From: Paludisphaera borealis
GTDB taxonomy: Bacteria; Planctomycetota; Planctomycetia; Isosphaerales; Isosphaeraceae
Length of the DNA stretch: 64,000 nt
Direction: 5' to 3'
NCBI RefSeq assembly: GCF_001956985.1
Contig: NZ_CP019082.1
Coordinates: 4,154,001-4,218,000 of the forward strand
The notes beneath the pieces are model-generated. The model did not search any database. It worked only from the letters and a program-made list of their open reading frames with translations, and had not been told where the DNA came from. Position numbers and translations under genes: made by a program. Below, one piece after another: positions 1 through 64,000 of the stretch (position 1 is its first letter; each line of letters starts with the position of its first letter).

Positions 1-145
1 AGGGATTCGCGGGAAACGGACGTCCCTTTCGTCTATCAGGGATTATTGCGGCGAACCGAGCTTTGACAAGGCTCTGCAAGCTTGATTGAGCGAGCCCATC
101 AAAAGGAACGGATGGGCGGGAAAAGCAACGGCAGGAGGCCGGGTC

Positions 146-964
146 GTGCGTCAATTTTTCTTCGCGATCGTACTCGTGGCGGCGGCCGTCGTCGGCGGCG
201 CGATAGTCAACGGCCCCGGATTTCGGTGGGCCCAGGACCACGTCTTCGACTATATGGGCCTGAAAGACGGCGGCGAGATCGCCCTGGTCGACCTCCCGCC
301 CGCCCCGGGCGACGCGAACGCCGACCCCGCCCCCTCACAACCCCCGACCGGCTCGTCCGACCGCAAAGGTGGGCCGACCGCCGCCGACCGAGCCTCTCGG
401 AAGCCCGATCCGAAGCCGAAGTCGCTGCCCCAGGTCTTCGGCGGGGAGAAACCCGCGCCGACGCCCGAACCCAAGTCACCCGAGCCGGTTGCGTCCGCCG
501 CCCCCCCGACGCCCACGCCCTCGCCGACGCCGGATTCGATCCCGATCCCGCCGGCCCTGGCGGGTCCGGCCGGCGCGCCGGGCCCCGAGCCGAGCGCCCC
601 GCCGGCGCCCCTCGATCCCGGCGTCGCGCCGGCGATCCTCGCCTCGCTCTCGCCGGCCCCCGCCGTCGCCCTGGCTTCGGCGGCCGCGCCAGCCGCTCCG
701 ATTCCGGACGCCCCCGCATCGGGTGGGGGCGACTGGGCCGAGCTGCGCCGCAAACTCAAGGCGCAAGGCGTGACCCGGTATACAATTGAGGGTGAGACGG
801 GGGGGCGCGTCGTGTTCTCGTGTCTGATCCCGCTGGCCGGCAAGCAGGCGGTGTCGCAGCGGTTCGAGGCCGAGGGGGACGACGAGTTCGCGGCCGCGCA
901 GGCGGCGTTGCGACGAATCAACCTCTGGCGGGCGACCCGAACCGCCGCGCCGGCCTCGTCTTGA
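146..964 (+). CDS. Membrane-anchored protein with Pro/Ala-rich linker, unknown function
   Basis: The product has about 272 residues. A hydrophobic helix at residues 3-22 anchors it, a long Pro/Ala/Ser-rich linker follows at about 45-200, and a compact charged domain sits at about 205-268. The architecture suggests an inner-membrane anchor with a C-terminal domain held away from the membrane by a flexible spacer. I chose the GTG at 146 because AGGAGG lies 7 bases upstream, and because the 60 bases back to the alternative TTG at 86 use codons rare elsewhere in the gene (AAA, GGA, GCA). I do not recognise the C-terminal domain, so no function is proposed. Confidence 0.65.
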   Translation: MRQFFFAIVLVAAAVVGGAIVNGPGFRWAQDHVFDYMGLKDGGEIALVDLPPAPGDANADPAPSQPPTGSSDRKGGPTAADRASRKPDPKPKSLPQVFGGEKPAPTPEPKSPEPVASAAPPTPTPSPTPDSIPIPPALAGPAGAPGPEPSAPPAPLDPGVAPAILASLSPAPAVALASAAAPAAPIPDAPASGGGDWAELRRKLKAQGVTRYTIEGETGGRVVFSCLIPLAGKQAVSQRFEAEGDDEFAAAQAALRRINLWRATRTAAPASS

Positions 965-1143
965 GTCGATGTCCCCTGGGGCCCGGCGCGGTCGGGCCGT
1001 CTCGCGAAGCCGCCCAAATCGAGAGGGAGGTGAACGCCGGCGGAAGTCGCCCCCTATAATCGTTATTGAAGTTCATTCGACCTGATCGACGCTACGGGGA
1101 ACCACCCCGACCGGTCGATCTTCAGAAAGGGCCGGGCCGTCCA

Positions 1144-1641
1144 ATGGCCGAGGGATTGCCGTTGCGTCTTCTCCTGATCGTGACAGGCAGTACGCTGCGG
1201 GCCGAGCAAATGGACCGCCCGCTCGCCTACTACCTGAAACAGCGCATCGAGCAGGCGCTGGCCTCCGGCCCGTACGACGACGTCTCGGATTACCACGTCC
1301 AGGTCGTCGCCGACTTCCGCTGGATTCAAGACGAGGGCCTGCACGAGATGGCGACGATCTCGCTCGGCGGCCCCGGCGTCAACGAGCTGGCCCATCGCTG
1401 GCTGGAGGAAGTGCCCGTCTCGCTCGCGTACAACGAGCGCTACTTCATCCAGATGGACCCCGACTTGAACGAGCCCCGGGTGAGCATCTGGGGCATGGAC
1501 AACCCGACGACCCAAATTGCGGTCTCCGTGTTCCTCGACCGGTTCCTCCCACGGTTCCTGGAACGTTGCGCCTCGCTCCCCCCGAGCGTCCTCGATTCGG
1601 ACGACGAGGGCGAGCCCGAGATCGAAGCCGACGACGACTGA
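1144..1641 (+). CDS. Conserved hypothetical protein, acidic C-terminus
   Basis: This is a 165-residue soluble-looking protein with no signal peptide or membrane helix. It starts with a short hydrophobic strand (LPLRLLLIVTG), continues with mixed alpha/beta sequence containing the phrases YYLKQRIEQAL and GVNELAHRWLEE, and ends in a very acidic tail. The ATG at 1144 is preferred to the TTG at 1066, because the stretch between reads as non-coding with mixed codon use. The regular alpha/beta pattern suggests a compact single domain. I do not recognise the family and infer no function. Confidence 0.6.
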   Translation: MAEGLPLRLLLIVTGSTLRAEQMDRPLAYYLKQRIEQALASGPYDDVSDYHVQVVADFRWIQDEGLHEMATISLGGPGVNELAHRWLEEVPVSLAYNERYFIQMDPDLNEPRVSIWGMDNPTTQIAVSVFLDRFLPRFLERCASLPPSVLDSDDEGEPEIEADDD

Positions 1642-1824
1642 CCGGACCGGCCAGGCCAGGCCAAGGCCAGACACCCCTCCCGACGCGCACCACGCGACCT
1701 CTCCCTCCCTGTCCCGGACCGCCGCGCCGCCGCTCCCGTCGCCCGCCCGTTTCGATCGCAAATCCATCTCGAACCGACGGCCTCCCTGGGTGATGGGATA
1801 GAGGCCCTGGCTGCAAGTGATTTT

Positions 1825-1887
1825 GTAGCCGGCCTCTGTGAGGCCGGTCTCACGGCCAGCGTCCCCGGGGTCACAGACCCCGGCTAC
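1825..1887. repeat. Intergenic palindrome family E (GTAGCCGG...CCGGCTAC)
   Basis: Two 23-bp palindromic units face each other. The left unit reads GTAGCCGGCCTCTGTGAGG and the right unit, on the other strand, reads GTAGCCGGGGTCTGTGACC. They share the frame GTAGCCGG-N-TCTGTGA-N-CCGG and differ only in compensating stem bases. It lies in the 472-bp gap 1642-2113, where I see nothing else: 1642-1800 is C-rich and non-coding. Confidence 0.7.
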
Positions 1888-2113
1888 CATCGGTCGCCGT
1901 CCGTCGGTTCGTTTCGTTTCGTTGTCATTTCGCCTCAATGCGTCATGACGATGTCGACCATGTCGTAAATTCCCGATAGAGGCCCGCCAGGCGGTCGAGA
2001 GGACCGAGTCCCTTCGATTTCCCGCGCGGCCTGCCGGCCCGAATAATGTGATGAACAGGGGCTTGCGCCCCTCGCTCGCCGACGTTTTGATCCCAAGGAA
2101 GGACTGGGTGATC

Positions 2114-3232
2114 ATGCGGATTCCAGGCCGATCGAGCGGATGGGGGAAACGGGCGTGGACCGAGGTTCGGGGAAACGTCCCCCGGGCCGTCGCGCTCGCA
2201 ACGACGTTGGCGTGGGCCGGCGGCGCCGCGGCCCCGGCGCGAGGGCAAGGGCGGGGGGAGGCGGGGTCGATCGGCCAGCCGACGCGCGTGACGGTCGTCC
2301 GCCGCTCGCTGGCGCAAGACCAGGGGGCGTGGGTGATCGAGTTCGAAATCCGCAACGAGACGGCGGCCGGGATCGTCGTCACGCCCGCCGAACTTGAGGC
2401 GCGCGTCGAGGGCTGGGTGTCGAACTCGCGGGTCGCCAGCCACGCCCGGCCCCGGCCGGCGCGGGTGACGCTGAAGGGGTGCGCGGGGCCGACGGCCGCG
2501 GGGGAGGTGATCGCCTCGAAGGACGAGTCGGCCCACTGCCGCGAGCGCCTGGTGCTGTCCATCTGGAGCGACGACGCGCAGCCCCCCGCGCGGCCCGCCG
2601 ACGGCCTTTCGCCGATCTGCCTGGCCCCCGGGGCGAGCGGCCGGCTGCGGCTGCGGATCGAGCACCAGCACGCGATCCACGGCGATTACGACCCGCTCCT
2701 GGGCGTACGGACGATCGACCTGCGGGTGGGCGAGGAGACGTTCCGCGACGTCGCCGCGCTCGACCGCGAGCACTACCTGGCCCAGCCGCGATCGACCTGG
2801 GCCGAGCCTCCCGAAGACCGCCGCGACCCTCGCCAGTTCGTGTCGGCCCCCGACAGCCTCCACCTCGAAGCGCACGCGCCGGGCCGCCAGTACTACCGGT
2901 TCCCCGACCAGCCGGTCCGCTACGGCGCCCGGATGCGGCTGAGCTTCTGGTACCTGATCGCCGTCGGCACGTCCGGCGAATGCCGCGTCCGATTCTCGCA
3001 GTACAAGGATACGCCGTCGTCGAACCGGATGCTCTCCAGCGGCGGCTTCGATCAAGAGCTGACGAAGGTCGGCCGCTGGACGAAGGTCGAGAAGATCCTC
3101 CACATGGAACCCGAAGCCACCACCGCCGCCCTCGACTTCCGCGTCACCAGCGACGCCAACCTCGGCGAGATGTGGATCGACGACGTCGCCCTCGCCCCCG
3201 TCGCCCCCGACGCCCTCGCCGCCGGGCCGTGA
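2114..3232 (+). CDS. Exported protein with C-terminal carbohydrate-binding-like beta domain
   Basis: The product has 372 residues. The basic N-terminus followed by a hydrophobic stretch (about residues 16-35) ending near AAPARGQG looks like a signal peptide. The middle (about 60-240) resembles an immunoglobulin-like beta domain. The last 120 residues (YYRFPDQPVRY to GEMWIDDVALAP) match the pattern of CBM4/9-type galactose-binding folds, where a WIDDV strand closes the sandwich. AAGGAAGG about 11 bases before the ATG at 2114 supports this start over GTG 2048. A 77-bp piece of a paralogue survives at 5650-5726. The binding partner is unknown; carbohydrate is inference. Confidence 0.6.
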   Translation: MRIPGRSSGWGKRAWTEVRGNVPRAVALATTLAWAGGAAAPARGQGRGEAGSIGQPTRVTVVRRSLAQDQGAWVIEFEIRNETAAGIVVTPAELEARVEGWVSNSRVASHARPRPARVTLKGCAGPTAAGEVIASKDESAHCRERLVLSIWSDDAQPPARPADGLSPICLAPGASGRLRLRIEHQHAIHGDYDPLLGVRTIDLRVGEETFRDVAALDREHYLAQPRSTWAEPPEDRRDPRQFVSAPDSLHLEAHAPGRQYYRFPDQPVRYGARMRLSFWYLIAVGTSGECRVRFSQYKDTPSSNRMLSSGGFDQELTKVGRWTKVEKILHMEPEATTAALDFRVTSDANLGEMWIDDVALAPVAPDALAAGP

Positions 3233-3276
3233 CGGGAGGATGATCGGCCGGTCCCGGGACGCGCGCCGTGCAGGGG

Positions 3277-4032
3277 TCAGGCCGTGATCACGTCGACGCC
3301 CAGGTCCCGGAACGGCTGGAGGATGTTTTCACTGGCGGCCGTGTCGGTGATGAGATGGGTCAGGCGGCCGGCGGGCGTGATAAGGTGAGGGGCGACGGTG
3401 CCGAGCTTCTCGCTGGCCGCCAGGACGACGACCCGCGTCGCATGGGCGGCCATCGCGCGCTTGACCTCGGCCTCCTCGCCGTCGAAGCCGGTCACGCCCG
3501 CCTCGGGGTGGACGCCGGCCGCGCCCAGGATGCAGATGTCGGGGCGGAGCAGTCGATAGGCGTCGACCGTCGCGACCCCCACCGCGGCTCTCGCCGACTT
3601 GAAGAGCCGGCCGCCGACGATCACGCCCTCGACTTTCGGCATCTCGGCCAGGGCGGCCGCGGCCGTCAGGCTGTGGGTGACGATTGTGAGCGGCAGGTCG
3701 GGGTCGATCCGATCCAGGACCGCAAAAGGGGTCGTGCCGGCGTCGAGCACCACCAGATCGCCGTGCCTGAGGAGCCGGGCGGCCGCCGCCCCGATCCGGC
3801 GCTTCGCGTCCGTCGACTCCTTCTGCCGGACGTCGTGCTCGATCGACGTCGGCGTCCGGGGAAGCGCCCCGCCGTGGACGCGCTGGAGGAACCCGGCCCG
3901 GTCGAGTTCGCGGAGGTCGCGACGGACCGTGTCTTCCGAAACCCCGAAGCGACGGCTCAGCTCCGACGCCAGGATCTTCCCTTCGTGGCGAAGGACCTCC
4001 AGCATCAGGCGTTTGCGTTCGGCGGTGAGCAT
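3277..4032 (-). CDS. DeoR-family transcriptional regulator
   Basis: The 251-residue length is usual for the family. Residues 1-58 form the DeoR winged helix-turn-helix, with the diagnostic phrases GKILASELSRRFGVSEDTVR and LDRAGFLQRVHGGAL. Residues about 75-235 form the DeoRC sugar-phosphate sensor (VVLDAGTTPFAVLDRI, VIVGGRLF, ILGAAGVHPEAGVTGFD). The ATG at 4032 places the helix-turn-helix at the very N-terminus as in relatives; the open frame runs further upstream but reads as non-coding. It is divergent from an MFS remnant and a HAD phosphatase, so it probably controls that pair in response to a phosphorylated sugar. That target is inferred from position. Confidence 0.9.
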   Translation of the reverse strand: MLTAERKRLMLEVLRHEGKILASELSRRFGVSEDTVRRDLRELDRAGFLQRVHGGALPRTPTSIEHDVRQKESTDAKRRIGAAAARLLRHGDLVVLDAGTTPFAVLDRIDPDLPLTIVTHSLTAAAALAEMPKVEGVIVGGRLFKSARAAVGVATVDAYRLLRPDICILGAAGVHPEAGVTGFDGEEAEVKRAMAAHATRVVVLAASEKLGTVAPHLITPAGRLTHLITDTAASENILQPFRDLGVDVITA

Positions 4033-4257
4033 GGGATCGTCCGAAATTCGTCCTCGACTCTCCAACTTGCCCCGGCAAACCTTGCATCTGCCGACTTCTT
4101 CGTCAATTCTGCACGAAATTGCGGCACTCCGCACGAAGATTTTGTGAATTCGAGCAAGATCGCCTTGAGCCGAAGGCTTCACCGCGTAAAATCGATATGA
4201 ATCAAGAAATTTCATGCAAAAGGACGCACCTTCAAGCAGGCCGAGCTTCCCCATCTC
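4033..4257. promoter_or_regulatory. Divergent control region between deoR-type gene and MFS/HAD genes
   Basis: This 225-bp region is AT-richer than its surroundings and must hold promoters for both directions. CGAAATTCG at about 4042-4050 is a perfect palindrome. CAATTCTGCACGAAATTG at about 4104-4121 is an imperfect one, and the word GCACGAA occurs twice about 20 bases apart (near 4112 and 4132). Such half-sites could be the operator of the adjacent regulator. I cannot test this, and no clear -35/-10 pair stands out. Confidence 0.35.
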
Positions 4258-4818
4258 ATGGACGCCTCAAAAATCCCGCCGTCCCCCGCCTCTTTTCCAA
4301 TCGACCTCTCCGCGGGACGTAAGGCGCGGATCGCCGTTTTCTCCCTGTTCGCGTTGGATGGGATCGCGTTCGGCTCCTGGGCGGCTTATCTGCCCGTGTG
4401 CAAGGCGCGGCTCGGGCTGAGCGACGGCCAGCTCGGCGTCGTCCTCTTCGCGTTGGTCGTCGGCAGCCTGGTGTTGATGCCCGCGACGGGCCGGGCGCTG
4501 GCCCGTTGGAGCAGCCGGACGATCGTCCTCCTCGGCGCGGCGGCATGCTGCGTCACGATCCCGCTCGTCACCGTCGCGGCCATCGCGTCGGTCTCGACCG
4601 TCGGCTGCCTCGGCTTCCTCATCGGGCCTCCGCTCATCGGCGCGGCCAGCCAGTCCGTGGGGCTGGCCTCGGCCCTTCTCCTCGTCGTCCTGTTCGGCCT
4701 GACGATCGCCGCCAGCGCGCGGCTCGTCGAAGATCGCCCGGATCCGGAAAGCCCTTCCTCAAAAGAAAAGAACCTCGAAGAAAGAATCCCTCATGTCCAT
4801 CCCGAACCCATCGTCTGA
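4258..4818 (+). pseudogene. MFS transporter with large internal in-frame deletion
   Basis: The 186-residue product begins like a YbjJ-type MFS permease (ARIAVFSLFALDGIAFGSWA, then CKARLGLSDGQLGVV and GRALARW) and covers helices 1-3. After PLVTVAA it jumps to STVGCLGFLIGPPLIGAA and a final helix, the motif that normally sits at helices 11-12. Full-length relatives have about 390 residues, so roughly 200 central residues are missing with the frame intact. The join falls near residues 104-108 (nucleotides about 4567-4580). Four or five helices cannot form a normal MFS channel, so I call it a decayed gene, although it is still read through into the phosphatase gene, which starts 26 bases before its stop. 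Confidence 0.7.
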
Positions 4819-5632
4819 ATACGCCCTCGCCGCCATCGACATCGACGAAACCCTCCTCGGCCCCGACCACAAGATCGGGCGCGAGAACCGCCGGGCCATC
4901 GAGCGTCTCCAGTCGCTGGGCTGCCGCGTGGTCCTGGCCTCCGGCCGCCGCCACGACAACATGCTGCCTTACTACAGCGAGCTCGGCCTGGACGATTTCG
5001 TCGTCTCGTCGCAGGGCGCCCGGGTCCAGCACTCCAGCACCGGCGAGGTCCTCCACCGGGCCGAGATCGATCCGGCGTCCGCCGCCGAGCTGACGGCGGA
5101 GGGCCTCGCCCGAGGGTTCGCCGTCATGCACTGGTCGGGCGACCGCGTCTTCGCCCAGAGCCCCTCGAAGTGGATCGACGCGTACGAAGAACTGACCGAC
5201 GACCCGGTGGCCTTCGTCGACCTGCGCACGCTCGCCGACCGACCGGCCGAGAAGGTCGTCTGGCTCGGCGACCCGACCCTCGTCGCCGCGACCCGTCCTG
5301 AGATGCACGACCGCCTCACCGGGCGCTTCCTCGTGACGATCACCGAGCACTGGTCGCTGGAGTTCAACGACCCGAAGGCCAACAAGCGCGACGGCGTCGC
5401 GGCGCTCGCTCGACGGTTGGGGATTTGTCGCGAGGCCGTCCTGGCCTTCGGCGACGGCAACAACGACGCCGACCTCCTGAAATGGGCCGGGATGGGCGTC
5501 GCGATGCCGCACGGCCGGCCCTCGGCCCACGCCGCCGCCCGGCTCATCGCTCCTTCCGGCGACCCCGAATCGGCGATGGCCCGAGGCGTCGCGACGGTCC
5601 TCCGCCGACTGGAAGGCGTCATGGTCCCCTGA
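4793..5632 (+). CDS. HAD-superfamily hydrolase, Cof/YidA-like phosphatase
   Basis: The product has 279 residues, typical of Cof-type (IIB) HAD phosphatases. Motif I is DIDETLL at about residues 16-22, with both aspartates present. Motif II is ASGR at about 49-52. The conserved lysine is in DPKANKRDG and motif IV is FGDGNNDADLL. The middle (about 85-190) is the C2 cap that selects the substrate. Such enzymes hydrolyse sugar phosphates or flavin/pyridoxal phosphates in the cytoplasm. The gene overlaps the truncated MFS gene by 26 bp, so translation is probably coupled, and the DeoR regulator lies upstream. The substrate is unknown. Confidence 0.85.
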   Translation: MSIPNPSSEYALAAIDIDETLLGPDHKIGRENRRAIERLQSLGCRVVLASGRRHDNMLPYYSELGLDDFVVSSQGARVQHSSTGEVLHRAEIDPASAAELTAEGLARGFAVMHWSGDRVFAQSPSKWIDAYEELTDDPVAFVDLRTLADRPAEKVVWLGDPTLVAATRPEMHDRLTGRFLVTITEHWSLEFNDPKANKRDGVAALARRLGICREAVLAFGDGNNDADLLKWAGMGVAMPHGRPSAHAAARLIAPSGDPESAMARGVATVLRRLEGVMVP

Positions 5633-5649
5633 TGATCGAATTCCGGCGG

Positions 5650-5726
5650 CCTCGAAGCGCACGCTCCGGGCCGCCAGTACTATCGATTCCCCGACCAGCC
5701 GCTCCGCGATGACGCCCGGATGCGGC
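5650..5726 (+). pseudogene. 77-bp relic of a paralogue of the exported protein at 2114-3232
   Basis: This stretch aligns without gaps to 2863-2939 and matches at 70 of 77 positions by my count. It encodes LEAHAPGRQYYRFPDQP in the same frame as the intact gene. Several of the differences fall at third codon positions, which suggests descent from a once-functional paralogue. The similarity stops abruptly on both sides, directly after the HAD gene and at the 3' end of the opposing methyltransferase gene. Confidence 0.75.
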
Positions 5727-5729
5727 CGA

Positions 5730-6803
5730 TCACGAGTCCGGCGCGGCGATGTAGAAGTAATTCATCGGGTCGTGCGGCAGGCGCTCGACGCGAGCCGGTC
5801 CGAAGCCGGCCTCGCGCAACATCTGCAGCGCCTTCTCCTTGCCCCACATCGCGCCGAGGCCCGGGCCGCCGCACGCGAGCGAGACCGACATGCAGTGCAT
5901 GCAGGAGATGGTATAGAGGAACGGCCCCAAGGGGTGGGCCAAGTCGGTGTGGACGTGGCTCGACCCCGAGATGTCCTGCATGAGGAACGTGCCGCCCGGC
6001 CGCAGCGCCTCGGCGATGTTCCGCAGGACCGCGTCCGGCCGGGCCTGGTCGTGGATGGCGTCGAAGGCGGTGATCAAGTCATACGCCGCCGACTCCCCCA
6101 TCTCCGCGACGTCCCTCACCTCGAACCGGGCGTTCGACAGCCCGCGCCGCTCCGCCTCGCGCCTGGCCGCGACGATGGCTTCCTCCGCGAAGTCGTAGCC
6201 CGCGAACCGGCTTTTGGGGAAGTTCGCCGCCAGTTCATTGACCGCCCGGCCGCTGCCGCAGCCCACGTCCAGGACGTCGATCCCCCCGGCCAGCCGATCG
6301 ACGAGGCCGGGGACCAGCGGCAGGATCTGCTCGGCCAGGGCCGCCACGACCGTCTGGGCGCTCTCCTCGGCCATCACCTCGTGGAACCGGTGGTACGCGG
6401 AATACGGCACGCCCCGGCCGTGTCGGAACGCCTCGACCACCTGGTCCTCGACGTAGCCGAGCACGGCGACGAACTGCATCGCCGCCGCCACGTTGTTCGG
6501 GCTCGACTCCCGCGTCAGCCACGCGGCGTGCTCCGGCGGCAGTCGGTACGTCCCGTCCCCCTCGCGGTACTCGACGACGCCCCCCGTCGCCATCGCGCCC
6601 AGCCACTCGCGCACGTAGCGCTCGCTCAGGACCGCCTCCGACGCGATCCGCTCGCTGGTCGCCGCAGGCAGCCGGGACATGACGTCGAACAACCCGGTGC
6701 GATGACCCATCGAGGCCATCAGGGCGAGCCCCGCGTGGTTGAGGGCCTCGACCATTTTCCGGCCGAATGCGTCCACGCGTTCTTGCTCCAGCGAAACGCC
6801 CAT
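5730..6803 (-). CDS. Class I SAM-dependent methyltransferase with N-terminal winged helix
   Basis: The product has 357 residues. The N-terminal 110 residues form a dimerisation/winged-helix-like region (LSERYVREWLGAMATGGVV) as in the Rv2258c-like family. The Rossmann domain carries motif I VLDVGCGSGRAV at about 175-186, an acidic strand end in FAGYDF, and motif post-I RFEVRDVAEM. The late part has the usual LRPGGTFLMQDI. AGGAG lies 8 bases upstream of the ATG. The substrate is not evident; related proteins act on small molecules rather than nucleic acids. It stands alone, with a hairpin repeat upstream. Confidence 0.85.
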   Translation of the reverse strand: MGVSLEQERVDAFGRKMVEALNHAGLALMASMGHRTGLFDVMSRLPAATSERIASEAVLSERYVREWLGAMATGGVVEYREGDGTYRLPPEHAAWLTRESSPNNVAAAMQFVAVLGYVEDQVVEAFRHGRGVPYSAYHRFHEVMAEESAQTVVAALAEQILPLVPGLVDRLAGGIDVLDVGCGSGRAVNELAANFPKSRFAGYDFAEEAIVAARREAERRGLSNARFEVRDVAEMGESAAYDLITAFDAIHDQARPDAVLRNIAEALRPGGTFLMQDISGSSHVHTDLAHPLGPFLYTISCMHCMSVSLACGGPGLGAMWGKEKALQMLREAGFGPARVERLPHDPMNYFYIAAPDS

Positions 6804-6968
6804 ATGCTCACTCCTGAGTGGTCGTTCGACCTCCCCCGGATATCCATGGCGAGGGCCCCCACGAATCGCCCGCGCATTCGACCATGCATATCATCCACAC
6901 GTTAACGATTCATTCTTCTCGTTTCAACTCATTTGCCATTTTCACCATCGGAACAATCGGAACGCGAA

Positions 6969-7019
6969 ATCCAAACCATCATGACGCCGGGGGCCCCTCG
7001 GCGTCATGATGGTTTGGAT
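6969..7019. repeat. Perfect 21-bp inverted repeat (hairpin)
   Basis: ATCCAAACCATCATGACGCC at 6969-6988, plus one more base, pairs perfectly with 6999-7019 around a 9-base GC loop. It lies 46 bp beyond the stop of the leftward beta-helix gene, so it could stop transcription, but no T-run follows. Its right arm resembles the conserved tail of the family A cassettes (GTCATGRYGGTT), so it may be a tail-only derivative. Confidence 0.7.
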
Positions 7020-7064
7020 CAGATCCATGATCGCGTTCCCGCTCGATCGACGTCCTGACCAGGC

Positions 7065-8432
7065 TCACTTCGGCGCCGGCGATTGCGCCACGGCGGGGCG
7101 GCGGTCGTCCAGGTCGGTGTCGGCCTCGATGTGGTTCTTCTCGATCGTGACCGGGCCGACGCGGGGCTCGACCTGGATGCCGACGGTCTGCGTCCGCTCC
7201 GCGCCGGCGCGGGTGTCGCGGATCTGGTTGCCTTCGAAGACGAGGCTGGCGGCCTCGCCGCGCACGCGGATGCCGGCGGTGCCCGGCTTCCGGCCGTTGT
7301 CCTCGATGACGTTGTCTTCGAGACGGTTACGGTGGGGGGCCATGCCGCTCGTCTCGTCGCGGAAGAAGACGCCGTTCTGGCCGTTGCGGGCGACGTGATT
7401 GCGGCGCAGCAGGTTGTCCGAATCCTTGTGGCCGATCGAGATCCCGAACCGGCCGTTGCCCTCCAGGCGGTTACCCTCGAACAGACCGTGCCGGACGCGC
7501 CAGCAGAGGAACAGGCCGTCGGTCCCGTTGTTCCGCGCGACGTTGTCGCGCACGACGGGGCGCTGCGAGCCGCTGCCGGGGTGGAAGCCGAGGTCGGCGT
7601 TGTCCTCGCTCACGCAATCGGCGACCGTCACGTCGTTCGACTGCTGGAAGCTGATCCCGTCGCCGTTGTACCCGCGCACGACGCAGCCCCGGATGACGGC
7701 GCCGAAGCCACGATAGAAATAGATCCCGGCCCCTCGACAGCCGTTGAGCGGCGGGTTGGTCGCCTTCGATCCCTCGACGACGAGGTTTTCGACGACCGCC
7801 CCCTCGACGTGCGACCCGCTGACGACCGGGAACACCGTGGCGGCCTTCGCATGGTCGGCGACCATGCAGTCGGCCCCGAGCGGCGCGTCGATCGAGAACG
7901 TGTTCCCCCGGGAGCCCGTGATCCGGGCGACGGTGGTGTGGAAGCCGCCGGCGTTGTCGTCCCAGACCGCGACGCCGCCGCCCACGGCGAAGCCCTTCGG
8001 GTCGGCGACCGTGATCTGCTGCTCGCCGTAGTCGCCGTCGATCGCCAGCGCGGAGGTCGTTCCGTCGGCCTTGCGGAGGATCGTCTTCCCCTTGCGCCCG
8101 CGTACCATGACGTGCGACCTCAGGTGGAGCGAGTCGCGCATCAGAAATTCCCCCTCGCCGATCTCGACGATCCCGCCGCCGAGGCCCGCGACGTAATCCA
8201 CCGCCGCCTGGAGCGCCCGGTCGTCGGCGCCGTTGAGATCGCAACCGGCGCGGCCGACCGTCACTGTGGGACGGTTGCTCATATCCGAATGCATCGCGGT
8301 CGGCAGTTGCCGCTCGTCGGGCCTGGGGGCGTGGTCGTCGGCGATCGCCGCTTGACCGAGCCACGACAGCACCAGGGCCAGAGCGGACGCGACGCAACGC
8401 CGCCCGCGTGTCAACGTCGAAAACCTCGACAT
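7065..8432 (-). CDS. Exported right-handed parallel beta-helix protein
   Basis: The product has 455 residues. Residues 1-31 form a signal peptide (basic start, ALALVLSWLG core, cleavage near AIA/DD). The rest shows the short repeating rungs of a pectate-lyase-type beta-helix: GGIVEIGEGEFLMRDSLHL near the N-terminus, then repeated turns such as VVRDNVARNNGTDGL, LFEGNRLEGNGRFGISIG and LLRRNHVARNGQNG. This fold is common in polysaccharide lyases, epimerases and surface adhesins. I see no recognisable catalytic Lys/Arg set, so an enzyme activity is only possible. It probably acts in the periplasm or outside the cell. Confidence 0.8.
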   Translation of the reverse strand: MSRFSTLTRGRRCVASALALVLSWLGQAAIADDHAPRPDERQLPTAMHSDMSNRPTVTVGRAGCDLNGADDRALQAAVDYVAGLGGGIVEIGEGEFLMRDSLHLRSHVMVRGRKGKTILRKADGTTSALAIDGDYGEQQITVADPKGFAVGGGVAVWDDNAGGFHTTVARITGSRGNTFSIDAPLGADCMVADHAKAATVFPVVSGSHVEGAVVENLVVEGSKATNPPLNGCRGAGIYFYRGFGAVIRGCVVRGYNGDGISFQQSNDVTVADCVSEDNADLGFHPGSGSQRPVVRDNVARNNGTDGLFLCWRVRHGLFEGNRLEGNGRFGISIGHKDSDNLLRRNHVARNGQNGVFFRDETSGMAPHRNRLEDNVIEDNGRKPGTAGIRVRGEAASLVFEGNQIRDTRAGAERTQTVGIQVEPRVGPVTIEKNHIEADTDLDDRRPAVAQSPAPK

Positions 8433-8587
8433 GGGTGGGCTCCCTCAGCTTGCTCGTTCGGTGTCAATTATGGCTCGAACCGATCCGTCTCGACTCCGGC
8501 GGCCTCAGTCTACTCCCGTGGCGGTCGCACCGCAAAGACTCCGCGCGGGAAAGAACTTCCGACGTCGCCGGCTCGTTCGGGCCCGCC

Positions 8588-9646
8588 TCATGGCCGTTTC
8601 GGCGCGAGTCGCGCCAGGCCGAGCGCGGCCCACGAGCTGGCGGCGCAGGTGATCGGCGTCAGGAGTTTCGAACTCCCGGGCGAGCCGTCGGGGGTCGACC
8701 GGGAAATCATCGGCCAACTGCCGTCCGACGCTTGCGAGGCGACCAGGAAGTCGATCCCTCGCTTGATTTCGGGCCGTTCGGCCGTGTAACCGGCGAGCGA
8801 CAAGACGTACAAGGTCTGGCCGGTGGCGAAGGCGTCGCTCTTGAATTCGGGGACGGTCTGGCTCCAGCCGCCGTCGGCGCGTTGCAGGGCGAGCAGCTCG
8901 TCGATCGTGGTTTGCATCGCCGCTCGCGGCTTTCCGGAGCGAGCCCCCATCAGCACCTTCATGACCTTGTCTTGATGGAGGTCGGAGGGCTTTGCGGCGT
9001 CGAGCCAGGCGATCGCCCTCGACAGCGCCTCGCGCCGCGATTCCGGCGCGTCGGGTCCCGCCTCCCCCTCGAGCGCCATGATGATCCAGGCGGCGTCGGT
9101 GGTCTGGCTCTCGTTGATCGGCGGTCGCCTGAGGGTGGCGAAGAACTCCCACGAACCGTCCGGTTGCTGCTTCTTGACGATCTCGTCCGCGATCAGCTTC
9201 AGGCTTTGTTTTTGTCCCTCGCTCAGCGAGGGCGACGCCTGCGCGGCGACGGCCAGGAACGGCAGCCCCATGTTCAGCCCTCGCCCCTGCGGACGCGGGT
9301 CGGGCGGATCGGCCGGGTTGGAGAAGATCTTCGAGGCCATCAACTTGTCCTTACTGCCCAGCAACGACTCGGTCGTATCCGCCAGGAATTTCTTATCGAT
9401 CGCGTACCCCTGCTGTTCGGCCTCGCTCAGCGCCCAGAGCGGCATCGGCGCGTGATGGCAGGCGGCGCATTTGCGCGTGTTCAACCAGGCGGCGCTTTCG
9501 GTCTGCAAATATCCGATGGCGCGCTCGACCGCCTGCTCGACCTGTTTCGGCTTTGCCGGGGGAATCGAGGCCGGCTCGTCGGCGAGGGTCGGTTGTGAAA
9601 GCCAAAGCCCCAGTGAGAACGCCGCCATCCAGGATGCGCGAGCCAT
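8588..9646 (-). CDS. Exported squalene-cyclase-like repeat protein with a CxxCH motif
   Basis: The product has 352 residues with a signal peptide at 1-22. Residues 60-64 are CAACH, a c-type heme attachment motif. Most of the remainder consists of alpha/alpha-barrel repeats of the prenyltransferase/squalene-oxidase class, shown by the QW-like phrases QQPDGSWEFF, QRADGGWSQT and SQASDGSWPM. The DxDD acid motif of true cyclases is absent, so catalysis of that type is unlikely. Heme or metal binding together with a barrel suggests a periplasmic redox or binding protein. The ATG at 9646 is chosen because the upstream frame reads through repeat DNA. Confidence 0.75.
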   Translation of the reverse strand: MARASWMAAFSLGLWLSQPTLADEPASIPPAKPKQVEQAVERAIGYLQTESAAWLNTRKCAACHHAPMPLWALSEAEQQGYAIDKKFLADTTESLLGSKDKLMASKIFSNPADPPDPRPQGRGLNMGLPFLAVAAQASPSLSEGQKQSLKLIADEIVKKQQPDGSWEFFATLRRPPINESQTTDAAWIIMALEGEAGPDAPESRREALSRAIAWLDAAKPSDLHQDKVMKVLMGARSGKPRAAMQTTIDELLALQRADGGWSQTVPEFKSDAFATGQTLYVLSLAGYTAERPEIKRGIDFLVASQASDGSWPMISRSTPDGSPGSSKLLTPITCAASSWAALGLARLAPKRP

Positions 9647-9795
9647 GGATCGATCCTCCCGCAAGGAACAATGATCGGCGGCGAAACACGTGTCGATTTT
9701 ACAGCGACGGCGGCGGGATCGCCATCGATTCGATGAGCGTGCCCACGAAGCGCCCGGCCTTCGGATCGAATCGTCATGCCGCGAGCACCCTCCGA

Positions 9796-9874
9796 ATGGA
9801 AGCCCGAAGCGCCAGCGAGTGAATCGGCGTTGGGCCGTCGGAACCATTCACTCGCTGGCGCTTCGGGCTTCCAT
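9796..9874. repeat. Family A palindromic cassette, copy 1
   Basis: The 29-bp arms 9796-9824 and 9846-9874 are perfect inverted repeats with core GAAGCGCCAGCGAGTG, separated by a 21-bp loop. The cassette sits in the 414-bp gap between two divergent genes. No conserved tail follows this copy. I see no other feature in 9647-10060. Confidence 0.85.
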
Positions 9875-10060
9875 GCTCGCCGGCCAGGGCAGGCCAGGCG
9901 CCAATGACGACGTCGGCGCCGATTGACACGCCGTCGGCTGGTGGAATTGAGACTGTTTTGAGAAACTCTGATGGTTTTCCGGAGCATTCGCTCCATACCG
10001 GGATCGCCTGGTGCGCCCTCGCGCCGCTACCGCCCGAGGCCGAGAAATCGGGGATAGGCC

Positions 10061-11698
10061 ATGAGTACGAACAGCGACGGCTCGTTGAATCCCGCGATCG
10101 GCGGGCCGAAGGGGGTTCGCCGGGGCCTGACGGGGGTGCGGGCGCTGATGGTCCTCGTCGCGTGCTGCGGGGCGATCCTCTGGGCCTGGCGGCATCTGGC
10201 GGAGAACTCCGATCCGGGGCTCCTCGAAGCCCGATCATTTCAGGAACGGTCGATCGGCATGATCCGGTCCGGCAAACCGGCCGAACGTGTGACCGGGATT
10301 CAGCAGTTGGAGCGTCTCCATGCAGGCGTCGCCTCGGTCTCAGTCCCTCCGCTTGTCACGGCGCTTGAGGATTCGAACGCCGAAGTCCGGATCGCGGCGG
10401 CCGGGGCCCTGAGCTGGATTTGCTTCGGCGAGTCGGGGTCGTGCTCGGGCGGCGAGGTCTGGCAAGCGGCGGCGGCGGCGTTGATCCGGTGCTTGAAGGA
10501 CCGCGATCCGGCGGTTCGCGTCGCGGCGACCAAGGCCCTGGCTTCGATCGGCACCAGCTTGGCGAACTCGGACTCCGGCGGAGAAACCGAGACCATCCGC
10601 GCCTCGGCGGCGGCCCTGATCCAGTGCTTGAACGACCCGGCGCCAGGTGTACGGTCGGCGGCGGCGATCGGCCTGGTGGACCTCGCGTCGCCGGGAATCG
10701 CGGCTCCGCCGATCGATCGCGCGACCGTCATGGACGCGCTGGTCGAGTTGCTCGGCGATCGCGACGCCGGGGTCCGTCTCTCGGCGATCAAATCCATGAT
10801 TTCGCACCCTTGGGGAAGCGTGCCGCCCTCGGCCTTGGCCGAGGCTTTGGAGGATGAATCGGCCGAGAATCGCGCGGCGGTCGTCTCCGGCTTGTCCAAA
10901 TTCCGCATTGGGCTGGACCCCTGGGTCCCCATCTTGCTGCGACTCGCCGCGCACGACCCCGATTCCAACGTGCGCGTCGAGTGCTTGAGGACCTTGAGTT
11001 TTACCTTCAAGCCGCCCGCCGTCACGTTGGCCGTCGTCCCGGTTTTGATCGCGAGTCTGAGAAGCACGGACGCGACCGTCCGGAGCCAGGCTGCCTCGAT
11101 CCTGAGCGCATTCTCGACCGACGCCGTTGCGGCCGTCCCGGACTTGCTCCGCGTCTTGAACGAGCCGCACGACGCCAAGGTGGCTTTGTTCGGGGGCGGC
11201 CCCTGGGCCGCCGAGCCGGCTTGCGAGGCCGCTCGGGCGCTGGGCCGGATCGCGCCCGGGACGGCGGAGGCGAAGGAGGTCGTCGCGGGCTTGATCGCGT
11301 TCACGCGTTCCGGCCCTCCAAGCAGACACGGCTGGGCGGCCTATGCCCTGAGCGATTTCGGAACGGCCGCCGAGGAGGCCGTCCCCGCCCTCGTCAAGCT
11401 CGTCAACGACCACCCCCTGGACGACAGGTTCGATCACGAGGCGTCGGTCGTCCTCGCGCTCACCAAGATCGCGCCGGGGACGCCGTCGGCGGGCCAGGCC
11501 GTCGCGGCCCTGCTGCCCGGCCTCCAGTCCAAGGTCTGGGTTTCCCAGATCCGGGCCCTCGACGCGCTCGGCCGTTTCGGCCCCAGCGCCGCGGAGGCCG
11601 TCCCCCGCATCCGCGCCCTGAAAGACGATCCCAGAGCCGAAGTCAGAAGGGCCGCGGCAAGGGCGCTGAGCGACATCGAGAACGAGCAGGCGCCGTGA
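10061..11698 (+). CDS. Membrane-anchored HEAT-repeat protein
   Basis: The product has 545 residues. A single transmembrane helix at about 27-43 follows a short N-terminal tail, so the remainder probably lies on the outer face of the inner membrane. From about residue 80 onward there are ten or more HEAT/PBS-type repeats (for example LEDSNAEVRIAAAGALSWI, LKDRDPAVRVAATKALASI, LRSTDATVRSQAASILSAF). Such solenoids are protein-binding scaffolds. Nothing in the sequence identifies a partner. Confidence 0.75.
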   Translation: MSTNSDGSLNPAIGGPKGVRRGLTGVRALMVLVACCGAILWAWRHLAENSDPGLLEARSFQERSIGMIRSGKPAERVTGIQQLERLHAGVASVSVPPLVTALEDSNAEVRIAAAGALSWICFGESGSCSGGEVWQAAAAALIRCLKDRDPAVRVAATKALASIGTSLANSDSGGETETIRASAAALIQCLNDPAPGVRSAAAIGLVDLASPGIAAPPIDRATVMDALVELLGDRDAGVRLSAIKSMISHPWGSVPPSALAEALEDESAENRAAVVSGLSKFRIGLDPWVPILLRLAAHDPDSNVRVECLRTLSFTFKPPAVTLAVVPVLIASLRSTDATVRSQAASILSAFSTDAVAAVPDLLRVLNEPHDAKVALFGGGPWAAEPACEAARALGRIAPGTAEAKEVVAGLIAFTRSGPPSRHGWAAYALSDFGTAAEEAVPALVKLVNDHPLDDRFDHEASVVLALTKIAPGTPSAGQAVAALLPGLQSKVWVSQIRALDALGRFGPSAAEAVPRIRALKDDPRAEVRRAAARALSDIENEQAP

Positions 11699-11910
11699 AT
11701 CACCCCCAGGGCCTGATCGAGCTTCGGGGCGGCGTGTAATACTCCGGAGTCGTCGCCCGTAATCCCAAGAGGCCGGCATTCACGCCCTGTCGAATTCCCC
11801 GAAATGATGCTTCCCCGGCTGCATGGATTTGGTTTAGAATGGGTCGCTCACATATTGTTTCGGCCGATTCCGGGCAGGGCGGTTCGGGTTCAACGACGAG
11901 GTGATCGATC

Positions 11911-14900
11911 ATGGACGCAGAGCGCGATCTCTTGCTCGGGCTGCTCGCGTTTCAAGCCGGGGCCATCGACGCCGATCAGCTCGCCGAGACCTGCGCGGGG
12001 CTTGAAGCGAGCCGCGCGGCGGGCGTCGGCGACCGGCTCGTGGATCAGGGGCTGGTGACGATCGAGCAGCGGACCGAGCTGGAGCGGCTCGCCGACGACC
12101 GGGTCGAAGAGCACAAGGGGGACGTCCAGGCGACGATCGCCGCGACGATCGACGGCCGGTCGCTCGACGCCCTCCGCGGGGCCGTCCCGGCGCTCGACGA
12201 CGGCGCGACCGAGGCGTTCCAGGCGCCGGCCGGCCACGTCCTGATCTCGTCCATCGGCAAGCTCGACGACGAGTACGACAATCGCGACCGCTACACGCTC
12301 ACCCACTTGCACGCCAAGGGGGGCATGGGCCAGGTCTGGAAGGCGCGCGACGCCGCGCTCGGGCGCGAGATCGCGCTCAAGGAGCTGCGGCCGGAGCAGG
12401 CGGACAACTCGGTCGTCTGGTCGCGGTTCCTCTACGAGGCGAAGATCACGGCGCAGCTCGAACACCCGGGGATCGTCCCGGTCTACGAGATGGGCGAGGG
12501 GAACGCGCCCTATTACACGATGCGGTTCGTCAAGGGCCGGACCCTCAGCGAGGCGACCCGCAACTACCACAAGGAGCGCGCCAAGGGGACCGCCGACCAC
12601 CTCGGCCTGGTCAACCTGCTGACGTCGTTCACGGCGGTCTGCAACGCCGTGGCCTACGCCCATTCCCGGGGGATCATCCACCGCGACCTCAAGGGCCAGA
12701 ACGTCGTCCTGGGCGACTTCGGCGAGGTGATCGTCCTCGACTGGGGCCTGGCCAAGCGGGTCGTCGGCGCGGCGGACGAACCCGCCGAAACCGACCTCGA
12801 ACCGGGCCTCGCCGGCCGGATCGCCGAGCATCTGGCCGCGGCGGTCGGGCCGACCATCGCGGACGACGCGGACGACGATCGCCGCCACCTTGCCGGCGAC
12901 GCGACGGTCGCGGCCACCATCGCCCCCGGCGGCGGCCTCTCCGACGACGAGACGACGCTTCCTCCCGAGGACGACTCGAATCACAAGCCGAAGCCGAAGC
13001 CGGGTTCGACGTCGAAGGACAAGCCGTCGAAGCGCGAATCGGGGGCGGGGCCGGAGGGGACGATCCAGGGGCAGCTCCTCGGCACCCCGGCCTACATGGC
13101 CCCTGAACAGGCCGAGGGGCGACACGACCTGGTCGACTTCCGTACCGACGTCTACGGTCTGGGGGCGATCCTTTACGAGGTCCTCACCGGCCAGCCGCCG
13201 TTCACGGCCAAGAAGACCAACGAAGTCCTCCGGATGGTCCGCCAGGACGCCCCCACGCCCCCGCGCCGGATCAACACCCGGATCACCGCCGACCTCGAAG
13301 CCGTCTGCCTGAAGGCCCTCTCCAAGTCGCGGGCCGACCGCTACGAATCGGCCGGCGAGCTCGCCCGCGAAGTCCAGCGGCACCTGGCCGACGAGCCCGT
13401 CACCGCCTACGAAGACCCCTGGACCGTGAAAGCCGCGCGGTGGGCGCGGCGGCATCGCACGGCGGTCGCCGCCGCCTCGGCGCTGCTCGTCACCGCGACC
13501 CTCGCGCTCGGCCTGAGCACGGCCGTCGTCACGCAGGAGCGGAACAACACCCGGACCCAGGAAGTCGTCGCCCGCCAGACGATCGACGATATGTACACGA
13601 AAGTCGGCGAGAGCTGGCTCGAAGACCGGCTCGACCCGATCCAGGAAGAGTTCCTCAAGAAGACCCTGGCCTACTTCGAGAAATTCACCCAGCGCGCCGC
13701 GAACGACCCGGCGGCCCAGCTCGAACACGGCCGGACCTACCAGCGAATGGGCGACATCGAGTTCAAATTCGGCCGGCTCGCCGAGGCCGAGAAGGCCTAT
13801 CGCAACGGCCTCGCGCGGCTCGCCCCGCTCGCCGCCCCCCCGAACGCCCCCGCCGAAGCCCGACGCGCCCTCGCCGCGAACCAGACCAAACTCGCCCAGC
13901 TCTTGTTCCGGACCGACCGGTTCGACGGCGCCAGGCCGTTGTACAAGGAAGCCCAGAACCTGCTGCGGCCCCTGGCCGACGGCGCCGCCACGACGGTCGA
14001 GGACCGGTTCCTGTTCGCCCGCGCCCTCCGCAACGAGGGCCAGCTCCTCCGCCGCCTGGGCGACCTCCCCGCCGCCAAGCGCGACTACCTCGAAGCCGTC
14101 GCCGAGCTGGACGCGGCCTTGAAGGTCGACCCCAAATCGGCCGAGGTCCGCAACGACCTGGCCCAGGCCGAGGACTATCGCGGCCGGCTCCACCGCGAGC
14201 TGGGCGAGCGCGGCGAGGCCGAGGCCGCCTTGCGACGGTCGCACGAGCTGATCAGCGCGCTGGTCGTCGAGTTCCCGACGATCCCGCGCTATCGCGAGGC
14301 GCTTTACCACGCCTGCAACGACCTCGGCCGGCTCGCGTATGAAGACGGCCGGCTCGACGAGGCCGCCGCGCTCTGGGGCAGGGCGTACAAGGAGACCGAC
14401 CGGCTGGCGCAGGACTTCCCGGACCGTCCCGAGTACAAGGTCTACCTCGCCGGCGCCTGCACCAATTACGGCGGCGTGCTGGCCGACCTGGGCAAGACCC
14501 GCGAGGCCGAGCCGATCCTCAAGAGCGGCGTCGAGATCAACGCGAGCCTCGCCAAGCAGTCGCCCGACGACCGCCAGGTCCGGTTCGACCTGGCCAAGTG
14601 CCACTTCAACCTCGGCTACCTGTACGTCGGCCAGGCGCGATTCGACAAGGCCGTCCCGTTGATCGAGAAGGCCCGCGACCTTAACCAGACGCTCGTCGAC
14701 GAGCTTCCCGACGTCCCCCGCCACCGCGAGCTGCAGGCGATCTACCTCCGCCGCCTCGGCGCCGCGCTCGAAGCCTCGGGACGCCCCGGCGGGGAGGACG
14801 CCTACCGCAAGTCGCTCGACCTGATCCAGCGGCTCGCCGCGCGGTATCCCGACAACGCCGTCTACCAGCTCGAACTCGCCCGCTGCCTCGACGGCCTCGG

Positions 14901-15810
14901 CGGCCTGATGGTCCAGGCCGAGAAGTACGAACCGGCCGAAGGGCTGTTCCAGCAGGGGCTCGCCGCCCTCGACGTCAAGCAGACGCCCGCGCTCTCGACC
15001 GAGGCGCTCCGCGAGAAGTCGATCCTGCTGAGCAACCTCGGCAGCGTCCGCCGGGCCGCCGACAAGCCGACCGCCGAGGCGCCGATCCGCCAGGCGATCG
15101 CCATCTCCCAGGCGCTCGCCGACCGCAAGCCGCCGGCCCGCGACGACGTCCGATCGCTCGCCATCGCCCAGGAGACCCTCGCCGAGACGCTCGAAGCCAA
15201 GGGCGCCCGCGACGAGGCCGCGGCCTCCTTCCAGACAGCCGTCGACCGCATGACCCAGCTCGCGACCGACGCTCCCGGCGAGTACCTGGAGCAGTTCTAC
15301 CTCGGCTATTTCCTCGAACAACAAGGCAAGCTGCTGGCGAAGCTCGGCAAACCGGCCGACGCCAAAAGAGCCCTCGAATCGGCCGCCGCCCACCAGCGCG
15401 AGGCGGTCAAGCTCACCGACGGCAAGGTCCCCACCTATCGCGAGATGATGTTGAGCCACCTCGAAGCGCTCGCCGACGTCGACCTGACCCTCGCCGCCTA
15501 CGACGACGTCCGCAAGGCCGCGCTCGAAATGCCCCGAACCGCCGTCGCGCCCGGCGTCGGCTACTTCGCCGCCGCCAAGACCCTCGCCCGCGCCGCGACC
15601 CGGATGCACAAAGACGCCAAGCTCGACCCGTCCCGCCGCGACGACCTGGAGCGCAAGTGCCTCGGCAGCGTCGTTCTGATGCTCCGCGAAGCCATCGACG
15701 CCGACCCCAAGCTCAACGACCAGCTCAAAACCGAGCCCGCCTTCAAGGAACTCCTCGACCGCTCCGAATTCCAGACCCTCCTCGGCGACCTGGTCGACCT
15801 GCGGAAGTGA
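11911..15810 (+). CDS. Hanks-type serine/threonine kinase with TPR-rich exported region
   Basis: The product has 1299 residues. The kinase domain spans about 125-460: glycine loop AKGGMGQV at 135-142, catalytic Lys157 in IALK, HRDLKGQN at 257-264 with Asp259 and Asn264, DWG at 277-279 in place of DFG, and GTPAYMAPE at 391-399. A segment of about 110 Asp/Thr/Ser/Lys-rich residues lies between DWG and GTPAY, where about 20-25 residues are usual. One transmembrane helix at about 517-538 separates the cytoplasmic kinase from a 750-residue tail of TPR-like helices (LAEAEKAYRNGLARLAPL and others). It probably senses a signal outside the membrane and phosphorylates cytoplasmic targets; neither is known. 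Confidence 0.9.
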   Translation: MDAERDLLLGLLAFQAGAIDADQLAETCAGLEASRAAGVGDRLVDQGLVTIEQRTELERLADDRVEEHKGDVQATIAATIDGRSLDALRGAVPALDDGATEAFQAPAGHVLISSIGKLDDEYDNRDRYTLTHLHAKGGMGQVWKARDAALGREIALKELRPEQADNSVVWSRFLYEAKITAQLEHPGIVPVYEMGEGNAPYYTMRFVKGRTLSEATRNYHKERAKGTADHLGLVNLLTSFTAVCNAVAYAHSRGIIHRDLKGQNVVLGDFGEVIVLDWGLAKRVVGAADEPAETDLEPGLAGRIAEHLAAAVGPTIADDADDDRRHLAGDATVAATIAPGGGLSDDETTLPPEDDSNHKPKPKPGSTSKDKPSKRESGAGPEGTIQGQLLGTPAYMAPEQAEGRHDLVDFRTDVYGLGAILYEVLTGQPPFTAKKTNEVLRMVRQDAPTPPRRINTRITADLEAVCLKALSKSRADRYESAGELAREVQRHLADEPVTAYEDPWTVKAARWARRHRTAVAAASALLVTATLALGLSTAVVTQERNNTRTQEVVARQTIDDMYTKVGESWLEDRLDPIQEEFLKKTLAYFEKFTQRAANDPAAQLEHGRTYQRMGDIEFKFGRLAEAEKAYRNGLARLAPLAAPPNAPAEARRALAANQTKLAQLLFRTDRFDGARPLYKEAQNLLRPLADGAATTVEDRFLFARALRNEGQLLRRLGDLPAAKRDYLEAVAELDAALKVDPKSAEVRNDLAQAEDYRGRLHRELGERGEAEAALRRSHELISALVVEFPTIPRYREALYHACNDLGRLAYEDGRLDEAAALWGRAYKETDRLAQDFPDRPEYKVYLAGACTNYGGVLADLGKTREAEPILKSGVEINASLAKQSPDDRQVRFDLAKCHFNLGYLYVGQARFDKAVPLIEKARDLNQTLVDELPDVPRHRELQAIYLRRLGAALEASGRPGGEDAYRKSLDLIQRLAARYPDNAVYQLELARCLDGLGGLMVQAEKYEPAEGLFQQGLAALDVKQTPALSTEALREKSILLSNLGSVRRAADKPTAEAPIRQAIAISQALADRKPPARDDVRSLAIAQETLAETLEAKGARDEAAASFQTAVDRMTQLATDAPGEYLEQFYLGYFLEQQGKLLAKLGKPADAKRALESAAAHQREAVKLTDGKVPTYREMMLSHLEALADVDLTLAAYDDVRKAALEMPRTAVAPGVGYFAAAKTLARAATRMHKDAKLDPSRRDDLERKCLGSVVLMLREAIDADPKLNDQLKTEPAFKELLDRSEFQTLLGDLVDLRK

Positions 15811-15821
15811 AGTCGCAATAC

Positions 15822-15848
15822 GACCCCGAAGCGCCGGCGAGTGAATCA
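15822..15848. repeat. Family A half-copy
   Basis: One arm only (CCCGAAGCGCCGGCGAGTGA) lies directly after the kinase stop codon. The opposite arm and the tail are missing, so this looks like a decayed cassette. Confidence 0.6.
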
Positions 15849-15895
15849 GCGCGGTTTGCCATTGGGTTGCATGTAGCGATCAAAACAGACTGTCA

Positions 15896-15953
15896 CGAGC
15901 ATGCCTTCTCCCCTCGCGAGGGGAGAAGGGAATTCGGCCCTGGCCCGCCTGCA
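15896..15953. repeat. Family B palindrome (CTTCTCCC...GGGAGAAGG)
   Basis: CCTTCTCCCCTCGCGAGGGG and the following AGAAGG form a hairpin. The left border CGAGCATGCCTTCTCCC and a right border containing GGCCCGCCTGCA both recur at the composite cassette at 38452-38801, where extra material lies between the same two borders. Confidence 0.7.
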
Positions 15954-16032
15954 TTCCAAGGGCCATCGTTCCGACGGCTCGCCGGCCCCGCGACGGCGAG
16001 GCCGGCGGTCGGAACTCCCACCGAGCGGGTGG

Positions 16033-17790
16033 CTACTGTTTGACGTTCCCTTGCATGCCCTGGAAGACCGGGATCAGCCCGTTCTCGAAGACGGGCCCCA
16101 CGGAGCTGGGGAGGGACAAGTGGAACTCGTACCCGCTCGGCGCCGTGGGGGTCGAGGAGAAGCCGAGGAAGGCCGGCTCCTTGGGGAGATTGAGAAGGTC
16201 TTTCAGCTCGGGCTTGTTCAACGTCGCGGCCAGTTGCGCCGCGATCATCCGAACGAAGCCCTGGGCGCTCAGAATCATCATGAAGCTGGCCCGATCGGCC
16301 AGCGCCGATCGCACCACCTGGAAGGAGGGCAGGGTGCCGACGGGCGCGTCCGCTTTCAGGAACTGATCAATCTGGACCTTGGCTTCGTCCCACGTCGGCG
16401 CCGTGATCTGGAGCACGCGCTTGCCGTCGGCGCCGATCCAGTAGCTGAACGAATCGCCGCCGAATATCGCCTTGAGGCTTGCAGCGCCGCCGCCGCCGCC
16501 CGCCGCCCCGAACTTGGCGAGCTTCTCGTCGTCGAAAACCGCGACGACGTGGGTGTAGCTCACGCCCTGGTAATTCTGGGCGTCGCGCTCGATCTTGACT
16601 TCCTTGTAGAAGTTCAGCGGACTGTCCGAGTTCTTCATGGCCGAGAGCATCGCCTCGGTCGCCGCGACGTACACCTTGGGATCGGTCGCGTTGATGACGT
16701 TGAACGCGCGCATGCCGTGCTCGAACGACACGGAAGAGAGCGTCTCGATCCGCCCCAGCGCATGGAACTGCTCCAAGGCGCGAGTCATCTCGGGGCCGAA
16801 CTTCCCCCCCGGACTGATCATCCGCAGGCTCATGTTCTGCATTTTCTCGACCGTCGACGCCTGCATGTTCATGTACATGTAAAACGCAGCGCCTGGAGCG
16901 AGCTTCCCCAGGTCCACCGGGCCGACCTGAGCCGCGGCGTTCCCCTTCGCGGAGTCGGCCCCCGGCTTCAGTTCGAGCTGGCCGGAGAGCTTCAGGCCGG
17001 CGGGGGCGAAGTCGAGGCTCAAGGTCAGGGCGTCGGCGTCCTTGATCGCGTCGAAGAGGCCGCCGTACAGGTCTTTGATCGCGTCCATCGACGGTCCGTT
17101 CGGCGACTTCTGACCGGCCTGATCGAGGGCTCCCATGAACGCCTGCCGCCCCTGCGCGATCTGATCGGCGTAGCGGGTCGAGAGCTGCGAGGCGTTGACG
17201 AAGACGCCGACGTCCCCGGCGAAGAACGGCTTGGCCAGCGCGGGGGTCAGGACCGCGTCGAGCGTCTTCCCCTTCGGCTTGGCGATCGCAGCGATCAGCT
17301 CCTTGTCCTGGCCGATCGCCACGAAGCCGGCCCCCTTGAAGGCGTACCACGGTCCGCGGCCCTGGGGGCTGTCGAACTCGTCGAAACCGCCCTCCTGGGG
17401 CCTGAGGGCGGGCGCCGCGCCGTTGTTCGTCGCCTTGACCACGCCGTCGTAGTCGTCGTTCAGCACCAGGGCCGCGAACGGGGGGCCGCTGGGGCCGACG
17501 GCCGGGACCAAGCGGCTCAGACCGACCCAGGGGACGTCGCCGATAACCCCGCCCCCCAGCTTCCGAAACCGGTCGAGAGACTGCGAGATCGCGGGGACCG
17601 CCGCCTGGGCCGCTCGGGGGCTCATGGCCTTGATCATGTCGACCAGTTCGCGGGAGACCGGCTCGACGCCTCGGCCGCGAATCACCAGGTCGACGTCGCC
17701 CGGAACGGCCTTCAACCAGGCCGCCGAGGCCTCCGCCGGGGCCTGCCCCAACGCCGAGACGAGAAAACACATCGCCAACTGTGCAAGCAT
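16033..17790 (-). CDS. Exported protein of unknown function
   Basis: The product has 585 residues. Residues 1-22 form a signal peptide (LAQLAMCFLVSALG). The mature protein is regular alpha/beta sequence without membrane helices. Phrases such as GAAFYMYMNMQA, YAFKGAGFVAIGQ and FFAGDVGVFVNASQL resemble the self-describing exported proteins common in planctomycetes, but I cannot name the family. It is divergent from larE, with the repeat island between. No catalytic motif is visible. Confidence 0.7.
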   Translation of the reverse strand: MLAQLAMCFLVSALGQAPAEASAAWLKAVPGDVDLVIRGRGVEPVSRELVDMIKAMSPRAAQAAVPAISQSLDRFRKLGGGVIGDVPWVGLSRLVPAVGPSGPPFAALVLNDDYDGVVKATNNGAAPALRPQEGGFDEFDSPQGRGPWYAFKGAGFVAIGQDKELIAAIAKPKGKTLDAVLTPALAKPFFAGDVGVFVNASQLSTRYADQIAQGRQAFMGALDQAGQKSPNGPSMDAIKDLYGGLFDAIKDADALTLSLDFAPAGLKLSGQLELKPGADSAKGNAAAQVGPVDLGKLAPGAAFYMYMNMQASTVEKMQNMSLRMISPGGKFGPEMTRALEQFHALGRIETLSSVSFEHGMRAFNVINATDPKVYVAATEAMLSAMKNSDSPLNFYKEVKIERDAQNYQGVSYTHVVAVFDDEKLAKFGAAGGGGGAASLKAIFGGDSFSYWIGADGKRVLQITAPTWDEAKVQIDQFLKADAPVGTLPSFQVVRSALADRASFMMILSAQGFVRMIAAQLAATLNKPELKDLLNLPKEPAFLGFSSTPTAPSGYEFHLSLPSSVGPVFENGLIPVFQGMQGNVKQ

Positions 17791-17973
17791 TGAAGATCAC
17801 TCCGTTACGGGGAGGGGAGGCGGCCGGCTTCACCCCGGGACTCTCGTCCGCGCGAGCCGCCGTTCCCGAAGCGTCCGTCACTCTATCGGAGGCCATCAAT
17901 GGCTGCAAGCACCCGACGACCGCTGGAGTCGGTCTCCTGAAAATGAGCTGACGAGAACTCACGCGGGCGGCCT

Positions 17974-18056
17974 CCGAATACAAGCCCGAAGCGCCAGCGA
18001 GTGCATTTCCGGTCGGCCAGCGGGGAATTCACTCGCTGGCGCTTCGGGCTGCCATG
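17974..18056. repeat. Family A cassette, copy 3 (clustered)
   Basis: The left arm from 17974 (CCGAATACAAGCCCGAAGCG) and the right arm ending near 18056 flank a loop that contains TTCCGGTCGGCC. The outer ends differ (TACAAG versus GCCATG), so only about 20 bp of the arms pair. It is the first of three copies in 500 bp. Confidence 0.8.
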
Positions 18057-18086
18057 AAAATAGCCCGTGGGACGATCGGGGGGCGA

Positions 18087-18241
18087 AATACAAGCCCGAA
18101 GCGCCAGCGAGTGCATTTCCGGTCGGCCGTTCGGGTCCATGCACTCGCTGGCGCTTCGGGCTTGTATTCGGACCCGCCGACCACGAGTTCTTTTTCATGA
18201 GGCCGGGTGTCTCCACCGCGTCATGACGGTTTGTATTCGGC
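18087..18241. repeat. Family A cassette with tail, copy 4
   Basis: The 30-bp arms 18087-18116 and 18139-18168 are perfect inverted repeats around a 22-bp loop. A tail of about 70 bp follows, containing TTTTTCATGAGGCCGGGTGT and GCGTCATGACGGTTTG. Near-identical tail words recur at 61985-62062 and, weaker, at 38632-38705. Confidence 0.85.
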
Positions 18242-18267
18242 CCCGGCCGACCGCTCACGCTCGGCGA

Positions 18268-18294
18268 TCGGGCACCCACAAGGGGCGCCCCTAC
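18268..18294. repeat. Short GC-rich palindrome (GGGCACCCACAAGGGGCGCC)
   Basis: The word GGGCACCCACAAGGGGCGCC followed by CCTAC is a single unit with imperfect self-complementarity. It sits between family A copies 4 and 5 and appears only once in the window. It resembles intergenic repeats I know from other bacteria, which is the only reason for listing it. Confidence 0.4.
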
Positions 18295-18319
18295 GGCAAA
18301 CCACAGACCGGAATTTTAG

Positions 18320-18455
18320 GCAGCCCGAAGCGCCGGCGAGTGAATCGATTCGATTCGAATGGCCGACCGGAAATGCACTCGCTGGCGCTTCGGGCTTGTA
18401 TCCGGACCTGGACCCCCGAACCCCTATGTTCACGACGGCGTCACGGGCGGTTTCT
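18320..18455. repeat. Family A cassette with divergent tail, copy 5
   Basis: The left arm (CAGCCCGAAGCGCCGGCGAG) and the right arm (CACTCGCTGGCGCTTCGGGC) flank a 32-bp loop with GGCCGACCGGAAA. The tail (GTTCACGACGGCGTCACGGG) is recognisable but has diverged. The loop core is the reverse complement of the one in copies 3 and 4, so loops can lie in either orientation. Confidence 0.75.
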
Positions 18456-18576
18456 CCGGCTTCGGAAACCGACCTCGGGGAAACGGCCCGCCGGGCTTCT
18501 TCGACGGGGCGTCGCATGTCGTATCCTTATTGTGGTGGATCAGCGGCCGGGGGTTCTTTGGCAAGACGGCTTCAGG

Positions 18577-19002
18577 GATCGAGCGACACGCGAAAACCGC
18601 GCGAACGGACCCAATTTCGGCCCGGCGGGTCGAGAGGTCGAGATCGAGCGACACGCGAAAACCGCGCGAACGGACCCAATTTCGGCCCGGCGGGTCGGGC
18701 AGGCGAGAAAGGGGTCGAGCGGGTGAGAAGAACCGCGCGAACGAACCCAATTCCAGGAAGCGGCCAACCAGCGCCAACCTATTACCGAAATTCGGCTTGC
18801 GTCGTTTCCTCAGCGATCGTCCCAGGGACGTTCGGCGCGAACGGACCCAATCGTCCGGAAGGCCGCGCGGGGGTGGATAGGAGGCTCCGGTGGAGGCGGC
18901 GCGGGCGAATTCCGCGCGAACGGACCCAATTCCGGGGAACGGTCGGGACCTCGTGGACGATCGCGGCAGGGGCGAATTCCGCGCGAACGGACCCAATTTC
19001 GG
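18577..19002. repeat. Six-copy dispersed repeat array (family C: GCGCGAACGGACCCAATT)
   Basis: The word CGCGCGAACGGACCCAATTT or a close variant begins at about 18597, 18662, 18733, 18833, 18912 and 18979. Copies 1 and 2 lie in a 65-bp direct duplication that starts GATCGAGCGACACGCGAAAA. Later spacers are unrelated in sequence and 41-77 bp long. All copies have the same orientation, pointing toward larE. An open frame crosses the array, but its translation is only the repeat word read as protein (RERTQF) and I do not treat it as a gene. Confidence 0.8.
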
Positions 19003-19141
19003 GGGAGGGTTCGGCGGACGATCGGGGAGGGCGGGGAGGGGGGCCGCTTGAGGGGATCGGCCGGTGTTCCTACAATCGAGGGTGGCGTAAACGGCGCGGA
19101 GCACGCGCGGCGGGTTCCTAAGGTTGGATGGGAGGTGGGTT

Positions 19142-20017
19142 TTGAGCTCAAGCCCTTGGACGGCCACGGACCCGGCGCTGGCGGGCATTCGGGATTCGTT
19201 GATCCAGACGCTCCGGGGCTACGGCCGGGTGGCGGTCGCGTATTCGGGGGGGATCGACAGCACGGTCGTCGCCCGCGCGGCGTTCGAGGCGCTCGGCGAC
19301 GCGGCCGTGGCGGTGACGGCGGTTTCGGAGAGTCTCGCGCAGGGTGAGCTGGAAGAGGCCGAGAGCCTGGCCAAGCAGATCGGCATCCGCCATCGGCTGA
19401 TCCGGACCGAGGAGTTCGCCGACCCGAACTATCTCCGCAACAACGCCGACCGCTGCTACTTCTGCAAGTCCGAGCTGTACGGCCGGCTGAGCGGTCTGCT
19501 GGGCGAGCTGGGGGTCGACGTGATCGCCTCGGGGGCCAACACCGACGACCGGGGCGAGCACCGGCCGGGGATGCGGGCCGCCGGCGAGAACGGCGTGCGG
19601 CACCCACTCCAGGAATGCGAGCTGGGCAAGGACGCCGTCCGGGCCCTGGCCAAGGCCTGGGGCCTGCCCACCTGGGACAAGCCGGCGACCCCCTGCCTGT
19701 CGAGCCGGATCGCCTATGGCGAGGCGGTCACCCCCGAACGCGTCCGGATGATCGACGAGGCCGAGGCCTGGCTCCGCCGCCAGGGGCTGCGGCTGCTCCG
19801 GGTCCGCTACCACAAGAACGACATGGCCCGGATCGAGGTCCCGCTCGACGAGCTGGCCAAACTCGCCGCCGAGCCCGTCCGCTCCGAGCTGGTCAAGGTC
19901 TTCCGCGACCTCGGGTTCAAGTTCGTTGCCCTCGATCTGGAAGGGTTCCGCTCGGGAAGCCTCAACGGCCTGATCCCGCTCGAAAGCCTCCTGGTCGCCC
20001 CCACGGCCCGGCGCTGA
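19142..20017 (+). CDS. larE: LarE-like ATP-dependent sacrificial sulfur transferase
   Basis: The product has 291 residues. SGGIDST at 35-41 is the PP-loop ATP pyrophosphatase signature. Cys185 in PCLSSRI corresponds to the cysteine that LarE sacrifices as sulfur donor when making the nickel-pincer nucleotide cofactor of lactate racemase-type enzymes. NADRCYFCKSELY is a second conserved block. The TTG at 19142 has GGAGG six bases upstream and is preferred to TTG 19124. Its usual partners larB and larC are not within this window, so the cofactor route must be completed elsewhere or the protein serves another thiolation. Confidence 0.88.
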   Translation: MSSSPWTATDPALAGIRDSLIQTLRGYGRVAVAYSGGIDSTVVARAAFEALGDAAVAVTAVSESLAQGELEEAESLAKQIGIRHRLIRTEEFADPNYLRNNADRCYFCKSELYGRLSGLLGELGVDVIASGANTDDRGEHRPGMRAAGENGVRHPLQECELGKDAVRALAKAWGLPTWDKPATPCLSSRIAYGEAVTPERVRMIDEAEAWLRRQGLRLLRVRYHKNDMARIEVPLDELAKLAAEPVRSELVKVFRDLGFKFVALDLEGFRSGSLNGLIPLESLLVAPTARR

Positions 20018-20079
20018 CCGGATCGAACGCGGGCGACGACGATTCGATTCTCTTTCACAACGTGTGATGGGACCTTCCG

Positions 20080-20682
20080 ATGGCTCGCGTGACGTGCCGA
20101 TGCGGTGAGACGATCGAGGTGGCCAGCGGAGGTCCGGAGCGGATCGTCTGCCCGCGCTGCCAGACGCGGATCCGCATCCGCCGTCCCAAGGACCAGACGG
20201 CGGCCGCCGCCGCGGACGACGGCTACATCCGGTTCCCTTGCCCGTGCGGCAGGCGGCTGAAGCTGCGGGCGACGAGCCAGGTCGAGGCCGGCAAGTGCCC
20301 CGACTGCGGGCGCGTGGTGCCGATCCCCGAATCCGCCCGGACGGCCGGCGCGGGCGTCGGCGGCTCGTACGGGGCGAGGGCCGACGATCCGGAGGCCCGC
20401 ACCGACGAGCTGGACAAGCTCGACGTGGCGCGGCTCGACCGCTGGGCCGCGCGGCACGGGGTCTCGCCCGACGCCGCCGGCCGGCAGGCCGCGACGAAGC
20501 CCCCCCGGGCCCCCCAGCCACCGACGGAAGTCCCTATCCGGACGGGAGATACGCCGCCGATCTCGCCCCCCCCGGCCTTCAAGCGCGAGGCGGGCCTCCG
20601 CGTCTGCCCGAAGTGCCGTAAACCCCTGCACATGAGCGCCACCGTCTGCCGGTCGTGCGGCGAATCGACCCCCAAGACCTGA
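20080..20682 (+). CDS. Triple zinc-ribbon protein
   Basis: The product has 200 residues with three four-cysteine ribbons. The first uses C6, C8, C24 and C27 (CRC...CPRC). The second reads CPCGRRLKL...CPDCG. The third, at the C-terminus, reads CPKCRKPL...CRSCG. The middle (about 85-170) is a disordered Pro/Ala/Asp-rich linker. Such proteins usually bind nucleic acid or other proteins. It follows larE by 62 bp in the same direction and could share its transcript. No specific role is evident. Confidence 0.7.
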   Translation: MARVTCRCGETIEVASGGPERIVCPRCQTRIRIRRPKDQTAAAAADDGYIRFPCPCGRRLKLRATSQVEAGKCPDCGRVVPIPESARTAGAGVGGSYGARADDPEARTDELDKLDVARLDRWAARHGVSPDAAGRQAATKPPRAPQPPTEVPIRTGDTPPISPPPAFKREAGLRVCPKCRKPLHMSATVCRSCGESTPKT

Positions 20683-20698
20683 CGCGGGCCGAAGACCG

Positions 20699-22576
20699 CT
20701 ACTCGTCGGGAGGCCGACGCCTGAGGGCCGGGTCCCAGGCCCCCGTCCCGACGTCGTCCGGCCCTCCGTCCAGCCACCGCTTCGCCTCGAACGCCCCGTG
20801 TTCGTCCTTGAGATTAGGGCCGACCGAATGCACGAGGAACCGCCCGTCGCGCCGCTCGACCCGGTACGCCTCGCCCGAAAACGGGTCGACCGGCGGATCG
20901 GCCAGGAACTCGGGACCGATCGCCGCAACCGACTCCGGCCACGAGCCGGTCTTCCGGCGGTGCCGCTCGGCGGCGCACAGGATGACCGCCGCCCCCAGGC
21001 TGGCCTGGTAGCGAGTCAGGGCCTTCTCAGCGGCGGTCGCGCCCGGCGTCATCAGCAAGGGCAGCGTCGCAACGAACATCCCGAGCCGGGACTCCTTCAC
21101 CCGGCCGACCTCGACTCGCCACGCCTTCCAGGCCGCCTGCCGTTCGAGGGGAGGGCGGCTCGCGGCCGACACCAGCTCGTTCATCCATTCGAGCCCCACA
21201 GCCCGCTGGTTGTCGAACATGAGCGTCCCCCAGGGGGCGATCGCGTGGGCGGGGTCGCCCGGCGACCACTGGCCGCTGAGCGCGGCGATGGAGAGTTCGG
21301 CGTCCCGGACCTTCCGGATGACCTCGTCGAGCATCGCCCGCTCGCCCCGCATGGCCTCGATCAGGAGCGTCTGGGGCGACTCGTGGAGGAGGTCGGCCTG
21401 GAGCGCGGCCAGGGCGGCGTCGGACGGCTCACCCTGGGCCAGGACGCGACGAGCGGAGTGCATCGCGATTTCCCCCAGCGCGATCCGGACGAGCTTGGAG
21501 ATCACCATGGGCTCGTCGCCGATCGAGCGGCCGACGCCGAGGATCGCCCGGCAGGATTCGAGGGCGCCGTCGATGTCTCCGTCCTGGGCCTGGATCGCCG
21601 CGTCGGCCGCGAGCAGCCGGGCGACGAGCCGGGCCTCCTGGGTCTCGGGCAAGCGGATGTCGATCGGATTGGGGGTGAGTTCCAGGACGTGCCCTCCGCC
21701 CTCGTAGTCGGCGACGGTTCGGGCCAGTCCGACGGCGTCGGCGTGATCGGCCAGTTCGGCCCGCACCAGGTCGGCCGTCTCGTCGTCCATCCGGACGTTG
21801 CTCTCCAGACGCGCGAGCCGCTCGAAGGCCCGGGCCGCCTCGCTCGGCGTCGGCGTCGGCGTCGGCCCGCCGGGATGCACCGGCGCGTCCGAGGGCCAGC
21901 CCTCCGGCATCATCGCGACCACGTCGGCCACGACGATCGCGGAATTGTCCTCATCGGGCGGCATGACGCGGGCGGCCATCAGCTCGTCGAACCGCCAGCC
22001 CGGGTCGTCCCGGTCGGTCGCGGCGAGCGCCGCGGCCAGCCGACGGTCGACGAACCGCCCAGCGTAGATCCCCACGCCGAAAGCCGTTGCGAGGATCAAG
22101 AGCACCGAGACGCCGACCAGCCAGGGCCACCGCCGACGCCGGGGCCGAGGAAGATCGCCCGGCGCGGCCTGGGCTCGTCGCCAGGGGAAGAAACGGATCG
22201 GCCGGTCGGCGATCGACCGCCGGGTTCCCGAGCGGGACGACCCTCGGGCTCGGTCGATCAGGAACCCGATCAACCCGGCCGCCGCGCCGACGACGATCCC
22301 GAGGAGGACGGCGGCGAGATAGACCAGGACGACCTTGAAGACCAGCTGATGCAGGCCGAAGCCGCGTCCGGCTCCCAGGCCGAACGCGGTCGGGACAAGT
22401 CCTACTGTCAGATAGAGGAGCGCGAACGGCCCGAAGACGAGGGAGAAGGCGCGGAACCCGGTCTTCGCCCCGCGCCCGACTGCCTTCAGGAAGGACGGCC
22501 GGGGAAGGGGGGTGACTTCGGTGACGTCGAGCGGTGGCGCGAGGGGTTCGGCGGGATCGGCTTCGGGGGCGTCCAT
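20699..22576 (-). CDS. Membrane protein of unknown function with large exported domain
   Basis: The product has about 625 residues. Hydrophobic helices occur at about 45-66, 80-110 and 150-172 (WLVGVSVLLILATAFGVGIYAG), followed by a soluble domain of about 450 residues. That domain includes a helix-rich middle and a C-terminal stretch SFSGEAYRVERRDGRFLVHSVGPN, a phrase typical of planctomycete pseudopilin-like exported proteins. The ATG at 22576 is preferred over TTG 22597; neither has a clear ribosome-binding site. It is convergent with the zinc-ribbon gene (16 bp apart). Confidence 0.65.
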   Translation of the reverse strand: MDAPEADPAEPLAPPLDVTEVTPLPRPSFLKAVGRGAKTGFRAFSLVFGPFALLYLTVGLVPTAFGLGAGRGFGLHQLVFKVVLVYLAAVLLGIVVGAAAGLIGFLIDRARGSSRSGTRRSIADRPIRFFPWRRAQAAPGDLPRPRRRRWPWLVGVSVLLILATAFGVGIYAGRFVDRRLAAALAATDRDDPGWRFDELMAARVMPPDEDNSAIVVADVVAMMPEGWPSDAPVHPGGPTPTPTPSEAARAFERLARLESNVRMDDETADLVRAELADHADAVGLARTVADYEGGGHVLELTPNPIDIRLPETQEARLVARLLAADAAIQAQDGDIDGALESCRAILGVGRSIGDEPMVISKLVRIALGEIAMHSARRVLAQGEPSDAALAALQADLLHESPQTLLIEAMRGERAMLDEVIRKVRDAELSIAALSGQWSPGDPAHAIAPWGTLMFDNQRAVGLEWMNELVSAASRPPLERQAAWKAWRVEVGRVKESRLGMFVATLPLLMTPGATAAEKALTRYQASLGAAVILCAAERHRRKTGSWPESVAAIGPEFLADPPVDPFSGEAYRVERRDGRFLVHSVGPNLKDEHGAFEAKRWLDGGPDDVGTGAWDPALRRRPPDE

Positions 22577-22627
22577 CGTCAAAGGAATACTCCGCAAGGC
22601 AGCCCGGGGCGAGCCCGTCGGGGATGC

Positions 22628-24133
22628 TCAGTCCTTGACCAGTTGCTCGAACCGGCCGGCGGCGTCGTCCCAGGCGCGGGTGTTGCGGGGCTCGTAGACG
22701 GTGACGGGGAACGACCGGGCGACGACGGCGCGCAGCTCCTGGAGCGAGCCCAGGCGGCCACGGCCGAGGGCCTGCATCAGGATGTTGCCGATCGCGGTGG
22801 CCTCGACGGGGCCGCCGTGGACCGGTCGGCCGCAGGCGTCGGCGGCGAACTGGCAGAGCAGCGTGTTCTTCGACCCGCCGCCGACGATGTGGATCGTCTT
22901 GATCTTGGTGCCGACGATGCCTTCCAGCCGCTCGATGGTCCAGCGGTACTTGAGGGCCAGGCTTTCCAGGCAGGTGCGGACGAGCGGCCCCTCGGCGTCG
23001 GGGGGCGTCTGGCCGGTCCGCTTGCAGAACGCCGCGATGCGCGAGGGCATGTCGCCGTGCGACAGGAACGACGGGTCGTCGGGGTCGATCAGGGCGGTGA
23101 ACGGCCGCGACGACATGGCCATCGCCATGAGCTGCTCGTAGCTCATCTCGTTGCCGGCGCGGGCCCAGGTGCGGCGGCTCTCCTGGACGAGCCAGAGCCC
23201 CATGATGTTCTTGAGCAGCCGGGTCGTCCCGGCGACGCCCCCCTCGTTGGTGAAGTTGTACCGCTGGGTCTCCGGGGTGATGACGGGCTGGCCGACCTCG
23301 ACGCCCAGCAGCGACCAGGTCCCCGAGCTGAGGTAGCACCAGTCCGGAGGGGCGCCGGGCGCGGCCGGGGGGCCGACGGCCGGCACGGCGGCGACGGCGC
23401 TGGCGGTGTCGTGGGTCGGCGGGGCGATCACGGTGAGCGGCTGGCTGACGCCGACCTCGGCGGCCACCGACTTCCGCAGCATCCCCAGCTCGCTCCCCGG
23501 ATCGATCAGCCTCGGCAGGATGTTCCGGGGGAGGTCGAGCGCCCGGCAGATCTCGTCGGACCACTCGCCGGTGCGGGGGTCGAGGAGCTGCGTGGTCGAC
23601 GAGTCGGTCCGCTCGCCGGCCCGCTCGCCGGTCAAGAGCCAGCCCAGGAGGTCGGGCATCATCAGCAGGGTCTCGGCCGAGTCCAGCAGCGGCGAGCCCG
23701 ACAGCTTGAGAGCCAGAAGCTGGTAGACCGTGTTGAACGGCAGGAACTGGAGCCCGGTGATCTCGTACAGCCGGTCGCGCGAGATCCGCTTGAAGGCGGC
23801 GTCGAACATCCCCTCGGTGCGGGCGTCGCGGTAGTGGACCGGGTTGCCCAGGAGAGTGTCGTTGCGGCCGACGAGCCCGAAGTCGACTCCCCAGGTGTCG
23901 ACGCCGATGCCGTCGAGCGACCCCTTGACCGCCGCCGTCTTGCCGATCGCCGTCTTCATCTCGTCGAAGAGGCGGGGGAGGTCCCAGTACAGGGTGTCGA
24001 GCATCTGCACCGGGCCGTTGGGGAACCGATGCATCTCCTCCAGCCCCAGCCGCTCGCCGTCGAAGCGCCCAAGCATCCCGCGCCCGCTCTCCGCTCCCAG
24101 ATCGAGCGCCAGGTAGTCCGTCGTCGTCGCCAT
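22628..24133 (-). CDS. rhaB: Rhamnulokinase (FGGY family)
   Basis: The product has 501 residues. The N-terminal ALDLGAESGRGMLGRFDGER is the rhamnulokinase form of the FGGY phosphate-binding motif. GVDTWGVDFGLV and the THDTASAVAAVP block, with the catalytic aspartate, follow. SSGTWSLLGVE and HIVGGGSKNTLLCQFAADA are the C-terminal nucleotide-binding motifs. The enzyme phosphorylates L-rhamnulose to L-rhamnulose 1-phosphate in the cytoplasm. No isomerase or aldolase gene is adjacent, so the rhamnose or fucose pathway genes must lie elsewhere. The start at 24133 puts the phosphate loop at residue 8, as in relatives. Confidence 0.9.
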   Translation of the reverse strand: MATTTDYLALDLGAESGRGMLGRFDGERLGLEEMHRFPNGPVQMLDTLYWDLPRLFDEMKTAIGKTAAVKGSLDGIGVDTWGVDFGLVGRNDTLLGNPVHYRDARTEGMFDAAFKRISRDRLYEITGLQFLPFNTVYQLLALKLSGSPLLDSAETLLMMPDLLGWLLTGERAGERTDSSTTQLLDPRTGEWSDEICRALDLPRNILPRLIDPGSELGMLRKSVAAEVGVSQPLTVIAPPTHDTASAVAAVPAVGPPAAPGAPPDWCYLSSGTWSLLGVEVGQPVITPETQRYNFTNEGGVAGTTRLLKNIMGLWLVQESRRTWARAGNEMSYEQLMAMAMSSRPFTALIDPDDPSFLSHGDMPSRIAAFCKRTGQTPPDAEGPLVRTCLESLALKYRWTIERLEGIVGTKIKTIHIVGGGSKNTLLCQFAADACGRPVHGGPVEATAIGNILMQALGRGRLGSLQELRAVVARSFPVTVYEPRNTRAWDDAAGRFEQLVKD

Positions 24134-24531
24134 GTCGCCTCGATCCTCCGCGCGCAGTATAACCCGGACCGTTCCCCGATCCCTCGCCCGACTCGACCCA
24201 AAACGTCCCCTGTCCAGGACGCACGCACGCACGATGGAAGCCGAGCCGAATCCCGTTATCAAAGGGCCGATCATAAAGGCTGCGCCCGCCGTTCGGCAAG
24301 CGGGCGACGGGCCGGGCCTCGACCTCCTACGCAGCACGAGTGGACGGACGGCCACGGCGACGCGAGAAGGGCGGCACGGATTTTGCGTCGGGATTATCCG
24401 GATCGTGGCGACATCGAGGGTTCCCATCGGCTCGCGGTCGAGTCGGGGCGAGGGTGGCCGAGCCGGCGGCTTCGTTCGCGGAAGCACGGGCGTTCGTGAA
24501 CGGCGCGCGGTCGTTCGAGGCGGGTTCAATC
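24134..24531. other. 398-bp divergent intergenic region
   Basis: This gap separates rhamnulokinase (leftward) from the large HEAT protein (rightward). An open frame continues upstream of the HEAT gene's ATG but encodes an Arg/Gly-rich sequence typical of chance translation in GC-rich DNA. I see no palindrome and no convincing promoter pair. It presumably carries promoters for both genes. Confidence 0.4.
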
Positions 24532-27500
24532 ATGGGTCTCTCGTCCTGGCTGGCTGATCTGGAGCACTTCCACACTTCGTATTTGCTGTTGGGCATGCTC
24601 GCGGCGGGGGCGTTGGCCGCCGGGGTGCTGTTCCGGATCGGCTTGATCGGTCTGGTGCTTCGGAGTTTCGGCCATGTCGTGAAGGCGAGCATCGAGGGGG
24701 GCTTCCGGACCTGGGAGTATCTGCTCGGATGGGCTTCGTGGGTGCAGTTCCTCGCGATCGTCGTCGGATTCCTGCTCGTGGGCGTACTCGTCGGCGGCTG
24801 GTTCCCCGTCCTCAGGATCGTCTGCAGCGCGGCGCTGTTGACGATGGGCTCGTCCGCCTGCTTTGCGTACATGTTCATTGATCTGGAGCGAAATGAGGTC
24901 GAACGGGGCTACAAGTCCATCCACAACCCTCTCAAGGGGCAACTGCTGGCCGAGAGCTTGAAGCAGTACGGGAAGCAGGTCGGCATTCCGCTGCTGATCT
25001 CCGCCGCGGCGGCCGCGATCGGCGGCTTCGCCCTGCTCAACCAAGGGCTCTACGAGACGGTCGGAGGGAACTGGTATGAAGTGGCGGAGAAGCCCCGCGA
25101 GCCGATCTACGTCGACTTCCTGGCGTTCTCGATCACGCGGGTCCTGAACTTGATGGACGTCCTCGACCTGGCCAAGTCGCATCACATCCTCGGAGCCGAA
25201 TCCGTCCGCCCGGCGGCCTGGCCCGCCGCGACCCTGGCCGCCGTCTTCAAGATGTTCTTCACGGTCGTGCTGCTCCACCAGGTCTTCGCCTCCTTGCGAC
25301 AGGGGAAGTTGCTGGCGGAGACGATCGCCGACTTCTGGAGCCCCCACGAGCCGATCCACGAAAGGGCCAAGAACGCGCTTCCGGTTTATGGGATCGTCGC
25401 CATCGGCCCGCTGCTTCGCTCGCTGAACTCCGTCACCTCGCTGACCAAGGAGCAACGGGACCAGCTTCCGTTGATCCTGGAGACGATGGGGCCGTCGATC
25501 ATCCCGGCCCTCGCCCACCACCTTCACGACCCCCACGAGCACGTGAAAGCGGTCTCCGCGTCCGCGCTCGGGCGGCTCCACGCCGTGGATTCCACGCACG
25601 CGCTGGTCGCACTCTTCGAGGACCCCAGCCCCATCGTCCGGCAAAGCGTGGTCGAAGCCCTCGGACGCCTCTGGAGGCGGCCGACGGGCGGCGCCCGCCA
25701 TCCGGGCTTCCCCCGAGCGAGGCGACGCGGACCGAGGTGGGGCTGGATCGAAGGTTGGATCGTGCGCAACAAGGGCGTTTCGTCGCAGGCCGCGGAGGAT
25801 GCGAGCCCCGCCGAACTCGCCTTGTCGACGCTGGAAGCGGCCCTCGAAGACGACTCGAACGTGGTGCGGGCCGAGGCCGTCGAGGCGCTGGGGGGGATCG
25901 GGCTGGGGGCGACGGCCGTAGCCCCGAAGCTGATCGCGATGTCGAAGGAGGGGGACGAGAGCCTCCGCTGCCAGGTGGCGCGCGCCCTGGGCGAGGTCGG
26001 AGGCGACGTGGAAACCACCCTGGCCGCGCTCATCGAGCTGCTCGAAGACGCGAGCCCGGAGGTCAAGGCCGCGGCGGCGCGGGCGCTCGGCGCGCTCGGG
26101 AAGCCGGCCGGCCCGGCGGTCCAGTCGCTGGCGGAGTTGTTGCAAGATCGAGACGAGTCGGTGCGCGCGGCGGCGGCCGAGGCCATCGGCCTGGTCGGGT
26201 CGATCGACCAGGCCGCGGCGGAAACCCTGATCGAAGGACTGGCCAGTCTGGACAACGTCGTAAGGGCCCACACGGCCCAGGCCCTGGGGACCATCGGCGC
26301 GGCGGCCGAAGAGGCCGCGCCGGCCCTGGTCGAGGCGATGGAAGACGACAACGACCGGGTTCGCGCCGAGGCCGTCCATGCGCTCGGCAAGCTCGGCGAG
26401 GCGGTCGGTGAGGCCGCCGTCCCGGGCCTCGTGCGGGCCCTCCAGGACGAAGACAATACGGTCAGCGCGCTAGCCGCCGAGGCCCTGGGCCAGATGGGCG
26501 ATTCCGCCGCCGAGGCCATGTCGGCCCTTGTCGACTCGCTGGGCCATCTCAATCCGCAAGTGCGCATCAACGCCTGCGAGGCGCTCGGGAACCTCGGCTC
26601 GGACGCAGCGAGCGTCCGCGAGGCCCTCGAAGCCGCGGCGCGGGATGAGGACGGAGGGGTTCGCAGCCAGGCCATGCTCGCGCTGGGTGAGATCGGCGCG
26701 CCGACGCCGAGATCGATGGAGCTGGCCCTCTCGGGATTCGTCGACGCCGATCCTTTGATGCGAGCCGCCGCCGTGACGGCCGCGGGCCGATGGGGCGAGG
26801 CGAGTGCGGCGGTCCTGGACGGCCTGGAGTCCCTCCTGGCCGATTCCAACGACCAGGTCAAGGTCGAGGTGATCCGGGTGCTGCCCAAGCTGGCCGGCGC
26901 CACTCCGGAGTTGATCGCAGGCTTGTGCCGCCGTTTGGTCGAAGACGACAGCGCATCGGTCCAGGCCCACGCCGCGCTCGCGCTGGGCAAGCTCGGAGCC
27001 GCCGCGATCGAGGCCGGCGAGCCGCTGCTCCGCGCGGTGCAGACCGGCGAGGTCGGCGTCAGGGAGCAGGCCATGCGGGCGATCGTCATGATCCAGCCCC
27101 CCGAAACGATGGAAGCCCTGGCCGTCGGCCTCAGGGACGCCTCGGTCGACGTTCGCGTGCTGGCGTCCGCGAGCTGGGTGAACGCCGAGGCCGTCCCGGA
27201 AGGGGCGACCCCCGCGTTGCTCGAGGCCCTGCGCGATCCAGAGGTTCGGGTGCGGGCCAACGCCGCGGCCGCGATGGCGAGGCTCGACGCCATCCCGGCC
27301 GAGGCCGTCTCCCTCCTCATCGATTGCACTTCCGACCCCAACGGCGCACTCCGGCTGAACGCGGCGACGGCCCTTAAACGGGCCCCGACCGAGGCCGTCG
27401 CCGAGGTCATGGCGCACTTGACCGGAGACCCGAACGCGCGCGTGCGGCTGGCCGCCGCGAGCTCCCTCCTGGCCGTCGAGCCGAGCAACGCCGACGCCGG

Positions 27501-27660
27501 CGCCGTCTTGATGGAATCGCTCGCCGACCAGACGCCCCGAGTCCGGGAGGAGGCGCTCGATGTCTTCGAGTCGCTCGGCGAGGAGGGCGCCGTCGTCCTC
27601 GACGCACTCCAGAACAACGTCGCGACGGAAGCAGCGCTTCAAGGGCGAGAGGGCGCCTGA
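24532..27660 (+). CDS. Polytopic membrane protein with very long HEAT-repeat domain
   Basis: The product has 1042 residues. The first 240 residues contain five or six hydrophobic helices (YLLLGMLAAGALAAGVLF, QFLAIVVGFLLVGVLVGG, PLLISAAAAAIGGFALL and others). Residues about 290-1040 are at least 20 HEAT/PBS repeats (VRAEAVEALGGIG, VKAAAARALGALG, VRINACEALGNLG), interrupted once at about 390-415 by a basic, glycine- and arginine-rich insert. The solenoid is likely cytoplasmic and used for protein binding. It is a second HEAT membrane protein in the window, built differently from the one at 10061. The ATG at 24532 begins directly before the first helix. Confidence 0.75.
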   Translation: MGLSSWLADLEHFHTSYLLLGMLAAGALAAGVLFRIGLIGLVLRSFGHVVKASIEGGFRTWEYLLGWASWVQFLAIVVGFLLVGVLVGGWFPVLRIVCSAALLTMGSSACFAYMFIDLERNEVERGYKSIHNPLKGQLLAESLKQYGKQVGIPLLISAAAAAIGGFALLNQGLYETVGGNWYEVAEKPREPIYVDFLAFSITRVLNLMDVLDLAKSHHILGAESVRPAAWPAATLAAVFKMFFTVVLLHQVFASLRQGKLLAETIADFWSPHEPIHERAKNALPVYGIVAIGPLLRSLNSVTSLTKEQRDQLPLILETMGPSIIPALAHHLHDPHEHVKAVSASALGRLHAVDSTHALVALFEDPSPIVRQSVVEALGRLWRRPTGGARHPGFPRARRRGPRWGWIEGWIVRNKGVSSQAAEDASPAELALSTLEAALEDDSNVVRAEAVEALGGIGLGATAVAPKLIAMSKEGDESLRCQVARALGEVGGDVETTLAALIELLEDASPEVKAAAARALGALGKPAGPAVQSLAELLQDRDESVRAAAAEAIGLVGSIDQAAAETLIEGLASLDNVVRAHTAQALGTIGAAAEEAAPALVEAMEDDNDRVRAEAVHALGKLGEAVGEAAVPGLVRALQDEDNTVSALAAEALGQMGDSAAEAMSALVDSLGHLNPQVRINACEALGNLGSDAASVREALEAAARDEDGGVRSQAMLALGEIGAPTPRSMELALSGFVDADPLMRAAAVTAAGRWGEASAAVLDGLESLLADSNDQVKVEVIRVLPKLAGATPELIAGLCRRLVEDDSASVQAHAALALGKLGAAAIEAGEPLLRAVQTGEVGVREQAMRAIVMIQPPETMEALAVGLRDASVDVRVLASASWVNAEAVPEGATPALLEALRDPEVRVRANAAAAMARLDAIPAEAVSLLIDCTSDPNGALRLNAATALKRAPTEAVAEVMAHLTGDPNARVRLAAASSLLAVEPSNADAGAVLMESLADQTPRVREEALDVFESLGEEGAVVLDALQNNVATEAALQGREGA

Positions 27661-27873
27661 CCGCCGATCAAGAGGGCGCCGGCCCACTCACTCGGCCTTC
27701 GGCGACGGCGCGTCGAGGAACGGCGGAATGATCGCGAGCAGCAGATCGGCGCGATTCACGATCGCCCTGTCCCCGGCCCGTCGACGGCTCCGAACGGGGC
27801 GCCCGATTGCACGAGCCAGCTGGATCGGCGAAGATTCGACCACCTTTCACGGCCTAACTGAGGAGCCCTCGAC

Positions 27874-29049
27874 ATGCTGAGATTCGCCCTGACGATCGCC
27901 CTGCTGACAGTCCTGGCCGCCGCCGACCTGCATGCACAGCAAACTCCGCAAACCATCTCCGCGATCAACGAGGCGGTGCGGTCGTCCGTGGAGAGTCGGG
28001 AGATCGCGGGTGCCGTGACGATCGTGGCGACGCCCGATCGGATCGCGCACCTGGATGCGATCGGCAAGGCGGACATCGGTCATGACAAGCCGATGCGTCC
28101 CGACACCCTCTTCTGGATCGCCTCGATGACCAAGCCCATCACGGCCGCCGCCGTCATGATGATGCAGGACGAGGGCAAGCTCTCGGTTGATGATCCGGTC
28201 GAGAAGCACCTGCCCGAATTCAAGGGCCTGAAGACGGCCGACGGCAAGCCGGCGCGGGTCACGATCCGCCACCTGCTCACGCACACCTCGGGGATGGGCG
28301 AGGCCTCGCCCAACGAATCACGCGGCGTCGCGAAGCTCGCCGGCCTCGTCCCGATCTACGTCGGCAAGCCCGTCCGCTACGAGCCGGGCTCGAAGTGGAC
28401 GTACTGCCAGTCGGGGATCAACACCGCCGCCCGGATCGTCGAGGTCGCCTCGGGCGAACCGTTCGACCGATTCGTCGAGCGCAGGCTCTTCACCCCGCTG
28501 GGCATGAAGGATACGACCTTCTATCTCACCGAGGAGCAGCTCCCAAGGCTCGCCGCGTCGTACCGCCGGAACGATCGAGGCGAACTCGAAGCGACGCCCC
28601 TGCGCATTCTAGGCGACAAGTCCCCGACGAGCCGCGACCGCTTCCCGGCGGCCAACGGCGGCCTCTTCTCCACGGCGCCGGACTACGCGCGGTTCTGCCA
28701 GATGATCCTGAACGGCGGCGAGTTCGAGGGCAAGCGCTACTTGAAACCGGAATCGGTGCAGCGGATGACCTCGGTCCAGACGGGCGGGCTGAAGACCGGA
28801 TTCACCGACGGCAACGGCTGGGGCCTGGGCTGGTGCGTCGTCCGCGAGCCTCAGGGGGTCACCGCCATGCTCTCGCCCGGCTCGTTCGGCCACGGCGGGG
28901 CGTACGGCACCCAGGCCTGGATCGACCCCGTGAAGAAGCGGGCCTACATCCTGATGGTCCAGCGGGCGGATTTCCCCAACTCCGACGCCAGCGACGTCCG
29001 GCGGGCGTTCCAGCAGGCGGCGAACACGGCGCTCGACGAGGCGCGGTAG
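27874..29049 (+). CDS. Exported serine hydrolase, class C beta-lactamase family
   Basis: The product has 391 residues with a signal peptide at 1-22 (LRFALTIALLTVLAAADLHAQ). The nucleophile motif is S84-M-T-K87. The second motif reads YCQ in WTYCQSGIN, where class C enzymes have YxN. The third is HGG in FGHGGAYGTQ. Members of PF00144 include esterases, D-aminopeptidases and penicillin-binding-protein-like enzymes, so the substrate could be an ester or a D-amino-acid peptide. It probably acts in the periplasm. The altered second motif argues against true beta-lactam resistance. Confidence 0.85.
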   Translation: MLRFALTIALLTVLAAADLHAQQTPQTISAINEAVRSSVESREIAGAVTIVATPDRIAHLDAIGKADIGHDKPMRPDTLFWIASMTKPITAAAVMMMQDEGKLSVDDPVEKHLPEFKGLKTADGKPARVTIRHLLTHTSGMGEASPNESRGVAKLAGLVPIYVGKPVRYEPGSKWTYCQSGINTAARIVEVASGEPFDRFVERRLFTPLGMKDTTFYLTEEQLPRLAASYRRNDRGELEATPLRILGDKSPTSRDRFPAANGGLFSTAPDYARFCQMILNGGEFEGKRYLKPESVQRMTSVQTGGLKTGFTDGNGWGLGWCVVREPQGVTAMLSPGSFGHGGAYGTQAWIDPVKKRAYILMVQRADFPNSDASDVRRAFQQAANTALDEAR

Positions 29050-29091
29050 CGTCCTGCGTCGGACTCCCGACGGCGTCGGCCCTCGGGGGCG

Positions 29092-29117
29092 TTCGCTCGC
29101 TGGCGCTTCGAGCCTGT
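29092..29117. repeat. Family A half-copy
   Basis: Only the right-arm core survives (CTCGCTGGCGCTTCGAGCCT), in the short gap between convergent genes. Confidence 0.55.
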
Positions 29118-29124
29118 AGCCGAG

Positions 29125-29409
29125 TCATGGCGCCGGCGTGCTCTCGATCATCCCTCGGATGACGTCGCGGGCCTGGGCGGCGATGTTCGGGTCGCCCGAC
29201 GAGGCCGAGACGACCATCCAGGTGCCGTTGGGCTGCGGGACGCAGACGATGGTCAAGGTCACGGCGTCGTTGCCGCCGACCACCAGGTAATCGACGCCGT
29301 CCGCCGCCTTGACGATGACCATGCCCTGGGCGCGGAGGGCCTGATCGGCGAGGGCCAGACAACCGCCGGGGGAGGAGGGTTTCACGAACGTTCCGTAGAC
29401 CACGTACAT
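29125..29409 (-). CDS. Small hypothetical protein
   Basis: The product has 94 residues. AGGAGA lies 8 bases upstream of the ATG. The sequence is compact alpha/beta with strands VYGTFVK, GMVIVKAADGVDYLVV and TLTIVCVPQPNGTWMVV, and a C-terminal helix. It has no signal peptide. The pattern resembles a small antiparallel-sheet domain. I do not recognise the family. Confidence 0.6.
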   Translation of the reverse strand: MYVVYGTFVKPSSPGGCLALADQALRAQGMVIVKAADGVDYLVVGGNDAVTLTIVCVPQPNGTWMVVSASSGDPNIAAQARDVIRGMIESTPAP

Positions 29410-29531
29410 CGAGGGATCTCCTGAAAGGGAAGGGCCGGATCGATCATACCCTCCCCCCCGGGTAGACTTGAACCAGGACCCGACCTATCCGGGGGCCTGG
29501 ATAGAGAACTCACCTCGAACGGAGATCGAAA

Positions 29532-30083
29532 TTGGCTCACATCACGCTCCCCGAAGGCGCGCCCGGGATCATCGGGCCGATGATCGCCTATCCGGAGACC
29601 CAGAAGCACCTGAGCGGTCTGGCCGAAGTCCTGCTCCGAGGACCGTCGTCGCTGACGTCGGGCGAGCGCGAGACGATCGCGGCCTACGTCTCCAGGGGCA
29701 ACGAATGCCGCTTCTGCTGCGAGTCGCACGCGGCGGCGGCGCGGGCTCACCTTGGAGAGAATCGGAGCCTGGTCGACCAGGTGCTCGCCGACGCGGCCGG
29801 CTCCCCGTCCTCGCCGAAGATGAAGGCCCTGCTGGCCATCGCCGACAAGGTCCGGCGCGACGGCCGACTCGTCCACGCCGTCGACGTCGAGCGGGCGCGG
29901 GCCGAGGGCGCGGACGACCAGGCGATCCACGACACGGTCCTGATCGCCGCGGCCTTCTGCATGTTCAACCGGTACGTGGACGGGCTCGGGACCTGGGCCC
30001 CCGAGGACCCGGCCGCCTACGTCGAGTCGGGGGTGCGACTGGCTGAACAGGGTTACGTGAATTACGACTTCGACAAGGGGTGA
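29532..30083 (+). CDS. AhpD-like carboxymuconolactone decarboxylase family protein
   Basis: The product has 183 residues. The family motif is visible in SRGNECRFCCESHAAAA: the two redox cysteines (CRFC) are followed by the conserved histidine three residues after the second. Helices on either side match peroxidase-related AhpD-like alkylhydroperoxidases. The TTG start at 29532 is supported by GGAG seven bases upstream. Such proteins use a dithiol to reduce hydroperoxides or to relay electrons. It stands alone, so its electron donor is not apparent. Confidence 0.85.
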   Translation: MAHITLPEGAPGIIGPMIAYPETQKHLSGLAEVLLRGPSSLTSGERETIAAYVSRGNECRFCCESHAAAARAHLGENRSLVDQVLADAAGSPSSPKMKALLAIADKVRRDGRLVHAVDVERARAEGADDQAIHDTVLIAAAFCMFNRYVDGLGTWAPEDPAAYVESGVRLAEQGYVNYDFDKG

Positions 30084-30140
30084 GCGACCGCCCCGTGGTA
30101 CCGGGAGGGGCGCTCGCTCCGATGTGCGGACGGAGGAAGA

Positions 30141-30260
30141 TCAACCCCTCCAGATCGCCCAGCCCACGCCGCAGGCGATCGCGAGGGCGATGCCGGACAA
30201 GAAGAGCGTGCTGTTCAGGATTTTCCCTATGAAGTCGAACGGATTCTCGGCTTGTTTCAC
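30141..30260 (-). CDS. Possible 39-residue single-helix membrane protein
   Basis: Reading leftward from GTG 30260, the frame encodes an amphipathic start (KQAENPFDFIGKIL) and one transmembrane helix (LFLSGIALAIACGVGWAIW), ending in RG and a stop. The sequence looks selected because the composition is protein-like and the helix is cleanly bounded. No good ribosome-binding site precedes the GTG. An AT-rich stretch at about 30290-30380, directly upstream, could hold its promoter. The opposite strand also has an 84-residue frame, which I consider less likely. Confidence 0.4.
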   Translation of the reverse strand: MKQAENPFDFIGKILNSTLFLSGIALAIACGVGWAIWRG

Positions 30261-30427
30261 GGGGGAGTCTCGTCTGCGGCGATGCCGCGTTAGAAATGTC
30301 GTCTCCCTGATTCTAGCAACAAGCGATGTGATCGAAGCATTGAAAACTCTTTATTTTCCAATATTCTTTATACCTTAGATCGTTCTCGTCAGTCGGCGAA
30401 GGGTCGATGCTCGATCGGCTCGCGCGA

Positions 30428-32167
30428 TCAATCGAGTCGGGTCCATGTCGGGTCGACGTCCTTGATGGTCGCGGATCGTCGACGGCGGTCGAGGACGCCC
30501 GACTTCCGGAGGCTGATGGCGGCGGCGGCGAAGAAGAAAGCCAGGCCCCAGGAGATCCAGTCGAGCCCGACGATCGACCGTCGTAGCTCGATGTACGTCC
30601 GCCAGCCCGCCCCGCCGATCCAGCTCGCGAGACCCGCCATCCCGACCGCCGGATAGAGCCGGTCGCGGGTCAGGACGCCGTAAACCACGAGCACGACGAC
30701 CACGACGAACGGATAGAGCGCGATCCAGCCGGCCGGAGCGTGGAATCGGGCGAAGGCGGCGGGGTCGCTCCAGCTCGCGACGATGCACGCCAGCCCGAGC
30801 CCGAGCCCGCCGACCTGTCGCAAGTGCCGGGCGAGTTCGTCGTCGTCGAACAGGACCCCGATCGCCATGAAGCTCGCGATCACGAGATGGAAGACGACCA
30901 CGCCTTGCACGAAGCTCCCCCAGCCGGCTCGATCGAGGCCGATCGCGACCACGGCGATAAGCCCGGCCGCGCCGATCAAGGCCCGCAGCGATTCGCGGCG
31001 ACGCCAAGCCAGGACGAACTCCAGCGCCGAGGCCGCGAGCAACGGGATCGGCCGGACCGCCTCCAATCTTCCCGACGCCCACGCGCCGGGGTCGGCGACC
31101 GCCAGGGCGAACAGCGAGGCCGTCAGGCCCCCGAGGGCGAGCGGAACGCGGCGCCTGGCCGCGTAACCGCAGAACGCCATCGCCCCGACGAGCGCGAGGT
31201 CGACCGGAGTCCCGTGCATTCCCTGCTCGAACATCGCGAGGAATCCCCGATAGATCGGGTCGGGGCGTCCTCCGATCGCCGCCAGGGCCACAATGCCGGG
31301 CAAGGCGAAGATCGCCGCCCGCTGCGTCTTGCCGTTGCGGGAGACGAGCCCGGCTTCGAGGACGAGGACGTCCAGGACCAGCAGGAAGGGGACCAGGAAA
31401 TAGGGGCCGAAGATGTTGTCGGAGTTGCCGACGTTGTAGGACCTGTCCACGAAGTGGAGCGAGATGCAAAGGTAGTACGCGCGACCGCAGACGGCCAGGG
31501 CGAGCAGGCCGAACAGGACCCAGGGATAGAGCGGATAGCGCCACGGGCTGCCGTTGTCTGCGACGTACTCGGGGCCGCGTCGGATCGCCGGGATCAGGCT
31601 CGCGAAGGCCACGGCCGCGGCGGTCGAGAAGCCGAAGAGCATCCACTGAAGCCGCGGATCATCGGCGTCGGCGAGCAACGGGGTCAGGGCGACCGGATAG
31701 AGGAAAAACACGGCGAGGATCAGGTAATACGGGACCCGGAAGCCGGCGGGGAGCCGGAGCCGAACGCCCCGGAGCATCCCCTCGCTCACCGCGACCGCGA
31801 ACGACAGCCCGCCGACGTAGAACAGCACCCCGAGCCTCGGATTGCGCGCCAAGGTCTCGTCGAACGTCACCGAGATCGCCAGGAACATCGCCACGACCAG
31901 CAACAGAATCGTCCGCACGTCGTCCCAGACCTCGCCCAGCCGCATCAGCACGCAAGCCGTCGTCGCCAGCAACAGCGTGTAGCCCAGCAGCGCGATCATG
32001 AACGCGCCGGTCTCGAACGTCCGCCCGCTCGTGTCGAACGACATCCGCAGCCCGATGAAAACCAGGTCGGCGCTGATGACGTAAAACGGATTGCTCGTGT
32101 ACAGCCGACGGAGCAGACTTCGACGGGCGCGTTGAGGACGAGCGGGCGCGTGCATTTGCGGTCCCAT
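30428..32167 (-). CDS. Polytopic membrane protein, unknown function
   Basis: The product has 579 residues with about 14 predicted membrane helices spread along its length (for example FMIALLGYTLLLATTACVLM, TILLLVVAMFLAISVTF and LYPFVVVVVLVVYGVLT). Loops are short, and the termini are basic and probably cytoplasmic. There is no ATP-binding or glycosyltransferase motif. The helix count and even spacing suggest a transporter- or polymerase-like membrane protein, but I cannot name a family. Nothing nearby suggests a substrate. Confidence 0.7.
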   Translation of the reverse strand: MGPQMHAPARPQRARRSLLRRLYTSNPFYVISADLVFIGLRMSFDTSGRTFETGAFMIALLGYTLLLATTACVLMRLGEVWDDVRTILLLVVAMFLAISVTFDETLARNPRLGVLFYVGGLSFAVAVSEGMLRGVRLRLPAGFRVPYYLILAVFFLYPVALTPLLADADDPRLQWMLFGFSTAAAVAFASLIPAIRRGPEYVADNGSPWRYPLYPWVLFGLLALAVCGRAYYLCISLHFVDRSYNVGNSDNIFGPYFLVPFLLVLDVLVLEAGLVSRNGKTQRAAIFALPGIVALAAIGGRPDPIYRGFLAMFEQGMHGTPVDLALVGAMAFCGYAARRRVPLALGGLTASLFALAVADPGAWASGRLEAVRPIPLLAASALEFVLAWRRRESLRALIGAAGLIAVVAIGLDRAGWGSFVQGVVVFHLVIASFMAIGVLFDDDELARHLRQVGGLGLGLACIVASWSDPAAFARFHAPAGWIALYPFVVVVVLVVYGVLTRDRLYPAVGMAGLASWIGGAGWRTYIELRRSIVGLDWISWGLAFFFAAAAISLRKSGVLDRRRRSATIKDVDPTWTRLD

Positions 32168-32332
32168 GGCACGAACCTCGTGTTGAGATGATGTGAGCCG
32201 GAAGCTCGGAACGCGAGACGTGTGGCGTAATCCTTCTACGTCAGCGTGAGGCCGTCTGTGACACTTGTCAATGGACCGCCGGCCGAATTTGTTCGTTCGG
32301 ACGGAGAGAGGCTCGTATTCGGTCGGGTGGCC

Positions 32333-32725
32333 TCAAACCGGGATCGCGTATGCCGCCAGCGCGACGAGGGCGGCGGCGAGGAGCGAGAGGGCGATGATCT
32401 GGACGGCGGTGCGGCGATCCTGGCGGCGGAATTCGGCTTGCTCGACGGTGTCGGTCCGGCCGACCTCAGGGCCGACGTTGAAGACGCCGCCGAGGCCGTA
32501 CTTCACGCAGAAGCCACGCCGGGCCTGGAGGAAGCCGATCGCCGCCATCAGGGCCGGGCCGAAGACCCAGAGCCGGGCCAGGGGGGTCGCCTTCGCGTAG
32601 ATGAAGAACCCCCAGAGGCCCACCGTGCACACGAGCCCGAGCCAGCCCATGACCTTCCGCCAGCGGACTTCCGCCCGGCCGATGTTGCACGCGCCGGGAA
32701 TGTAACCGTCGGATGATGTCGCCAT
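32333..32725 (-). CDS. Small membrane protein with GYIPGxCNIG motif
   Basis: The product has 130 residues. The N-terminus carries DGYIPGACNIGRAEVRWRK, a motif I associate with small conserved membrane proteins of unknown role. Three hydrophobic helices follow at about 26-43, 50-66 and 108-128 (VQIIALSLLAAALVALAAYA). It lies 35 bp upstream of the giant cytochrome gene's 3' end and points the same way, but the two genes are probably separate units. Confidence 0.65.
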   Translation of the reverse strand: MATSSDGYIPGACNIGRAEVRWRKVMGWLGLVCTVGLWGFFIYAKATPLARLWVFGPALMAAIGFLQARRGFCVKYGLGGVFNVGPEVGRTDTVEQAEFRRQDRRTAVQIIALSLLAAALVALAAYAIPV

Positions 32726-32759
32726 GAGTCGTGATGCTCCGTGATCGATAGGACCGTCC

Positions 32760-35700
32760 TCAGCGTCGGGCGGCGGTCGAGGGGTCGAGGCTTGGGTTGA
32801 GTTCGAGTTTGACGTCCTTGAACCGGACCTCGGTCGCGCCTCCGGAGTGGAGCTGGAAGCCGAAGATGCCGCGACGCGCCCCGACCGGGTCGTCGAAGAC
32901 GACGGCCGGCTTGCCGTTGATGAACGTCCGGATCGACGGTCCCACGGCCGACACCTGGTAGGTGTTCCACTCGCCCGGCTTGACGTGCTTCTCGGTCGAC
33001 TCCGGCCAGAGAAGGCCGCGGCCGTTCTCCTCGTAGAGCTTGCCCCACCAGTCGGCGCCGACGTCGGCCTGATAGCCTTTCATCTCGCCGTCCGGGAGGC
33101 TCTCGCTGCGGAACTGCAAGCCGCTGTTGCCCGCGTTGCCGACCAGCTTGACCTGGAACGTCAGCCGGAAGTCGCCGGCGCTCAGGTCGCTCTTGAGGAA
33201 CTCGTTGCGCTTCAGGCCCGAGGTCTTGCCGACGATCTCCCCGTTCTCCACCGACCAGAGCGTCGGGTCGCCGGTCCATCCCGTGAGATCCTTGCCGTTG
33301 AAGAAGCCCGAGACGTTCTCGGCCGTCGCCAGCATCGGCGTCTGCGCGGGGGACGCGAGGTAGGCGACCAGCGAGCGGACCTCGAATTCGGAGAGCGGCG
33401 TCCAGACGTCTTCCGGCATCATCGACAGCTCGCTCGGCTTGCGTTCCTCGATATCGCCTTGGGGGACGACGACGACCTCGTTGGCGGTCTGCAAGGTCAC
33501 CGCGTCCTTGTCCTCCGACTTGATCAGGCCCGTCAAGGTCCGGCCGTCGGTCGTCAACAGGACGTGGGCGACGTAGTCCTTGCCGATCAACGCCGAGGGG
33601 TCGAGCACGTTGGCGAGGACGTATTCCAGGTCGGCCCGGTTCGACCCCGTCAGCTCCGGCCCGATCTGGGCGCCGGTCCCGAACAACGTATGGCACTGCT
33701 GGCAGGCGCGGGCGAAGACCGCCCGGCCGAGTTCGAGGTCGGGCCGGCGGGGGCCTTTGGTCGTCAGCAGCTTCCGGTACTTCGCGATCAGGCGCGACTT
33801 GTCGGCGTTGGTCTCGCGGGCGGTCCCCCAGACCTTGCCGATAAGGGCGTCGACCTCGGCGTTCTTGTGGTTCCGAAGCTGCCGGACGACGTCGGCCGAC
33901 AGATCCTTCGAGGCGATCGTCTGGGCGCCCACGGCCGCCAGCAAGGCCTTCGACGATTCGACCCGGGCCGCGAGCGTGTTGAGCGCATCACGACGTTCTT
34001 CGGGCGTCAGTCCCGCGTAGGCCTTGACGATGATCGGAGCGCTCTCGGGATCGTCGTACGCGGCCAGCCCTCGGAGAGCCTGAGAGCGGAGGCTCGACTC
34101 GGAGAGCAACGCCCGGAGCACCGGGGCCAGGCCGGGATCGTGGGCCTTGAGGAGGGCGACCAGGGCGTCTTGCCGGCTGCGAAGGTCCTTCGATGCGTCG
34201 CTCAACGAGGCGCGGAGCGAGCCGAGGGCCGCCGGGTCGCCGAACGTGACCGCCAGCGAAGTCGCCTGCGACCGGATCTTGGCGTCGGGACTCGCGCCGA
34301 GCTTCTCGAAAACCGACGGCCACAATTTGGGCATTTCCACCTGACGACGCCCCTGGAGCGACTGGTTGACGGCTTCCAGGATCGTCAGCCGGACCGGGTC
34401 GGTCCCGGCCTTGCCGAGCGCCTCGACGAGCAGCTCGAAGGCCTCGGGCGTGCCGAGCGCGGCGACGCGACGGACGGAGTAGGGGAGCAGGCCGGGGAGC
34501 TTCGAGTTCAGCGCCAGGTCGAGCGCCCATCGCGGCTCGGCGGCGGACGCGGGTTCGAGGGCGAACCAGACCATCAGCGGCAGGTTGTGGTCGTTGGCGT
34601 CCTCGGCGTGCGCGGCCAGCCCTTCAAGCGTCGGCCGCCGCGCGGCGACCGGCAGCCGTTGCAGGGCCGACGCCAGGTAGAGCCGGACGACCGGCGAGGG
34701 ATCGGCCTTGGCCAGCCTGGCGAACTCGTCGAGGACCTTGGCGGAAGGCTTCCCATCCTCGGTCGTCAGTTGGACGGCCCAGCCCCGGACGTTGGGGTCG
34801 GCGTCGTTCAAGGCCCGTAGCGCGACCAGCTCGTCGAGGCCCGTCGCGGCGTGGAGCGTCCACAGGGCGTTCAATCGCGTCTTCACATCCGCGCCTTCGA
34901 ATGCCTTCTCAGTCAGGGTCGCGGCGAGGCTCCGCTTGCCGGCGTCGTCCAGTACGGCCGCGCGCTCCTGGATCAACCGGCGGGCGTGTCGGACGTGCCA
35001 ATCGTTGGGGTGGGACAGGAGATCGACGAGGTCGCCGGTGGAGGCGGTCTTGGAGTCGATCCCGCGCGACGGCTGGTTCGCCTCGCCGAAGCTGACGCGG
35101 AAGATCCGGCCGTTGGTACGGTCGTGGACCGTGGGGTCGGTCATGTGGCACTGATTCTTGTCGTACCAGTCGATCATGTACATCTGGCCGTCCGGCCCGG
35201 TGCGGAGGCTGACGATCTGCGACCAGAGGTCGTTGGCCAGCAGGAAGTCGGGGCCGTGACGGCCGACGAAGCCCGAGCCCTTGGGTTCGAGGATGTCGCG
35301 GTTCAGCCGCGCGCCGTGGATGTTGTTCATCAGGATCGAGTCGCGATACTCCTTGGGCCAGGAGTCCCCCTGGTAGATCAGGGCGCCGGCGTGGGCGTGT
35401 CCGCCTCCGGCGAGGTCCGACCGGCCGTTGCCGCCGTGGGGGTTTCCGCCCAGGAAGTGGCGATGGTCGGCGATCGTCTTGATGTCGTCATACGTGTACG
35501 GGTTGAAGTGCTGGCCCGCCTGCCGCTCGTAGCGGGCGCCCTGGATCACCTGGTAGAGGTGCGGGATCACGCACGAGGTCAAAAAGGCCCGGCCGTTGGG
35601 GTCGAAGTCGACGCCCCAGGGGTTGCTCGTGCCGTGCGCGAAGACCTCGAACTGGTGCTTCGTCGGGTGATACCGCCAGATCGCTCCGTTGAGGGGTTGG

Positions 35701-36836
35701 CGGTCGGCGTCGGGAGTGCCGGGCTTGCCGACGCGCGAGTGGGTGAAGACGCCGTGGCAGCCGTACAGCCAGCCGTCGGGGCCCCAGTTGAACGAGTTCA
35801 GGGTCTCGTGGGTGTCCTGATATCCCCAGCCGTCGAGCAGGACGACGGGGGCCGAGTCGGGCTTGTCGTCGCCGTCGCGGTCGGGGATGAACAGGAACTC
35901 GGGCGCCGCGCCGATCCAGACGCCGCCGAACCCGACCTCGATGCCGCTGACGAGGTTGAGCTTGTCGTGGAACACCTTCCGCGTGTCGAACTTGCCGTCG
36001 CCGTCGGCGTCCTCGAAGATCAGGATGCGGTCCTTGGCCTGATCGTCGGGGAGGCGGATCGGGTAGGAGTACGATTCGACGACCCAGAGCCGGCCCCGGT
36101 CGTCGATCGTGAACGCGATCGGCTGAATGACGTCGGGCTCGCCGGCGAACAGCGTCGCCTTGAAGCCCGGCTGCGTGGTCATGGCCGCCGCGGCGTCGGC
36201 GGGGGCGAGCCCCTGGTGGACGAACTTGTCGGCCGACGCCAGGCTCGCCCGCGACTCGCCCGGAGGACGCTTCTCCCAGAGGGTGAAGTCGTCGAAATTG
36301 AGATGCCCCCAGCCCGCGCCGTCGTCGTCGACGAGCCGCAGGAAGACCGCCTTGCCCAGATTCGCCGAGAGATCGACCACGACGGGCTTCAGCTCCTCGG
36401 AGTCGTCGCCGGAGGCCCGATGAATGACCTGCTGGTCGGCCGCCCGGACGATTTCGAGCCGGGTCGTCTCACGCGATCCGCCGCCGATCAGGAACCGGGC
36501 GAACGGCCGCGACAGCTTGAAGGTCGCGGAGGTCAGCGTCCCCTTCGGCGCGTCGCCCCCTCGCTCGTACGAGCCGACCCAGAACTTGCCGGCGTGCCGG
36601 CTCTTCATGTCGCCCCGACGGGCGGCCACCGCGTCCCCCTCGACGGGCGGCCCCTGAAACGCCTCGCCCGCGACCGTCCAATCGCGAAGGTCGCCCGACT
36701 CGAAGTCCAGGTTCAACGCCCTCCCGCTCGAATCGGTCGGCCGCGCCCCCTCGTCGGCGCGGGCCTGGCTTCTTGGAATCGCCATCATGACGACGAGGGC
36801 GAGAGGCAACACGATCAGGGTTCGCATCGGGCGCAT
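32760..36836 (-). CDS. Giant exported dehydrogenase / HEAT / cytochrome c / DUF1080 fusion
   Basis: The product has about 1358 residues. After a signal peptide (1-25) come a jelly-roll/galactose-binding-like domain at about 40-180 (GWGHLNFDDFTLWE), a PVC-type membrane-bound dehydrogenase beta-propeller at about 205-560 (RLWVVESYSYPIR, SNPWGVDFDPNG), HEAT-like repeats at about 590-960, a c-type heme domain with CQQCH at about 1044-1048 (TGAQIGPELTGSNR), and a DUF1080 domain at about 1172-1355 (GFFNGKDLTGWTGD). DUF1080 is the 3-keto-disaccharide hydrolase fold. The combination suggests periplasmic oxidation and cleavage of sugars, with electrons passed to the heme. The start is ATG 36836 (GAGG upstream); 36842 is also possible. 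Confidence 0.85.
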   Translation of the reverse strand: MRPMRTLIVLPLALVVMMAIPRSQARADEGARPTDSSGRALNLDFESGDLRDWTVAGEAFQGPPVEGDAVAARRGDMKSRHAGKFWVGSYERGGDAPKGTLTSATFKLSRPFARFLIGGGSRETTRLEIVRAADQQVIHRASGDDSEELKPVVVDLSANLGKAVFLRLVDDDGAGWGHLNFDDFTLWEKRPPGESRASLASADKFVHQGLAPADAAAAMTTQPGFKATLFAGEPDVIQPIAFTIDDRGRLWVVESYSYPIRLPDDQAKDRILIFEDADGDGKFDTRKVFHDKLNLVSGIEVGFGGVWIGAAPEFLFIPDRDGDDKPDSAPVVLLDGWGYQDTHETLNSFNWGPDGWLYGCHGVFTHSRVGKPGTPDADRQPLNGAIWRYHPTKHQFEVFAHGTSNPWGVDFDPNGRAFLTSCVIPHLYQVIQGARYERQAGQHFNPYTYDDIKTIADHRHFLGGNPHGGNGRSDLAGGGHAHAGALIYQGDSWPKEYRDSILMNNIHGARLNRDILEPKGSGFVGRHGPDFLLANDLWSQIVSLRTGPDGQMYMIDWYDKNQCHMTDPTVHDRTNGRIFRVSFGEANQPSRGIDSKTASTGDLVDLLSHPNDWHVRHARRLIQERAAVLDDAGKRSLAATLTEKAFEGADVKTRLNALWTLHAATGLDELVALRALNDADPNVRGWAVQLTTEDGKPSAKVLDEFARLAKADPSPVVRLYLASALQRLPVAARRPTLEGLAAHAEDANDHNLPLMVWFALEPASAAEPRWALDLALNSKLPGLLPYSVRRVAALGTPEAFELLVEALGKAGTDPVRLTILEAVNQSLQGRRQVEMPKLWPSVFEKLGASPDAKIRSQATSLAVTFGDPAALGSLRASLSDASKDLRSRQDALVALLKAHDPGLAPVLRALLSESSLRSQALRGLAAYDDPESAPIIVKAYAGLTPEERRDALNTLAARVESSKALLAAVGAQTIASKDLSADVVRQLRNHKNAEVDALIGKVWGTARETNADKSRLIAKYRKLLTTKGPRRPDLELGRAVFARACQQCHTLFGTGAQIGPELTGSNRADLEYVLANVLDPSALIGKDYVAHVLLTTDGRTLTGLIKSEDKDAVTLQTANEVVVVPQGDIEERKPSELSMMPEDVWTPLSEFEVRSLVAYLASPAQTPMLATAENVSGFFNGKDLTGWTGDPTLWSVENGEIVGKTSGLKRNEFLKSDLSAGDFRLTFQVKLVGNAGNSGLQFRSESLPDGEMKGYQADVGADWWGKLYEENGRGLLWPESTEKHVKPGEWNTYQVSAVGPSIRTFINGKPAVVFDDPVGARRGIFGFQLHSGGATEVRFKDVKLELNPSLDPSTAARR

Positions 36837-37158
36837 GGACATCCTCGGCCTGGACGGGTGAACGCTCTCTCCGCACGCTGCTCGACCCGATTCAGCGTGA
36901 CGCATCTTACTCTTACAGCCGGATTCGTACCTAAAAGATGAACGCAATCGACTCGCAACGCAAGAGCCAGGACATCCCAGCCGGCTGCCCGGGAATTTCA
37001 ACGTATCTCGGCGTCGGTCCGCGACATGGATCCGAACGACTTCGATGATGCCACGTTCGCATCGTTCGGATAGGATTGTGGCGTCCCCCATGTCGCCTCG
37101 GGGCGACGGGTTGCTTGTCTTGTCGACTTTCGCTCCCTGCTTTCAGGAGATCCGAGAG
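36837..37158. other. Divergent promoter region between cytochrome fusion and aldo/keto reductase
   Basis: This 322-bp gap is somewhat AT-richer than the coding DNA around it (about 36900-36960) and must drive both genes. I see no palindromic repeat here, which is unusual for gaps of this size in the window, and no certain promoter hexamers. Confidence 0.35.
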
Positions 37159-38367
37159 ATGAACGAACCGCATTCGAATGCCATCGATCGCCGGCTGTTC
37201 CTCCAGACGGGCATGGCGGTGACGGCGGCGTCCGCGGGCTTGGCCGCCGGCGACGCGGCGGCGCAAGAGGCCAAGGCGGGGCTGAGCAAGCCGGTCCTGC
37301 CGACGCGGAAGTTGGGCAAGACGGGCGTCGAGGTCACTCTGCTCAACCACGGGACCGTCGGCGAGCCGGCGGGGCTCGGCCGTCTGCTCCGCGCCGCCTA
37401 TCTCGAAGGCGTCCGCTACTTCGACACCGCCGAGGGGTACAAGAATTCCGAGAAGGTCATCGGCGACTGGCTGACGGCCATGCCGGAGGTCCGCAAGTCG
37501 ATCTTCCTGGCGACCAAGAGCCACGTGAAGACCCAGGCCGACATGCTCAAGAAGCTCGACCAGCGGCTCGCCGCGCTCAAGACCGACTACATCGACCTCC
37601 TGTTCTTCCACGGGCTCGACACCGCCCAGACCGACTGGCCCAAGAGCAAGGAGCTGAAGGAAGCGGCCGAGGCCCTCAAGAAGACCGGCAAGGTCAAGTT
37701 CGTCGGCTTCTCGACCCACGACACGATGATCGCCGAGCAGATCCAGAACGCCGCCGAGGGCGGGTTCATCGACGTCATCATGCTCAAGTACTCCCCCTGG
37801 CTCGACAAGAACGCCCCGCTCAACAAGGCCCTCGACGCCTGCCACGCGAAGAACATCGGCCTGGTCTCGATGAAGCAGCTCGGCGGCCAGACCCAGTTCA
37901 CCGCCGACCACGTCCCCTCGATCAAGGCCAAGGGGCTGACCCCCGCCCAGGGCTTGCTCCAGGCGATCTGGACCGACGAGCGGTTCTCGGCCTCGTGCGT
38001 GACGCTGCGGAACACCGAGCAGATCCGCGAGAACGCCGACGCGGCCCGGCGGTTCGAGCCGCTCAAGAAGGCGGAGATCGACGAGCTTCGCGACGCCGTC
38101 CTGGCCTCCAACCCGACCATGTGCCCCGGCTGCGACGGCCGCTGCTCCCTCGCCGGCGGCACCAAGGCCAAGCTCGGCGACCTCGCCCGGTTCTACACCT
38201 ATTATGAGTCGCACGGCATGCGCGGCGTCGCCCGCGAATCCTACGCCGAACTGGCCGCCGAAGCGCGCGACTGGAAAGACGCCGACCTCGTCGCCGCCCG
38301 CGAAGCCTGCCACCACAAGATCGACTTCTCCGCGCTGCTCCCCGAAGTCGACCGCCTGCTGAGCTGA
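37159..38367 (+). CDS. Tat-exported aldo/keto reductase
   Basis: The product has 402 residues. DRRLFLQTGM at about 10-19 is a twin-arginine signal and AAAQE marks the likely cleavage. The TIM-barrel part carries FDTAEGY with the catalytic tyrosine, and TKSHVKT. A C-terminal segment CPGCDGRCSLAGG resembles the remnant of the four-cysteine cluster found in iron-sulfur aldo/keto reductases, with only three cysteines close together. AGGAGA lies 8 bases before the ATG. Tat export implies that a cofactor is loaded before transport. It is divergent from the giant sugar-oxidation fusion, so it could reduce or oxidise carbohydrate in the same pathway; this is inference. Confidence 0.88.
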   Translation: MNEPHSNAIDRRLFLQTGMAVTAASAGLAAGDAAAQEAKAGLSKPVLPTRKLGKTGVEVTLLNHGTVGEPAGLGRLLRAAYLEGVRYFDTAEGYKNSEKVIGDWLTAMPEVRKSIFLATKSHVKTQADMLKKLDQRLAALKTDYIDLLFFHGLDTAQTDWPKSKELKEAAEALKKTGKVKFVGFSTHDTMIAEQIQNAAEGGFIDVIMLKYSPWLDKNAPLNKALDACHAKNIGLVSMKQLGGQTQFTADHVPSIKAKGLTPAQGLLQAIWTDERFSASCVTLRNTEQIRENADAARRFEPLKKAEIDELRDAVLASNPTMCPGCDGRCSLAGGTKAKLGDLARFYTYYESHGMRGVARESYAELAAEARDWKDADLVAAREACHHKIDFSALLPEVDRLLS

Positions 38368-38451
38368 CCTCGACCCGCGGGCGACCCGGGATCGGTTTTC
38401 GACTCCGGGCCACCCGCCGGGCTTTGGAAAGTCATCAAAAAAAGACCGTCG

Positions 38452-38801
38452 CGAGCATGCCTTCTCCCGTTGCGGGAGAAGGTGGCCGAAGGCCGGATGA
38501 GGGGTTCATCATACGGCTTGATCTGAAAATGGCCTCGCGAAGGCCTGCCCCGATACAAGCTCGAAGCGCCAGCGAGTGGATGCTTCCAATGGCCCGACGG
38601 AGATTCACTCGCTGGCGCTTCGAGCTTGTATTCGGACCCGGGCCACCCCGAACCTCCATTTTCATGGGGTCGGGCGCCCCAAGAAATGGTGGCATGACGA
38701 TTTGATTCGAATCGCCGCGCCGATCGAACGCCCCTCATCCGCCCCATTGGGGCGCCTTCTCCCGCAAGGGGAGAAGGGAATCCCGCCCCGGCCCGCCTGC
38801 A
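38452..38801. repeat. Composite cassette: family A nested in family B
   Basis: Family B arms lie at the outside: CGAGCATGCCTTCTCCC with GGTGGCCGAAGGCCGG on the left, and CCCTCATCCG with CTTCTCCCGCAAGGGGAG on the right. A full family A cassette with tail lies inside. The outer borders match those of the 58-bp family B element at 15896-15953. I see no gene in 38368-38888. Confidence 0.8.
38553..38705. repeat. Family A cassette with tail, copy 7
   Basis: The 26-bp arms 38553-38578 and 38606-38631 are perfect inverted repeats. The tail contains CCATTTTCATGGGGTCGGGC and GGCATGACGATTTG, a diverged form of the tails at 18169 and 61985. Arms in this copy carry AGCTCGAAG rather than AGCCCGAAG, and both arms carry the same change. 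Confidence 0.85.
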
Positions 38802-38888
38802 ACACGCCGTCCAATCCGGTATCCTCGGAGGGCGATGCGTGGAAAGGGGAACGATCCCCGGTATCGAGGCCGACAGGAGCGAGCGACC

Positions 38889-40781
38889 GTGAGCCGACAC
38901 GAACACGAAGCAGACGCGGCGGCGAAGGACGGCGGGCTGGATCGTCGCGGGTTCTTGCGAATCGCGGCGGGCGTCGCGGTCGGGGGGGCGGCGACCGCTT
39001 CGGCCACGGCGGGGCAGGCCGATCCAGGGTTGTCGCAGGAGGTCGACGCGTTCCTCGCGCGGTACGTCGAGCGCTGGCTGCCGCTGGATACGAAGGCGTC
39101 GGAGGCGGCCTGGGCGGCGGCGACGGACGTGACCGAGGCGCACACGGCGGCTCAGGTCGTGGCGAACCAGGCGGTCAACGAGGTCGTCGGTGCGCCCGAG
39201 GTGATCGCCGACGTCACCCGGTTCCTCGCCCAGAAGGACAAGCTCGGCGAGCTTCAAGCGCGGCAGCTTGAGAAGATCCGGCTCCGCGCGGCCGAGGCGC
39301 CCGGGACCTTGCCCGAGGTCGTGAAGGCGCGGACCGAGGCCGAGGCCAGGCAGTCGGCGACGCAGGACGGGTTCGTGTTCACGGTCAAGAAGGCCGACGG
39401 GAAGATCGAGAACCCGTCGGCCAACAAGATCGACCAGGTCCTGATCAACTCGAAGGATCTGGACGAGCGGAAGCTCTACTGGACCGCCTCGAAGGAGATC
39501 GGCGGGCCGCTCCGCGAGGGGGTGCTGAAGCTCCGCGACCTCCGCAACCAGGTCGCCCGCAAGCTCGGCTTCGACGACTTCTTCGCGCTCCAGGTCGCCG
39601 ACTACGGGATGACCGTCTCCCAGATGGTCGGCCTCTGCGACGGCATCGTCGCCGACGTCAAGCCTTTATATCTCCACCTGCACACGTGGGCCAAGCACCT
39701 GCTGGCGAAGCGGTACGGCGCCGACGTCCCCAAGGGGGCGATCCCCGCGCACTGGCTGCCCAACCGCTGGGGGCAGAACTGGCCGAGCCTGGTCGAAGGG
39801 GTCGACATGGACGCCCCGTTCAAGGGCCGCCCGCGCGAGTTCATCACCGAGCAGGCCGAGCGGTTCTACACGTCGATCGGCTTCCCCAAGCTGCCGCCGA
39901 GCTTTTGGTCCAAGTCGGACCTCTACCCGGCCGACCCCAAAACCGGCCGCAAGAAGAACAGCCACGCGAGCGCCTGGCACATCGACCTCCGCGACGACGT
40001 CCGCAGCCTGATGTCGATCGAGCCCGACAACCAGTGGTTCGGCACGGCCCACCACGAGCTTGGGCATATTTATTACTACATGAGCTATTCGACCCCCAAG
40101 GTGCCGTATCTGCTCCGCGCCGGGGCCAACCGGGCGTTCCACGAGGGGATCGGCGACCTCATCGGCCTGGCGTCCGGCCAGCGTCCGTATCTGAAGCAGG
40201 TCGGCCTCCTGACCCCCGAGGCCGAGAAGGCGCCGGCGGTCACGTTCCTGCTCGACACCGCGCTCGACGGCGCTTCGGTCGTGTTCCTGCCGTGGTCGGC
40301 CGGCGTGATGACCCACTTCGAGCGCGACTTCTACGCCGGGACGATCGCCGACGACGCGCTCAACGCCGGCTGGTGGCGGCACGTCCGGGGGTTCCAGGGG
40401 ATCGAGCCTCCCGCCGCCCGCCCCGAAACCCTCTGCGACGCCGCCACGAAGACGCATATCAACGACGACCCCGCGCAATATTATGATTACGCGATCGGCA
40501 CCGTCCTCAAGTTCCAGCTCCACGACCACATCGCCCGGGAGATCCTCAAGCAAGACCCGCGCGAGTGCAATTACTTCGGCAACAAGAAGGTCGGCGACTT
40601 CCTCCGGGGCATCCTCGAACTCGGCGCGACCCGCGACTGGAACGCCGTGCTCCGCGAGGCCACGGGCGAAGGTTTGACGGCTCGACCCCTCGTCGCGTAC
40701 TTTGAACCTTTGCTCAAGTGGCTCGAAACCGAGAACAAGGGGCGGGCGCTGGGCTGGCCCGAACCCACTGAGAAATCATGA
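38889..40781 (+). CDS. Tat-exported M2-family metallopeptidase (ACE-like)
   Basis: The product has 630 residues, close to one catalytic domain of angiotensin-converting enzyme. LDRRGFLRIAAG near residue 17 is a twin-arginine signal. The zinc site is HELGH at 389-393 with Glu419 in FHEGIGD as third ligand; spacing matches ACE (HEMGH and FHEAIGD). Family members are dipeptidyl carboxypeptidases. The GTG at 38889, with AGGAG 9 bases upstream, is favoured over ATG 38835. The stop overlaps the ATG of the next gene (ATGA), so the two are translationally coupled. It probably trims peptides in the periplasm. Confidence 0.9.
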   Translation: MSRHEHEADAAAKDGGLDRRGFLRIAAGVAVGGAATASATAGQADPGLSQEVDAFLARYVERWLPLDTKASEAAWAAATDVTEAHTAAQVVANQAVNEVVGAPEVIADVTRFLAQKDKLGELQARQLEKIRLRAAEAPGTLPEVVKARTEAEARQSATQDGFVFTVKKADGKIENPSANKIDQVLINSKDLDERKLYWTASKEIGGPLREGVLKLRDLRNQVARKLGFDDFFALQVADYGMTVSQMVGLCDGIVADVKPLYLHLHTWAKHLLAKRYGADVPKGAIPAHWLPNRWGQNWPSLVEGVDMDAPFKGRPREFITEQAERFYTSIGFPKLPPSFWSKSDLYPADPKTGRKKNSHASAWHIDLRDDVRSLMSIEPDNQWFGTAHHELGHIYYYMSYSTPKVPYLLRAGANRAFHEGIGDLIGLASGQRPYLKQVGLLTPEAEKAPAVTFLLDTALDGASVVFLPWSAGVMTHFERDFYAGTIADDALNAGWWRHVRGFQGIEPPAARPETLCDAATKTHINDDPAQYYDYAIGTVLKFQLHDHIAREILKQDPRECNYFGNKKVGDFLRGILELGATRDWNAVLREATGEGLTARPLVAYFEPLLKWLETENKGRALGWPEPTEKS

Positions 40782-41962
40782 CCAAACCACTCAAGTATTC
40801 ATGGACCCGACCGCTGCTTCTGAGCGGATTGGCCGCGGCGGCGTTCGGCTTCTCATACGTCGCCACGCGGCAATCCCAGAGCGAATCGACCGCCGTGGCG
40901 CCGGCCGAACCGAGCCCGACGGCCGTCGCCAAGCCCGCGCCGGCATCGCTTCCGGTGCCGACCGAAGACGTCAAGCCCGCCGAACCGAAGCCCGCTGATG
41001 CGCCGGCGGGCATGGTCTGGGTTCCGGGGGGCGAGTTCACGATGGGGACGAACGACCCCAAGGCCGAGTCGCCCGAGAAGCCGGCGCACCCGGTGAAGGT
41101 CGACGGCTTCTGGATCGACGCGACGGAGGTGACCAACGCCGAGTTCCGCAAGTTCGTCGACGCGACGCACTACGTCACGATGGCCGAGCGGCCGGTCGAC
41201 TGGGAGGTGATGAAGACGCAGGTCCCCCCCGGCACGCCCAAGCCGGCCGAAGACCAGCTTGCGCCCGGCTCGCTGGTGTTCACGCCCCCCGCCGGCCCGG
41301 TCCCGCTCGACAACCTCGCCAACTGGTGGAGCTGGACGAAGGGGGCCGACTGGCGGCATCCCGACGGACCCGGCAGCTCGATCGACGGCAAGGACGGCTT
41401 CCCGGTCGTCCACGTCGCGTTCGACGACGCCGTCGCCTACGCGAAGTGGGCCGGCAAGCGGCTGCCGACCGAGGCCGAGTGGGAGCGCGCCGCGCGCGGC
41501 GGCCTGGATGGCAAGAAATACGCCTGGGGCGACGTCTTCCAGCCCGACGGCAAACGCCAGGCGAACACCTGGCAGGGGAGCTTCCCCGAGGTCGCCGCCG
41601 AGGACGAGGACGGCTACCCTCGGATCGCCCCCGTGAAGTCGTTCCCGGCCAACGGCTACGGCCTGTACGACACGATCGGCAACGTCTGGGAGTGGTGCTC
41701 CGACTGGTATCGGAACGACGCCTACCGGCTCAACGCCGACTCCGGCCTGGCCGTCAATCCCAAGGGCCCCGACAAGAGCTACGACCCCGCCGAACCGTTC
41801 CAGCCCAAGCGCGTGACCCGAGGCGGCTCGTTCCTGTGCAGCTCCAACTACTGCACCAACTACCGCCCCAGCTCGCGCCACGGCACCGCCACCGACTCCG
41901 GCATGTCGCACCTCGGCTTCCGCTGCGCCAAGGACCCCGAAGGGTCGAAACCGAAGCCGTGA
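40778..41962 (+). CDS. Formylglycine-generating enzyme-like (SUMF1/FGE) exported protein
   Basis: The product has 394 residues. An N-terminal hydrophobic helix (about 12-30) anchors or exports it. The FGE-sulfatase domain starts at MVWVPGGEFTMGTND and ends with LGFRCAKD. Cys354 and Cys359 in GGSFLCSSNYCTNYR have the five-residue spacing of the copper-binding catalytic cysteines of true FGE. Most FGE-fold proteins lack these cysteines, so this one may be an active oxidase that makes formylglycine, or uses another substrate. No sulfatase gene is in the window. It overlaps the M2 peptidase gene by 4 bp, which suggests a joint function. Confidence 0.88.
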   Translation: MTKPLKYSWTRPLLLSGLAAAAFGFSYVATRQSQSESTAVAPAEPSPTAVAKPAPASLPVPTEDVKPAEPKPADAPAGMVWVPGGEFTMGTNDPKAESPEKPAHPVKVDGFWIDATEVTNAEFRKFVDATHYVTMAERPVDWEVMKTQVPPGTPKPAEDQLAPGSLVFTPPAGPVPLDNLANWWSWTKGADWRHPDGPGSSIDGKDGFPVVHVAFDDAVAYAKWAGKRLPTEAEWERAARGGLDGKKYAWGDVFQPDGKRQANTWQGSFPEVAAEDEDGYPRIAPVKSFPANGYGLYDTIGNVWEWCSDWYRNDAYRLNADSGLAVNPKGPDKSYDPAEPFQPKRVTRGGSFLCSSNYCTNYRPSSRHGTATDSGMSHLGFRCAKDPEGSKPKP

Positions 41963-42057
41963 ATTCCTTCGGCCTGGCGGAACGGCGCCGTATAATGGGG
42001 CCGCGAGGCGTCGTTCCACCATCCGCCGTCACGGCGAGGTTTCGAGGCTTGATCGAC

Positions 42058-42981
42058 ATGACGAACGATTCGACGCGGAGAGCGTTCATGCGCAAGACGT
42101 CCCTGGCCGCCGCCGCGATCGGCTCGCTGGCGTCCGCGACTTCGGCCGAGGCCGCGCGGGAAGGGACCGCCTTCCTCTGCGTGACCTGCGGCATGCAGTA
42201 CCCCGAGTCGGCGAAGCCGCCGGAGAGCTGCCCGGTCTGCGAGGACGAGCGTCAGTACGTCCCTCCCGAAGGCCAGCAGTGGACCACGCTGGAGCAACTC
42301 CACAAGACGCACAAGAACACGATCAAGCAGGAGGAGGAGAACCTCTACTCGATCAACGTCTCGCCGAAGATCGGCATCGGCCAGCGCGCGTTCTTGATCC
42401 GGACACCCAAGGGGAACGTGCTCTGGGACTGCCAGCCGCTGATCGACGACGCGACGGTCTCGCGGATCAACGAGCTGGGGGGGATCGCCGAGATCGCGAT
42501 CTCGCATCCGCATTACTACACCACGATGATCGAGTGGAGCAGGGCCTTCGGCGGCGCTCCGATCCACATCCACGAGGCCGAGCGCAAGTGGGTGATGCGG
42601 CCCGACCCGTGCGTCAAGTTCTGGGAAGGCGAGAAGAAGACGATCTTCGGCGACTTGCCGCTGATCCGCACCGGGGGCCATTTCGAGGGCTACCAGGTGC
42701 TCCACTGGCCCGCCGGCGCCGGCGGCAAGGGGGCGCTCATGGCGGGCGACCAGCCGCAGATCTGCATGGACCCGAAGCAGGTCAGCTTCATGTGGAGCTA
42801 CCCCAACTTCATCCCCCTGAACGCCCCCACGATCCGCCACGTCATGGAATGCCTCGATCCGCTGGCCTACGATCGCATCTACGGCGCGTTCGTCGTCCGG
42901 GGCAAGGGGGTCGTCCCCACCGGCGGCAAGCAGGTCGTCCAACGATCCGCCGACCGCTATTTGAAGGCGATCCAGGGCTAG
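42058..42981 (+). CDS. Tat-exported rubredoxin-like / metallo-beta-lactamase-fold protein
   Basis: The product has 307 residues. STRRAFMRKTSLAAAAIG is a twin-arginine signal. Residues about 42-62 form a rubredoxin-type metal site (CVTCGMQYPESAKPPESCPV, the last Cys-x-x-Cys following). The rest has the metallo-beta-lactamase shape, but the usual HxHxDH is reduced to SHPHYYT, so zinc hydrolase chemistry is doubtful. The enzyme could be a redox or metal-binding protein. It starts 95 bp after the FGE-like gene in the same direction and may be in the same operon. Confidence 0.75.
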   Translation: MTNDSTRRAFMRKTSLAAAAIGSLASATSAEAAREGTAFLCVTCGMQYPESAKPPESCPVCEDERQYVPPEGQQWTTLEQLHKTHKNTIKQEEENLYSINVSPKIGIGQRAFLIRTPKGNVLWDCQPLIDDATVSRINELGGIAEIAISHPHYYTTMIEWSRAFGGAPIHIHEAERKWVMRPDPCVKFWEGEKKTIFGDLPLIRTGGHFEGYQVLHWPAGAGGKGALMAGDQPQICMDPKQVSFMWSYPNFIPLNAPTIRHVMECLDPLAYDRIYGAFVVRGKGVVPTGGKQVVQRSADRYLKAIQG

Positions 42982-43002
42982 CACGATTTATTGTATTTGC
43001 AT

Positions 43003-43170
43003 GTGTTCCCATCTCCCCCCGGGAGAGGGTGGCCGAAGGACGGGTGAGGGTTATCGCCTTCACCACGGATTTCGGCCGGCGATCGATGGTTTCCATACAC
43101 ATCTCGAAGCGCCGCGACCCTCATCCGGCCTTCGGCCACCTTCTCCCGAGGGGAGAAGGATATTTGCATC
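43003..43170. repeat. Family B palindromic pair
   Basis: Left unit: GGAGAGGGTGGCCGAAGGAC with GGGTGAGGG. Right unit: ACCCTCATCCGGCCTTCGGC with CACCTTCTCCC and GGGGAGAAGG. The two face each other across about 80 bp. It fills nearly all of the 42982-43191 gap. Confidence 0.8.
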
Positions 43171-43191
43171 GCATTTTGTGATGAGGATTTC

Positions 43192-44067
43192 ATGTACGAC
43201 CCGACGATGGTTCCCCTCGCCTGCCGGATTCCCGAAACGATCCGGCGGGCGCTTGACGAGCGACGGCGGACGTCGGGGGAGACGATCGACGCGATCGTCG
43301 AGGCGGCCCTGGTCGAGCACCTCCAGGCCGGCTGGAGCACGCTGTTCCAGGTCTCGACGGCCGGGGCGCTGGTGGAAGGGGTCCATGAGGGCGCGGTCAG
43401 CGTGCATTTCTTGAAGCAGCACGGGGACCTGGGGCTGGGGACGTTCACGAACCTCGACGGCGAGATGGTCGTGGTCGACGGCCGTTGCTACCAGGTGCGG
43501 TCCGACGGCTCGGTCCGCGAGGTCGACGACGCGGAGCGGAGCCCTTACGCCGTCCTCACCCGGTTCAACCCGGAACCCCCGGTCGAGCTGGGCGCGTTCG
43601 CGGGGGTCGCCGAGTTGCACAACCGGCTCAACGCGCTGAGGACGACCGACAACCTGTTTTACGCCTACCAGATCGACGGCCTGTTCGAGTTCGTCCGCAC
43701 CCGGGCCGTCCCCAAGGTCGAGGAAGGGACCCGGCTGCTCGCGGCGGCGGCCAGGCAACCGGAGTTCGACTTCCACAACGTCCGGGGCACGCTCGTCGGC
43801 TTCTGGTCGCCCGGCTACGTCAAGATCCTCACGGTCCCCGGCTACCACTTCCACTTCCTGACCGAAGATCGCAAGGCCGGCGGCCACCTGCTCGACTGCC
43901 GCGCCCGCTCGCTCACCGCCCGCGTCGAGCGCGAGGCCAACCTCCGGGTCGCCCTCCCCGAGACCCCCTCGTTCCTCAAGGCCGACCTCTCCCACGACGG
44001 CTCCGCCGAACTCGACCAGGCCGAGAAGCAGAAGGGCGATCGGAAGAACGAGCCCGCCAGGCCCTGA
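43192..44067 (+). CDS. Acetolactate decarboxylase with N-terminal ribbon-helix-helix-like domain
   Basis: The product has 291 residues. The acetolactate decarboxylase domain (about 48-275) shows GDLGLGTFTNLDGEMVVVDG and the zinc site His219, His221 and His232, whose 2- and 11-residue spacing matches Bacillus AlsD. It converts acetolactate to acetoin. Uniquely, residues 1-46 (VPLACRIPETIRRALDERRR, then SGETIDAIVEAALVEHLQ) have the strand-helix-helix pattern of a ribbon-helix-helix DNA-binding domain, with no linker disorder. The ATG at 43192, with GAGGA upstream, includes it. It is preceded by repeats and followed by HdeD. The fusion suggests an enzyme that also binds DNA or dimerises through that domain. 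Confidence 0.85.
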   Translation: MYDPTMVPLACRIPETIRRALDERRRTSGETIDAIVEAALVEHLQAGWSTLFQVSTAGALVEGVHEGAVSVHFLKQHGDLGLGTFTNLDGEMVVVDGRCYQVRSDGSVREVDDAERSPYAVLTRFNPEPPVELGAFAGVAELHNRLNALRTTDNLFYAYQIDGLFEFVRTRAVPKVEEGTRLLAAAARQPEFDFHNVRGTLVGFWSPGYVKILTVPGYHFHFLTEDRKAGGHLLDCRARSLTARVEREANLRVALPETPSFLKADLSHDGSAELDQAEKQKGDRKNEPARP

Positions 44068-44179
44068 ATTCGTCGGATTCGGCCCGGGATTTGCTGCTGG
44101 GGTCGAGCAAGAAAGAGCCGGGCGGGCGTTCGACCCATCGGTCCGCGCGCGGCGCCGGCGAACTTATGAGGGGATCACC

Positions 44180-44812
44180 ATGAGCACGGGCGTCATCGTC
44201 GACAAGGCAGCGTTTCGGAGGAATTTGCGGCACGAGCTGGAGGCGATCCGGGGCCGCTGGATCTGGCTCGTGATCCTGGGGATCGCGATGGTGGTGTTCG
44301 GCACGCTGGCGATAGGCGCGCCGTTGATCGCCTCGGTGGCGACGGCCTTCACGCTCGGCGTGCTCCTGTTGATGGGGGGCGCCGCGCAGCTCGTGGGGGC
44401 GTTCTGGACCCGCGACTGGAGCGGGTTCTTCCTGGTGCTGATGATGGGCGTGCTCTACATCGTCGTGGGCCTGCTGATGCTCAACCGGCCGATCGAGGCG
44501 CTCGAGGCGATGACGCTGCTGGTGGCCTGCGGGCTGATGGTCGGCGGCCTGTTCCGCGCCATCGGCTCGATCTCGTACCAGTTCCCGCAGTGGGGATGGG
44601 TCTTCGTCGGCGGCCTGATCGAGCTGGCCCTGGGCATCATGATCTGGATGCAGTGGCCGGCCGCATCCTTGTGGGTGATCGGCCTGTTCGTCGGCATCGA
44701 CATGATCTTCAGCGGCTGGACCTGGATCATGCTCGGCCTGCGTCTCAGGCACCTGGGGAGCCACCTCCACCACCGCCACGACGCGACCATGGTCCCGCCG
44801 GCCCACGCCTGA
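44180..44812 (+). CDS. hdeD: HdeD-family membrane protein (DUF308)
   Basis: The product has 210 residues with six hydrophobic helices in three pairs (WLVILGIAMVVFGTLAIGAP, LGVLLLMGGAAQLVGAFW and others). The tandem pattern of helix pairs with short loops is that of HdeD, linked to acid resistance in enteric bacteria. The ATG is preceded by GAGGGG. It follows the acetolactate decarboxylase gene by 112 bp; acetoin formation and acid tolerance are physiologically related, so co-regulation is possible but inferred. The C-terminus is His-rich. Confidence 0.85.
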   Translation: MSTGVIVDKAAFRRNLRHELEAIRGRWIWLVILGIAMVVFGTLAIGAPLIASVATAFTLGVLLLMGGAAQLVGAFWTRDWSGFFLVLMMGVLYIVVGLLMLNRPIEALEAMTLLVACGLMVGGLFRAIGSISYQFPQWGWVFVGGLIELALGIMIWMQWPAASLWVIGLFVGIDMIFSGWTWIMLGLRLRHLGSHLHHRHDATMVPPAHA

Positions 44813-44827
44813 GGGTGTACCGGCCGA

Positions 44828-45121
44828 TCAGAGCAGGTCTTGCTCCAGAGGGACTTTCTGGTACTGCGAAAGCTTGCGCCTGGTCTCGGCGTCGCCGTGC
44901 TTCTCGATGAAAGCTCGGAGGTCTTCCGGTCGAAGGTAAGTCCAGACGTGGCCGCATGCGAGGCACGCCCGGAAATCCGAGGAGCAGGCGGGCGCCTGCC
45001 CCCACAAGCGGAACGTTGGGAAGCGCGTCGGCTCGAAGCGGTGGGCACCGGCCTTGTGCAGGGGGATGTGCCCGGCCACGACCGTCGCCTTGTCGCACAT
45101 CGGACAGCGTTCGGAGTCCAT
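44828..45121 (-). CDS. Small zinc-ribbon protein
   Basis: The product has 97 residues. CPMC near the start and CLAC in the middle give four cysteines of a zinc ribbon. Between them is FEPTRFPTFRLWGQAPACSS. The tail (EKHGDAETRRKLSQYQ) is a charged helix. The ATG at 45121 is chosen because it puts the ribbon at the N-terminus; the frame extends upstream to 45172 through repeat D. Such proteins often bind DNA or RNA; the role is unknown. Confidence 0.65.
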   Translation of the reverse strand: MDSERCPMCDKATVVAGHIPLHKAGAHRFEPTRFPTFRLWGQAPACSSDFRACLACGHVWTYLRPEDLRAFIEKHGDAETRRKLSQYQKVPLEQDLL

Positions 45122-45158
45122 AGCGCCGGCCTCGCGTGATGAACGAGCGAGACGATCT

Positions 45159-45235
45159 CGTAGGATGGGCATCGCCCACCGTCTTGAATCTTCGCAGCTT
45201 TACATCTTCATAAGGTGGGCGATGCCCACCCTACG
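45159..45235. repeat. Intergenic palindrome family D (GTAGGATGGGCATCGCCCAC)
   Basis: The 22-bp arms 45159-45180 and 45214-45235 are inverted with one mismatch and a 33-bp spacer. A half-copy appears at about 52128-52145. Confidence 0.8.
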
Positions 45236-45269
45236 AAGACTCGCGCGGGAGGAGCGATTCCTTGGGTCG

Positions 45270-46193
45270 TCACTTGTAGACGGCGACGCCGGGGAGGGCC
45301 TTCTTGAGCTTGTCGACGCCTTCGGGGGTGACCTTGGTGCCGATCAGGTAGACGGACTTGAGGCTCTTGACGTCCTTGAGGGCGTCGAGGCCAGCGTCAG
45401 TGACTTCGGTCCGGCTGAGGGCGAGGACTTGCAGGCCCTTCAGGTCCTTGAGCTGGGCCAGGCCCTTGTCGCCGACCTTGCTGGTCGTCAGGAAGAGCAT
45501 GGTCAGGCCGGTGAGGCCCTTGAGGTGCTCGAGCGAGGCGTCGGTGACCAGCGGGCTCATCAGGGTGATCGCGGTGAGGCCCGGCAGCTCCTTCAAGGGG
45601 GCGATCGCGGCGTCGGCGACCTGGCCGTTGTCGATGTAGACGACCTGAAGGTTCGGCACGTTCTTGAGGAGCTGCAACCCGTCCTTGTCGCCCGACCACT
45701 TCTTGAGGATGTTGACCGTCGCGACCTCCTTGCCGTCCTTGCCCTTGTCGACGCTCACCGACGCGCCCAGCTTCTCCAGCTCAAGCGTTGCCACCTTGAG
45801 CTTCAACGCCGCGACTTCCTTCTGAAGCGCGCCGACCTGCTCCTTGAGCTTCGCCGGATCGTCGGCCGCCGGGGCAGGGGCCGGAGCCGGAGCAGGGGCG
45901 GGAGCCGGGGCCGGCTTCTTGGGCTCCTCTTTCTTCGGCTCTTCCTTCTTCGCCTCGGGCTTCTTGGGCTCTTCCTTCTTCGGCTCTTCCTTCTTCGGTT
46001 CTTCCTTCTTCGCCTCGGGCTTTTTCTCTTCGGGCTTCTTCGGCTCTTCCTTCTTCGCCTCGGGCTTCTTGTCGTCGGGCCTGGGGCGGGCGAAGGCCGA
46101 GCCGGCGAGGGCGGGGGCGAGCACGAGGCCGAGGGCCGTCGTCAGGAGGAGGGTCGTCCGAGTGCGGGGGCTGTGATCGTGGCTGAGCGTCAT
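45270..46193 (-). CDS. Exported leucine-rich-repeat protein with Lys/Glu/Pro spacer
   Basis: The product has 307 residues. A signal peptide (about 13-36, LLLTTALGLVLAPALAGSAFA) precedes a low-complexity spacer at about 38-110 of EEPKKPEAKK units and an AP repeat. A short coiled coil (KEQVGALQKEVAALKLKVAT) follows. The C-terminal half contains five or six leucine-rich repeats (LKGLTGLTMLFLTTSKVGD, LKDLKGLQVLALSRTEVTD). The spacer is like a cell-wall-spanning stalk. AGGGAG lies about 9 bases before the ATG. LRR domains bind proteins; the ligand is unknown. Confidence 0.8.
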   Translation of the reverse strand: MTLSHDHSPRTRTTLLLTTALGLVLAPALAGSAFARPRPDDKKPEAKKEEPKKPEEKKPEAKKEEPKKEEPKKEEPKKPEAKKEEPKKEEPKKPAPAPAPAPAPAPAPAADDPAKLKEQVGALQKEVAALKLKVATLELEKLGASVSVDKGKDGKEVATVNILKKWSGDKDGLQLLKNVPNLQVVYIDNGQVADAAIAPLKELPGLTAITLMSPLVTDASLEHLKGLTGLTMLFLTTSKVGDKGLAQLKDLKGLQVLALSRTEVTDAGLDALKDVKSLKSVYLIGTKVTPEGVDKLKKALPGVAVYK

Positions 46194-46233
46194 GGCGTGA
46201 ACTCCCTGTTGCGGCTTCGGCTTGCCTCGCACG

Positions 46234-46263
46234 GGTTTGGGTACAACCCGTGGCGCCCGGGGT
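46234..46263. repeat. Short palindrome resembling family F
   Basis: CACGGGTTTGGGTACAACCC followed by GTGGCGCC is a hairpin like the units of the family F cassette at 63594-63677. It lies in the 360-bp divergent gap 46194-46553, where I see nothing else but the ribosome-binding regions. Confidence 0.5.
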
Positions 46264-46553
46264 TGAGCTTCTTCAGGCGGTCCTTTCACCTTAACTGAGC
46301 GCGCAGGGGATCGCAACGCACCCTTGCACGTCGGGACGGCGGCGACTCGGGGTCGTTCAGCCGGAGTCGTTCTGGAACAAGGCGACCTGGCCGGCGCGCG
46401 GGGGCTGGGCCGTTTGCTGAAGTCGTCGGCCCGATATATCGCCCGCTTCGCGCAATCTTCATCTCGCGTTCCTGAATTCCGCCGCAACGAATGGGGAGAA
46501 TCGACCTCAGCGTAGACTTGTCTTGATTTGCAAGCATGTATCAGGATGCCTCC

Positions 46554-47621
46554 ATGTCCGTACGACGTCGTTCTGGCTTCACGCTCATCGAGCTTCTGGT
46601 GGTGATCGCGATCATCGCGGTTCTGATCTCCTTGCTCTTGCCGGCGGTGCAGTCGGCCCGCGAGGCGGCCCGCCGGGCCCAGTGCACCAACAATCTCAAG
46701 CAGATCGGCCTGGCGGTCCACAACTTCGAATCGACCAACACCAAGTTCCCCGACGGCTATGCGCAAGTGCCGCTGATCCCCAACGGCGGCGGCGGAAGCG
46801 GATCGAGCCGCGCCAACGTCCTGGCGCAGATCCTGCCGTTTCTGGAACAGGCCAACCTTTACTCGGCGTTCAACTTCGAGGTCGACGTCAACGGCTGCTG
46901 CAACCCCAACGCCAATGACAACTTGACGGCCCGCACCCAGCTCGTCAGCGCTTTCGTCTGCCCGTCGGACCCGGCGACCACGCGGATGTACGGCACCCTC
47001 GGCTATTCCAATTATTTCGCCAGCGTCGGCAACACGGCCTCGGTCCGGTTCAACACCGGAGGCGACAGCGAGACCAACGGCGGCAAGGTTGGCATCTTCA
47101 ACGTGACGATCGACACGACCACTCCCGCCCCCAGCCCGAACTGGCAGAAGTTGACGTCGAAAGTCACCATCGCCAGCGTGACCGACGGTACGTCGAACAC
47201 GGGCTTGTTCTCGGAGACCACCCGGTCGGACATCGTCTCAGGCGATTTCTACGCCAAGGAGAACGTCTACACCATCCCCCCCGAGTACTTCAACAACGAC
47301 GCGCCGACGCTGCCCGCCTGCAACGATTGGGACACCAGCTATGTCGGACGGATCAACTACCGCGGTCAGCAGTGGTATCGCAATCTGCCGATGACGGGGT
47401 ACTACTCGCACACCGTGCCGCCGAACTACAAGGGATACGACTGCGGCTCCACCAACTACTACGCCTCGCACACCGCGGCCCGGAGCAGGCACCCCGGCGG
47501 CGCCAACGCCGCCTTCGCCGACGGTTCGGTCCGATTCGTCAAGGACTCGGTGAACCTGACCACCTGGCGCGGCCTGGGCTCGCGGGCCGGCGGCGAGGTC
47601 CTCTCAGCCGACGCGTACTGA
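46554..47621 (+). CDS. DUF1559 pseudopilin-like protein
   Basis: The product has 355 residues. [20 protein letters not shown] is a type IV prepilin signal: cleavage before Phe, Glu at +5. The rest is the DUF1559 domain, with [20 protein letters not shown] after the helix and the C-terminal motif [18 protein letters not shown]. This family is greatly expanded in planctomycetes and thought to form surface pseudopili. The ATG at 46554 is preferred to ATG 46536 since it leaves the usual short basic leader. The following lipoprotein gene is typical of this locus. Confidence 0.9.
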
Positions 47622-47687
47622 CATCGACCCCCACGGGCGGCGCGAGCCTTCATCGCGCCGCCGCAACGAAGGAAACGACGACACGCT

Positions 47688-48146
47688 ATGAGTTCACGAT
47701 TCATCATCACCCTGTTTCTTTGCGCGATCGCGACGCTTTCCGGCTGCGACGGCGGAACGTCATCGTCAACCGACGTCGACGCCTCGAAGACCGAGGTCAT
47801 CGCGTTGAAGGAACTCGGTGAAATGTACGCGCTCCTCGTCAAGCAGACTCAAAAGCCCCCCGAGGCCGGCAAGGAGCTGATGAAGTTCGCCGAGGGCTTC
47901 TCGCACGGCTCGATGGCGATCCAGAACAAGACGGTGGGCGTCTACTGGGGCGCGCCGATCGAGAAAACGGGCGAGGCGGTCCTCGCTTACGAGGCCAAAG
48001 CCCCCGAGGCCGGCGGCCTGGTCTTGCTCTCGGACGGCGAGACCGTCAAGCCGATGACCGCCGAGGAGTTCCAGGCCGCGCCCAAGGCGCACGGCAAGCT
48101 CGAAGAGCCGGGCAAACCCAACGCCAAGAAGGGCAAGGCCCGCTGA
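47688..48146 (+). CDS. Small lipoprotein, DUF1559 partner
   Basis: The product has 152 residues. SSRFIITLFLCAIATLSGC ends in a lipobox (LSGC), so the mature protein is anchored by its lipidated cysteine at about residue 20. The remainder is a small alpha/beta domain (VYWGAPIEKTGEAVLAYEA), with a Lys-rich tail. It follows the DUF1559 gene by 66 bp and ends in a strong terminator, so the two form an operon. It may help assemble the pseudopilin at the membrane. Confidence 0.75.
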   Translation: MSSRFIITLFLCAIATLSGCDGGTSSSTDVDASKTEVIALKELGEMYALLVKQTQKPPEAGKELMKFAEGFSHGSMAIQNKTVGVYWGAPIEKTGEAVLAYEAKAPEAGGLVLLSDGETVKPMTAEEFQAAPKAHGKLEEPGKPNAKKGKAR

Positions 48147-48163
48147 GTTGAGCCGAGTCGAGC

Positions 48164-48206
48164 CGACGAAAGCGGAGAGGCCTGCCTCTCCGCTTTCGTC
48201 GTTTAT
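48164..48206 (+). terminator. Strong Rho-independent terminator
   Basis: A 17-bp perfect stem (CGACGAAAGCGGAGAGG at 48164-48180 with 48185-48201) closes a 4-base loop, and TTTAT follows. It ends the DUF1559/lipoprotein operon and also separates it from the convergent helicase gene. Confidence 0.85.
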
Positions 48207-48210
48207 GGAT

Positions 48211-48282
48211 TTACAAGCCTGAAGCGCCCGCGAATGCATTTCCCCATCACACCGAAATGCACTCGCTGGCGCTTCGGGCTTA
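48211..48282. repeat. Family A cassette, copy 8 (diverged)
   Basis: The left arm is degraded (AAGCCTGAAGCGCCCGCGAA) while the right arm is intact (CACTCGCTGGCGCTTCGGGC). It follows directly after the terminator, between convergent genes. Confidence 0.7.
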
Positions 48283-48308
48283 CTCCAATCCGAGCGATCC
48301 CTCGCGGG

Positions 48309-51300
48309 TCACGACAGCAGGAATTCGAGATCGTCGCGGGTAAGGGTCGAGATCATCCGGTTGTCGGCGTTGAGGATGGCGTCGGCCAGGTCGCGCTTCT
48401 TCTGCTGGAGTTCGAGGATCTTCTCCTCGACGGTGTTCCGGCAGATCAGGCGGTAGGCGAACACGTGCTGGGTCTGGCCGATCCGGTGCGACCGGTCGAT
48501 GGCCTGGGCCTCGACGGCGGGGTTCCACCAGGGGTCGAGCAGGTAGACGTACTCGGCGGCGGTCAGGTTGAGGCCGAGGCCGCCGGCCTTCAGGCTGATC
48601 AGGAAGATCGGGCAGTCGGGATCGCTCTGGAACCGATCGACCTTCGCGGCGCGGTTGCGGGTGCGGCCGTCGAGGTACTCGTACGTCAGCTTCGCCTGGT
48701 CGAGCCGCTCGCGGACGATCGCCAGGAAGCTCGTGAACTGCGAGAAGACCAGCACCTTGTGGCCTTCCTCGACGACCTCGGCCAGCGACGGGAGCAGCAT
48801 GTCGAGCTTGGCGCTGGGGGTCGAGGCCAGCTCGTCGTTGATGAGGCCCGGGTGACAGGCAGCCTGGCGGAGCCGCAAGAGGGCTTCGAGGACCTCGATC
48901 TTCGACCGGTTCAGCTCGGCCGTGTCCTTCTTGAGCAGGGCGTCGCGGTAGTGGATGCGCAGCTCTTCATAGGTCCGCCGCTGTTCGGTCTCCATGTCGC
49001 AGTAGAGGGTCTGCTCGGTCTTGTCGGGCAGGTCCTTGACGACCTCGGACTTGGTGCGGCGGAGGATGAACGGCTTCAGCGCCTTGGACAGCAGCACGCG
49101 GTCCTCGGCCTCGACGTTCGACGAGGCGCTCGCGCTGGCGTAGCGTTTGAAGATGGTGTCGGTGCCGAGCATGCCGGGGTTGAGGAATTCGAGGATCGAC
49201 CAGAGCTCGCCGATGTGGTTCTCGATCGGCGTACCGCTGATCGCCAGCTTGTGGCGGCTGTTCAAGAGCCGGGCGGCCTTGGCCGACTGGCTCTCGGAGT
49301 TCTTGATCGCCTGGGCCTCGTCAAGCATGACGTAGTCGAACTCGATGTTGGCCAGCTCGGCGATGTCGGTGCGCAGCGTGCCGTAGGTGGTGACGATCAG
49401 GTCGTACTCGGGGAACTTCTCGCGGAGCGGGTGCCGGCCGGGCCCGGTGTAGTCGAGGACCTTGAGCCGGGGCGTGAACTTCTCGGCTTCCGAGAGCCAG
49501 TTGAAGACCAGCGAACGGGGCACGACGGCGAGGCTCGGCCCCTTGGCCTGGCGGCGGAACCGCCGGCGCTGGAGCAGGGCGAGGACCTGGATCGTCTTGC
49601 CCAGACCCATGTCGTCGGCGAGGATGCCGCCGAAGCCGAACCGCTGGAGGTAGTCGAGCCAGCCGAGGCCCTCGCGCTGGTACGGCCGCAGCTCGCCGTG
49701 GAAGCCCGGCGGCGAATCGAGCGCGATCACCCCCTCGAACTGGCGGAGTTGCTGGCGGACCTTCTCGAACGCCGCGTCGATCTGGATCTCGGGCTGGTTG
49801 GCCAGCAGCGCGTCGAGCACGCCGGCCTGCGACGCGTTGAACCGCAAGGCGCCGTTCTCGGCCGAGCCCAGGTCGGCGAGCATCCCGTACCGCTTGAGCC
49901 ACTCTTCCGGGAGCATCCCCATCGAGCCGTCGCCCAGCTCGATCATCGACTCGCCCCGACGCGCCGCGGAGAGCAGCTCGGGGAGGCTGACGCTCTGGCC
50001 GCCGTAGTCGACGCCGCCGTCGAGGTCGAACCAGTCGATGCCGGTCGACAGCGCGAGCTTGAACTCGCCGGCCGGGCGGATCAGCTTGCCCTCGGCCTCG
50101 ATCCGCCAGCCGAGCTGGACCAGCTCCTTGGTGACGATCCCCATCCGCTTGGCCGGCAGCTCCAGCGTGTTGGGATCGAGGCGGGGGTCCTTGGCCTCGC
50201 GGAACCCCAGCTCGAACAGTTTGACGTCGGCGGCCGACTCGGTGCGGGGGTCGCGGCGGATCACCAGGCCCAGCTCGGTCGAGACCGCCAGCGGGGTCGT
50301 CCGGCCGGCGGGGATCACCGCGCCGTCGTAGTCGAACTCCAGCTCGCCCAGCAGCTTGTCGGCGGCCAGCCCCCAGTTCTGCCGGGGCGTGCGCAGGGTC
50401 AGGCAGGGCCGGGGTTTGGCGACGATCTCCTCAAGCTGGATCGACTCGACCAGCTCGGTCGAGGGGACCCGGGTCTCGGCCAGGATGCGGCCGAGCATCA
50501 GATCCTGCTGGGGTTCGACGAAGGTGATCTCCTTCTCGTACCGCAGCCGCTGGATCCAGGTCATCACCCCCAGGTCGTCGAACCGCGCGGCGCGGCCGAC
50601 GCCGAGGACCAGCAGGCCGGGGACCAGGACCAGGGGCTCGGCCAGGTCCATGCGGTTGTCGCCGCGGCGCAATCCGCCGCGCCAGGCCCATCGCTTGCCT
50701 CCCGCCTCGGTGCGGATGTCGAGGCTGAACCGCCAGGGCTGGCCGTCGTCCCACCGCATCGTCGGCGGGTCGTCTTCGCCGTCGGTGCGGCGGAGCCTCA
50801 GCCGGCCGGACCGCGCCAGGCGTTCGACGAGCGCGGCCTGATCCTTGCGGAGGACGAACCGCCGCGTGCCCCGCATGTCGCTGACGCTCGACCGCGCCGG
50901 GACGTGAGGCGCGCCGTTGCCGGGAATCGCGGTCGCGCCGGCGGTTGCGGCAGCCGTCGCCGTCGCGCTGGTTCCCGCTCCGACGCTGGCTCCGGTTCCG
51001 GTCGCGGTTTCGGCGCCGGCGGCCGGGGTGGTGGAGACGCCGTGGTGGGCCTCGTCGAGCAGCGCGAGCAGCAGGCGGTCTTCGGGGTCGTATTTGACGT
51101 GCGCGGCGCGGGGGGCGTACCACCAGGGGCGGAGCGGTCCCCACTCGCCGGTGGGCTTGCGCTGGCGGCGGGCGAGGTCGATGACGATCTGGTTGTGCGA
51201 CTGGGTGGCGCCGACGTCGAGGACGTAGACGAGCAGCCGCTTGGCGTTGCGGTTGACGGCCTTGGCGCGGGGCGAGGCGCCGACGGGCGTGGCCGAGCCG

Positions 51301-51986
51301 GCCGCCGACCGCGCCTTGCCGCGAGGGGTCGCCGCCCGGGCCTCGCGGGCCTCACGGGCCGCGCCGGGGGTCCAGGCGCCGCCGTTGGGCGCGACGCCCG
51401 GGAGGGCCGGCGCGGCGTCTCGCGATCGACCGCGCGGATAGCGCTCCTTGGCGGCGACGTTGCGGCCGCGCGGCGGACGGCCCGGCAACTGCGGGGCGGG
51501 GGGCTTGGGCGCGCCGATGATCACGTCACGGCCGTAGTCGCCCCCCCGCGAGGGCTCGGAGCCGGGGCCGGGGCGAGAACCGGGGCCGGGGCGTGGGCCG
51601 GGGCCGGGGCGAGCGTCGGCGCCGTCTTCGACGCCGGGCGCGGCGCCCGGTGCGGCCGGCCGCCGGGGCGGCTCGGGGATCAGCCGGAGCGCCATGTTCG
51701 GCGCCGACTGCAAGAACCCGCGCGAGTCCGCCAGCAGCAGGGTCGCCCACAGGTGCTTGCAGGGCTCGCCCTGGGGGCTGAAATACGGGCACGAGCACGA
51801 CGCCAGCAGCTTGGCGCCCCGGAGCCGCGCGCGGACCCGGTACTTGGTCGTACCTCGAACCCGCGCCACAACCTCGTTCGGCTTCGCCGACATCAGGCTG
51901 ACGCGCCCCTTCGAGAAGTATGACTGGCCTCGCGAGCGGACCGCGTCGCTGAAGTTGCGCGCGACTTTCTGGGCTATACCCATCAT
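48309..51986 (-). CDS. SWIM-domain SNF2-family helicase
   Basis: The product has 1225 residues. A SWIM zinc finger (C64, C66, C76, H78 in CSCPYFSPQGEPCKH) lies near the N-terminus. Residues about 130-330 are a disordered Pro/Arg/Ala-rich region. The SNF2 core (about 760-1225) has DDMGLGKT with Lys797, DEAQAIKN, SGTPIENHIGELWSILEFLN and the C-terminal lobe SLKAGGLGLNLTAAEYVYLL with SHRIGQTQ. It probably translocates on double-stranded DNA or remodels protein-DNA complexes. It is the last gene of the leftward block from the origin; whether that is functional is unknown. Confidence 0.92.
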   Translation of the reverse strand: MMGIAQKVARNFSDAVRSRGQSYFSKGRVSLMSAKPNEVVARVRGTTKYRVRARLRGAKLLASCSCPYFSPQGEPCKHLWATLLLADSRGFLQSAPNMALRLIPEPPRRPAAPGAAPGVEDGADARPGPGPRPGPGSRPGPGSEPSRGGDYGRDVIIGAPKPPAPQLPGRPPRGRNVAAKERYPRGRSRDAAPALPGVAPNGGAWTPGAAREAREARAATPRGKARSAAGSATPVGASPRAKAVNRNAKRLLVYVLDVGATQSHNQIVIDLARRQRKPTGEWGPLRPWWYAPRAAHVKYDPEDRLLLALLDEAHHGVSTTPAAGAETATGTGASVGAGTSATATAAATAGATAIPGNGAPHVPARSSVSDMRGTRRFVLRKDQAALVERLARSGRLRLRRTDGEDDPPTMRWDDGQPWRFSLDIRTEAGGKRWAWRGGLRRGDNRMDLAEPLVLVPGLLVLGVGRAARFDDLGVMTWIQRLRYEKEITFVEPQQDLMLGRILAETRVPSTELVESIQLEEIVAKPRPCLTLRTPRQNWGLAADKLLGELEFDYDGAVIPAGRTTPLAVSTELGLVIRRDPRTESAADVKLFELGFREAKDPRLDPNTLELPAKRMGIVTKELVQLGWRIEAEGKLIRPAGEFKLALSTGIDWFDLDGGVDYGGQSVSLPELLSAARRGESMIELGDGSMGMLPEEWLKRYGMLADLGSAENGALRFNASQAGVLDALLANQPEIQIDAAFEKVRQQLRQFEGVIALDSPPGFHGELRPYQREGLGWLDYLQRFGFGGILADDMGLGKTIQVLALLQRRRFRRQAKGPSLAVVPRSLVFNWLSEAEKFTPRLKVLDYTGPGRHPLREKFPEYDLIVTTYGTLRTDIAELANIEFDYVMLDEAQAIKNSESQSAKAARLLNSRHKLAISGTPIENHIGELWSILEFLNPGMLGTDTIFKRYASASASSNVEAEDRVLLSKALKPFILRRTKSEVVKDLPDKTEQTLYCDMETEQRRTYEELRIHYRDALLKKDTAELNRSKIEVLEALLRLRQAACHPGLINDELASTPSAKLDMLLPSLAEVVEEGHKVLVFSQFTSFLAIVRERLDQAKLTYEYLDGRTRNRAAKVDRFQSDPDCPIFLISLKAGGLGLNLTAAEYVYLLDPWWNPAVEAQAIDRSHRIGQTQHVFAYRLICRNTVEEKILELQQKKRDLADAILNADNRMISTLTRDDLEFLLS

Positions 51987-52127
51987 CGGTTCCCACGTGG
52001 TCCGCGCCGGTCGGTCGACCGGCCCGTCCCTGAAGGGATGCTCCTCTTCCACAAGTGATCCTCGTCCTCGTACCGTCTTCCGAACGAACCTGGCGTCGCT
52101 GTCAACCATCTAGATCCGATGGCCGTC

Positions 52128-52145
52128 GAACGGTGGGCGATGCTC
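52128..52145. repeat. Family D half-copy
   Basis: CGGTGGGCGATGCTCAAC is one arm of the palindrome at 45159-45235. It lies between the helicase and gyrB, where I find nothing else. Confidence 0.45.
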
Positions 52146-52176
52146 AACGTCACGAGACTCGCATTGGTCGTTCGCC

Positions 52177-54886
<2,710 letters not shown>

Positions 54887-54939
54887 CATCCAGGCGTTGC
54901 GGATTGCGGGCTCCTAGATAACGAGCAGCGGGGCGCGAA

Positions 54940-55260
54940 TCACGACTCCACAGGGCCGATCCGGAACCGCAGCGAGCTGATGGTCGAGCCGCGAACGGTG
55001 GCGCGGAGGGCCTGGAGCAGTTCCGCCTTGCGGTAGGCCGAGAGTTCTTCGAGCAAGGCGGGATGGTCCACGGTGACGGTCAAAACGCCGCGTCGCACGT
55101 CGCCCAGCCGGGTCCGCCCCGCGTAGCCTTCGCCGAGGGCGGCGTTCCAGGCGAGTTCCAGCTCTCCCGAGGCGTGCAGCCGGGCGTAGCCGCGTACGGC
55201 GAACAGCTCGCCGAGTACGTCGGACAGGGCCCTGGGTCCGCGCGCGTTGGGGTTCGACAT
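54940..55260 (-). CDS. DUF721/DciA-like protein
   Basis: The product has 106 residues. The DUF721 pattern (LSDVLGELFAVRGYARL, ELAWNAALGEGYAGRTRLGD, then LTVTVDHPALLEELSAYR) is clear. DciA-type members load the replicative helicase in bacteria without DnaC/DnaI. The ATG at 55260 follows an alternative GTG at 55269. It occupies the position between dnaN and gyrB where recF often sits, which agrees with a role in replication initiation. Confidence 0.8.
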   Translation of the reverse strand: MSNPNARGPRALSDVLGELFAVRGYARLHASGELELAWNAALGEGYAGRTRLGDVRRGVLTVTVDHPALLEELSAYRKAELLQALRATVRGSTISSLRFRIGPVES

Positions 55261-55303
55261 GGCTGCCACGATCCGTTCCCGAGAGGAACTCGACTCGCCC
55301 GGC

Positions 55304-56422
55304 TCAGCGTTCGCGCGTGAGCGGCATCACGACGTAGGTGTACTGGTCCTTGGTCCGGAAGACGGCCGCGTTCTTGGCGTCGATCAGTTCGGCGGTCAGT
55401 TCGGCCCCGTCGTCCAGGGTCTTGAGCGCGTCGAGCAGGTAGCGGGGGTCGAACGTGATCTCGACCGGCTTGCCGTCGTAGTCGATCGGCAGGTCCACCT
55501 GCGAGCTCCCCACGTCGGCCGCCTGGCTCGACAGCGTCAGCGAACCGGCGCCGAACTGGAAGTCGACCCCCCGGCTCTCGTCGCTGGTGACGATCGACGC
55601 TTGCTCGACGGCCAGCCGGAGCGGACCGGCGACTAGCGGAATCTTGATCTCGACGGTCGCCGGAAAGACGTCCTGGTAACGAGGGAACCGGCCTTCCACC
55701 AGCCGGCTGTAAATCACGGCGCTCTCGGTGCGGACCAGCACGGCGGTCCCCGACTGGATCGTCAGATGGACGAGCAGATCGTCGTCGACCAGGTTCCGCT
55801 CGATCAGCTTGAGGGCCTTGACCGGGATCACCGGGGTCCCGCTCGGGGCCGGGGGATCGTTCTCGGCCTCGGCCGTCGTGATCATCTTGGCCAGCCGCCG
55901 GCCGTCGGTCCCGACCATCGAGAGGTTCTCGGCCGTCAGCTCCACGAGCACGCCGCCGAGCGCGTACCGGGCGCTGTCGAGGTCGGTGGCGAAAACCGTG
56001 CGGCGGATCAGCTTCTTGAGATTGCCCGCGGAGATCACATGATAGCTGGTCGCCGCGAAATCGGGAACCTCGGGATAAAGGCTCGGATCTTCCAGGGGGA
56101 GTTTGAACGACGCGTGCCGGCCCTTGACGAGCAGGTGTTCGTCGGTCGTTTCGAGCATCAGCTCCTCGTCCCCGGCCGTCCGCAAGATCGACCCGATCCG
56201 CGTCGTCGGCAGGATGACCGAGCCGGGCTCCTCGATCTTGACGCCGAGCACCCGGTGGCGGATGCCGACCTCAAGGTCGGTCCCCATCAGCACCGAGCCC
56301 TCGTCGGCGTCGACCACGAGCTTCACGTTCTGCAGGATCGGCTTGGGACTCCGTGCGGGAACCACGCCACTGACCATGGTGAACGCGGTGAGCAGTCCTT
56401 CGCGGTTGCACAAAGCCCTCAT
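55304..56422 (-). CDS. dnaN: DNA polymerase III beta clamp
   Basis: The product has 372 residues, the usual length. It has the three repeated clamp domains; phrases such as PILQNVKLVVDADEGSVLM, DLDSARYALGGVLVEL and KPVEITFDPRYLLDALKTL mark them. It ends in TYVVMPLTRER, the conserved C-terminal strand. The ring tethers polymerase to DNA. It begins directly beside the candidate origin and reads away from it, toward DciA and gyrB. Confidence 0.96.
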   Translation of the reverse strand: MRALCNREGLLTAFTMVSGVVPARSPKPILQNVKLVVDADEGSVLMGTDLEVGIRHRVLGVKIEEPGSVILPTTRIGSILRTAGDEELMLETTDEHLLVKGRHASFKLPLEDPSLYPEVPDFAATSYHVISAGNLKKLIRRTVFATDLDSARYALGGVLVELTAENLSMVGTDGRRLAKMITTAEAENDPPAPSGTPVIPVKALKLIERNLVDDDLLVHLTIQSGTAVLVRTESAVIYSRLVEGRFPRYQDVFPATVEIKIPLVAGPLRLAVEQASIVTSDESRGVDFQFGAGSLTLSSQAADVGSSQVDLPIDYDGKPVEITFDPRYLLDALKTLDDGAELTAELIDAKNAAVFRTKDQYTYVVMPLTRER

Positions 56423-56725
56423 GCGCTTTCCTCACGTCTTGTCTTGACGATGTTCCCCGGGAATCCCGGGGAGGGGGCCTCGCCCTGCCTCGAATACGCC
56501 GGGCCTGGAGGCCGCTCAGACGGCCTGGGAGAGCGAACCGTCTCCCGCACACGACACGACCCGAAGATCAAGGCTCGACGCCAGTGGTGGGCTCTGGTGG
56601 GACGGCGACGCTCTCTCGTCCACCCGGTTCGCGGCTGGCGAAGCGAGGGAGAAGCCCTTGAGCCGGGAGCCCGGTCGAGCTTGTTCCCGGTTTTCTGCTT
56701 GTTTCGTCCCTCTGAGAGGAACGAA

Positions 56726-57215
56726 TAGATAACTCTACCGCCGTAATAATCATAGAGTGGCGGCCGCGCTGTGGATAACTTCGGCAGTGCCTGACCAAAC
56801 CAAGGATACCAAAGAACTTACTCGAATACAACCGCGCCTCGACCTGTCGACCAAGTTGTGGATAACTCGGTGCACGGCCCGGGCGCAACTGTCGACGACG
56901 GCGCATGAAACGCCCTTCGGCCTCGGCCCGTTGTGGACGAAATCCGTCCCTGCGCAGCCTGTCGACGACTTATCAACAGGTTGTCCACGGCCCCCAAACG
57001 GGGGACTTTGCGAGTCAGGAAAATCGGGTGCTCTGGGAGCCAGAACCCCAAGTGTGCCGATCCGGCTGTTTGCGCTTCCGAGCGGTGTTTGTTTCGGTCA
57101 GAGAAGGGCGTCGGGTTGAGAACAATAGCCAGACTTTACCGCAAGACTTTTCTTCTGGGGGCGGGAATTCGGCTGTAAGTCTTGCATTATTATTGTGTTA
57201 CGGAATTCATAACGC
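56726..57215. other. Probable chromosomal replication origin (oriC)
   Basis: The 930-bp gap 56423-57354 has no credible gene. TGTGGATAA (perfect DnaA box, reverse TTATCCACA) occurs at 56770-56778 and 56857-56865. Near-boxes are TGTGGACGA at 56932-56940, TTATCAACA at 56970-56978 and TTGTCCACG at 56981-56989. CTGTCGAC occurs three times (near 56844, 56888 and 56959). An AT-rich tract (GCATTATTATTGTGTTACGG at 57183-57202) follows and could be the unwinding element. dnaN is adjacent, and gene direction switches here. dnaA itself is not within the window. Confidence 0.8.
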
Positions 57216-57354
57216 CCCCGTCGAATGGCTGGGCCAGAATGCCACGGATGGGCCGCGGCTTGACAGGGGGTGGGCGATCTTCGAAGATCCCGGCTAGGTG
57301 GGCCGGGCCGCGTGGGTCGACGCAGGGGACTTGGGGCTGGGGAGACGACCGACG

Positions 57355-57594
57355 ATGGACCTCGGATATACGCCACGCCAGGGGCAGTATCTCGCGTTCA
57401 TCTACTACTACACGAAGCTCCAAGGCGTTCCGCCCGCCGAGGCCGACATGGCGCGGTACTTCCGGGTCAGCCCCCCGACGGTCCACGAGATGGTCAAGAC
57501 GCTGGATCGGCAGGGCTTCATCGCCCGACAGCCGGGCGCGCCCCGCTCGATCCGCCTGCTCGTGACCCGGGCGGATCTCCCGGACCTGGAATGA
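57355..57594 (+). CDS. Stand-alone LexA-type winged-helix DNA-binding protein
   Basis: The product has 79 residues. YTPRQGQYLAFIYYYTKLQG and FRVSPPTVHEMVKTLDRQGF match the DNA-binding half of LexA, with the recognition helix at about 37-50. The S24 peptidase half of LexA is absent, and the protein ends directly after the wing (GAPRSIRLLVTRADLP). GGGGAGA lies 9 bases upstream. It is the first rightward gene from the origin. It may be a small repressor of SOS-type genes or an origin-linked regulator; both are inference. Confidence 0.8.
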   Translation: MDLGYTPRQGQYLAFIYYYTKLQGVPPAEADMARYFRVSPPTVHEMVKTLDRQGFIARQPGAPRSIRLLVTRADLPDLE

Positions 57595-57608
57595 GACGGT
57601 CCCCACAA

Positions 57609-57715
57609 GATGCCACCTGGTCGACTCGATCCCCGAGGACTTCGAGGTCTACAAGAACCCCGGCAACGACTGGATCGACCTCTTCCAACTCTGTCACAAG
57701 ACGTTGGATATCGGG
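57609..57715 (+). pseudogene. Gene fragment interrupted by a repeat
   Basis: Read in the frame TGC CAC CTG, this stretch encodes CHLVDSIPEDFEVYKNPGND and continues WIDLFQLCHKTLD. It is protein-like in composition but has no start and runs directly into the family G repeat. I take it as the remnant of a larger gene. The family is not identified; phrases of this kind occur in proteins of unknown function. Confidence 0.35.
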
Positions 57716-57719
57716 ACGA

Positions 57720-57834
57720 TTCACCACGGAGGACAGGAGGAAATGCAGGGGGGAAGGAAGGATCGGCTTGCTCTTGAGTTTTACCTGATCGATTGAATCG
57801 TTCGCCTCCGTGTCCTCCTGTCCTCCGTGGTGAA
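57720..57834. repeat. Intergenic palindrome family G (TTCACCACGGAGGACAGGAG)
   Basis: The 21-bp arms 57720-57740 and 57814-57834 are perfect inverted repeats with a 73-bp spacer. It is the only copy in the window. The sequence resembles the CACCACGGAGGACACGGAGG type of intergenic repeats that I know from other bacteria. Confidence 0.8.
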
Positions 57835-57959
57835 TTCCCTGGATTCAACTGTTGGACGTTGTTCGTGGACGGCCCCATTCCCCCGGCTTGACAGGATCGC
57901 GCCGATCTTCGATGATCCCGGCCGTTTGACGCCAACGATGCGGTTGGGGGTTCTTGGCG

Positions 57960-59540
57960 ATGTCGACGACCGGCGGACGACGGCGAGGGCTGGGGCTCGC
58001 CTGGCTGCTCGCCTTGTGCTTCTTGACGCTGGGGCCGGCCCTCGGGACGGCGTCGCGGCTGACGTACCATGAGGCGTTCGTCGCGCAGGGGGCGCGGGAG
58101 ATTCTGGCCTCGGGAAGCTGGGAGCATCCGACGATCGGCGGCCGGCCGTGGCTCGAAAAGCCGCCGCTGCCGTTCTGGATGGTCGCCGCGGCCGGCTCGA
58201 TCGCCGGTCGGGTCACTCCGCTGGCCGCCCGACTCCCCTCGGCCCTGGCGGCGACCTTCCTCGTCCTGGGCGTCGCCCACCTGGCCCGCCGCCATTACGG
58301 AACGTCGATCGCCCTGCTGGCCGGAGCCATGCAGGCCACCACATCCTGGACGGTCCTCCGCGGCCGGCTCGCCGAGGCCGACGTCTCTCTCGCCTGCCTT
58401 ATCGTCTGGACGCTCGTGGCCTTCGACCACCTGCGGACGACGACCGAAATCAACCCCCGGCGCTGGCGCTGGGCTTTCTTTGTCCTATTAGGCTTAACTT
58501 CGCTGGCCAAGGGGACCGGCTTCGGCGCGGTGCTGGTCGGCTCGGTCGTGCTCGTGGTTCTGTTCTGGGATCGCCGCCCCGAAGCCGTTCGGCGGTTGAT
58601 TTTTCCGGCCGGCTGGTTGGTCTCAGGTTTGATCGCGGTGGTCTGGCCGTTGGCGATGGTTGCGAAGTACGGCCCGGGGGTCGGCTCGTTGTGGCTGATG
58701 CACGTCGCCGACCGCGTGGGCGATCGCTCGGGGCACGGCTTCTTCGCGGGCGAATCGTGGGGAGAGTACATTTTAGGCGTGCTGGGGCAGGGGCTTCCCT
58801 GGACGCCGCTGGCGCTGATCGGGATCGTTCACGCCTTCCGCGCCCTCCGTCGCGGCGAATTATCGGCCGGCGACCGCCTGATGCTGGCCTGGACCGTCGC
58901 GCCGATGGTCCTGGTCTCGCTGCCGGGAGGACGCAACACCCATTACGCGATCTACGCGATCGTTCCGTGGTCGATCTGGGCGGCCTTGACCCTGGCCCGC
59001 TTCGGCTCCCGCCTCGAAGCCCGGGGCCGGTCGGCTTTGCGGGTGCGGCGCACCGCGGTCGTCGGGCTGACGGCCGTCGCGGCGGCTTACGGGTTGGTCT
59101 TCGGCCTGTTCGGCGCCCGATTCGACCGCCGGGGCCAGGAGTGGGCGTTCTACGAGCAGGCCGGCGCGCTGGTTCGCAGCGACGAACCTCTGGTCTTACT
59201 CTACGACGACTGGGACCGCGACCCCTATCCAACCCCTTTCGGCCCGATCCCTCACGATCTGGCCGTCCGCCTCTACTACCTCGACCGCCCCGCGTCATGG
59301 CATCTCGACGGCGACCCGATTTCGACCGAAGCCGATTCGCCCCCCTCCTCCCTGGCCGTCGTCGCCCGCGACCGCGACCTCCCCGCCCTCGCCGAGCTGG
59401 GCGACGTCCAGACCCTCGCCCGAGGCCCCCACCTCCGCTGGGACCGCGTCTTCTCCCTCTTCCGCGTCGTCCCGATCCGCCCGACGGTGAATTCCGCCTC
59501 CTCGACGCCCGTCCCCCGTACAATGAAGACGGGGAGCTAA
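57960..59540 (+). CDS. ArnT/PMT-like membrane glycosyltransferase (GT39/GT83)
   Basis: The product has 526 residues with about 10-12 membrane helices in the first 390. The first periplasmic loop has RLTYHEAFVAQGAREIL, the place where ArnT-like enzymes carry their catalytic Asp/Glu; here His37-Glu38. EKPPLPFWMVA is the second family motif. The C-terminal 130 residues are a soluble domain outside the membrane. These enzymes transfer a sugar from a lipid carrier to lipid A, protein or polymer. The ATG at 57960 has a G-rich site about 10 bases upstream. The acceptor is unknown. Confidence 0.82.
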   Translation: MSTTGGRRRGLGLAWLLALCFLTLGPALGTASRLTYHEAFVAQGAREILASGSWEHPTIGGRPWLEKPPLPFWMVAAAGSIAGRVTPLAARLPSALAATFLVLGVAHLARRHYGTSIALLAGAMQATTSWTVLRGRLAEADVSLACLIVWTLVAFDHLRTTTEINPRRWRWAFFVLLGLTSLAKGTGFGAVLVGSVVLVVLFWDRRPEAVRRLIFPAGWLVSGLIAVVWPLAMVAKYGPGVGSLWLMHVADRVGDRSGHGFFAGESWGEYILGVLGQGLPWTPLALIGIVHAFRALRRGELSAGDRLMLAWTVAPMVLVSLPGGRNTHYAIYAIVPWSIWAALTLARFGSRLEARGRSALRVRRTAVVGLTAVAAAYGLVFGLFGARFDRRGQEWAFYEQAGALVRSDEPLVLLYDDWDRDPYPTPFGPIPHDLAVRLYYLDRPASWHLDGDPISTEADSPPSSLAVVARDRDLPALAELGDVQTLARGPHLRWDRVFSLFRVVPIRPTVNSASSTPVPRTMKTGS

Positions 59541-59565
59541 CGAGTAGCCGACGAGGAGCCGTCGC

Positions 59566-59829
59566 ATGACGATCAGCTTTGAATTGCCGAGCGAGATCGA
59601 GGAGCGGATTCGAAACGAAAGCATCGACGTCAACGACAAGGCGAAGGAGGCGTTCCTTGTCGAACTCTATCGCGAACAGAAGATCACCCAGTATCAGCTT
59701 GGTCAGACGTTGGGACTCGACGACTACGAGACCGACGGACTCTTGAAGCGCTACGGCGTCGGGTACGAACTGTCGCTCGACGAGTTTGAAGAGCAACGGG
59801 CGTACTTGCGGGAGCGACGCTCGCAATGA
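59566..59829 (+). CDS. UPF0175-family antitoxin
   Basis: The product has 87 residues. The helical pattern AKEAFLVELYREQKITQYQL, GQTLGLDDYETDGLLKRYGV is that of UPF0175, the usual antitoxin partner of DUF3368 toxins. AGGAG lies 8 bases upstream of the ATG. Its stop overlaps the start of the toxin gene (ATGA at 59826). It likely binds DNA at its own promoter and the toxin through its C-terminus. Confidence 0.87.
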   Translation: MTISFELPSEIEERIRNESIDVNDKAKEAFLVELYREQKITQYQLGQTLGLDDYETDGLLKRYGVGYELSLDEFEEQRAYLRERRSQ

Positions 59830-60317
59830 TCGTCGTCGCCGACACGTCGCCGTTGCGATATCTCGTGCTGATCGAGAGCATCGAGATCCTTCCTCGTCTT
59901 TTCGGTCGGATCGTTGTTCCGCCGGCGGTCGTCTTCGAAATGACTCGCCCCCGATCGCCGGAACGAGTCGGGGCATGGGCGACCAGTCCGCCCGATTGGA
60001 TCGAAATCACGACCCCGACCGAAGTCCCTGAGATCCCGGGGCTCGGGGCGGGCGAGCGAGAAGCCATCTCCCTCGCCCAGGAGATCCAGGCGGAAGCCTT
60101 GCTCATCGACGATCGCGACGCTGTCAAGGAGGCCAGGGGGCGGGGCTTCACCGTGCTGGGCACGCTCGTCCTCCTGAACGAGGCCGCCGACCGCGGCCTG
60201 ATTCTCGATCTGCCTCGAACGCTTGACCGACTGGTGAAGGAAACGAATTTTCGGATGAACAAGACGACCGAGGCGATCATCGAGAAGATGCTGCGACGCG
60301 ATTCTGATCGAAAGTAG
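59826..60317 (+). CDS. PIN-domain toxin (DUF3368)
   Basis: The product has 163 residues. The PIN acidic residues are present: Asp6 in VVADTSPL, Glu in [11 protein letters not shown], and Asp-Asp-Arg-Asp in [11 protein letters not shown]3368 proteins are predicted RNases. The gene overlaps the antitoxin by 4 bp, the standard arrangement for translational coupling. It is preceded by GT39 and followed by sdaA, so the module sits in an otherwise housekeeping region near the origin. Confidence 0.88.
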
Positions 60318-60352
60318 AACTCCGAGCCGAGACGCCGCGAGCGGCTCATGAC

Positions 60353-61810
60353 ATGGACCCTCTATTCATGGCCTTCATCAGCACGTTCGACATGTTCAAG
60401 ATCGGCCTGGGGCCGTCGAGTTCGCACACGATGGGGCCCTGGCGGGCGGCGCAGCGGTTCTTGGAACGGTGCCGGACGCTGGGGGTTCTGGATCGGGTGA
60501 CGCGGGTGCGGACGGAGTTGTTCGGGTCGCTGGCCAAGACGGGCCGGGGGCACGGGACGGATATCGCGGTGATCATGGGGCTCTGCAACGAAGACCCCGT
60601 CGTCTGCGACCCGGCGCGGATTCATCCCAAGGTCGCCGAGGTCCGGGCGTCGCGTCGACTGCCGCTCGCGGGGGGGCGGGAGATCGAATTCGATTACGCA
60701 CATGATCTCGTGTTCAACTCCAAGACGTCGTTGCCGTTTCATCCCAACGCGCTGACGTTCACGGCGACGCTCGACGACGGCGCGACGGTCGCGGAGACGT
60801 ACTACTCGATCGGCGGCGGGTTCGTCGTGCAGGAAGGGGACGACGCGCGGGCGTCGACTTCGGCGGAAGGTCCCGATTCAGCGCCGTTCCCGATCGAGAC
60901 GGCGGCCGACCTGCTGCGGCACTGCAAGGAGAACGGCCTCTCGATCCCCGAGGTCGTCTGGCGCAACGAGCTGTCGGTCCGGGGCAAGGTCGAGATCCAC
61001 GAGAAGCTCGCGCGGATCTGGGGCGTGATGCGCGACTCCGCGTTTCGAGGCGCGCATACGCCGGGGGTCTTGCCCGGTGGCCTGGGCGTCGAGCGTCGCG
61101 CCGCGCGGATCAATCGGTCGTTGCTGGGTGAAGCGGGAGACCGGGCGACGTCGGCCGGCGCGGACGAATGGGTCGCGGCGATCCGGGGGTCGGCCCGCGA
61201 TTTCGAGAAGATCCTCAAGTGGATCAGTTGCTTCGCGTTGGCCGTCAACGAGGAGAACGCGGCGTTCGGCCGGGTGGTCACCGCGCCGACCAACGGCGCG
61301 GCGGGGGTGATCCCGGCGGTCTTGCTTTATCGGATCTGCTTCTTCGACGACGGCGACCGGGCGGTCGAGCCTTTTTTGTTGACGGCCGGCGAGATTGGCG
61401 CGGTGTTCAAGAAGCGGGCGACGATCTCCGCGGCGCTCGGCGGCTGCCAGGCCGAGATCGGCGTGTCGAGCGCCATGGCGGCGGCGGGCCTGGCCCAGAC
61501 GTTGGGCGGATCGACCGAACAGGCGCTCATGGCGGCGGAGGTCGCGATGGAGCACCACCTGGGGATGACCTGCGACCCCGTCGGCGGCCTGGTGCAGATC
61601 CCCTGCATCGAGCGCAACACCATGGGCGCCGTGAAGGCCGTCACCGCCGCCCACCTGGCCCTCGAAAGCGACCCCGCCAAGGCCAAGGTGAGCCTCGACG
61701 CCGTCATCCGCACCATGTGGCAGACGGCCCTCGATATGAACACGAAATACAAAGAGACCTCCGAAGGGGGACTCGCCGTCCAGATCCCGGTGAACGTGTC
61801 GGAGTGCTGA
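60353..61810 (+). CDS. sdaA: L-serine ammonia-lyase (single-chain)
   Basis: The product has 485 residues, the single-chain form. The N-terminal beta domain has [19 protein letters not shown], containing the conserved SSSHT of the serine site. The C-terminal domain has [20 protein letters not shown] and [16 protein letters not shown], which supplies iron-sulfur ligands; a third cysteine is in WISCFALA. The enzyme deaminates L-serine to pyruvate and ammonia with a [4Fe-4S] cluster. The ATG at 60353 has a close alternative at 60368. It stands alone after the toxin-antitoxin pair. Confidence 0.93.
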
Positions 61811-61900
61811 GCGAAGGGGCGAAGATCACGATATCGCTTCTGGCCGGGCGATGTGTTCTCGAGGGCGGACTGCTCTCAAAACACCCCCTGGGGCATGCCC

Positions 61901-62062
61901 GAATACAAGCTCGAAGCGCCAGCGAGTGAATGGATTCCAACGGCCGACCGGAAACTCACTCGCTGGCGCTTCGAGCTTGTATTCGGACCTGGCCGACCCC
62001 AGGCCCCCATTTTCATGAGGCCGGGTGTTCCGACCGCGTCATGGTGGTTCTCAATATCCGGC
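61901..62062. repeat. Family A cassette with complete tail, copy 10
   Basis: The 29-bp arms 61901-61929 and 61956-61984 are perfect inverted repeats with a 26-bp loop containing CGGCCGACCGGAAA. The tail (CCCCATTTTCATGAGGCCGG, then GTGTTCCGACCGCGTCATGG) is the clearest copy, and matches 18169-18241. It lies between sdaA and the first AIM24 gene. Confidence 0.87.
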
Positions 62063-62181
62063 CGATCCAACCGAATGCATCGTCGTGGGTTTCGACGGAT
62101 CGCACGCCCTGGCGTGTGGTATCTTGTCTACGAGTCAATCGCGATGGTGCGGGATCGCTTCGTCAACGCCTCGGGGCCGCC

Positions 62182-62844
62182 ATGAAATTCGACGTCTCCG
62201 GCAATCCCGACTACGGCCACGTGACCGTCGAGCTGAAGCCGGGCGAGACGATTCTGGCCGAGTCGGGGGCGATGAGCTGGATGAGCAGCCATCTTCAGAC
62301 CCGCAGCCACCTGATGGGCGGGCTGATGCAGGCGGCTGTCCGGAAGGTCGTCGGGGGCGAGTCGCTGTTCGTGGCTGAATATACGGCGGACGGTTCCCCT
62401 GGTTCGGTCGCGCTTTCGCCGACGGAGCCCGGCTCAGTGCTCCACCGTCGGCTCGACGGGGACGGCTTCATCCTCACGGCGGGTTCGTTCCTCGCCTGCA
62501 CGCCGGGGATCGCGCTGCACACCCGCTTCGGCGGCCTCAAAGCCTTGTTTTCGGGCGAGGGGGCGTTCTTCCTCGAATGCAGCGGCCACGGCGACCTGTT
62601 CTTCAACGCCTACGGCGGGGTGATCGAGCGCGACCTGGACGGCGTGCTCGTGGTGGACACCGGGCACCTCGTCGCCTGGGAGCCCGGCCTGACTTACACG
62701 ATCGGCGGCATGGGGGGGCTGAAGCAGACGCTGCTCTCGGGCGAGGGCCTGGTCCTCCGCCTGGAGGGGCGCGGCAAGGTCTATCTCCAGACCCGGCACC
62801 TGCCCAGCCTGGCCCGTTGGATCTTGCCGTTCCTCCCTTCCTGA
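62182..62844 (+). CDS. AIM24/TIGR00266-family protein, first of three
   Basis: The product has 220 residues. The family is shown by the opening VTVELKPGETILAESGAMSW, the LMGGLMQAAVRKVVGGESLF segment and the end pattern DTGHLVAWEPGLTYTIG. AIM24-like proteins form trimeric beta barrels resembling TRAP (trp RNA-binding attenuation protein), and their bacterial role is not settled. The ATG at 62182 is the natural start; the frame continues upstream only through the family A cassette. It is the first of three consecutive genes of this family. Confidence 0.85.
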   Translation: MKFDVSGNPDYGHVTVELKPGETILAESGAMSWMSSHLQTRSHLMGGLMQAAVRKVVGGESLFVAEYTADGSPGSVALSPTEPGSVLHRRLDGDGFILTAGSFLACTPGIALHTRFGGLKALFSGEGAFFLECSGHGDLFFNAYGGVIERDLDGVLVVDTGHLVAWEPGLTYTIGGMGGLKQTLLSGEGLVLRLEGRGKVYLQTRHLPSLARWILPFLPS

Positions 62845-62871
62845 TCACGCTCCCCCAACCTCGGAGGCCCG

Positions 62872-63561
62872 ATGCAGATCGAGATCCCCGATCGGGGCGG
62901 CTTCGCCTCGGCCCTGGTCCATCTGAAACCCGGCGAGGAGTTCGTCTCGGAAGCGGGGGCGATGTACGTCGCGTCGGACAACATCGACATCGACGTGACG
63001 ACCCGCGCCAAGCATTCGGGGGGCGTGCTGGGGGGCCTGCGGCGGATGCTCGCGTCCGAGGGGTTCTTCCTCTCGACGTACCGTACGACCGACGGGCGGC
63101 CCGGTCACGTCGGCCTGGCCCCCGTCCACATGGGCGACGTGTCGCGGGTCGACATGGACGGCTCCGTCGCCTGGCTCTGCGCCGGCGGGAGCTACCTGGG
63201 CTCGGCCCGCACGATCGACGTCGACACCAAGTTCCAGGGGTTCAAGGGGTTCTTCTCCGGCGAGTCGCTTTCGTTCGTCCGGCTCAGCGGGACCGGGCCG
63301 TTCCTGGTCAGCGCCTTCGGCCAGATCGTCGAGCTCGAAGTGCGCGGCGGGCTCACGGTGGACACCGGGCACGTGGTCGCCTACGAGGAGACGCTCGAAT
63401 ACAGCCTGGGCAAGATCGGCGGCTCGTGGCTCCAGTCGTTCCTGGCCGGCGAGGGGATCGTCTTCCATTTCTCCGGCCACGGCAAACTCCTGGTCCAGTC
63501 GCACAACCCCGACGAGTTCGGCCGGCGGATCGGCTCGGCGCTCCCGCCGCGCGAGCGCTAG
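62872..63561 (+). CDS. AIM24/TIGR00266-family protein, second of three
   Basis: The product has 229 residues. Paralogue features: VHLKPGEEFVSEAGAMYVAS, then GGVLGGLRRMLASEGFFLST, the TVDTGHVVAYEETLEYSLGK block, and a final IVFHFSGHGKLLVQSHNP. It starts 27 bp after the first copy, so they share a transcript. It differs considerably from copy 1, so the duplication is not recent. Confidence 0.85.
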   Translation: MQIEIPDRGGFASALVHLKPGEEFVSEAGAMYVASDNIDIDVTTRAKHSGGVLGGLRRMLASEGFFLSTYRTTDGRPGHVGLAPVHMGDVSRVDMDGSVAWLCAGGSYLGSARTIDVDTKFQGFKGFFSGESLSFVRLSGTGPFLVSAFGQIVELEVRGGLTVDTGHVVAYEETLEYSLGKIGGSWLQSFLAGEGIVFHFSGHGKLLVQSHNPDEFGRRIGSALPPRER

Positions 63562-63570
63562 TCTCCTGAT

Positions 63571-63710
63571 TTGGAAGTTCGTGAATTTGAATCGGGGTGG
63601 CACGGGTTCGAGTCGAACCCGTGGACGCGAGCCGCGGCCTTTCGAACACGGGTTCGGTTGAGCCGAACCCGTGGCACCCACCGGCCCTTGGTTATGTAAC
63701 GAACTTCCAA
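63571..63710. repeat. Family F cassette with outer and inner inverted repeats
   Basis: The outer 12-bp arms TTGGAAGTTCGT (63571-63582) and 63699-63710 are perfect inverted repeats. Inside are two hairpins: CACGGGTTCGAGTCGAACCC at 63601-63620 and CACGGGTTCGGTTGAGCCGA from 63648, each closed by CCGTGG. Inner ends carry GGTGGCAC and GTGGCACCCACC. The cassette fills the gap between AIM24 copies 2 and 3. Confidence 0.78.
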
Positions 63711-63754
63711 TTCACCACACCAGGCCGACGCCCGTTTCCCAACGAGGGCTTCCG

Positions 63755-64000
63755 ATGGACTTCGAGATCGCCTGCGAACCGACCTACAGCGTCGTCGAGA
63801 TCGACCTGGACGAGGGCGAGGCCGTCGTCGCCGAGTCGGGCGCGATGGCCTGGATGACGCCGAACCTCCGCGTGGAGACCTCGACCCGCGGCGGCCTGAT
63901 GGCGGGCCTGAAGCGATCGGTCCTGGGCGGCGAGAGCGTCTTCCAGAACACGTACACCGCCCAGGGCGGCCCGGGCCGCGTCGCGTTCGTCCCCGGCTCG
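63755..64000 (+). CDS. AIM24/TIGR00266-family protein, third of three (cut by window end)
   Basis: Only the first 82 residues are present. DFEIACEPTYSVVEIDLDEG and AVVAESGAMAWMTPNLRVET, followed by GLKRSVLGGESVFQNTYTAQ, fit the family and are closer to copy 1 (ESGAMSWM, VVGGESLF) than to copy 2. The gene is 5'-complete; the rest lies outside the window. Confidence 0.85.
   Translation, partial: MDFEIACEPTYSVVEIDLDEGEAVVAESGAMAWMTPNLRVETSTRGGLMAGLKRSVLGGESVFQNTYTAQGGPGRVAFVPGS

Follow-up and report, generated by a model that had tools for sequence, protein, structure and literature searches.

A probable chromosomal replication origin beside dnaN and about 84 kb from dnaA in Paludisphaera borealis

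The dnaA–dnaN type of bacterial oriC is exemplified by B. subtilis, and origins apart from dnaA exist in other bacteria. A noncoding gap beside dnaN in the planctomycete Paludisphaera borealis, whose dnaA lies elsewhere, raises the question of whether replication of the chromosome starts there. The window, that is, the whole stretch of DNA analysed (64,000 nucleotides, C1:4154001–4218000), belongs to contig C1 (7,497,544 bp) of a 7.65-Mb genome in three contigs, the relatives of which are Isosphaeraceae (Singulisphaera, Aquisphaera and Paludisphaera). A preliminary description of the window had called the gap a probable oriC, and this call is supported by the rarity of its boxes in the genome, by a strand-asymmetry break at 4.20 Mb and by conservation of the block across genera. 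From this evidence and the sequence itself, we consider that the gap between dnaN and a winged-helix gene is very probably the chromosomal oriC, with its core at 56728–56992. The features are as follows (window coordinates).

52177–54807, minus strand: gyrB (ORF, longest start; Pfam)
54940–55269, minus strand: dciA, helicase operator (PF05258)
55304–56422, minus strand: dnaN, sliding clamp (TIGR00663, 207.8 bits)
56710–56759, no strand: candidate DNA unwinding element, weak duplex (0.11% of 50-mers of the same genome are as weak)
56728–56992, minus strand (in the dnaN reading direction): conserved core of the probable origin (nhmmer E 6e-41, 140 bits)
56744–56755, minus strand: DnaA-trio-like CTA-TGA-TTA-TTA, candidate unwinding start, 14 bp beyond B3, after a GGCC-containing spacer
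56770–56778, minus strand: B3, perfect DnaA box TTATCCACA, 87 bp from B2
56803–56831, minus strand: conserved promoter-like block, probably that of dnaN: TTGTAT (56826–56831), 17 bp, TATCCT (56803–56808)
56844–56851, plus strand: CTGTCGAC word, putatively functional
56857–56865, minus strand: B2, perfect DnaA box TTATCCACA, inner box of arm 2, 113 bp from B1
56889–56896, plus strand: CTGTCGAC word, putatively functional
56932: near-box TCGTCCACA, two mismatches
56959–56967, plus strand: CTGTCGACG, box-like, sharing the 11-bp register of 56970 and 56981, putative DnaA-binding site
56970–56978, plus strand: B1, near-box TTATCAACA, one mismatch, inner box of arm 1, with a homologous box in the family alignment
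56981–56989, plus strand: near-box TTGTCCACG, two mismatches, outer box of arm 1, 11 bp from B1
57164–57213, no strand: weakest 50-mer of the gap, alternative unwinding element, contains TTATTATT (0.08% of 50-mers of the same genome are as weak)
57298–57594, plus strand: winged-helix (LexA-DNA-binding-like) gene at the right edge of the gap (PF01726, 41.4 bits)

The gap extends for 875–933 bp from the start of dnaN (56422) to the next ORF (GTG at 57298 or ATG at 57356), and the profile matches given above confirm the identity of dnaN, dciA and gyrB beside it. The order dnaN–dciA–gyrB was retained in most of 80 dnaN loci; no protein similar to the winged-helix protein was found at the 80 dnaN loci (tblastn, 1e-4). 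The accessible part of a study of dciA names Planctomycetes among the phyla with dciA beside gyrB and dnaN (PMC5109545), an adjacency that holds here; unlike that context, the four leftward genes on the left of the gap include no recF, and the dnaN-linked dnaA of other planctomycete families is short and lacks DnaA_N. On the right, about six ORFs read rightward (five were scanned, all with Pfam hits, one below the cut-off). The genes had been described as diverging in the manner expected of two departing forks, which agrees with the local directions. However, genome-wide bias did not bear this out (with origin and terminus as fitted, 513 of 1028 ORFs are leading), and gene-orientation bias was dropped as support for the origin. 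The only DnaA match, a full-length dnaA, lies about 84 kb to the right, at ~4.295–4.296 Mb, the gap site being at 4.2107–4.2110 Mb; dnaA is therefore not adjacent to the gap, as had been noted, and in this the locus departs from the dnaA–dnaN type.

DnaA boxes are clustered in the gap beyond chance. The two perfect boxes, three near-boxes and three CTGTCGAC words of the preliminary description are all present, the third CTGTCGAC of the gap being at 56959; outside the gap, the window has one further exact copy, at 50044. There are 10 copies of exact TTATCCACA in the 7.65-Mb genome, two of them in the gap, 87 bp apart; likewise, two genus relatives have two of three (G028) and two of five (G031) genomic copies here. 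The looser pattern TTWTNCACA has two matches in the window against 0.27 expected (at least two in 4 of 100 shuffles). In a 1.644-Mb sample of the same genome, the gap was the top box cluster (score 10), followed by a cluster near a RepA-type gene (score 6). Seven sites matching YTRTCVAC, a pattern fitted post hoc after inspection of the locus, lie within ~219 bp, compared with 0.17 expected for the gap, and there were never more than two within 260 bp elsewhere in 2.04 Mb. For CTGTCGAC with at most one mismatch, we found no window-wide enrichment (88 versus 90.9 expected).

The core is furthermore conserved as one site per chromosome, as judged in P. borealis by a profile search of 2.04 of 7.5 Mb: the nhmmer profile combined 23 loci from outside the genus (without L112), and its next match elsewhere in this sample had an E value of 3.4. 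A box with at most one mismatch was found within 1.5 kb upstream of dnaN at 27 of 30 family loci (L112, L122 and L124 are the misses; the contigs of L112 and L123 are shorter). Box spacings were counted at 28 of 31 family loci, short contigs being omitted. Divergent box pairs were 114 or 115 bp apart at 11 of the 28 loci and 202–204 bp apart 11 times, and the 111–117 bp divergent class was empty in eight shuffles; with two mismatches allowed, same-strand boxes at 11 bp numbered 16 versus 0.9 in shuffled sequences. Other families were covered with 44 of their 49 loci; there, with one mismatch, the commonest divergent spacings were 134, 135, 124, 50 and 133 bp, and there were eight tandem pairs at 11 bp versus none in shuffled sequences. 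When the family arm motif was applied to these families, 17 of 44 best pairs fell at 124–127 bp, compared with ~1.3 expected (calculated by hand, all allowed spacings from 61 to 199 being taken as equal); because this exceeds expectation, the layout extends in part beyond the family, 27 of the 44 loci being without it by that measure. By these sequence comparisons, the site belongs to a conserved planctomycete layout, in which divergent DnaA-box arms stand ~114 bp apart and are often doubled at an 11-bp pitch. The dnaN genes of four public contigs that bear the names Candidatus Kuenenia stuttgartiensis or Paceibacterota (L192, L194, L195 and L199) are 53–58% identical to that of the window; since L192, L194 and L195 have the Isosphaeraceae gene order, their labels are probably wrong.

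The arms could also be followed where they have left dnaN. The 45 family genomes contain 22 exact copies of the arm motif GGGGAAAACCYGTYGA, 20 of which share a contig with dnaN and lie at most 10 kb from it (not those of G036 and G044); eight genomes have two opposed arms with at most one mismatch, 127–129 bp apart. Exact GGGGAAAACCYGTYGA is not in the P. borealis genome and, in its genus, not near dnaN, where the arms have changed. The one-mismatch arm motif was rejected for use across the class, where the matches listed were mostly scattered ones outside the family. Tautonia-type genomes have the two halves of the block apart: the promoter-like half is still upstream of dnaN, and a glycosyltransferase gene beyond gyrB adjoins the box half. 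The displaced half was recognized in G040 (E 5.7e-17) and Tautonia sociabilis (L193, E 1.2e-11), arm-motif matches lie 4–8 kb from dnaN in G039, G041 and G042, the module is flipped in L198, and it is barely recognizable in G012 (E 0.0038); the inner box of Tautonia-type arms no longer resembles TTATCCACA. The arms thus behave like a near single-site element, conserved independently of a position upstream of dnaN. This conservation away from dnaN and the asymmetry break together constitute the main argument for an origin.

The preliminary description had expected the minimum of the GC skew at the gap, and plain GC skew gave a weak answer. The window's own GC skew shows no sign change at the gap, and third-codon GC skew placed the break at 4.20 Mb on the first sample and at 4.17 and 4.03 Mb after denser sampling, a weak signal for which the best of 60 permutations equalled the fit (95% interval 3.8–4.6 Mb). 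A break near the site was obtained from a principal component analysis (PCA) of tetranucleotide strand asymmetry in a 2.04-Mb sample of C1, with net gene orientation regressed out. The best two-break fit to the first component was at 4.20 and 1.80 Mb (R2 0.240, 0 of 200 permutations as high), the origin break had a bootstrap interval of 4.05–4.30 Mb (search confined to 3.0–5.6 Mb), and the break was unchanged with K=3, K=5 and 10-kb chunks. The PCA thus puts the locus where strand composition switches between leading and lagging. With the fitted terminus at 1.80 Mb, the replication arms would be very unequal, ~5.1 and 2.4 Mb. Sparse skew samples of G012 and G040 did not point to dnaN, and the PCA was not significant for either (9 of 40 permutations reached the same height each time).

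A skew minimum next to dnaA had been named as the finding that would speak against the gap. The PCA fit disfavours it (R2 0.169 at dnaA versus 0.203 at the dnaN site), yet the bootstrap interval reaches 4.30 Mb, so that dnaA (4.295 Mb) sits at its edge. This edge position would suit an explanation in which the boxes let DnaA regulate dnaN and the origin has another location, such as one nearer dnaA; so would the promoter-like block between B2 and B3. However, we regard this explanation as unlikely: the Tautonia-type box half is conserved beyond gyrB, with the promoter-like half left at dnaN (and the module flipped in L198), the asymmetry fit favours the dnaN site, and the 8 kb examined around dnaA contain no box with fewer than two mismatches and no box cluster, for which dnaA was rejected as the origin site.

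There is an even slighter chance that the main origin is a RepA-type replicon near the contig end (~7.49 Mb), derived from an integrated plasmid. One TTATCCACA and a second near-box at 7489827 stand close to a PF10134 initiator gene there, but the asymmetry break is at 4.20 rather than 7.49 Mb, and a plasmid-type initiator gene would suggest an acquired element. The gene itself (L081:13237–14277, C1 ~7.490 Mb; PF10134, 267.7 bits) has TTATCCACA ~0.4 kb away, and its region, in lower-GC DNA near the contig end, looks like an integrated plasmid replicon. DnaA boxes serve titration too in other bacteria, and the cluster could accordingly be a titration site, or a product of chance, with no origin function; against the rarity of the boxes, their cross-genus conservation with fixed spacing and their place at the asymmetry break, we find this highly improbable.

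The promoter-like block is conserved in the family alignment and stays upstream of dnaN in Tautonia-type loci; a promoter scan returned nothing at its threshold, this block included. G040 has the block twice (L170:10457–10502 and 11604–11649), identical over the 61 bases shown. The trio-like element, which we compared with the DnaA-trio as described in the accessible part of PMC8235120, has a central T in three of its four triplets, and a similar element follows the same box in all six genus genomes, to which the pattern was fitted. The TTATTATT tract of the preliminary description is present (57187–57194), but it offers no support, since none of the five genus relatives examined has it within 1.5 kb upstream of dnaN, and was for that reason ruled out as a conserved unwinding element.

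For an origin in the gap, we propose that DnaA, made ~84 kb away, would bind B1, B2 and B3 together with weaker sites near B1 (56959, 56970 and 56981, at the 11-bp pitch). Because arms 1 and 2 are divergent with ~114 bp between their inner boxes, a DnaA assembly could span both. The weak duplex beside B3, with its partial DnaA-trio after the GGCC-containing spacer, would then open, and DciA, encoded just after dnaN, may help to load the replicative helicase on the opened strands (for its role and operon context, see the accessible part of PMC5109545), whereupon two forks would leave the gap.

The locus shares with the B. subtilis-type oriC a DnaA-box cluster by dnaN and gyrB and, after the last box, a GC-rich GGCC spacer, trio-like triplets and an adjoining weak duplex (compared with the accessible part of PMC8235120). 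It differs in that dnaA is ~84 kb away and the main boxes form divergent arms with 114-bp spacing and an 11-bp tandem pitch, a layout for which we found no description in the literature searched. Our open-literature search found no paper on a planctomycete oriC, although a computed DoriC entry may exist. As in other dnaA-separated origins, origin and dnaA are at different places; what differs is that relatives suggest a particular history, in which a short dnaA paralogue, found by dnaN in other families, moved away in Isosphaeraceae and is undetected in the genus of P. borealis.

This DnaA has all three domains (ATPase, DNA-binding and DnaA_N; Pfam), and no short DnaA was found in the genome, which gave one DnaA C-domain match even at E values up to 1; six genus genomes gave a single such match each above the cut-off. 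With this DnaA as query, 20 of 49 non-Isosphaeraceae loci showed a short DnaA (337–433 aa) that shares the strand of dnaN and ends 268–637 bp upstream of it. One more case, L206, is cut by the contig end, and the remaining loci, many of them on short contigs, gave none. All eight short DnaAs tested, two of them from Isosphaeraceae, have ATPase and DNA-binding domains without DnaA_N. In a class search, 26 of the 28 short-type matches listed outside the family were directly upstream of dnaN (tallied by eye; exceptions G045 and G102). Isosphaeraceae have the short gene away from dnaN, as in G037, G038 and G026, where the distance is 14–26 kb. Since the dnaN-adjacent gene of other families is this short paralogue, undetected in the genus of P. 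borealis, its departure is the likely history of a dnaN locus without dnaA.

Outer half-sites track the short DnaA across relatives, although the pattern was written post hoc and the rows are related, six being one genus. A composite of a box and TTTCC (RTCNACR-NN-TTTTCC or TTTCCC) was found upstream of dnaN at 19 of 19 family loci with a short DnaA and at 0 of 11 without, independently of the arm finder. The arm finder gave the same direction (Mann–Whitney P = 6e-5, n = 19 and 11), a value affected by arms that it missed or misplaced in L112 (contig too short), L122, L104, L106, L129 and L130. Short DnaA against arm motif near dnaN gave 23/5/1/11 over 40 of 45 genomes among the matches listed (Fisher 2e-5, rows not independent); this table was scored by eye, leaves out G006, G013, G023, G027 and G044 (no usable dnaN context), scores G009 as having a short DnaA on PF00308 alone and includes the incomplete genomes G025 and G035. 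On the dnaN tree, short-DnaA presence changes five times (the genus of P. borealis, G003, G005, G022 and g15). The outer site of arm 1 is TTGTCCACG in the genus, TTATCAACA in G005 and TTTTCCCCC in short-DnaA relatives. G003, scored without a short DnaA (92% complete, 600 contigs), has one outer TTTTCCCCG, one decayed TTTTGCCCT and diverged inner boxes; since it retains an outer site, it is either intermediate or the product of a gap in the assembly.

The half-site differs alongside a residue that we take to be base-contacting, that at the position of E. coli His434. It is His in 20 of 20 short DnaAs of other families and 3 of 3 long DnaAs, and Ala and Thr in the two Isosphaeraceae short DnaAs; the half-site is TTTTCCACA in other families and TTTTCCCCC in Isosphaeraceae. 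The long DnaAs of L132, L152 and L056 (Isosphaeraceae) have Asn at the position of E. coli Asp433 (GGRNHSTV), where most short DnaAs have Asp; this may bear on box preference, and we found no paper on DnaA D433N in the open literature searched.

These correlations suggest a two-initiator origin in which the short DnaA is the putative binder of the half-site. The claim covers relatives and ancestors only, no short DnaA having been found in P. borealis itself. We tentatively propose, at somewhat less than even odds, that in ancestral planctomycete origins long DnaA occupied inner TTATCNACA boxes and short DnaA an outer half-site 11 bp off (TTTTCCACA or TTTTCCCCC), in two divergent arms of fixed spacing, and that the genus of P. 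borealis and several other Isosphaeraceae lineages lost the short protein, after which their outer half-sites either degenerated or turned into ordinary boxes.

According to their accessible parts, two genome papers on planctomycetes, one of them treating a member of the Isosphaeraceae, set the chromosome to begin at dnaA (PMC5177795, PMC12603096); here, this would leave ~84 kb between the chromosome start and the probable origin. For this unusual phylum, a defined origin would be a basis for replicating plasmids, mini-chromosomes and marker-frequency work. If the reading with two DnaA proteins is true, these bacteria would offer a natural case in which origin sites changed at each loss of one initiator.
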